A DNA stretch of 32,144 nucleotides from Bacteroidaceae bacterium (GTDB lineage Bacteria; Bacteroidota; Bacteroidia; Bacteroidales; Bacteroidaceae). Every line of letters starts with the position of its first letter. The stretch's first letter is position 1. This document shows, in pieces, positions 1 to 32,144 of the stretch. The stretch covers positions 1-32,144 of the forward strand of contig JAKSLM010000032.1 of assembly GCA_024401225.1 (NCBI GenBank). The letters run 5' to 3'. The position numbers were made by a program, and so were the translations under genes. The notes under the pieces were generated by a model that did no database searches, was not told the DNA's origin, and worked only from the letters and a program-made list of their open reading frames with translations.

Positions 1-1
1 T

Positions 2-346
2 GCGTTGGTGGCTCATGTGGCATGCTCAGCTGATAGCGTGGTGCACACTCTTGACCTTCAGTTTGATGAGCTGGACTATTGGCTGGATGGCGTGTGCAGC
101 GATATGGACTCTGCTGCGCTGCCAGGGCAGGGTGTGAAGCACATTCGCATCAGGAATGGTACACTGAATAGTCAGACGAGCGAGGCACGACTCTCGTACG
201 ATGACTACAAGTCGAATGTTGAATCTACACATAAGGCGAGGGATCAACCGAGCACGCAGGTGAGCTTCAACTATATGGTGGCACTCGCTCTGCTCCTGCT
301 CATGTTGATCACGATAGTACGCATAAGACTCCCGACACGTTTATGA
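2..346 (+). CDS. C-terminal fragment of an unknown membrane protein (5' truncated by window edge)
   Basis: The reading frame is open from the left edge (GCG TTG GTG...) to a TGA at 344-346, so this is probably the end of a longer gene and not a gene starting at the TTG at 5. About 90 mostly polar residues are followed by one hydrophobic segment near the C-terminus (NYMVALALLLLMLITIV) and a short basic tail (RIRLPTRL). That is the pattern of a C-terminal membrane anchor with its tail in the cytoplasm. I do not recognise the family. Codon use resembles the neighbouring genes. The stop codon lies inside the loop of a strong hairpin (323-361), which fits a real gene end. Confidence 0.5.
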   Translation, partial: ALVAHVACSADSVVHTLDLQFDELDYWLDGVCSDMDSAALPGQGVKHIRIRNGTLNSQTSEARLSYDDYKSNVESTHKARDQPSTQVSFNYMVALALLLLMLITIVRIRLPTRL

Positions 347-361
347 TGTCGGGAGTCTTAT
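323..361. terminator. 14-bp perfect hairpin terminator
   Basis: Positions 323-336 (ATAAGACTCCCGAC) are exactly complementary to 348-361, with an 11-nt loop. A short T-rich stretch (TCTTTTGG) follows on the plus strand. The stem overlaps the last codons of the leftmost coding region, whose TGA falls in the loop. It may also act in the opposite direction. Confidence 0.8.
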
Positions 362-520
362 CTTTTGGTGAAATAATGGTGATAAAAAGTGATAGGCGTC
401 ACCGCCACCACCATTGTAACAAACTATATATCCGCACGATACAAGAAGAATGGTAATAAGTGATAAGTATCATCAAAAAAAATACACGGACGAGGTACCA
501 TGCTCCACTTTCTACACGAA
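362..520. other. short intergenic region between convergent genes
   Basis: This stretch lies between the end of the plus-strand fragment and the end of the minus-strand lipoprotein gene. A weak inverted repeat, AATGGTG (375-381) with CACCATT (409-415), is visible. No RNA gene or convincing ORF is seen. Confidence 0.3.
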
Positions 521-1117
521 TCAGTTACTGCGCTCAAAGATGCTCTCTACGTTGCCGTGGCCAAGGACAAGGTTCTCATCGTCGAGGGCAAGGATGTCGA
601 AGGTGTCGACTGGAGCGGGTGCCTCAGAGCCGATGCGGCGAGGTGACTGGAGAAGGAGGAGGCCGTCGCTGATGCTCCAGCGCTCGTAGTCGACGTTCAT
701 GCCGTAGGTGCTGGCTGTGCCGTTGATGTTGAGTTCAAGGCTCTGCTCGTGGCCATCGGCTGCGCGCTGGCTCCAGAGGTGGGCAAGGGATGTGAGGTTG
801 ACTGCCATGGTTATGACGTTCTCGCCCGATGCCGAGGCGTAGACTATGTCGATCTTGTCGCCCACGCTTACGCTGCCTGCCACCACGCTCTCGGGAGCGT
901 TGACGTAGATGGTGTCGCCCGCCTCGTTGATGACTTCGATGACGTTCATGCTTGTGCCATCGCCCACGATGCCTATGGTTTCGACGATGTCGGGAATGGA
1001 GTCGAGGGTCTTGATGATGATGGTGTCAGAGCCGTCGTCGGTCTTGTTGCCTCCCTTGCACGAATAGAGGATGCAAGGCAGAAGCAGGAGCAGGAGGGGG
1101 TATCGTAAGAGTTTCAT
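521..1117 (-). CDS. lipocalin-like lipoprotein
   Basis: 198 aa. A hydrophobic signal ends in a lipobox with Cys20 (LYSC followed by KGGNK), so this should be an exported lipoprotein. The absence of Asp at +2 fits outer-membrane or surface delivery. The C-terminal half resembles the lipocalin-like domain of small Bacteroidales lipoproteins: an N-GTAS segment, then YERWSISDGLLLLQ, then a D-T-F-D-I-L-x-L-D-x-x-x-L-V-L ending. The middle (MAVNLTSLAHLW) matches the usual start of that domain. The ligand and role are unknown. It has its own promoter directly after the ddh terminator, so it is probably monocistronic. The ATG at 1115-1117 is the only start that gives a full signal peptide. Family assignment is by pattern only. 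Confidence 0.7.
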   Translation of the reverse strand: MKLLRYPLLLLLLPCILYSCKGGNKTDDGSDTIIIKTLDSIPDIVETIGIVGDGTSMNVIEVINEAGDTIYVNAPESVVAGSVSVGDKIDIVYASASGENVITMAVNLTSLAHLWSQRAADGHEQSLELNINGTASTYGMNVDYERWSISDGLLLLQSPRRIGSEAPAPVDTFDILALDDENLVLGHGNVESIFERSN

Positions 1118-1145
1118 CGTTATAAGTTGTTTTGCTTAGCTGATG

Positions 1146-1153
1146 CAAAGTAA
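1146..1153 (-). promoter_or_regulatory. putative -7 box for the lipoprotein gene
   Basis: The minus strand reads TTACTTTG followed by CA, one base from the Bacteroidetes -7 consensus TAnnTTTG. It lies about 28 nt upstream of the ATG. It sits immediately downstream of the poly-U end of the ddh terminator. Confidence 0.45.
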
Positions 1154-1154
1154 C

Positions 1155-1186
1155 AAAAAAAGGTTCAAAGCACAAAGCTTTGAACC
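1155..1186 (-). terminator. rho-independent terminator of ddh
   Basis: On the minus strand a perfect 10-bp stem (GGTTCAAAGC at 1177-1186 and its partner at 1162-1171) with a 5-nt loop is followed by seven U residues (the A run at 1155-1161). It lies 33 nt after the ddh stop codon. Confidence 0.85.
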
Positions 1187-1218
1187 GATTATTTTTATGT
1201 TTACGCACATTTTAATGC

Positions 1219-2118
1219 TTATACGAGGTGGCGGATGAGTTCTTCCTTATCGCCGTAGAGCATGTCGATGACTGGAATCTCAATCATTGTGTAGGCTCCT
1301 GGCTGCTGCTTCAATGATGCACGTGCTACGTTGACGAGCACCTGTGCTGTGAGGGCAGGGTTGTTGATCTTCATGTTGAACTCGAAGAGCTGGTTGTGTG
1401 TCATGCCTGACACGCCCTTGCGTACGAGGTTGACACCGTGGCCTACGTCGTTGAGTGCATCGACTGATGGTACCTGGAATACGTGTGTCTCATCGCTTGC
1501 GAAGTATGGATCGGCCTTGATTGCTGCTGTAACTGCATCGAGGTCGGCACCTTCCTCAAGTTCTACGTATACCATGCGGCGGTGGATGCCTTCACCCACT
1601 GGGATGGTCATTGAGAGTGCATCCTTGACGCCTTCCTTCGAACGTACGCATACGCTGTGTCCCATTGAGCGGCCTGGACCGAAGTTGGTGTAGCTGATGC
1701 CCTTAGGAGCGAGGCTCTCCATGAGTGAACGTACGATTGAGTCAGAACCTGGATCCCAACCTGCCGAGATGATGCTGACTGCATTGTTTGCCTTTGCTAC
1801 TGCATCGAGCGAACGACGGAGGTCTACGATCTGTGTGTGGATGTCGAACGAGTCAACTGTGTTTATGCCGAGAGCAAGACACTGCTTTGCATATTCCTCG
1901 ACCTTGCGTGTAGGTGTAGCGAGGATGGCTACCTGAACGTTGTCGAGTTCCTGGATGTTCTTTACTACTGGGATACCTGCGAGTTCTGCTGGCTTGTCTG
2001 CATCGCCGTTGCGACGTACTACGCCTGCTACTTCAAAATCTGGTGAAGCCAAGAGTGCTTCAAGAGTGTACTTGCCAATGTTGCCGTATCCGACAATGGC
2101 GGCTCTGATTTTTGCCAT
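1219..2118 (-). CDS. ddh: meso-diaminopimelate D-dehydrogenase
   Basis: 299 aa, the usual length for this enzyme. It catalyses the NADPH-dependent reductive amination of tetrahydrodipicolinate to meso-diaminopimelate in the cytoplasm, a one-step branch of lysine and peptidoglycan-precursor synthesis. The N-terminal Rossmann motif GYGNIG (residues 10-15) binds NADP. Later family signatures are visible: ILATPTRKV, SAGWDPGSDS, the FGPGRSMGHSV substrate loop and the C-terminal FEFNMKINNPALTAQVLVNVARA segment. The next upstream gene, 84 nt away, encodes MltG, another cell-wall enzyme. I see no TAnnTTTG box in that gap, so co-transcription with mltG is possible. The hairpin at 1155-1186 ends the transcript. 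The start codon at 2118 begins MAKIRAAIVG, directly before the Rossmann fold. Confidence 0.95.
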   Translation of the reverse strand: MAKIRAAIVGYGNIGKYTLEALLASPDFEVAGVVRRNGDADKPAELAGIPVVKNIQELDNVQVAILATPTRKVEEYAKQCLALGINTVDSFDIHTQIVDLRRSLDAVAKANNAVSIISAGWDPGSDSIVRSLMESLAPKGISYTNFGPGRSMGHSVCVRSKEGVKDALSMTIPVGEGIHRRMVYVELEEGADLDAVTAAIKADPYFASDETHVFQVPSVDALNDVGHGVNLVRKGVSGMTHNQLFEFNMKINNPALTAQVLVNVARASLKQQPGAYTMIEIPVIDMLYGDKEELIRHLV

Positions 2119-2202
2119 AGTTCTTTAATCTTTTTTATTTTGGGTTGTTTATGTGTATTGCGTTTTCTATGCTGTTTATAGTCCTTCACTCACGACTCTG
2201 TT

Positions 2203-3222
2203 TTACTTCTTTATTCCTCTTGCATTGAGTGCCTGCTGGTAGCGGCGTGCGTTCTGCAGGTGCTCGGCATAGCTGGACGTAAAGTTGTGGCTGCCGGAGA
2301 AGTCTTCCTTGGCACACATGTAGAGGTAGGAGTTATGGTCATAGTTGAGCACGGCATCTATGCCTGCCACGGTTGGGATGCGTATCGGTCCCGGAGGTAG
2401 TCCCTTGTACACGTAGGTGTTGTAAGGGGAGTCGTAACGTGTCTGCTCAAGTGATACTCGGCGGATGCCGAAGTCGCCGATGGCGAAGATGACGGTTGGA
2501 TCGCTCTGCAGCAGCATGCCTATCTCAAGGCGATGGATGTAAAGGCCTGCGATGGTGGCTTTTTCGGGTCCATAACTGGTCTCGCTTTCCACGATTGAGG
2601 CTATCGTTGTCACTTCTTCGGGTGTGAAGCCTATCGATTCTGCCTTTGCAAGGCGCTCCTTGTTCCAGAATGCTTCCTTTTCACGCTGAAGGCGGTTGAT
2701 GAGCTGCTTGGCCGAGATGTTCCAGTACACTTCGTATGTATTTGGAATAAAGAGACATGGAAGTGATGCCTCTGTGTAGCCCATGTCGCCCATGACTTCA
2801 TCGCTATGCAGTACGGCATGGATGTCGTCAGCGCTGATCATGAGCGATTCGGCTATACGCTCCACGAGATTATCGACTGTGCGCACGTTTGGCACTACAA
2901 GCTTGACTGGTATCTGGTGGCCGTTGGCAAGACTGCGCACCAGGTCGTAGTTGCTGACTCCCGGTTCGATGGCATATTTGCCTGTGCGTGGAGTCTTGAA
3001 CCGCTTGAGGGTAGACATGAACTGGAAACCATCCATGCTCTTCGCATGTGCGGCATCCTGTACTTTTGCCATCAAGGAGTCCATTGAGTCGTCGGCATCT
3101 ACGTAGATGAAGGATGTCTCGGACAGTTGGTAGGGTGATGAGAATAGAAGGTAACCCGCATATACCGCTCCAAGGGCACAAAGCATGATGAGTAGACCAA
3201 CAATTCTTACTATTTTTTTCAT
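2203..3222 (-). CDS. mltG: endolytic peptidoglycan transglycosylase MltG
   Basis: 339 aa. The protein has one N-terminal membrane helix (residues about 5-28, cytoplasm to periplasm). A LysM-like subdomain is followed by the YceG/MltG domain. The family signature TTIASIVESETSYG contains the likely catalytic Glu212, and MLLQSDPTVIFAIG matches the LQTDPTVIYG motif. The segments Y.SPYNTYVYKGLPPGPI and PG..AI...L.. complete the domain. MltG cleaves nascent glycan strands near the membrane and sets their length. It is divergent from the signalling operon. A -7 box (TAACTTTG) lies about 20 nt upstream, so the 5' leader would be very short. It stands next to ddh, which makes meso-DAP for the same polymer. 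Confidence 0.93.
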   Translation of the reverse strand: MKKIVRIVGLLIMLCALGAVYAGYLLFSSPYQLSETSFIYVDADDSMDSLMAKVQDAAHAKSMDGFQFMSTLKRFKTPRTGKYAIEPGVSNYDLVRSLANGHQIPVKLVVPNVRTVDNLVERIAESLMISADDIHAVLHSDEVMGDMGYTEASLPCLFIPNTYEVYWNISAKQLINRLQREKEAFWNKERLAKAESIGFTPEEVTTIASIVESETSYGPEKATIAGLYIHRLEIGMLLQSDPTVIFAIGDFGIRRVSLEQTRYDSPYNTYVYKGLPPGPIRIPTVAGIDAVLNYDHNSYLYMCAKEDFSGSHNFTSSYAEHLQNARRYQQALNARGIKK

Positions 3223-3241
3223 TGAGTTGCGAATTTGGTGG

Positions 3242-3249
3242 CAAAGTTA
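3242..3249 (-). promoter_or_regulatory. -7 box for mltG
   Basis: The minus strand reads TAACTTTG (consensus TAnnTTTG), 20 nt before the mltG ATG. No clear TTTG -33 box is seen at the usual spacing. Confidence 0.6.
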
Positions 3250-3354
3250 CATCTTTTTTACGATTTTCATGACGAAAAGAGACTTTTTTTTACAATAAAC
3301 AGCAAAATGTCATACATAGGCAGGCATAATAAGGTGTTTTTTTCTGTAATTATC

Positions 3355-3385
3355 ATTGTTAATTGATAAATAATATGTATATTTG
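3355..3385 (+). promoter_or_regulatory. promoter of the partner-switch operon
   Basis: A perfect Bacteroidetes -7 box, TATATTTG (3378-3385), is preceded by ATTG (3355-3358) as a -33 element with a 19-nt spacer. Transcription should start near 3390. This places the ATG at 3363 upstream of the transcript, so the STAS gene must begin at 3429 or 3456. Confidence 0.7.
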
Positions 3386-3455
3386 CCGCCAATTATTATT
3401 CATTAAAATTATACCGGTGGAAACGGTCATGGATTCCACCACAAATCACGATAAT

Positions 3456-3758
3456 ATGGAATTAATCATCAAAAACGAAGGTGACACCATCACTGGTGTA
3501 TTGTCAGGACGCCTCGACACAGCTGCCTCAACTCAGTTTGCAACAGATATGCAGCCATTAGTTGACAATGCAGGAAAGCATATCGTACTGGACTGCAACA
3601 AACTGGAATTCATCAGTTCTTCTGGTCTGCGCCTGTTCCTCACTCTGCGCAAGGCTGCTACCGCAAAGGGCGGTGACATCACCATCACAGGCATGAACGC
3701 CGACATTCGTCAGGTGTTCACCATCACAGGATTCTTCCCTCTCTTTAAGTTTGTCTAA
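3456..3758 (+). CDS. STAS-domain anti-sigma factor antagonist (RsbV-like)
   Basis: 100 aa from the ATG at 3456. This start is preferred because the STAS fold begins at once (MELIIKNEGDTITGVLSGRLD) and the preceding bases are A-rich. An in-frame ATG at 3429 would add nine residues. The one at 3363 is excluded by the promoter at 3378-3385. The domain is a single STAS module. The segment LEFISSSGLRLF matches the phosphorylation loop of RsbV/SpoIIAA, with Ser55 as the likely phosphoacceptor. When dephosphorylated, such proteins bind and sequester an RsbW-type kinase. It is the first gene of the locus and ends 13 nt before the receiver-phosphatase gene, its probable activator. The RsbW-like partner lies at the far end of the same locus (12756-13166). 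Confidence 0.85.
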   Translation: MELIIKNEGDTITGVLSGRLDTAASTQFATDMQPLVDNAGKHIVLDCNKLEFISSSGLRLFLTLRKAATAKGGDITITGMNADIRQVFTITGFFPLFKFV

Positions 3759-3771
3759 GTAAGAAAAGCGA

Positions 3772-4935
3772 ATGGCAATAAAAATATTAAGTGTTGATGA
3801 CGAGGTGGACCTTGAGCTCCTCCTCACCCAATACTTTCGCAGAAAAATACGCAAGGGCGAATACGAGTTCTTCTTTGCCCACAATGGCTTGGAAGCCTTG
3901 CAGGTGCTCCTCCAGCATCCTGATATCGACATCATCCTGAGCGACATCAACATGCCGGAGATGGACGGTCTCACCATGCTCACAAAGATAAACGAGATGC
4001 GCAACCCTGCTCTCAAGTGCATCATGGTTAGTGCCTATGGCGATATGGACAACATACGCCACGCCATGAACAACGGCGCCTTCGACTTTGCCACAAAGCC
4101 TATTGACCTCGATGACCTTCAGGTCACAATCGACAAGGCCATAGAGCAAATCACCTACATACGCAGCGCACAGAAGGAGCACAAGCAGCTGGTAGACATA
4201 CAAGGAGACCTCTCGGTAGCAAGAGAAATCCAGAAGGCCATACTACCTCGCAACTTCACACTCAAGATGCCTGATGAGGGCGGAGTGGAGATAAGCGCCT
4301 CGATGAATGCTGCCAAGGATGTGGGCGGCGACTTTTACGACTTCTTCAAGATTGATGATGAGCGCTTTGCATTCACAATAGCCGACGTGAGCGGCAAGGG
4401 AGTGCCGGCTGCCATCTTCATGGCTGTGAGCCGCACGCTGATCAAAGCCACAGGAATGCAGGGTGTGCCTTCGGCCGAATGTATGTGCAAGGCTAACGAT
4501 ATGCTGAGCGGCGAGAGCGTAGACAATATGTTTGTCACCGTGTTCTACGGAGTATACAACGCCAAGACAGGTGTGATCGACTTCACCAATGCCGGCCACA
4601 ATCCACCTTACGTATTGCACAACGACGGCAGCGTGGAGGCTCTGCCTGTAGCCGGCAACATCGTGCTGGGAGCATTTGAGGGGCTACCTTTCACTTCAGG
4701 CAGCATCACCCTCCAGCCAGGCGAGACGCTCTACATGTTTACCGATGGTGTAACAGAGGCAGAGAACATGAACCACGAACAGTTTGGAGAAGCATATCTT
4801 AAGAGTTCGCTGGAACAGCTCAAGGGTGCATCGCCAAAGGACATCATCGCTGACATAGAGCAGAAGGTAAAGGCCTTTGCCGGCGAAGCTCCTCAGAGTG
4901 ATGATGTGACTCAACTCGTAATCAAGAGAAAGTGA
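3772..4935 (+). CDS. response regulator with PP2C/SpoIIE-type phosphatase output (RsbU-like)
   Basis: 387 aa, cytoplasmic. The receiver domain (about 1-125) carries the acidic pair D9/D10, the phosphoacceptor D58 in ILSDINMPEMDG, and K109 in FATKPID, so it looks functional. A short helical linker (about 126-160) contains the LSVAREIQKAILP segment typical of SpoIIE-type regulators. The PPM phosphatase domain (about 165-387) keeps the metal-binding Asp residues: D187 in VGGDFYDFF, D205 in IADVSGKGVPAA, and D377/D378 in QSDDVTQLV. It should dephosphorylate the upstream STAS protein when its receiver is phosphorylated, most simply by the kinase at 9420-10265. Its TGA overlaps the GTG start of the next gene by 4 nt, indicating translational coupling. 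Confidence 0.92.
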   Translation: MAIKILSVDDEVDLELLLTQYFRRKIRKGEYEFFFAHNGLEALQVLLQHPDIDIILSDINMPEMDGLTMLTKINEMRNPALKCIMVSAYGDMDNIRHAMNNGAFDFATKPIDLDDLQVTIDKAIEQITYIRSAQKEHKQLVDIQGDLSVAREIQKAILPRNFTLKMPDEGGVEISASMNAAKDVGGDFYDFFKIDDERFAFTIADVSGKGVPAAIFMAVSRTLIKATGMQGVPSAECMCKANDMLSGESVDNMFVTVFYGVYNAKTGVIDFTNAGHNPPYVLHNDGSVEALPVAGNIVLGAFEGLPFTSGSITLQPGETLYMFTDGVTEAENMNHEQFGEAYLKSSLEQLKGASPKDIIADIEQKVKAFAGEAPQSDDVTQLVIKRK

Positions 4936-6590
4936 AAATACCACGTGCGAACATATACTCCTTAGCAGGACTTGCAGTAATCGCAGCCACTGCGGTGATA
5001 AGTTATCAGGTTGGCAAAAGCCAGTCGGACAGCCTCATCGCGTCGCTTACCGAGCAGGTCGACTCGCTTCGCAAGGGAGAGATGGACGCAGCGATAGTGA
5101 AGCGTGTCAGCCAGCAGATGGAGGACATTGCCTATCAGCAAAAGGCAGTATCGGACAAGCAGCGCGAGCACGCCGAGGAGCAGTCGAAACTCGCCATCAA
5201 GATGCGCGACATGGCCGAACAGGAGAGCCGTGCAGCACGCGAGGCAGAAGGCAAGGCTGTGGAAGCTCTCGATGAGGCTGAAGCACAGCGCAACAATGCC
5301 CGCCAGCAGCAGTTGGTGGCTGAGCAGCAGCGCGACCAAGCCACCCGTTCGAAAAACAGGGCCGACACCCTCAACTACCGAATGCAAGGACGTACATTGG
5401 CTTCCACATCGCTCATACAGCGCGATGCCAACGATCTCGATGTGTCCGATGCGTTGGCCTACACGAGTTGGTATTTCCTGAACAAATATGAAGGCAACGA
5501 CTTCTTCTCCACCACTTTCCGTGCCTTGCAGAAAGCAACAGGCAGCATGTACCAGAGCACGATGCAGAAGCATGGAGCTGTCAATGGAGTGGCTGTAGTT
5601 CCCAACCTGTCAAAGCAATGCGTGGCCGTATCGAACTACGGAGAGATAGAACTGCTGACAGACAAGGGCGATCGCATAGCATCGAAGGTGCTGCTATCCG
5701 ACAACGCGTACGACTTCCGCGACGTATGGGCAGGGCAGAAAGGCATCTATGCTCTGAGCGTCAAGGGAACACTCTGCGTGGTAAGCTACAACGGAGCAAA
5801 GATTCACACCGTGACACTCCCTGCTGACACCTACGTCCGACTCATCCATGTAGACAGCAACACGCTTGCTGCCGTAGGCAGAAAGTCAATGTGCTGGTAC
5901 ACATTCTCCACAGGCGAGGTGAGCAAACCGCTGAACTTCCAAAGCCAGATGTCGGCTGTTGCCAAGCGCAAGGACGTGATCAGCGTGTTCTTTGCCGATG
6001 GAAAATATGCAGAGGTGGACAAGGCGCACAAGATAGTGCAGAAAACTCCTATCACAAAGGAGATTGTGACCGTTGCCCACTACGATGAGGAGCTGGACTG
6101 CTTCTATTTAGGAACAAAGGACGGACCTGTCTACCCTTTCAACCGATACAATCGCAAGGTAGAGCTGTTGAACGCCCATGTAGCACAGCCTACGTGCATT
6201 GCCAATGTGGGATCGATACTCATCACCGGAGGTTACGACAAGTCGGCATTTGTGTGGCAGATGGACAATCTCTACTTCGAGTCGGGACTGAACTTCCGCC
6301 AGGAACTTGCGCTTCAGAAATCAGCCAAGGCTCCTGAGCGCATGTCGAACTTGCCAAAGGAATGGGTAGTGCCTGCAGAGTTGGATTTTGACGGATGGAT
6401 ACTGTCGCTCTGCGGTGATGCCAGAAACAGAACCGTATGGGCAGGTACATCGACCGGAAAGGTGGTACGCATGATGGCAGATACAAAGGACATGGCTGCC
6501 ATCCTGCACGCCAAGATGAAGCGAGGCCTGAGCGAGAGCGAATGGACCAGATACGTCGGATCCGCTATTCCTTACGTAAAAATGAAATAA
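4932..6590 (+). CDS. membrane-anchored coiled-coil / WD40-like beta-propeller protein
   Basis: 552 aa, starting at a GTG that overlaps the preceding stop (GTGA). A single N-terminal hydrophobic helix (residues about 8-27) is followed by a long Glu/Gln/Arg-rich coiled coil (about 30-150). Next comes a helical block, GRTLASTSLIQ...DALAYTSWYFLNK, then weak beta-propeller repeats (about 210-530; for example TCIANVGSILITGGYDKSAFVWQMD, a clear WD40-type blade). The order coiled coil, LAxxSL...LAL-helices, WD40 blades resembles the C-terminal part of nSTAND-WD40 signalling proteins, but there is no NTPase domain. I infer a scaffold or sensor within this locus. The side of the membrane is uncertain: the helix could be an uncleaved anchor with the propeller in the periplasm. 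No catalytic residues are recognised. Confidence 0.7.
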   Translation: MKIPRANIYSLAGLAVIAATAVISYQVGKSQSDSLIASLTEQVDSLRKGEMDAAIVKRVSQQMEDIAYQQKAVSDKQREHAEEQSKLAIKMRDMAEQESRAAREAEGKAVEALDEAEAQRNNARQQQLVAEQQRDQATRSKNRADTLNYRMQGRTLASTSLIQRDANDLDVSDALAYTSWYFLNKYEGNDFFSTTFRALQKATGSMYQSTMQKHGAVNGVAVVPNLSKQCVAVSNYGEIELLTDKGDRIASKVLLSDNAYDFRDVWAGQKGIYALSVKGTLCVVSYNGAKIHTVTLPADTYVRLIHVDSNTLAAVGRKSMCWYTFSTGEVSKPLNFQSQMSAVAKRKDVISVFFADGKYAEVDKAHKIVQKTPITKEIVTVAHYDEELDCFYLGTKDGPVYPFNRYNRKVELLNAHVAQPTCIANVGSILITGGYDKSAFVWQMDNLYFESGLNFRQELALQKSAKAPERMSNLPKEWVVPAELDFDGWILSLCGDARNRTVWAGTSTGKVVRMMADTKDMAAILHAKMKRGLSESEWTRYVGSAIPYVKMK

Positions 6591-6638
6591 AGTATACTGC
6601 ATAAATCAAGTTAAAGAAGAAGTATTAGATACGTTAAA

Positions 6639-9407
6639 ATGAAGAAGAGTATACGATACATATTATCAGCATTATTCTTTGCCCTGTTTGCCGTAGCCAT
6701 TGAAGCTCAGACAAGCAGCGCAAAGGATCTTGGTATACCTTTCTTCAAGACATTCTCCGCAACGGAATACGGTGCTCACAGCCGCAACTTCGACATCCTG
6801 TGCGACTCCAAGGGACGAGTATACATAGCCAACTTTGAGGGCCTTCTGGTGTACGATGGCGAGGAATGGGAGGTGATGCATACACCGGGCATCTCGCGAG
6901 TCACAAGCCTGCACAAGGGACAGAGCGGCAAGATATGGTTTGGTGGAAACAACGTGCTTGGATACGTGAGCGTAGCTGACAGCATCAAGCCCGTGTTCGT
7001 GACCGATGAAAGCAACCGCCAGCTCAACTTCGGCGAGGTGCGCCGCATCGAGGAAGGTGGAAAGGGAGTCCTGTTCACCACAGCCAAGGGAAGCGCTTAC
7101 ACCTATACCAATGGCAAGGTAAAGTTCATGAAGGACTTCTACGACGATCCAGATGAGAAAATAGTATGGAACGGCATAGACATCAACGAGCGTCTGGAGA
7201 TCAAGGACCTTGGCATGATAGTCTACGCCACAGTCCATCACGGCTTGATCATCACCGACATGGATGGTCAGCAAATATACAACATCACAGAAGCCAACGG
7301 CCTGTGCAGCAACATAATCTCTGCCATTGCATACGATGGCAAGGGAAGCGTATGGTGCACGACCAACAATGGTATCTTTGTAGTCAACGTATCGTCCATC
7401 TACACCCATTACGGAGAGATGGAAGGCTTGAAGGGACACGTGACAAGCATACTTAAGGTTGACGGCAAACTGCTCGTTGGTACGCTTCAAGGACTTTACG
7501 AACTCAGCGATGCCACCTTCCACAAGGTGCCGGGAGTGGATCAGGCGTGCTGGAAGATTGTGGAGACAAAAAGGCACACAGCCCTTACAGCCACAGCGGA
7601 TGGTGTGTTCGAATACAAGAACGGCAGCACCCCCGTACAGATCACTACAAAGCACACACTTGCACTCTATGTGGAGGATGAGAATTCCTTCCTCATGGGA
7701 AATCTCGACGGCATCTACAGACACACAGCAGGCAAGGGCGACGTGCTCATCAATAAGATACAGAATGTAGTCAAGTTTGATGATGACGGAAAGGGCAACA
7801 TCTGGGCTCTCACGCTCTACGGCGAAACCTACATAATGCCAAAGGATGGCAACAGCTTCCAGAAGAAGCAGAACGACAATCTCACCCTCATGCTCAACTA
7901 CACCGATGACAACGGAGTGGAGTGGAAAACGAGAAACAACGGTAATGGATTGACACGCACCGGCACCACAGACGAAATGGAGAGTTGGCTGAGACCATTC
8001 GACGACTGCATCGTTCAAGCCATGATGGTATCAGACGATGTGGCATGGATAGGCGGCAACTTCGGTCTCTATCGCTTCGACATAGGCAAAAGCAAGAAGT
8101 CGAAGCACTTCGTTCCAAAGGTCGACATACGCTACTTCATGCAGAGCCATCGACTTGTCAACTTCTGCGTAGCAAACGACAATGTCAACATACTGGGAAA
8201 GACGCTCTACAGCTACCGTCTGAAGGAAAACGGCGAATGGTCCAAGTGGCGTACTGACCAGGACATCGAACTCAGCAACATGGCCTATGGACGCTACCAG
8301 CTCACGGTAAGGTCTATGGATCCTTATGGTCAGATTTCCGTATCGGAGACCAAGAACTTTGAGATTCCATTCCCTATATTTGTACGATGGTACTTCCTCC
8401 TGCTTTACCTATTATTATTAGGACTGGCATTATACGCCATCGGTCGCTATCGTATGCAGCGTCTGGTCAAGGAGCGCAAGCATCTGGAGCAGGTGGTCAA
8501 GGAGCGCACTCAGGAAGTGGTGAAGCAGAAGAATGAGATCGTGGCTCAGAAGAACGAGATAGAACAGAAATCGCACGAGTTGGAAGACGCTCTCAAGGAG
8601 CTTCGCGCCACTCAGCAGCAACTCATCCGCAAGGAACACGAAGCCACGGTCGGCAAACTCACCAAGGGTCTCATCGACCGTATCCTCAACCCGATGAACT
8701 ACATCAACAACTTCTCGCACCTCACCATCGGACTGGCCAAGGACCTGAAGGAGAACCTTGAGGACGATGAGGACAAGATGACTCCCGACAACTTTGAGGA
8801 CAGCATGGATGTCATTGAGATGATGAGCACCAACCTCGAGAAGATAGAGCAGCACGGCCTCTCGACTACCCGCACGTTGAAGGCTATGGAAGAGATGCTC
8901 AAGGATCGTTCCAACAAGATTGACAAGCTCGACATAGCTGCCATCTGCCAGCAGAACATAGACATGGTGCACAACTACTTCAAGGACGACATCAGCAGGC
9001 TGGGTATCAGCATTGAGTGGAACCGTCCTGATGCTCCGGTGATGGCAAACGTAAATGCCGACTTGCTGAGCCGAACATTCATGTCGATGCTTGCAAACTC
9101 CGTGTTTGCAGTAAACAAGAAGGCCGAAAAGGCAGGACAAACTGGCTATCAGCCTGTGATCCGACTTGCAATAACGCCAGGTGCCAACGGATCGCCAACA
9201 CTTATCAGCATATACGATAATGGTATAGGTATTGAAGAAAGCATCATTGACAAGATCTTCGACCCATTCTTCACCACCAAGCCAACGGCTGAAGCACCTG
9301 GAGTCGGACTCTATCTGAGCCAGCAGACCATCCAGGATTTCGGCGGAACAATAACAGTAAAATCCTCTAAGGACGAGTATACGGAATTCACCATTTCGCT
9401 TCCCTAA
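6639..9407 (+). CDS. periplasmic beta-propeller sensor with degenerate histidine-kinase module
   Basis: 922 aa. A signal peptide (1-23, ending IEAQ) is followed by a two-component-regulator-type propeller (about 30-490; blades such as NIISAIAYDGKGSVWCTTNN). A Y_Y_Y-like domain follows (about 515-575; LYSYRLKENGEWSKWRT), then one transmembrane helix (about 580-605), a coiled coil (about 607-670), a dimerisation/HisKA-like region and an HATPase domain (to 922). The layout is that of a hybrid sensor kinase, but there is no receiver or HTH domain. The H-box reads GLIDRILNPMNY: the phosphoacceptor His is Asp680. The ATP lid keeps N820, the G1 motif DNGIGI (860-865) and GVGLYL (888-893). It therefore probably binds ATP but cannot accept phosphate on His. 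Its kinase half is similar to the next gene, 12 nt downstream, which does have the His. It may act as a signal-receiving partner of that kinase. Confidence 0.88.
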   Translation: MKKSIRYILSALFFALFAVAIEAQTSSAKDLGIPFFKTFSATEYGAHSRNFDILCDSKGRVYIANFEGLLVYDGEEWEVMHTPGISRVTSLHKGQSGKIWFGGNNVLGYVSVADSIKPVFVTDESNRQLNFGEVRRIEEGGKGVLFTTAKGSAYTYTNGKVKFMKDFYDDPDEKIVWNGIDINERLEIKDLGMIVYATVHHGLIITDMDGQQIYNITEANGLCSNIISAIAYDGKGSVWCTTNNGIFVVNVSSIYTHYGEMEGLKGHVTSILKVDGKLLVGTLQGLYELSDATFHKVPGVDQACWKIVETKRHTALTATADGVFEYKNGSTPVQITTKHTLALYVEDENSFLMGNLDGIYRHTAGKGDVLINKIQNVVKFDDDGKGNIWALTLYGETYIMPKDGNSFQKKQNDNLTLMLNYTDDNGVEWKTRNNGNGLTRTGTTDEMESWLRPFDDCIVQAMMVSDDVAWIGGNFGLYRFDIGKSKKSKHFVPKVDIRYFMQSHRLVNFCVANDNVNILGKTLYSYRLKENGEWSKWRTDQDIELSNMAYGRYQLTVRSMDPYGQISVSETKNFEIPFPIFVRWYFLLLYLLLLGLALYAIGRYRMQRLVKERKHLEQVVKERTQEVVKQKNEIVAQKNEIEQKSHELEDALKELRATQQQLIRKEHEATVGKLTKGLIDRILNPMNYINNFSHLTIGLAKDLKENLEDDEDKMTPDNFEDSMDVIEMMSTNLEKIEQHGLSTTRTLKAMEEMLKDRSNKIDKLDIAAICQQNIDMVHNYFKDDISRLGISIEWNRPDAPVMANVNADLLSRTFMSMLANSVFAVNKKAEKAGQTGYQPVIRLAITPGANGSPTLISIYDNGIGIEESIIDKIFDPFFTTKPTAEAPGVGLYLSQQTIQDFGGTITVKSSKDEYTEFTISLP

Positions 9408-9419
9408 TCATCTATATAC

Positions 9420-10265
9420 ATGGAACAGGAACTAGAATCACTAAGGCAGCAGGTTGCAACCCTACAGGAACAGTTGCACACACAGGAGAAGATGGCCTCG
9501 TTGGGTCTTCTTAGCGCTGGTATTGCCCATGAGATACAGAACCCTCTCAACTTTGTCATCAACTTCAGCAAGATGTCGGCAAAACTCCTTGACGACCTTG
9601 AGGACATAGTAGGCGACTGTGCCGACCGACTCGATCAGGATGATGCAGAGGAACTGGAGGAGATATCGACCGACCTCAAGGACAACCTGCATAAGATACA
9701 GGAACACGGCGAACGTGCCATAAGCATCATCCGAGGCATTCTGCTCCAGAGCCGCGGAAAGGATGGCGAATTCCTTCCTACCGATGTCGGCAATCTGGTA
9801 CACGAATACGTGTGGCTCTCTTACCATGCCATGCGTGCCAACGACAAGGACTTCAACATCTCCATCCATGAGGAGTGTCAGGCAAACATGCCAAAGATGA
9901 TGGTCATCCCGCAGGATCTCAGCCGTGCTGTGCTCAACGTGATGAACAACGCCTGCTACACAGTCAGGGAGCGCACAGCAACCGAGTCGGCCGACTATAC
10001 TCCATCCATCAGCGTCAAGGTGAGCTACGATGACAAATTGCGCATCTCCATCAGCGACAACGGCATGGGAATGTCGCAGGAGATAAAGGACAAGCTCTTC
10101 AAGACCTTCTTCACCACCAAGCCAGTAGGACAAGGCACCGGACTCGGACTATCCATCACCCACAACATCATCACAAGCCGGCACAATGGCGAACTCATCG
10201 TCGATTCGGAGGAAGGAGTGGGAACCACATTCACATTCATCATACCAGTCAAGACCATAAAGTAA
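9420..10265 (+). CDS. soluble sensor histidine kinase, intact catalytic motifs
   Basis: 281 aa with no membrane segment. A short N-terminal coiled coil (1-27) leads into HisKA: EKMASLGLLSAGIAHEIQNPLNF, with phosphoacceptor His37. The DHp second helix has the Bacteroidetes-type KIQEHGERAISIIRGIL. The HATPase domain shows N177 (N-box), D213 in DNGMGM (G1), KTFFTTKPVGQ (F-box) and GTGLGL starting at 239 (G2). It has no input domain of its own, so it probably takes its signal from a partner. The obvious candidate is the adjacent propeller protein, with which it shares the same kinase-region layout. The likely phosphate recipient is the receiver-phosphatase at 3772-4935, the only receiver in the window. 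Confidence 0.93.
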   Translation: MEQELESLRQQVATLQEQLHTQEKMASLGLLSAGIAHEIQNPLNFVINFSKMSAKLLDDLEDIVGDCADRLDQDDAEELEEISTDLKDNLHKIQEHGERAISIIRGILLQSRGKDGEFLPTDVGNLVHEYVWLSYHAMRANDKDFNISIHEECQANMPKMMVIPQDLSRAVLNVMNNACYTVRERTATESADYTPSISVKVSYDDKLRISISDNGMGMSQEIKDKLFKTFFTTKPVGQGTGLGLSITHNIITSRHNGELIVDSEEGVGTTFTFIIPVKTIK

Positions 10266-10297
10266 AGACGAGTACACCTCGTAACTTATTTATATTA

Positions 10298-10362
10298 ATA
10301 ATGTAAATGATCACGCTTCGTAAATCAATCATACCGATAATGTAAATGATCACGCTTCGTAA
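10298..10362 (+). repeat. 26-bp direct repeat, 39-bp period, across the TonB-receptor start codon
   Basis: The 26 bases at 10298-10323 are identical to 10337-10362. The offset of 39 nt keeps the reading frame. The second copy contains the receptor's start codon (10346). The first contains an equivalent ATG at 10307. A tandem duplication of the gene's start region is the simplest reading. Confidence 0.85.
10307..10345 (+). CDS. possible 12-residue leader peptide made by duplication of the gene start
   Basis: The ATG at 10307 opens MITLRKSIIPIM and stops at TAA 10343-10345, directly next to the receptor ATG at 10346. The first five residues are identical to those of the receptor. If it is translated, ribosomes would finish exactly at the real start, which would allow re-initiation. 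It may equally be a non-functional relic. There is no independent evidence that it is expressed. Confidence 0.3.
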   Translation: MITLRKSIIPIM

Positions 10363-12727
10363 CATATTCATGCTTTTGCTGTTTGCCTGCCCGGTACTCG
10401 CCGTTCATGCACAAACCGCCGACGATGACTATCAGGCAGCAGAGAAGGCCTATGAGTTCGGACACTTCGCACAGGTCGACTCACTCCTTACCAGTAACGT
10501 CAAGCGACTGAAGGGAGTGAACCGCATCAATGCCTACCGACTGCTGGCACTTAGTGCGCTCTATCAGGACCATACCGACATGGCTGAAGCGTATGTTACA
10601 AAGCTTCTTGCTCTCGATCCATTCTATACCGCCTACAACGATTCTCCACGATTCTCCGACCTTCTCGAACGTCTGAAGAAAGGCAAGACCACCATCACCA
10701 CGGCTTCGCAGCAGGAAGAGACCCTCGAAGAGGTTCCTGTGCCTACCACCCTCATCACGGAGGACATGATACGCGCATCGGGAGTGCAAACCCTTTCAGA
10801 ACTGCTTCTGCTATTCGTACCAGGCATGTCCCGCGTGGCAGGCGGAGAGGACAATGTAGCCATGCGAGGTGTATACGGCATGGGACAGGAAATGATCCTG
10901 GTACTTGAGGACGGCCACCGGCTGAACAGCCAGAGCACCAACACGCAGCCTATGGACTACCGCATCAATCTCGATAAGGTGAAGCAGGTGGAAGTGTTGC
11001 GAGGTCCGGCATCATCACTCTACGGCAACGTGGCCCTCACCGCTGTGGTCAACGTGATCACCAAGTCGGGAGGCGACTTTGATGGCAACATGGCAGCAGG
11101 ACTTACGGACAAGAACAACACCTTTGGACTCAGCTACCTTAACGGTCGAGGCAACCTGCGCACCGACTACCTTGCATGGATTTCCATGTACAACTCCAAA
11201 GGCGAGCGATACATGGACGGTCAGTATCCACGCTACATAGGCGGATTCAACAGCAATCCAGCCTTCGATCTCGGACTCAAGATACGCTGGGACGACTTCT
11301 CGCTCCGCGTGGCAGGACGCCATGCCAAGCCAGTACCATTCTACAACATCATCGATGCCGGAGGCTATTCGTACGACAAGTATGGCAAGCAGAACGGTGA
11401 AGCACCGGGCCAGTCGCACACTCACATTCGTTTCGACATCGACTACAGCCACAAGTGGGATGCCTTCTCGGTGTCAGCATCCGTGTTTGGCAACCTGGAA
11501 AATACACAAATCTACAACGTAGTAGGCGACTCCATCAACCCACGAGTAGCAAGCACCTTGGTGCAGTACGCGGGAGTAGAGACGGGAGCATCGGATGCAC
11601 GCACCGTAGGACTATGGGAAAGCATCGAGATGAAGACCTACACCTTCGGCGGATCGATAAGTGGTGCCTACAAATACGCAATGCCACGCTACGGCATGGA
11701 TGGATCGCTCCTCGTAGGTATTCAGTACGAATGTCTTGTGCCTGCTTACGCCAACTTCAAACTCGGATCGGACTACAACACAACACGTGTGTTCAGCAGC
11801 AGCCAATTTCACGATGGAGCAGAGCATTCCATATCGTGCTTCGTTCAGTTGAAGCACCATCTGACCAAGCGTCTCATCTTCAACGGAGGCGTACGCAGCG
11901 ACCATCGTACACGATACGACAACGACCACATCAACACCTTTGCACCCCGAGTGTCGTTCATCTGGCTTACAAACGATGTGCTCAATCTGAAGGCAGGCTA
12001 TTCTCATTCGTTCGTTGATGCACCTTACGTCTACCGCGCATGCAAGATTCCACTGTTCTCTGGCCCTTACCTCGAACCGGAGAAGATGGATGCCTACAAC
12101 ATATCAGCCAATTTCGACTGGCCTTCCATCAACATGAAATACGAAGCCACAGCATTCTACAACCACGCAAGCGACCTCGTATACTACAATCTGCGATCGT
12201 CCGAAGCCACATTCATGAACTCCGGTACGATTGAAGTGGCCGGAGTGGAACAGATGATCCAGTACGCAGCACCTCGTACGCTGATCAGCCTCAACACCAC
12301 CTATCAGTATCCATTGCGTATCGAGAACTATCTTGGCGCAGGATCGCACAATGCTGTCAATGTGCCACACCTTGTGGCAAACCTCACAGCAGCACAGCAA
12401 GTGGTCGACAGCAAGCGACTTGGCAAGGTGTGGCTTAGAGCCAATCTGCATGCACAGTCGTCATGCGATCTCTTCGCCATGCGAACAGAGGAGATCATTA
12501 TCGCCATGCTCGAGGAAGAAAATGCATCACCTACCGTATTCTATCTGCATCAGCCGTCAGTAGCCATACTTGGAGCGGGAGTAGAGTGGGCTTTGCCATT
12601 CGGACTCGCAGCAGCCATCGATGCTCACAATCTGTTCAACACACGCTACAAGGTGGGTGGACTGAGTCGTGAGGGAGTACCTCAGCAGGGATTCAACCTC
12701 ATAGGAAAATTAAGATTCAAATTCTGA
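10346..12727 (+). CDS. TonB-dependent outer-membrane receptor with TPR-like N-terminal domain
   Basis: 793 aa. A signal peptide (1-22, ending VHAQ) is followed by a helical TPR-like region (about 25-112; AEKAYEFGHFAQVDSLL, then LALDPFYTAYNDSPRFSDLLERL). A putative TonB-box-like stretch (ETLEEVPVPTTLI) precedes the plug (about 128-240; MIRASGVQTLSELLLLFVPGMSRV, VEVLRGPASSLYGNVALTAVVNVITKSGG). A 22-strand-type barrel follows, ending in aromatic LRFKF. It lacks the SusC carboxypeptidase-like domain and has no SusD partner. The TPR-like extension should sit in the periplasm and could contact the propeller sensor or TonB. Its position between the kinase and the RsbW-like gene implies a role in signalling, in uptake of the sensed compound, or in both. 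The substrate is unknown. Confidence 0.9.
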   Translation: MITLRNIFMLLLFACPVLAVHAQTADDDYQAAEKAYEFGHFAQVDSLLTSNVKRLKGVNRINAYRLLALSALYQDHTDMAEAYVTKLLALDPFYTAYNDSPRFSDLLERLKKGKTTITTASQQEETLEEVPVPTTLITEDMIRASGVQTLSELLLLFVPGMSRVAGGEDNVAMRGVYGMGQEMILVLEDGHRLNSQSTNTQPMDYRINLDKVKQVEVLRGPASSLYGNVALTAVVNVITKSGGDFDGNMAAGLTDKNNTFGLSYLNGRGNLRTDYLAWISMYNSKGERYMDGQYPRYIGGFNSNPAFDLGLKIRWDDFSLRVAGRHAKPVPFYNIIDAGGYSYDKYGKQNGEAPGQSHTHIRFDIDYSHKWDAFSVSASVFGNLENTQIYNVVGDSINPRVASTLVQYAGVETGASDARTVGLWESIEMKTYTFGGSISGAYKYAMPRYGMDGSLLVGIQYECLVPAYANFKLGSDYNTTRVFSSSQFHDGAEHSISCFVQLKHHLTKRLIFNGGVRSDHRTRYDNDHINTFAPRVSFIWLTNDVLNLKAGYSHSFVDAPYVYRACKIPLFSGPYLEPEKMDAYNISANFDWPSINMKYEATAFYNHASDLVYYNLRSSEATFMNSGTIEVAGVEQMIQYAAPRTLISLNTTYQYPLRIENYLGAGSHNAVNVPHLVANLTAAQQVVDSKRLGKVWLRANLHAQSSCDLFAMRTEEIIIAMLEEENASPTVFYLHQPSVAILGAGVEWALPFGLAAAIDAHNLFNTRYKVGGLSREGVPQQGFNLIGKLRFKF

Positions 12728-12755
12728 TAACAAACAAAACATACTGTATATTGCC

Positions 12756-13166
12756 ATGAAGACTCTGTGTATTACAAACAATGTCGAAGAGCTTCCAAAG
12801 CTTGCGTTCTTCTTGGACGAGATAGCTGATGAAGACGGTCTTGACACAAGTCTTGTGTTCAATCTGAACCTTGCTCTGGAGGAAGCTATGACCAATGTAG
12901 TCATGTACGCCTACCCAGATCAGCAAGATATGCCTATCACTCTTGATTACACAAAGGAGGGCGACACCCTTGTATTCTGCTTGCGCGATCAAGGCGTGGC
13001 ATTCGACCCTACTACCGGGGGCGATGTTGACATTACACTATCAGCAGAAGACCGCCCGATAGGCGGCCTCGGCATCTTCCTCGTAAAACAGATAATGACA
13101 GATGTCACCTACCAGCGCATCGGCGACTGCAATGTGCTAACGATGACCAAACAGATAGAAGGCTAA
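12756..13166 (+). CDS. RsbW-like anti-sigma factor serine kinase (HATPase_c_2)
   Basis: 136 aa, cytoplasmic, the usual length for RsbW/SpoIIAB-type GHKL kinases. Visible motifs are the N-box LALEEAMTNVVMYAY (E43, N47), the G1 box RDQGVAFDP (D78, G80) and the G2 box GGLGIFLV (103-110). Such kinases phosphorylate a STAS protein, here probably the one at 3456-3758, and bind a sigma factor or another target. No sigma factor gene is present in the window, so the controlled target must be elsewhere or of another kind. It starts 28 nt after the receptor gene and is the last gene of the locus. It is followed directly by the 22-bp-period palindrome array. Confidence 0.88.
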   Translation: MKTLCITNNVEELPKLAFFLDEIADEDGLDTSLVFNLNLALEEAMTNVVMYAYPDQQDMPITLDYTKEGDTLVFCLRDQGVAFDPTTGGDVDITLSAEDRPIGGLGIFLVKQIMTDVTYQRIGDCNVLTMTKQIEG

Positions 13167-13168
13167 AG

Positions 13169-13246
13169 CCCTTGCAAGGAATCGAACAACTCCTTGCAAG
13201 GAAACATCGAACTCCTTGCAAGGAAACGTTGAAGTCCTTGCAAGGA
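13169..13246. repeat. four 12-bp palindromes at an exact 22-bp period
   Basis: TCCTTGCAAGGA occurs at 13191-13202, 13213-13224 and 13235-13246. A copy with one changed outer base lies at 13169-13180. Start-to-start spacing is exactly 22 bp each time. The 10-nt spacers are related in the first three units (AACATCGAAC-like) and differ in the last. The last copy is followed by GTTTTCC, so it can also act as a terminator. The array fills the gap between the convergent ends of the partner-switch locus and the envC-like gene. Confidence 0.9.
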
Positions 13247-13291
13247 GTTTTCCTTTTCATTACTCTTACTTATTATTTCTTACTTAAACAA

Positions 13292-14920
13292 TCACCTAAC
13301 CCATTGTTCCGGATTGAGTCTGGCTGCCTCATTGCGAAGCTGGAAGTGGAGCACATAGTTGCCATCAGTATTAGTGCCTATCACTCCAAGTGAAGTCTTG
13401 GTGCTTACCTTTTGTCCCTTCGATACCGATACCGAAGCGAGTCCAGAATACACAGATATATAGCGGCCGTGGCGAATCATTACGATGTAACGACCTGCAT
13501 GCGAGAATACTGAGCTGACTTCACCATCGAACACAGCACGAGCCTGAGAGCCCTGCTGGCCACGAATGTCAATTCCCTTATTATCAAGCACTACCTTTGA
13601 GAGTCCAGGAGGACTGTATTTGCCATAATGGCCTACAACCTGATAACTGCCCGTGATAGGCATAGGCAGACGGCCCTTGTTGGCTGTAAACGAGGTGGAA
13701 AGTTTCACGTCGCTATTGTTGGCATTCCAGTTGGCAACCGTCTTTGATGCTTCCTTCTCTTCTTTTTCAGCCACACGTATCTCAGCCTTTGCTGTCTTCT
13801 CCTCTGCCCTAGCCCTCTCGGCATCGGCCTTTGCTTGTTCGGCAGCAGCCTTTGCAGCAGCACGTTCCTCCTCGGTCTTGGCAGCCTTACGGGCAGCATC
13901 AGCAGCCTTGCGGCGAGCTTCGGCCTCAGCCTGGGCACGACGGGCACGCTCCTGTGCAGCCTTAGCCTCTGCAAGCTTGCGCGCCTTCTCACGAGCGGCC
14001 TCTTCTGCCTTGCGGCGAGCCTCCTCTGCCTTGCGCTTACGTTCTGCCTCTGCACGGCGAGCGGCTTCTATCTCGGCCTGTATGATACGGTCAATCTCGG
14101 CATTGAGCGCTGCCTCACGATCCTGATATTCCTTGATCTGTCGCTGTACGGTGGCAAGGTTCTTGTTGAGATAAGTCACCTTGGTCTGGCACGATGACTT
14201 CATGCGCTCCATGTCACGTTGCTTGTTCTGCATAGTGACGCGCCCTGCCTCAAGGCGAGTCTTGGCTTCGAGCAACTGGTTCTTCTTCTGTTTTATCTCT
14301 GCCTGCTGTTCCTTGATGATGAGTCCTTGTGCCTTCTGGAAGGTGGAGTACTCCGAAACGTAGCGCATACGGCGAATGAGTTGTGAGAAATTGTCGGATG
14401 AGAAGATGAACATCAGCTTCTGCTGTATGGAACGGTTCTTGCGCTGATAGGTGATAGCCTTTGCATAGCGTTTCTTCTTCAGTTCCAACTGCTGCTGGAG
14501 CGAATCGATCTCCTCCTGCATGCGCACTATGTCCTTTGTAAGGTGATTGATCTCGCCACTAAGACTATCGATTGAAGCCTTCTGCTTGCCAATCTGGTTG
14601 TCAAGTATCATCACGGAGTCAAGGTTCGACTTTATCGACTTGTTGAGCTGTGCTGCCTGCTGCTGCGACAATTTACGCTTCTGTTCCATTGCTGCCTTCT
14701 CATTTCTCAACTGAGTCTTCTTGTCCACCTTCTGTGCTGTGGAAGTCTTCTTTGTGGTTGTAGTGGACTTTTTTGTCGTGGTGGTAGCCTTCTTCTGCGT
14801 CGTTGTTGTAGCCTTTCTGGTGGTGGTTGTCTTCTTCTGAGCATACACCAAGTGGCTTCCATCCACCGATGGCAGCAGGATGAAAGTGATGAGTAGGATT
14901 ATGTAGCGTAGTCGAGCCAT
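13292..14920 (-). CDS. EnvC-like murein hydrolase activator with degenerate LytM domain
   Basis: 542 aa. A signal peptide (about 1-27) is followed by a Thr/Lys-rich low-complexity stretch (about 28-62, repeated KKxTTTT units). A long coiled coil (about 65-250) leads into an Ala/Glu/Arg-rich coiled segment (about 285-395), then a C-terminal LytM/M23 domain (about 420-542). The zinc site is degraded: the first ligand position is N-K-G-I-D instead of H-x-G-x-D, the YAHL histidine is Gly (YSGL), and the HLHF motif is VLHF. It therefore should not hydrolyse peptidoglycan itself. Like E. coli EnvC it probably activates a cell-wall amidase at division. It is the last gene of the dut-TPR-DUF4292 operon, 39 nt after the DUF4292 gene. 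Confidence 0.88.
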   Translation of the reverse strand: MARLRYIILLITFILLPSVDGSHLVYAQKKTTTTRKATTTTQKKATTTTKKSTTTTKKTSTAQKVDKKTQLRNEKAAMEQKRKLSQQQAAQLNKSIKSNLDSVMILDNQIGKQKASIDSLSGEINHLTKDIVRMQEEIDSLQQQLELKKKRYAKAITYQRKNRSIQQKLMFIFSSDNFSQLIRRMRYVSEYSTFQKAQGLIIKEQQAEIKQKKNQLLEAKTRLEAGRVTMQNKQRDMERMKSSCQTKVTYLNKNLATVQRQIKEYQDREAALNAEIDRIIQAEIEAARRAEAERKRKAEEARRKAEEAAREKARKLAEAKAAQERARRAQAEAEARRKAADAARKAAKTEEERAAAKAAAEQAKADAERARAEEKTAKAEIRVAEKEEKEASKTVANWNANNSDVKLSTSFTANKGRLPMPITGSYQVVGHYGKYSPPGLSKVVLDNKGIDIRGQQGSQARAVFDGEVSSVFSHAGRYIVMIRHGRYISVYSGLASVSVSKGQKVSTKTSLGVIGTNTDGNYVLHFQLRNEAARLNPEQWVR

Positions 14921-14959
14921 GATTGCTGAAGGACTATGTGTGGGGGAGTGTGATGTGTA

Positions 14960-15595
14960 TTACTGCATGAGGGCTTTGAACAGGGTCTCGGCATCCACCT
15001 TCTTGTAGCGCGAGCTGACGGTGGTGTGAGCATCCCAGTCGGACGATGTACCGCGGTTTGTAAGGCGAAGCTCGATGTTCACCTTCTTCTTGGCAGGAAT
15101 GGTGATGTTGACAGTATTGCCTACGTTGGCTTCTGCCTGTTTCCATACGAGGGTCTGTACCTCATCGAACGATATCGGCTGCTTGGTGAGGCTGGCTATC
15201 TTTTCATACGACTCCTGGCAATACTGCTTGTTGATACGGTCTACGACAAGCACATTGTCCTGTGAGAACTCGATGCGTCCCACCTCCGTAATGCCAAGTA
15301 TAGGATCCACGAGCGAGAGCTGGATAACATCGTTCCAACGCATGCGAAGCGAACCTGAAGTAGAGATGTCCTGCCCGTTGGCAGCTACCTTTGCCTTTAC
15401 CTTTGAGGTGAAGTTCATATCCTGAGGCATATAAACCTCCTTCTTCTCCGGTACAGGATCTGCCTTCTTCACCGGAGTGTTGATAGTGGTAAGGGCTGAG
15501 TCGGGAACGTTTGTGCCATTCTGCTTTGTACCCTTCTTGGATGAGTGGCAGCTTACGAGAGCCACGCACATCAGTATGTATAGTATCTTCTTCAT
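14960..15595 (-). CDS. DUF4292 family lipoprotein
   Basis: 211 aa. A signal with lipobox ALVSC puts the lipidated Cys at residue 16, followed by a polar linker (HSSKKGTKQNGT). The body (about 58-211) has the DUF4292 pattern: KVKAKVAANGQDISTSGSLRMRWNDVIQLSLVDPILGITEVGRIEFSQDNVLVVDRINKQY. The fold resembles outer-membrane lipoproteins of the LolB type, which suggests envelope lipoprotein handling, but the function is not established. Its ATG overlaps the TGA of the upstream TPR gene (ATGA, 15592-15595), so translation is coupled. The next gene is the EnvC-like activator. Confidence 0.88.
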   Translation of the reverse strand: MKKILYILMCVALVSCHSSKKGTKQNGTNVPDSALTTINTPVKKADPVPEKKEVYMPQDMNFTSKVKAKVAANGQDISTSGSLRMRWNDVIQLSLVDPILGITEVGRIEFSQDNVLVVDRINKQYCQESYEKIASLTKQPISFDEVQTLVWKQAEANVGNTVNITIPAKKKVNIELRLTNRGTSSDWDAHTTVSSRYKKVDAETLFKALMQ

Positions 15596-17235
15596 CGTTT
15601 TACCTTTGCATTTATCTTCTTTATATGTTCGAGGACGTCAGAATCCTCCTTGAGTTCCTCTGGAGGAGTGATCTTGACCACCTTATCCATCACTTCCTTT
15701 GCCTCATCGTAGCGCTTCTGCTGATAGAGTATCCACGCCATCGTATCGAGGTAGGTAGCATTGTCCGGTTCCAGTTCGTTCGAGCGGCGACTCATATCCT
15801 CAGCACGCTTCAGATCCTTCTTCAGCAATGAGAGGTAGTAGGCATAGTTGTTGAGTACCATTGCATCGTCGTAGCGGTAGATGAGGCATGAGTCGTATGC
15901 CTCGAAACAGCGCACATCATCGCCCTGTTGGTGATAGATGTCGCCCAACATGCCGTACAGGCCTGTTATGATGTCGATGTTGCTGTTCGACTCTGCCTTT
16001 GCACGCTCTAAGCCTTTCCTGATCACTGGTTCTGCCTTCTGCAGACTGTCCTGCTGGTAGTATCCGACTGCCAGATAATAATAGTACACAGGATTGGCGG
16101 TATTGTATTCAACTGCGGTCGTACACAGGCGGATCACTTCGGTAGCGTTGTTGTCCTCCATAGCATACTGCAGCAGCTGATTGCGAGCCATGTCGTACTC
16201 TGGTTCCATCTCCAGCATCTTTTCAAGACTTGGTATGATGCTCTGCTTTGGCATCTCAAGAGCAAAGAGATAGCGCACATAGAGTTCTGTCAGGCGGATG
16301 TCCTCCTGCGGAAGTGCCAATGCGTCATCGAAGATGTTGAGCAGTATGGTCGAGTCCTTATGGTTGTTGATGTTCTCGTACATGATGGCATTCATAAGCT
16401 GGTAGCGCGTGTCGCCATCGAGCGATGGATTGACTATCACCTTGCTGAGCTGCTTCTGGTACATGTCATCGTTGCCTTGTCGCTGATAGTATGTGGCAAG
16501 CGACAGGTTGAGGTTGACATTGGTTGAATCCTTTCGTGCCACCTCATCGTACACCTTCTTTGCCTCGGCTGTCTTCTCCTGATCGAGGTAGAGGTCGCCC
16601 ACCAGCACCTGGTAGCGCAGGTCGTTAGGGTATTCCTTTGCCAGCGACTCCATCTCCTTGAAGGCGGAATCCATGTCCTTCATCTGAGCGTATATGCGGA
16701 ATTTCTCCATCGATATCTGCTCGCTCTTGCCCTCCTTCACCTCTATCTTGTCAAGCATCTTCAGCGTGTTAGAATAGTCGTTGTTGGATGCATAGAGGTC
16801 AAGCAACATCATCAGCACTTCGCTGTTCTTCGGAAACTGTACCGACATGGCCTCAAGCACCTTGCAGGCCTCGTCCTTCCTACCGTTGGTGAAGTACAGC
16901 TTTACGAGCATGTCCTTGTACCAGTAGTTGTCGGGATAGAGTTCTGTGGCCTTCTCCATCTGGCTGATGGCAATGGAGTCGTTGCGCATCATGCGGTTGA
17001 GCAGAGAGAGCTGATAGAGTGCCACTCCCGAGTTTGGATTCAAATCCAGGCAGTGGGTGTACAGGTCGTATGCCTCGTCAAACTTACGAGCCAGCATGCT
17101 CTGTTCTGCCTCGTAGAAGAAGCGGTCGTACAGTCGCTCATCCTCCTGAAGGCAGATGGTGGAGTCAGTCACCTGGGCGTTGATGCCAAGGCTCGTTGAC
17201 AGGAATATAATTAATATGTATAGTATTCGTCGCAT
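15592..17235 (-). CDS. exported tetratricopeptide-repeat protein
   Basis: 547 aa. A signal peptide (1-20, ending GINAQ) is followed by TPR repeats over almost the whole length. Examples are FDEAYDLYTHCLDLNPNSG near residue 52, ISQMEKATELYPDNYWYKDML near 87, KKVYDEVARKDSTN in the middle and AEDMSRRSNELEPDNATYLDTMAWILYQQKRYDEAKEVMDKV near the C-terminus. There is no catalytic domain. It is probably a periplasmic scaffold. It lies 20 nt after dut and overlaps the DUF4292 gene by 4 nt. Synteny with DUF4292 and an EnvC-like protein suggests a role in envelope assembly; this is inference from context. Confidence 0.88.
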   Translation of the reverse strand: MRRILYILIIFLSTSLGINAQVTDSTICLQEDERLYDRFFYEAEQSMLARKFDEAYDLYTHCLDLNPNSGVALYQLSLLNRMMRNDSIAISQMEKATELYPDNYWYKDMLVKLYFTNGRKDEACKVLEAMSVQFPKNSEVLMMLLDLYASNNDYSNTLKMLDKIEVKEGKSEQISMEKFRIYAQMKDMDSAFKEMESLAKEYPNDLRYQVLVGDLYLDQEKTAEAKKVYDEVARKDSTNVNLNLSLATYYQRQGNDDMYQKQLSKVIVNPSLDGDTRYQLMNAIMYENINNHKDSTILLNIFDDALALPQEDIRLTELYVRYLFALEMPKQSIIPSLEKMLEMEPEYDMARNQLLQYAMEDNNATEVIRLCTTAVEYNTANPVYYYYLAVGYYQQDSLQKAEPVIRKGLERAKAESNSNIDIITGLYGMLGDIYHQQGDDVRCFEAYDSCLIYRYDDAMVLNNYAYYLSLLKKDLKRAEDMSRRSNELEPDNATYLDTMAWILYQQKRYDEAKEVMDKVVKITPPEELKEDSDVLEHIKKINAKVKR

Positions 17236-17255
17236 TTACGTACGTAGTCTGTCCT

Positions 17256-17687
17256 TTACACTCCGGTGTGTCCGAAGCCTCCTGTTCCTCGCTCAGTCTC
17301 ATCGAGAGTCTCCACCTCTACCAGTTCTGGCTGCTCGTGGCGAGCTATCACCATCTGTGCTATACGTTCGCCGTCCTGAATCTCGAAAGGCTCATTGCTG
17401 AGGTTGATGAGTATCACGCACACTTCACCTCGATAGTCGGCATCGATGGTGCCAGGCGAGTTGAGCACGGTGATGCCTTTCTTGATTGCCAGTCCGCTTC
17501 GAGGGCGTACCTGAGCCTCGTATCCGGCAGGGAGAGCCATGTAGAGTCCGGTAGGAATAAGCTTTCGCTCAAGCGGAGCAATAGTGATGGACTGATCGAT
17601 ATTTGCCCTCAGGTCCATGCCTGCACTTTGTGCTGTTGCATACGCTGGAAGGGCGTGATGTGACTTGTTTATTATTTGTACTTTCAT
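17256..17687 (-). CDS. dut: deoxyuridine 5'-triphosphate nucleotidohydrolase (dUTPase)
   Basis: 143 aa, the standard length of the trimeric dUTPase. It hydrolyses dUTP to dUMP and pyrophosphate, keeping uracil out of DNA and feeding dTMP synthesis. All five motifs are present: SAGMDLRA (I), RPRSGLA (II), [14 protein letters not shown] (III, with the catalytic Asp), GERIAQMVI (IV) and [10 protein letters not shown] (V). It heads the minus-strand operon. A -7 box (TAACTTTG, 17708-17715) lies about 20 nt before the ATG. It is divergent from the dGTPase gene with 82 nt between the starts. Confidence 0.97.
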
Positions 17688-17707
17688 GTTTTTTTCAAAA
17701 TTTTCGG

Positions 17708-17715
17708 CAAAGTTA
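17708..17715 (-). promoter_or_regulatory. -7 box for dut
   Basis: The minus strand reads TAACTTTG followed by CC, a full match to TAnnTTTG, 20 nt before the dut ATG. Only 23 nt separate it from the divergent -7 box of the dGTPase gene. Confidence 0.65.
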
Positions 17716-17738
17716 GTGATTTATTGGTGGATTTGCAT

Positions 17739-17746
17739 TACATTTG
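17739..17746 (+). promoter_or_regulatory. -7 box for the dGTPase gene
   Basis: TACATTTG followed by CA, a full match to TAnnTTTG, 23 nt before the ATG at 17770. The upstream region of this promoter overlaps that of dut. Confidence 0.65.
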
Positions 17747-17769
17747 CATTGAAAAATGGTTAAAAACAA

Positions 17770-19086
17770 ATGAATTGGAGTCAATTAATATCAAATAAAC
17801 GCCTCGGACAGGAGGAAGTGCACCTTGAGAGGAGGGACGATCGTACCGAATTCAACCGCGACTACGACCGTCTGATATTCTCTGCTCCCTTCCGTCGCCT
17901 GCAGAACAAGACTCAGGTATTTCCGCTTCCGGGCAGCGTCTTTGTCCACAACCGCCTCACCCATTCGCTCGAGGTAGCATCCGTGGGCCGCAGCCTTGGA
18001 AACGATGTGGCTCGACAGTTGATCAGCATCCATCCCGAACTGGCATCCACCCATATCTCCGAGATTGGGACCATAGTCAGCACGGCATGCCTGGCTCACG
18101 ACATGGGCAACCCTCCGTTCGGCCACAGCGGTGAGGAGGCCATCGCGACCTACTTCACCGAGGGACCGGGCATCAAATACCGCTCCATGCTCACCGATGA
18201 ACAATGGGCCGACATCACTCATTTCGATGGCAACGCCAATGCCTTCCGCCTGCTCACCCATCAGTTCAAGGGGCGTCGCAAAGGCGGTTTTGTACTCACA
18301 TACTCCACTCTCGCCAGCATAGTCAAGTACCCATTTCCTGCCACCAAGGCCAAGAAGCAGAAGTTCGGCTATTTCCAACAGGAGAAGGAAGTCTACCAGC
18401 GCATAGCATCCGAACTGGGACTGCTCTCGGCCGACACATCCGTAGGCATGCGCCATCCGCTTGTGTACCTTGTAGAGGCTGCCGACGACATTTGCTACGA
18501 GATCATGGACATCGAGGATGCCCACAAGCTGAAGATCCTGTCGTTCGAGGAGACTCGCGACCTCATGCTCGGCTTTGTGCCTCGCGAAAACCATCAGCGC
18601 ATCTTCGACCATAGTGTCGATGTTACCGATCGCAACGAACTGATAGTCTACTATCGTTCCTGTGCCATCGGAGCCCTTGAGCGCGAATGCGTGCGCGTGT
18701 TTATTGAAAATGAGGAGAGCATCCTTGCCGGCACCTTCCAGGGATCACTCATCAACCATACTTGTCCACTGGTTCGCGATGCCTACGAGCGTTGCAGCAA
18801 GGTGGCATTCAGTCGCATCTACAAAAGCCGTGAGGTGGTTGACATCGAACTGGCAGGTTACAAGATCATCTCTACCCTCATAGAGCACTTCACCGAGGCT
18901 GTGATGAGTCCCGATCATGCCTATTCGCGCATGCTACTCAACCGCATCTCTTCCCAGTACGAGGTCGATGCACCCGATGTCTATCAGCGTCTCATGGCAG
19001 TACTCGACTTCCTCAGCGGCATGACCGATGTGTTTGCCCTCGATCTCTACCGCAAGATCAACGGTCAAAGCTTAGCCTCTGTATAG
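17770..19086 (+). CDS. dgt: deoxyguanosinetriphosphate triphosphohydrolase-like protein
   Basis: 438 aa, HD-superfamily. The N-terminus has the family start RRDDRTEFNRDYDRLIFSAPFRRLQNKTQVF. The metal site is intact: H65 in NRLTHSLEV and H110-D111 in CLAHDMGNPPFGHSGEEAI, with a later D in EAADDICYEIMDIEDA. Family members hydrolyse dGTP (or other dNTPs) to the nucleoside and triphosphate, adjusting dNTP pools. Divergence from dut, with closely placed promoters, pairs two dNTP-pool enzymes. An ATG at 17770 fits the leader length expected from the -7 box. Confidence 0.93.
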   Translation: MNWSQLISNKRLGQEEVHLERRDDRTEFNRDYDRLIFSAPFRRLQNKTQVFPLPGSVFVHNRLTHSLEVASVGRSLGNDVARQLISIHPELASTHISEIGTIVSTACLAHDMGNPPFGHSGEEAIATYFTEGPGIKYRSMLTDEQWADITHFDGNANAFRLLTHQFKGRRKGGFVLTYSTLASIVKYPFPATKAKKQKFGYFQQEKEVYQRIASELGLLSADTSVGMRHPLVYLVEAADDICYEIMDIEDAHKLKILSFEETRDLMLGFVPRENHQRIFDHSVDVTDRNELIVYYRSCAIGALERECVRVFIENEESILAGTFQGSLINHTCPLVRDAYERCSKVAFSRIYKSREVVDIELAGYKIISTLIEHFTEAVMSPDHAYSRMLLNRISSQYEVDAPDVYQRLMAVLDFLSGMTDVFALDLYRKINGQSLASV

Positions 19087-19119
19087 AAGTCTCTATAACA
19101 ACTAAAGGTTCAAGAACAT

Positions 19120-19150
19120 CTAGAATATCCAGAAAGTCTGGAACATCTAG
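19120..19150. other. weak interrupted hairpin after dgt
   Basis: CTAGA (19120-19124) pairs with TCTAG (19146-19150), and CCAGA (19129-19133) with TCTGG (19137-19141), with a 4-by-4 internal loop. GAACATCTAG is also directly repeated at 19114 and 19141. No T-run follows, so this is a weak terminator candidate. Confidence 0.35.
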
Positions 19151-19201
19151 CCTCCAATAAAACAAAAACAACAACCATATAAAACTCAAAAAAAACTTCC
19201 C

Positions 19202-20038
19202 ATGAAAAAATTATCTTTTCTTGCATTGTTATTGCTCGTATCCATGAGCAGCATGGCACAATGGGGACGCATGCGCACCCCAAAAGAACCAGCCAAAAAT
19301 TACGAACTGAAGATTGGCAAGATGACAATGGTCATCGATGCTGCCAATGGCGCACGCATCATGTCGCTTAAGTACGACACTACAGAAGTCATATCGCAGA
19401 ATCCTGCACCAAACATGTATGGCAGCACTTTCTGGACCAGTCCGCAGAAGGAATGGAACTGGCCTCCAGTACGTGAGCACGACATGGCTCGCTACACCGT
19501 GGAGCAGAAGGATGGCAAGATCATCATGACCAGTCCCCTCTCCGAGAAGATTCCACTCCGCATCCGCAAGGCGTTCTCGACCGACAAGAAGGAGGGCAGC
19601 ATCGTTATCACCTACACCATCATCAACGAAGGCACTATCGACCGCAGCGTAGCACCTTGGGAGGTAACACGTGTTCCGGGCGAAGGCACCGTGATCTTCG
19701 AGGCACCAGCCGACAGCGTCTGGCCTGCAGGTCTCATGGCTTTCAAGCAGGATGGCAAGAACTCAAAGTACACCATCGATTCGTCCGAAAACCAGCGCAA
19801 GATCAATGCCAATGGTACAGGCTGGCTCCGCTACGAGAACAAGGGACTGCAGCTTCTGAAACTCTTCCCCGACCTCAAGGCAGGACAGGCAGCACCTGGC
19901 GAGGATGAGATCCAGCTCTACGTGCATCAAGGCAAGCTCTACTGCGAACTCGAGGAGCAGGGTGCCTACACCCTCCTTCATCCAGGCGAGAGCCTCAACT
20001 GGACCGTACGCTGGATTCTCAAGCCTATTGGAAAATAA
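19202..20038 (+). CDS. exported DUF4380 protein (galactose-mutarotase-like fold)
   Basis: 278 aa. A signal peptide (1-18, ending SSMAQ) is followed by one beta-rich domain. Characteristic segments are YELKIGKMTMVIDAANGARIMSLKYD at the start, NMYGSTFWTSPQKEWNWPPVREHD in the middle and a WEVTRVPGEG / LHPGESLNWTVRW ending. This pattern is that of DUF4380, a sugar-binding galactose-mutarotase-like family often found near glycan-use genes. The ligand and any reaction are unknown. It precedes the GH2 gene by 69 nt on the same strand, so it probably belongs to the same locus and acts in the periplasm. Confidence 0.85.
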   Translation: MKKLSFLALLLLVSMSSMAQWGRMRTPKEPAKNYELKIGKMTMVIDAANGARIMSLKYDTTEVISQNPAPNMYGSTFWTSPQKEWNWPPVREHDMARYTVEQKDGKIIMTSPLSEKIPLRIRKAFSTDKKEGSIVITYTIINEGTIDRSVAPWEVTRVPGEGTVIFEAPADSVWPAGLMAFKQDGKNSKYTIDSSENQRKINANGTGWLRYENKGLQLLKLFPDLKAGQAAPGEDEIQLYVHQGKLYCELEEQGAYTLLHPGESLNWTVRWILKPIGK

Positions 20039-23932
<3,894 letters not shown>

Positions 23933-23950
23933 CATCAATTCATACCCCTC

Positions 23951-23991
23951 CGATGCCTCCGACCGCACAGTTGGAGGCATCGTTGTTTTTT
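23951..23991 (+). terminator. terminator between the GH2 and susC genes
   Basis: A 13-bp stem, 23951-23963 (CGATGCCTCCGAC) with 23970-23982 and one G-T pair, has a 6-nt loop and is followed by TTGTTTTTT. It separates the GH2 transcript from susC, which has its own promoter. Confidence 0.85.
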
Positions 23992-24061
23992 CACATATTC
24001 GGTATGCGAATATAGTCTTTTTACCAGTATTTAACCACGAAATCATCAATTTATATCAAAA

Positions 24062-24094
24062 TGTAACATACGATGAAACATTTGTAATATGCGA
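24062..24094. promoter_or_regulatory. direct-repeat operator candidate upstream of susC
   Basis: TGTAACATACGA (24062-24073) and TGTAATATGCGA (24083-24094) match at 10 of 12 positions, with both differences transitions. They are spaced 21 bp start to start, two helical turns. They end 26 bp before the -7 box, where an activator would bind. No regulator for this locus is obvious in the window. Confidence 0.45.
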
Positions 24095-24120
24095 CCGAAC
24101 GGGGTATTTAACGTTTTTTG

Positions 24121-24128
24121 TACTTTTG
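24121..24128 (+). promoter_or_regulatory. -7 box for susC
   Basis: TACTTTTG followed by CA is a full match to TAnnTTTG, 65 nt before the ATG. No TTTG -33 box is seen at 19-21 nt, which fits an activator-dependent promoter. Confidence 0.7.
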
Positions 24129-24193
24129 CAGCGAAATTTTTCGTCAAGCGAAACAAAACTTCATTTTACTAACTAAAATACCTTTTATTAATT

Positions 24194-27100
24194 ATGCAAA
24201 GAAACTTTAGGAAGACAGCAGTAGCTCTCGGACTGACAGCATGCATCGGTATGTGCCCAGCCCTTCAGATCACTGCTTCGGCTGCAACCTCGGTCGAGGC
24301 TCAACAGCAGCAAAAAGTTATCAAGGGTAGTGTGTACGACGCGGCAGGTCCGCTGATGGGTGCAGCTGTCATTGAGAAGGGTACCGCAAATGGTGCAGTA
24401 ACCGACGTTGACGGTAACTTTACCATCAAGCTTACCAATCCAAACTCATCCCTCATCGTATCATACCTCGGTTATGTGACTCAGGAGGTATCGATAAGCG
24501 GAAAGACTTCCGTACACGTAGTCCTCAAGGAAGAGGGACGCAACCTCAACGACGTCATCGTGATCGGTTACGGTACTCAGCGTAAGGAAGCCGTTACAGG
24601 TTCGGTAGCTTCGGTAAGCTCAGAGAAGCTCATGGAGAACCCATCATCCAACATCACTCAGGCTCTCCAGAACCGCATCGCCGGTGTCGACATGCAGCAG
24701 ACCAATTCACAGCCAGGTGCTGAGATGCAGATCCGCATCCGTGGCCAGCGCTCACTCTCTGCATCCAACGATCCTCTGATCGTGCTCGATGGTATTCCAT
24801 TCCTCGGCAACCTCTCCGACATCAATCCTTCCGACATCAAGTCGCTCGACATCCTCAAGGATGCATCGGCAACAGCCATCTACGGTTCGCGTGGTGCCAA
24901 TGGTGTGATCATGATCACTACCAACAAGGGTATGGTTGCTCAGCCTGCAAAGGTGACATACAATGGTTATGTAGCATTCAAGACTCTCTTCAACGAATAT
25001 CCAATGATGAAGGGCGAGAAGTACTCACAGATGCGTCAGCTTGCTGGCAAGTTCGGCAACGGTGTTGACGAGCACGAGGGCAACGACTACAACTGGCAGA
25101 AGGACTTCTATCAGACAGGTATCTCGCACAACCACAACCTCACAGTTTCGGGCGGTACCAATGGTGGTAGCTACAGCTTCGGTGGTACTTACAGCCACGA
25201 TGAGGGCGTCATCCCTACTCAGGCATTCGACCGCATCACACTCCGTGCCAACATCGAGCAGCGCATCGGCGACTACTTCAAGGTAGGTCTCTCATCAATC
25301 AACTCATACAACAAGCGCAACGGTATGCACCTTGGTATGTACGGCATTCTCCAGATGACTCCACTCGTTGATCCAAGCAACCTTTCCGACCCTTCAGGCC
25401 GTGTAGCTCACATGGCATCGGACGACGTTTGGTTCCTTACTAAGGATCGCATCGTTGACAACAAGGACAGCTGGTTGCAGCACAACACAGGTCTCGGTAC
25501 ATTCAACACTATCTTCGCTGAGGTTTCATGCCCATGGGTAGAAGGTCTCAAGTACCGCGTCAACCTCGGTCTCAACTACCGTGGCAACAAGACTGGTAGC
25601 TTCACAGGCAAGGGTATCAACACAGTCAATGTAAACGAGCTCTCATCTCAGTCAATTCAGCAGAGCGAGTACACTAACTACGCAGTTGAGAACGTACTCT
25701 CGTACGACCGTACATTCAACGAAAAGCACAACATCAGCGCCGTAGGTCTCTACTCAGTTGAGCAGACACGCTACTCAAGCAACCACATGAGCAGCCGCGG
25801 TGTGCCAGAGTACTTCCAGTACTACAACATCGGTGCAGGTAAGCAGGATGTGACTGTCAACCCTAACTACCAGAACTACTGGCAGGCAGGTCTCATGTCA
25901 TGGATGGGTCGTGTGATGTACAACTACGACAACCGTTACATGGCATCGGTAGCACTCCGTTCCGACGCATCTTCACGCCTTGCAAAGGGTCATCAGTGGC
26001 ACACTTACCCAGCTATCTCTGCAGGTTGGAACATCGCAAAGGAAAGCTTCATGGAGAATCAGGACATCGTTGACAACCTCAAGTTCCGCGTAGGTTACGG
26101 ACAGACAGCCAACCAGGCAATCGCAGCCTACACTACACTCGGTAACCTCGGTACTACTCCTTATAACTTCGGTGACCTCGGCGACCAGTCGTACGACACA
26201 GGTTACTATCCAACCAAGCTCGCCAACAAGGAACTCGGATGGGAGTACTCAGAGACATACAACTTCGGTCTTGACTTCTCACTCTTCAAGGGTCGCTTGA
26301 CAGGTACCCTCGAGTACTACATCATGAACACTCACGACCTCCTTCTCAACGTATCCCTCCCAAGCTCTGCAGGTGTATCAAGCTATACAGCCAATGTAGG
26401 TAAGACTCGCAACAAGGGACTCGAAGCTACAATCAACGGTATCATCATCGAGAACAAGAACGGATGGACATGGGAAGCAGGCATCAACATCTCTGCCAAC
26501 CGCAACAAGCTCGTTGCACTTGCTGATGGCAACGAGAAGGACGAAGCCAACGGATGGTTCGTAGGTCACCCAATCGACGTACTCTACGACTACGAGAAGG
26601 TAGGCCTCTGGAACAGCGAAGATCCAGAATTCCAGTACCTCGACATCTTCGAGCCAGGTGGTAACGAAGGTATGATCAAGGTTAAGGGTGGATACTACAC
26701 TCAGGAAGAAGCTGACGCTGGTGTCATCCCAGAAGGCAGCAAGGTAGGCGACCGTCGTGCTATCAACACTTACGACCGTCAGATCATCAGCCTCGAGCCA
26801 AACTTCGTAGGTGGATTCAACACTCGCGTAGCATACAAGAACTTCGACCTCAACGTGATCGGTGCCTTCCAGTGTGGCGGTAAGATCATCTCTACACTCT
26901 ACAGCGGCAACGGTTACCTCAACATGCTCACAGGCCGTCGTGGTCAGGTAGACGTTGACTTCTGGACTCCAGAGAACAAGAACGCAGAGTTCCCTAAGCC
27001 AGGTGGCATCCAGTCGGGCGATAACCCTAAGTACTCTTCTACTCTCGGCATCTTCGATGGCAGCTACGTTAAGATCCGCACCATCTCCCTCGGCTACAAC

Positions 27101-27343
27101 TTCAAGGGCGAGTGGATGAAGAAGGCTGGTATCAACAACCTCCGCCTCTACGCTACAGTACAGAACCCATTCGTCATCTACTCAAAGTACTACAGCATGA
27201 GCGGACTCGATCCAGAGCCAAACTCAATGTCTAACCAGGGTCAGTTCCACGCAGTAACAATGGGCGGCCACGCACTTCCAGTCGTTGGTACCAACGCACC
27301 TTGCACTCGCAACTATCTGATCGGACTTAATCTGTCATTCTAA
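24194..27343 (+). CDS. susC: SusC-family TonB-linked outer-membrane glycan transporter
   Basis: 1049 aa. An extended signal peptide (1 to about 40) is followed by a carboxypeptidase-D-like regulatory domain (about 43-115; VIKGSVYDAAGPLMGAAVIEKGTANGAVTDVDGNFTIKL). The SusC TonB-box/linker is EEGRNLNDVIVIGYGTQRKE. The plug (about 135-240) includes NRIAGVDMQQTN, IRIRGQRSLSASNDPLIVLDGIPF and DASATAIYGSRGANGVIMITTNKG. The rest is the beta-barrel, ending IGLNLSF. No N-terminal STN domain is present, so anti-sigma (FecR-type) control is unlikely. It forms a pedal-bin transporter with the SusD protein encoded 16 nt downstream, importing oligosaccharides. The GH2 enzyme upstream suggests galactose-containing glycans. 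Confidence 0.96.
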   Translation: MQRNFRKTAVALGLTACIGMCPALQITASAATSVEAQQQQKVIKGSVYDAAGPLMGAAVIEKGTANGAVTDVDGNFTIKLTNPNSSLIVSYLGYVTQEVSISGKTSVHVVLKEEGRNLNDVIVIGYGTQRKEAVTGSVASVSSEKLMENPSSNITQALQNRIAGVDMQQTNSQPGAEMQIRIRGQRSLSASNDPLIVLDGIPFLGNLSDINPSDIKSLDILKDASATAIYGSRGANGVIMITTNKGMVAQPAKVTYNGYVAFKTLFNEYPMMKGEKYSQMRQLAGKFGNGVDEHEGNDYNWQKDFYQTGISHNHNLTVSGGTNGGSYSFGGTYSHDEGVIPTQAFDRITLRANIEQRIGDYFKVGLSSINSYNKRNGMHLGMYGILQMTPLVDPSNLSDPSGRVAHMASDDVWFLTKDRIVDNKDSWLQHNTGLGTFNTIFAEVSCPWVEGLKYRVNLGLNYRGNKTGSFTGKGINTVNVNELSSQSIQQSEYTNYAVENVLSYDRTFNEKHNISAVGLYSVEQTRYSSNHMSSRGVPEYFQYYNIGAGKQDVTVNPNYQNYWQAGLMSWMGRVMYNYDNRYMASVALRSDASSRLAKGHQWHTYPAISAGWNIAKESFMENQDIVDNLKFRVGYGQTANQAIAAYTTLGNLGTTPYNFGDLGDQSYDTGYYPTKLANKELGWEYSETYNFGLDFSLFKGRLTGTLEYYIMNTHDLLLNVSLPSSAGVSSYTANVGKTRNKGLEATINGIIIENKNGWTWEAGINISANRNKLVALADGNEKDEANGWFVGHPIDVLYDYEKVGLWNSEDPEFQYLDIFEPGGNEGMIKVKGGYYTQEEADAGVIPEGSKVGDRRAINTYDRQIISLEPNFVGGFNTRVAYKNFDLNVIGAFQCGGKIISTLYSGNGYLNMLTGRRGQVDVDFWTPENKNAEFPKPGGIQSGDNPKYSSTLGIFDGSYVKIRTISLGYNFKGEWMKKAGINNLRLYATVQNPFVIYSKYYSMSGLDPEPNSMSNQGQFHAVTMGGHALPVVGTNAPCTRNYLIGLNLSF

Positions 27344-27359
27344 AAAAACCTTGATAACA

Positions 27360-29321
27360 ATGAATAAGAAGAATATATTACGCTTTTGCGGTTTAGCAAT
27401 TGTATCAGCCATGGCGCTTTCTTCATGCTCAGACGTACTTGAGGAGCAGCCACGAAGCGGTTACGATCCAACATATTTCACTACAGAGGACGGCGTAAAG
27501 GGCGGTCTTACATCACTCTATGCCCACCTTCGCAACCTCTACGGTCAGGCATACTACTTCACATCATGTGAGGCAGGTACCGACGAGTACACATGGGGCC
27601 ACTCAGCCGATGGCAACCAGAAGGACATCGACATGTCAGGAGTCGGCAACCTCACATCCACATCAGTACGCTCCGACGCACTCTGGGGCCAGGCATTCAC
27701 AGAGATCAACACAGCTTGCGCCGTTATTGAAAACGCAAGCGCCGTAGGTATCGACGAGTCACTCGTAGCCGAGGCACGATTCTTCCGTGGATTCTACTAC
27801 TTCAACCTCGTGCAGACATTCGGAGGTGTGCCACTCGATCTCGGAGGCGGCGAGCTCCACTCCAACGACTCACCTAAGCGCACATCAGTACGTAACACAG
27901 TCGATGAGGTATACGAGAAGGCCATCTTCCCTGACCTCGACTCGGCAGTAGTCAAGCTTCCTATCACCCCACGTGTAGTAGGTGCCGTATCACGCACCAC
28001 AGCACAGCTCTATCTTGCCAAGGCATACCTTACTTACGCATGGTGGCTCGAAAATCCAAACGACATCGCTACCTATCCAGCTACAAGCAAGCGCGACAAG
28101 TCACAGGCAGCAAAGTACTACCAGTTGGCTTATGAACTTGCAACAGAAGCAATCGCCGAAAACGCCAAGAATGGTACTTACAAGCTTCAGGACACATATC
28201 TTGACGTAAACTTCTGGCAGAACGACCGTAACGCCGAGTGGCTCCTCTGGGCTGACCACACAGTCAACAACGACCTCTACAATGGTGGTGGTCTCGGTTG
28301 GGGTGGCGGTGGCGCACCTGAGAACTTCGCAGGATGGTTCACACAGTGGAACTACTGTGGTGACATGCGCGGTGACTTCGCCGATGGTTCAAACGGCAAC
28401 CCTGTAATGCGTGAAGCATGCCAGGCACTCGGTCGTCCATGGACACGTATGGCTCCAATCCCTGATGCACTCAAGAAGTTCACCAACGTTGACAAGGACT
28501 CTCGCTGGGACGGTACATTCACTACTGAGTATCGTTGTAACTTCGCAAAGGGCGGCAACAAGAACGACTATGTAAAGGGTGCTAACGGCGCAGAAATCAG
28601 AAACGGCGAGACATTCCTCCAGTTCCTCTCGTACGACGATTCTAACGTCAAGTACGACCCAAAGAACGGTAACATCAACGCCGGCGTACTCCCAGGTCAT
28701 CCAGAATTCGTAATCAACATCAGCGACATCAGCCGCCAGGCATACCCAGGCGTATGGAAGCACATCGGCCACCGTACCGACCGTGGTGAGGCTACAGAGC
28801 TCGGTAACCCTAACGGATCGTCACCACGTCCATTCGTTATCGCTAAGTTCTCAGAATTCTACTTCATCGCAGCCGAGGCTGCAGTCAAGCTTGGCAACAA
28901 CAAGGCAGCATACGACAACATCATCCAGATCCGTGCACGTGCAGGTAAGTGGAAGACAAGATTCAACGACTACACATACCTTGTAGGTGGTACAGGCTAC
29001 AAAGACCTTGAGGTCGTTGAGGACTACAGCCAGGATATGATCAACGCAACTCCAGAGAACATCACCATCGAGTACATCCTCGACGAGCGTCTCCGCGAGT
29101 ACTGGGGTGAAGGCTACCGTTGGTTCGACCTCGTGCGCACACAGATGTGGGACAAGCTCGCAAGCGTATACCACATCAGCGATGCTAACGGCCGTGAGCC
29201 AAAGGAAGTAAAGCGCGACATCAAGAAGCACTACTACCTCCGTCCTATCCCAAGCGGCATGCTTGATGCTCTCCAGATGAGCGATCAGGAAAAGGCAGCT
29301 TACCAGAACCCAGGTTATTAA
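27360..29321 (+). CDS. susD: SusD-family surface glycan-binding lipoprotein
   Basis: 653 aa from the ATG at 27360; the TTG at 27351 is less likely and adds only three residues. The lipobox ALSSC gives Cys23, followed by SDVLEEQPRSGYDPTYFTTEDGVKGGLTSLYAHLR, the usual SusD start. The SusD signatures AEARFFRGFYYFNLVQTFGGVPL and FYFIAAEAAVKLGNNKAAYDNIIQIRARAG are present. Near the C-terminus, TIEYILDERLREYWGEGYRWFDLVRTQMW is the hallmark RagB/SusD segment. It sits on the outer membrane as the lid of the SusC transporter. At 653 aa it is longer than the typical 500-600. The transcript ends at the hairpin 29360-29394. Confidence 0.95.
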   Translation: MNKKNILRFCGLAIVSAMALSSCSDVLEEQPRSGYDPTYFTTEDGVKGGLTSLYAHLRNLYGQAYYFTSCEAGTDEYTWGHSADGNQKDIDMSGVGNLTSTSVRSDALWGQAFTEINTACAVIENASAVGIDESLVAEARFFRGFYYFNLVQTFGGVPLDLGGGELHSNDSPKRTSVRNTVDEVYEKAIFPDLDSAVVKLPITPRVVGAVSRTTAQLYLAKAYLTYAWWLENPNDIATYPATSKRDKSQAAKYYQLAYELATEAIAENAKNGTYKLQDTYLDVNFWQNDRNAEWLLWADHTVNNDLYNGGGLGWGGGGAPENFAGWFTQWNYCGDMRGDFADGSNGNPVMREACQALGRPWTRMAPIPDALKKFTNVDKDSRWDGTFTTEYRCNFAKGGNKNDYVKGANGAEIRNGETFLQFLSYDDSNVKYDPKNGNINAGVLPGHPEFVINISDISRQAYPGVWKHIGHRTDRGEATELGNPNGSSPRPFVIAKFSEFYFIAAEAAVKLGNNKAAYDNIIQIRARAGKWKTRFNDYTYLVGGTGYKDLEVVEDYSQDMINATPENITIEYILDERLREYWGEGYRWFDLVRTQMWDKLASVYHISDANGREPKEVKRDIKKHYYLRPIPSGMLDALQMSDQEKAAYQNPGY

Positions 29322-29359
29322 TCCGACCTCACCCCCACCTTGGGGACAGCCCAATACAC

Positions 29360-29394
29360 AAAGAGTCGTGCAGCACCATGCAGCACGACTCTTT
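29360..29394 (+). terminator. terminator of the susC/susD transcript
   Basis: A perfect 12-bp stem, AAAGAGTCGTGC (29360-29371) with 29383-29394, has an 11-nt loop. It is followed by ATTGTTTTC. Confidence 0.8.
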
Positions 29395-29456
29395 ATTGTT
29401 TTCAAAAAGCCCTAAAAGGACACTTCCCCCGGCCTCATCATGCCTGAATGCGGCAT

Positions 29457-29491
29457 ATTATGGCGCAATATGCACGTAAAGGCGCTATAAT
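29457..29491. repeat. hairpin with 10-bp stem
   Basis: ATTATGGCGC (29457-29466) pairs with GCGCTATAAT (29482-29491) with one G-T pair and a 15-nt loop. An alternative stem, TGCACG (29471-29476) with CGTGCA (29492-29497), overlaps it, so two exclusive structures are possible. Confidence 0.5.
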
Positions 29492-29524
29492 CGTGCAGCA
29501 TTTGTTTTATTGACGAAAAGGAAT

Positions 29525-29583
29525 AAGATATACTATCCTATCACAGAAGATATACTATCTTACCGAATATAATAGTATATCTT
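29525..29583. repeat. three copies of AAGATATACTAT in direct and inverted order
   Basis: AAGATATACTATC occurs at 29525-29537 and 29547-29559 (22-bp spacing). The exact reverse complement of its first 12 bases lies at 29572-29583. Copies two and three can form a 12-bp perfect stem. Confidence 0.75.
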
Positions 29584-29604
29584 ATCGTTAAATCCTTACT
29601 TAGC

Positions 29605-29709
29605 ATGTAGAGTCACTCTACATACATACATGGTCTATACATACTACTCTACATAGTATAGCGTACTGAAACATAGTGGTTTGTGCCTACCATGTAGAGC
29701 ATGTAGAGT
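29605..29709. repeat. five copies of an ATGTAGAGT motif in mixed orientation
   Basis: ATGTAGAGT (29605-29613) is followed after one base by its exact reverse complement (29615-29623). Another reverse copy lies at 29646-29654. Two tandem direct copies lie at 29692-29700 (last base changed) and 29701-29709. Confidence 0.75.
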
Positions 29710-29872
29710 GAAAACGTTATTTTTTCACGTGTGCGCGTGTTGCAAAACGACTATGAAGAAGTGGGGAAAGTGGAATTTAGGGGGTATTATAAAAACAAAA
29801 ATCTTATGACAATGTAAAGGGGGAATTCCGTTATGATTTTAATCCGCACAATATCAAACAATTTAATGACTT

Positions 29873-29890
29873 GTGAATTTTTCGTGAATT
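29873..29890. promoter_or_regulatory. 18-bp direct-repeat motif, copy 1
   Basis: GTGAATTTTTCGTGAATT contains two GTGAATT half-sites 11 bp apart. It starts 58 bp before the -7 box of the HTH-regulator gene. An identical copy lies at 31796-31813. Confidence 0.6.
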
Positions 29891-29907
29891 ATTTCTTCGT
29901 TTTTTTC

Positions 29908-29938
29908 TTTGCCAATAAGAGCATATTGCCTATCTTTG
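29908..29938 (+). promoter_or_regulatory. promoter of the TPR/HTH regulator gene
   Basis: TTTG (29908-29911), a 19-nt spacer and TATCTTTG (29931-29938) match both Bacteroidetes promoter boxes. Transcription should begin near 29945, which rules out an upstream start at 29909 and supports the ATG at 29981. Confidence 0.75.
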
Positions 29939-29980
29939 CAGTCGCTTAATGTATTAGTAAAGCATAATGGCATACTATTT

Positions 29981-31717
29981 ATGAAACACCTGTCACTTCT
30001 CATCACATCGATTATAACCTTTTTGCTCGTCTCATGTGTAAGCAGAGAGAGCCATGAACAGTTTGCACGAGTAGAGTCATTGATGGACGAGAATCCTGAT
30101 TCGGCCCTTACCATGCTCGATAGTATGGCAAGCGAGAAGAGTACATACTCAAAAGCTTTGCGCATACGCTACGAACTGCTTCATGCCAAGGCGCAGAACA
30201 AGGCATACGTCGATTTCACCTCCGACAGCATCATGAAGGAGGTCGTGGCGTACTACGATGCCCACGGCACAGCCAACGAACAGGTGGAGGCGCACTACCT
30301 GCTGGGATGCGTGTACCGCGATCTCAAGGAGTCGCCTATGGCACTCCAATGCTATCTCGATGCCACCGAGAAGGCTGACACCCTGAGCGCTGATTGCGAC
30401 TACGGTATGCTGATGAGGGTATGGGGGCAGATAGCAAATGAGTTTGACCGACAGGCTATGCCATATAAGGAACTGGAGGCAATACAAGAATATGAAAACT
30501 TAGCAATAAAATGCAATGATAGCGTTAGCTATGCCATTGGTGTGGAACGAAAGTGTAATGCGTACACGCTTTTACATGATACTACGAATATTATTAGATA
30601 TACAAAGAAAGCCAGCAATCTACTATACAAACTAGGAAGACATTCACAATCCACCTTTGTCCTGTCAACTCTCATACCCATATATATAGAAAAAGGAGAA
30701 GTCACAAAGGCTGAACATTTAATTAAAATTTTCGAAAAAGACACAAACTTTTTCACTATCAATGGTGATATTATTAAAGGCCGTGAATTCTATTATTGTG
30801 CGAAAGCCAAATATTTTGAAAAAACAAACAGGTTAGACTCTGCTGAACTTTATTATAGAAAACTATATAAATATGGGTATCAGTATGATGCTTGTTGTGG
30901 ATTGCTTGACATATATACAGAACTAATGTGTATGGATTCTGTCTACAAATACTCAAAGCTGAAAGATAAGGCATCCATAATGAAATATACAGAACTCCAT
31001 ACCCAAGCCATGTTCAATGCAGATGGGATGTTCAACTATACCCGTAACCAGCGCATAGCAATGGGATTGCAGATTGAGAAGGAACATATTCGCACAAGAG
31101 CGCTAACAATAGGTTCAATAGGACTATGTCTTATGATTTTAGGAGTAATGACATTAATAAGATATAAGGAACGAAAAAAAAGAGAGATAGAAGCCATATC
31201 TTTGAAATACAGAGAATCAAAGCAAATTTATAAAAAAGCTATTGTGGATTATACTCTCATGGAAAAAGACTTTGAAGAATATAAGGCACAGAAAGCAAAA
31301 GAAATTGAACTTTTGGGAGAGTTAAATCGTAATGCTTCTACTACATATGAGCATACCAATCGCCGTCATATACTTACATCGCTCTGTTCACATGATATCG
31401 TAAAACAGATACTCAAAAACGAGAATATTGGTCACAACCATCGTTCTGAAATCTCAGTCAGGCAATGGAATGATCTTTACAATTTATTTGAAAAAGAAGT
31501 TCCACAACTATATAACACATACATCAATAATCATAAGCTAAGTGATAGGGAGCGTAAGACATTAGTATTAACAAGTCTTGGAATAAACACAAACAATATA
31601 GCGATATTACTAAATACTACCGCATCAAATATATCCAACATCAAAACATGTATCAATCAAAAATTATTCTCTGACTCATCGGCAAAGAAACTATATGACA
31701 ACTTAATTCTTGCTTAA
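29981..31717 (+). CDS. membrane-bound regulator: lipoprotein signal, TPR domain, TM helix, C-terminal HTH
   Basis: 578 aa from the ATG at 29981, chosen because the promoter lies at 29908-29938. The N-terminus has a lipobox (FLLVSC, Cys19). Residues about 25-370 are TPR-like helices (VEAHYLLGCVYRDLKESPMALQCYLDATEKAD). One transmembrane helix (about 373-395; TIGSIGLCLMILGVMTLI) is followed by basic residues (RYKERKKRE), so the C-terminus should be cytoplasmic. A coiled coil (about 400-460) leads to a C-terminal helix-turn-helix of LuxR/sigma-region-4 type (about 520-565; LSDRERKTLVLTSLGINTNNIAILLNTTASNISNIKTCI). This is a one-component regulator type seen in Bacteroidales. Base composition changes sharply near 30470-30490: the 5' quarter is GC-richer, the rest AT-rich. 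It is probably autoregulated through the 18-bp motif. Confidence 0.8.
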   Translation: MKHLSLLITSIITFLLVSCVSRESHEQFARVESLMDENPDSALTMLDSMASEKSTYSKALRIRYELLHAKAQNKAYVDFTSDSIMKEVVAYYDAHGTANEQVEAHYLLGCVYRDLKESPMALQCYLDATEKADTLSADCDYGMLMRVWGQIANEFDRQAMPYKELEAIQEYENLAIKCNDSVSYAIGVERKCNAYTLLHDTTNIIRYTKKASNLLYKLGRHSQSTFVLSTLIPIYIEKGEVTKAEHLIKIFEKDTNFFTINGDIIKGREFYYCAKAKYFEKTNRLDSAELYYRKLYKYGYQYDACCGLLDIYTELMCMDSVYKYSKLKDKASIMKYTELHTQAMFNADGMFNYTRNQRIAMGLQIEKEHIRTRALTIGSIGLCLMILGVMTLIRYKERKKREIEAISLKYRESKQIYKKAIVDYTLMEKDFEEYKAQKAKEIELLGELNRNASTTYEHTNRRHILTSLCSHDIVKQILKNENIGHNHRSEISVRQWNDLYNLFEKEVPQLYNTYINNHKLSDRERKTLVLTSLGINTNNIAILLNTTASNISNIKTCINQKLFSDSSAKKLYDNLILA

Positions 31718-31795
31718 GCCATCCCTTTTTCCCTAATTATTGTTATTCTATATAACCTTGATTAACATTGTCTTACTATCTGTTTATGAATAGAC
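31718..31795. other. AT-rich intergenic stretch
   Basis: No clear hairpin terminator is seen after the regulator gene, so read-through into the next gene is possible. No ORF or RNA gene is seen. Confidence 0.3.
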
Positions 31796-31813
31796 GTGAA
31801 TTTTTCGTGAATT
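31796..31813. promoter_or_regulatory. 18-bp direct-repeat motif, copy 2
   Basis: GTGAATTTTTCGTGAATT is identical to 29873-29890. It starts 59 bp before the -7 box of the small exported protein gene, almost the same distance as copy 1 from its own -7 box (58 bp). Confidence 0.6.
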
Positions 31814-31854
31814 TTTATTTTGGCTTTCTTACATAGAAAATCGATTAAACATAG

Positions 31855-31862
31855 TACTTTTG
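31855..31862 (+). promoter_or_regulatory. -7 box for the small exported protein gene
   Basis: TACTTTTG followed by CA is a full match to TAnnTTTG, 33 nt before the ATG at 31896. No TTTG -33 box is seen at the usual spacing, which suggests a need for an activator. Confidence 0.7.
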
Positions 31863-31895
31863 CATCATTGTTTCACACAAAAAACATAGAAGAAA

Positions 31896-32117
31896 ATGAA
31901 AAAGTACTTATTTATTTCATTACTTTCTTTAGCTGCATTTGTATCTGTACATGCAGAAAAGAAGACTGTCCTGATTGATCCTAATGTTCAATCAGGCAAT
32001 AATCAAAGAGACGATTTCCCTCGTTCTCCAATCCGTATCCCATCTCCTAACACCTTTGATAATGCCAATTACAATTTTTCCGATTCACTACAATATGTGA
32101 CAGTTTCTTTAAGATAA
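31896..32117 (+). CDS. small exported protein of unknown function (possibly truncated by a frameshift)
   Basis: 73 aa. A clear signal peptide (1-20, MKKYLFISLLSLAAFVSVHA) is followed by 53 residues of mature protein (EKKTVLIDPNVQSGNNQRDDF, PRSPIRIPSPNTFDN, DSLQYVTVSLR). The PRSPIxIP segment and the following V-T-V-S strand resemble the start of small secreted beta-sandwich proteins (DUF3244-like) that often accompany TPR/HTH regulators in Bacteroidales, which are usually about 100-130 aa. The stop at 32115-32117 falls where such a domain would continue, so this may be a shortened or frameshifted copy. The window ends too soon to decide. It has its own promoter and shares the 18-bp motif with the regulator upstream. 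Confidence 0.6.
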   Translation: MKKYLFISLLSLAAFVSVHAEKKTVLIDPNVQSGNNQRDDFPRSPIRIPSPNTFDNANYNFSDSLQYVTVSLR

Positions 32118-32144
32118 TTGTTACTTTTGTTGGTGATAATATTT

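Follow-up and report, generated by a model that had tools for sequence, protein, structure and literature searches.

We show here that a locus of a Bacteroidaceae bacterium joins the parts of a partner switch to two neighbouring histidine kinases, the first of which (HK1) has kept its ATP-site residues and lost its phosphoacceptor histidine. The locus could form a signal chain from the envelope to the cytoplasm, running from HK1 via the second kinase (HK2) and a receiver-phosphatase to a STAS/RsbW pair; judged from sequence, we give this reading a probability of about 60%. HK1 would sense via its propeller, which its hydrophobic segments predict to be periplasmic, and a TonB-dependent receptor and a WD40-like protein, which gene order suggests as inputs, perhaps join it in sensing. 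Presumably unable to autophosphorylate, HK1 would steer HK2, most likely via paired coiled coils and helical bundles. HK2 would phosphorylate Asp58 of the receiver-phosphatase, which in turn would remove the phosphate from the STAS serine; unphosphorylated STAS protein would take up RsbW, and RsbW would then release its target. We infer the protein contacts and the direction of each of these steps.

The window, i.e. the whole stretch of DNA that was analysed (32,144 nucleotides), is an entire contig of a 3.0-Mb assembly that is 84% complete. Parts, residues, conservation and gene order of the locus are read directly from the sequence. Open reading frames and Pfam matches confirm the seven plus-strand genes reported in a preliminary description of this DNA, with the core parts of an RsbU/RsbV/RsbW-type switch (PF07228, PF01740 and PF13581) and a phosphatase that carries a receiver domain. 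The first gene (3456..3758, plus strand, as are all features below) encodes a STAS-only protein of the RsbV-like anti-sigma-antagonist type, 100 aa long, with a serine cluster at residues 54-56 and the motif ISSSGLR. The frame 3363-3758 matches PF01740 (Pfam, E 1.9e-16) and, above cut-off, the NCBIfam model TIGR00377 (ant_ant_sig); the start is most likely the ATG at 3456 (or 3429) and not the TTG at 3363. The receiver and SpoIIE/PP2C phosphatase follows (3772..4935, 387 aa; PF00072, E 5.4e-23; PF07228, E 4e-49). Its likely phosphoacceptor Asp58 (codon 3943..3945) is invariant in all 11 aligned receiver-phosphatases, and five PP2C motifs are present. The PP2C domain spans residues 195-386 of 387, and no kinase or anti-sigma domain lies C-terminal to it in the same protein. 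Nearest solved structures are 3eq2 (E 6.3e-25) and 3f7a, entered as 'probable two-component response regulator', which we take to be a receiver-PP2C protein of Pseudomonas. The next gene (4932..6590, 552 aa) encodes a coiled-coil/WD40-like propeller protein with a single N-terminal hydrophobic segment, the propeller match being weak (E 1.2e-4, below the Pfam cut-off). HK1 (6639..9407, 922 aa; Reg_prop, Y_Y_Y and HATPase_c in Pfam) has an N-terminal hydrophobic segment, the propeller, one hydrophobic segment at about residues 576-604 and a kinase core without histidine, in this order. HK2 (9420..10265, 281 aa) is a soluble histidine kinase core with PF00512 HisKA and PF02518 HATPase_c (E 2.6e-22), so that the protein with the histidine also holds an ATPase domain; it shows no sensor domain match in Pfam and no hydrophobic segment. 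The TonB-dependent receptor (10346..12727, 793 aa) has the PF07715 plug from residue 127, ahead of which lie about 100 additional N-terminal residues, and the PF00593 barrel; its nearest solved structure is 2hdf, the colicin I receptor (E 2.3e-20). The last gene (12756..13166, with its stop at 13166) encodes an RsbW-like kinase of 136 aa with HATPase_c_2 (PF13581, E 8.7e-28), whose matches to the NCBIfam RsbW equivalog models stay below cut-off. Intergenic gaps are 13, -4, 48, 12, 80 and 28 nt, in agreement with the reported spacing of mostly 12-80 nt with one 4-nt overlap. The flanking genes, YceG-like upstream and an M23 peptidase downstream, are encoded on the opposite strand and look unrelated to the locus. 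Consensus promoter-like matches in the region number 15, compared to a mean of 10.6 in shuffled sequence.

HK1 had been described as a kinase-like propeller sensor. A kinase core is indeed found, and the term understates the case, since the phosphoacceptor histidine of this core is absent. Pfam matches HATPase_c and gives no HisKA match in HK1. The H-box reads GLIDRILNP, with Asp680 at the phosphoacceptor place in all 11 orthologues aligned, and the codons of Asp680-Arg681 (8676..8681) replace His-Glu. The H-box of HK2 reads GIAHEIQNP, with His37-Glu38 (codons 9528..9533) invariant in 11/11 orthologues. To view this beyond the window, an alignment of the receiver-phosphatase was scanned against named genome contigs and the best 80 of 520 relatives were kept; together with 10 sister loci, the loci of an order survey and the window they make up the locus set used below. 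Among 129 kinase cores near a receiver-phosphatase in this set (best 80 of 520 relatives plus the others), 53 carry Asp-Arg (D-type; one of them, L181, is a near-copy of L113) and 76 carry His-Glu (H-type), and other letters do not occur, for cores read with an expression that needs the NP of the H-box and is blind to cores that have lost it. In L122 and L152, which this expression missed, Asp was read by eye. The ATP-site N, DNGxG and GxG columns of the D-type cores are conserved at 0.98-1.00. The Asn at position +4 after the H-box Asp is found in 11/11 HK1 orthologues and in 53/53 D-type cores, the latter count not being independent, as the search expression demanded Asn. A sequencing error or one-off decay can be ruled out as the source of the Asp, given the same Asp-Arg in 53 cores from many assemblies. 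Two other histidines of HK1 were considered as replacement phosphoacceptors and rejected: His694 is invariant in 11 close relatives, but is replaced by Lys in L106, by Gly in L122 and by Asp in L152, and His739 has a counterpart in normal kinases as well. Because His-Glu is replaced by Asp-Arg, HK1 should be unable to autophosphorylate.

A kinase frame near the receiver-phosphatase is present in 78 loci (best 80 of 520 relatives plus the others). In 47 of them a D-type kinase is followed by an H-type kinase, in 2 the order is D-D-H and in 22 an H-type kinase stands alone; one locus has two H-type kinases and one, L100, has a D-type kinase alone at a contig end. In 5/78 loci (L093, L120, L122, L152 and L106) one kinase frame was unreadable by the expression: L093 and L120 end at a contig edge before the H-box, and in L106 HK1 is split over two frames, with the order D then H. 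A D/H pair is thereby present in 52 rows (51 without the near-copy L181, and again 52 with L205), L096 and L153 being close kin. A degenerate DNA motif for D-R-I-L-N-P-x-N-Y was searched independently of the receiver-phosphatase query; strict as it is, it misses variants such as DRIFNP in L151. It occurs at 8 places in 7 of 295 genomes of the order and at 5 places, 2 of them seen before, in 3 of 395 genomes of the phylum, with a reversed control of 0 in both cases. At these 11 distinct places in 8 genomes an H-type kinase lies nearby in 10/11, and an H-type kinase plus a receiver-phosphatase on the same strand in 9/11. The recurrent core of these loci is a sensor kinase, a second kinase and a receiver-phosphatase. 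For the D-type TPR kinase L203, the kinase and receiver-phosphatase profiles find no neighbour within its 19-kb stretch. In L204, H-type kinases lie near the D-type kinase and the receiver-phosphatase is absent.

HK1 probably acts via HK2, because His-Glu is replaced by Asp-Arg in HK1 whereas the ATP-site residues and the Asn are kept. Steering of HK2 by HK1 is suggested by how regularly the two kinase types are paired, by the lack of a sensor in HK2 and by the conservation of the ATP site in HK1. Several observations were counted against the proposed chain, namely the complete ATPase domain of HK2, with which HK2 might work alone, the orphan D-type kinase L203 and L204 with its missing receiver-phosphatase, and the position of STAS and RsbW away from the locus in 10 sister species together with the patchy occurrence of the locus. 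The main alternative, which we consider unlikely, is that HK1 acts directly on the receiver-phosphatase, either as a signal-gated phosphatase of the phospho-receiver or as a reader similar to DivL. HK1 has kept the Asn of the HExxN phosphatase motif, which appears as HE/DxxN/T in excerpts of PMC3591291, and its NPxNYxNNF stretch resembles NPLNFVINF of HK2 in the 11-row alignments; furthermore, excerpts of PMC4211667 describe binding of DivK~P by DivL, a protein for which kinase activity was not seen. However, direct action explains the usual pairing with a sensor-less HK2 less directly, and in the same excerpts DivL itself is no DivK~P phosphatase (PMC4211667). The locus offers a natural case for the role of a histidine kinase without histidine: the replacement is conserved, the kinase usually has the same kind of neighbour, the receiver is defined and phospho-STAS would serve as readout.

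Searching with the WD40-like protein gave a strong match in the window genome and in 10/36 other genomes of the same genus, and only a weak one in 2 more of these 36. No strong match was obtained in 26/36 genomes of the genus, so the locus is patchy, nor in any of 24 genomes from the order's other families. The five middle genes lie in identical order in all 10 sister loci found by this search and so form a conserved unit; a STAS or RsbW gene at the locus was found in 0/10 (E < 0.01). A fixed seven-gene operon is thus ruled out, and for STAS and RsbW the 10/10 sister species come close to the routine separation of the genes that the description had itself named as speaking against its proposal. 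All seven families occur together in the window, L110 and L184, and do not form a fixed set. In the sister genomes a strong HATPase_c_2 match lies elsewhere (10/10, best E <= 1.4e-22), and 9/10 have a short frame that matches STAS, the tenth, G005, being 65% complete. The STAS protein of the window is closest to some of these sister STAS proteins (E 5e-42 to 2e-39 in G025, G023 and G015).

Linkage of STAS and RsbW to kinase-phosphatase loci is nevertheless seen beyond the window, in line with the association first described. In 8/52 D/H loci both genes lie in the stretch examined (window, L110, L113, L118, L121, L152, L183 and L184; best 80 of 520 relatives plus the others), the stretches being unequal in length and partly related by descent. 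L094 (Phocaeicola) has STAS and RsbW, too, with the D-type kinase at the end of the stretch examined. In the window the two genes lie at opposite ends of the locus and in L110 and L184 ahead of the phosphatase, while L113, L118, L121, L152 and L183 share a compact run of STAS, RsbW, a short D-type kinase (frames of 367-393 aa), HK2 and the receiver-phosphatase. A link of STAS/RsbW to D/H loci is supported by this joining in several different arrangements. It also bears on the reading that STAS and RsbW are passengers here, or work mostly for another SpoIIE phosphatase that the genome encodes on contig C29, which we consider improbable. Their absence from the locus in 10/10 sister species is in line with that reading, as are the HAMP and Cache matches of this second SpoIIE protein and the relatives of its kind in L197 and L198, to which an RsbW domain is fused and next to which a STAS lies (Pfam check on L198). 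Against it stand, besides the several arrangements at D/H loci, the STAS and RsbW genes of the window themselves, which are the sole stand-alone STAS and the sole strong HATPase_c_2 of the 84%-complete assembly; the other STAS match of the genome lies inside a 476-aa frame, and six further HATPase_c_2 matches are weaker (E 2.7e-6 or worse).

Which target RsbW would release was left open in the preliminary description, and no sigma factor matches among the 20 window proteins scanned. The question can be narrowed, as an output of the SigB/SigF type is unlikely: sigma region 3 (PF04539) has exactly one match in 10/11 genomes, where the matching frames are 290-325 aa long, and the eleventh, G014, has none, a count limited by incomplete assemblies (window 84% complete). 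Extracytoplasmic-type sigma factors lack region 3. Gene neighbourhoods of relatives show a RelA/SpoT-domain protein between STAS and phosphatase in L110, and in L094 and L184 a glycogen-debranching-type enzyme adjoining STAS and a DJ-1/PfpI protein after RsbW. A STAS-RsbW-STAS run of the sister species is followed by a citrate/sulfate-type permease, a YidE-type transporter and a DsbD/ArsG-type membrane protein (families on L186); similar transporter-like frames follow in 5/11 stretches (L185, L186, L193, L194 and L195, with families tested on L186 alone). That permease is matched weakly at best in the window genome (E 7.4e-4), and no output gene shared beside the unlinked STAS/RsbW was found in the 11 listed stretches. 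The RelA/SpoT-domain protein, the glycogen-debranching-type enzyme and the anion transporters may hint at targets. The locus also makes targets of partner switches testable in bacteria where the search for a SigB-type sigma factor gave none.

The origin of the D-type kinases was analysed with IQ-TREE on 72 kinase cores, picked to thin near-copies and with the H-box cut out, of which 52 belong to D/H loci (27 D, 25 H) and the other 20 to loci with a single kinase. In this unrooted tree the D-type is one clade with 27/27 rows (100/98), recovered in all 200 bootstrap trees; FastTree also gives a monophyletic D-type, at low node support (0.238). The paired H-type kinases fall into two groups of 21 rows (100/100) and 4 rows (95/87), the latter from Larkinella, Hymenobacter and a pair of genomes that belong to the window's order, and the D partners of these four loci cluster together weakly (89/46). 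The single-kinase relative L140 encodes a TonB receptor, a formyltransferase-domain protein, a HEAT/MFS protein, a propeller kinase with His, the receiver-phosphatase, RsbW and STAS. A comparable run that contains a D/H pair occurs in L144, L151 and L205 (families tested in L205 alone, namely TonB receptor, GNAT and HEAT/MFS). Single-kinase loci such as L140 are expected if sensing and phosphoacceptor were later split between two proteins. We infer a duplication of a sensing kinase, after which one copy lost its histidine and the other its sensor, a direction that an unrooted tree does not give. Tentatively, and with less confidence than for the signal chain itself, we suggest an old Bacteroidota kinase lineage of single origin in which His-Glu became Asp-Arg and the ATP site was kept. 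Most of its members would be obligate partners that sense on behalf of a second kinase, itself without a sensor; the two roles that a propeller kinase formerly combined, sensing and carrying the phosphoacceptor, would be split between two proteins. The pair would gate a receiver-phosphatase switch, and the target of this switch would be something other than a SigB-type sigma factor. That the Asp has itself become a new phosphoacceptor is very improbable: Arg stands beside it in 53/53 D-type cores, so the pair is under constraint, but a histidine-phosphorylating kinase core would need to form an acyl phosphate, a reaction without a precedent known to us, and the H-box Glu, the general base in histidine phosphorylation, is lost as well.

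Among the open-access papers listed by our searches, none is on this type of locus, judged by titles and abstract starts. As in the RsbU-RsbV-RsbW-SigB system of Bacillus, a SpoIIE-type PP2C phosphatase, a serine-bearing STAS antagonist and an RsbW-type HATPase_c_2 kinase are present; the Bacillus system has SigB, while no second region-3 sigma factor was found here and a receiver domain serves as the input. Hybrid two-component propeller sensors of Bacteroidota have a Reg_prop/Y_Y_Y propeller followed by a kinase core, like HK1, which differs from them by Asp in place of His and by a chain without receiver or DNA-binding domain (Pfam). In the HptB-HsbR-HsbA and CrsR-CrsA systems of Pseudomonas and Shewanella, a two-component system controls a receiver-PP2C protein, which in turn acts on a STAS protein, as proposed here (excerpts of PMC6482189 and PMC8256260). 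However, HsbR and CrsR carry a kinase/anti-sigma domain in the same protein (excerpts of PMC6482189), whereas here RsbW has a gene of its own and PP2C is the last domain of the phosphatase, and the HptB input is an Hpt protein fed by several kinases (excerpts of PMC8256260) instead of a D/H kinase pair. A receiver-PP2C partner switch has also been predicted in Campylobacterota (excerpts of PMC9239204). DivL of Caulobacter is a kinase core without phosphoacceptor that acts on the kinase CckA (excerpts of PMC4211667). It has Tyr where HK1 has Asp-Arg, binds an ATP analogue weakly according to these excerpts, whereas the ATP-site residues of HK1 are conserved, and differs from HK1 in that the partner kinase of HK1 is usually the next gene. 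The pseudokinase ChrS of Corynebacterium heterodimerises with its active paralogue HrrS, but in that case a frameshift in a lab-evolved strain removed the ATPase domain (excerpts of PMC9491836), while in HK1 the His is gone, the ATPase is kept and the change is old. In CheA3/CheA4 of Rhodobacter, kinase functions are divided between two proteins, and the His protein has no ATPase (excerpts of PMC3591291); here, both proteins retain it. Receiver-PP2C switches, histidine-less or inactive kinases that act on another kinase, and split kinases are thus all known, and a D/H kinase pair on such a switch is a variant of these themes.

Directly 3' of the RsbW gene, the window carries four copies of the palindrome CCTTGCAAGG at 22-nt spacing (13170-13246). 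A related 14-mer, CTCCTTGCAAGGAG, was found at 19 places in the window's genome (0 for the reversed control), and the 10-base core was present in none of ten sister stretches. Hence, the palindrome behind RsbW is a repeat that is spread genome-wide. A second repeat lies at the TonB receptor, where a 39-nt tandem near-duplication (77%; window 10274-10351) ends at the gene start and has copied its first codons upstream. In some relatives the receptor gene is closely followed by a gene for an AMP-binding and carrier-domain protein (stretches L021:12281-14740 and L091:18620-21061) or for a peptidase M49 (stretch L029).

The genome of the window encodes a second SpoIIE protein on contig C29, with a Cache-HAMP-SpoIIE arrangement and 610 aa (stretch L030:8988-10820). 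It has no fused RsbW domain, whereas such a domain is found in the SpoIIE proteins of sister species (752 aa in L198 and a 741-aa frame in L197).

Partner-switch genes have various neighbours in relatives. In Phocaeicola (L094:11198-16820) and in L184:13936-17638, a glycogen-debranching-type enzyme, RsbW and a DJ-1/PfpI protein adjoin the STAS genes, and a receiver-phosphatase is close by in both groups. A Prevotellaceae MAG (L110:8104-11158) harbors a closely spaced run of RsbW, STAS, a RelA/SpoT-domain protein and a receiver-phosphatase, possibly linking the switch to (p)ppGpp. D-type kinases also occur away from a receiver-phosphatase: a member of the window's class with a 7.2-Mb genome has such kinases at L203:7889-9913 and L204:8646-10835, and no neighbour of the TPR-type one on L203 matched the kinase profiles.

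Elsewhere in the window, a SusC/SusD-like pair comes after a large beta-galactosidase of family GH2 that contains F5/8-type domains (20039-29321), and this region is an ordinary locus for polysaccharide use.
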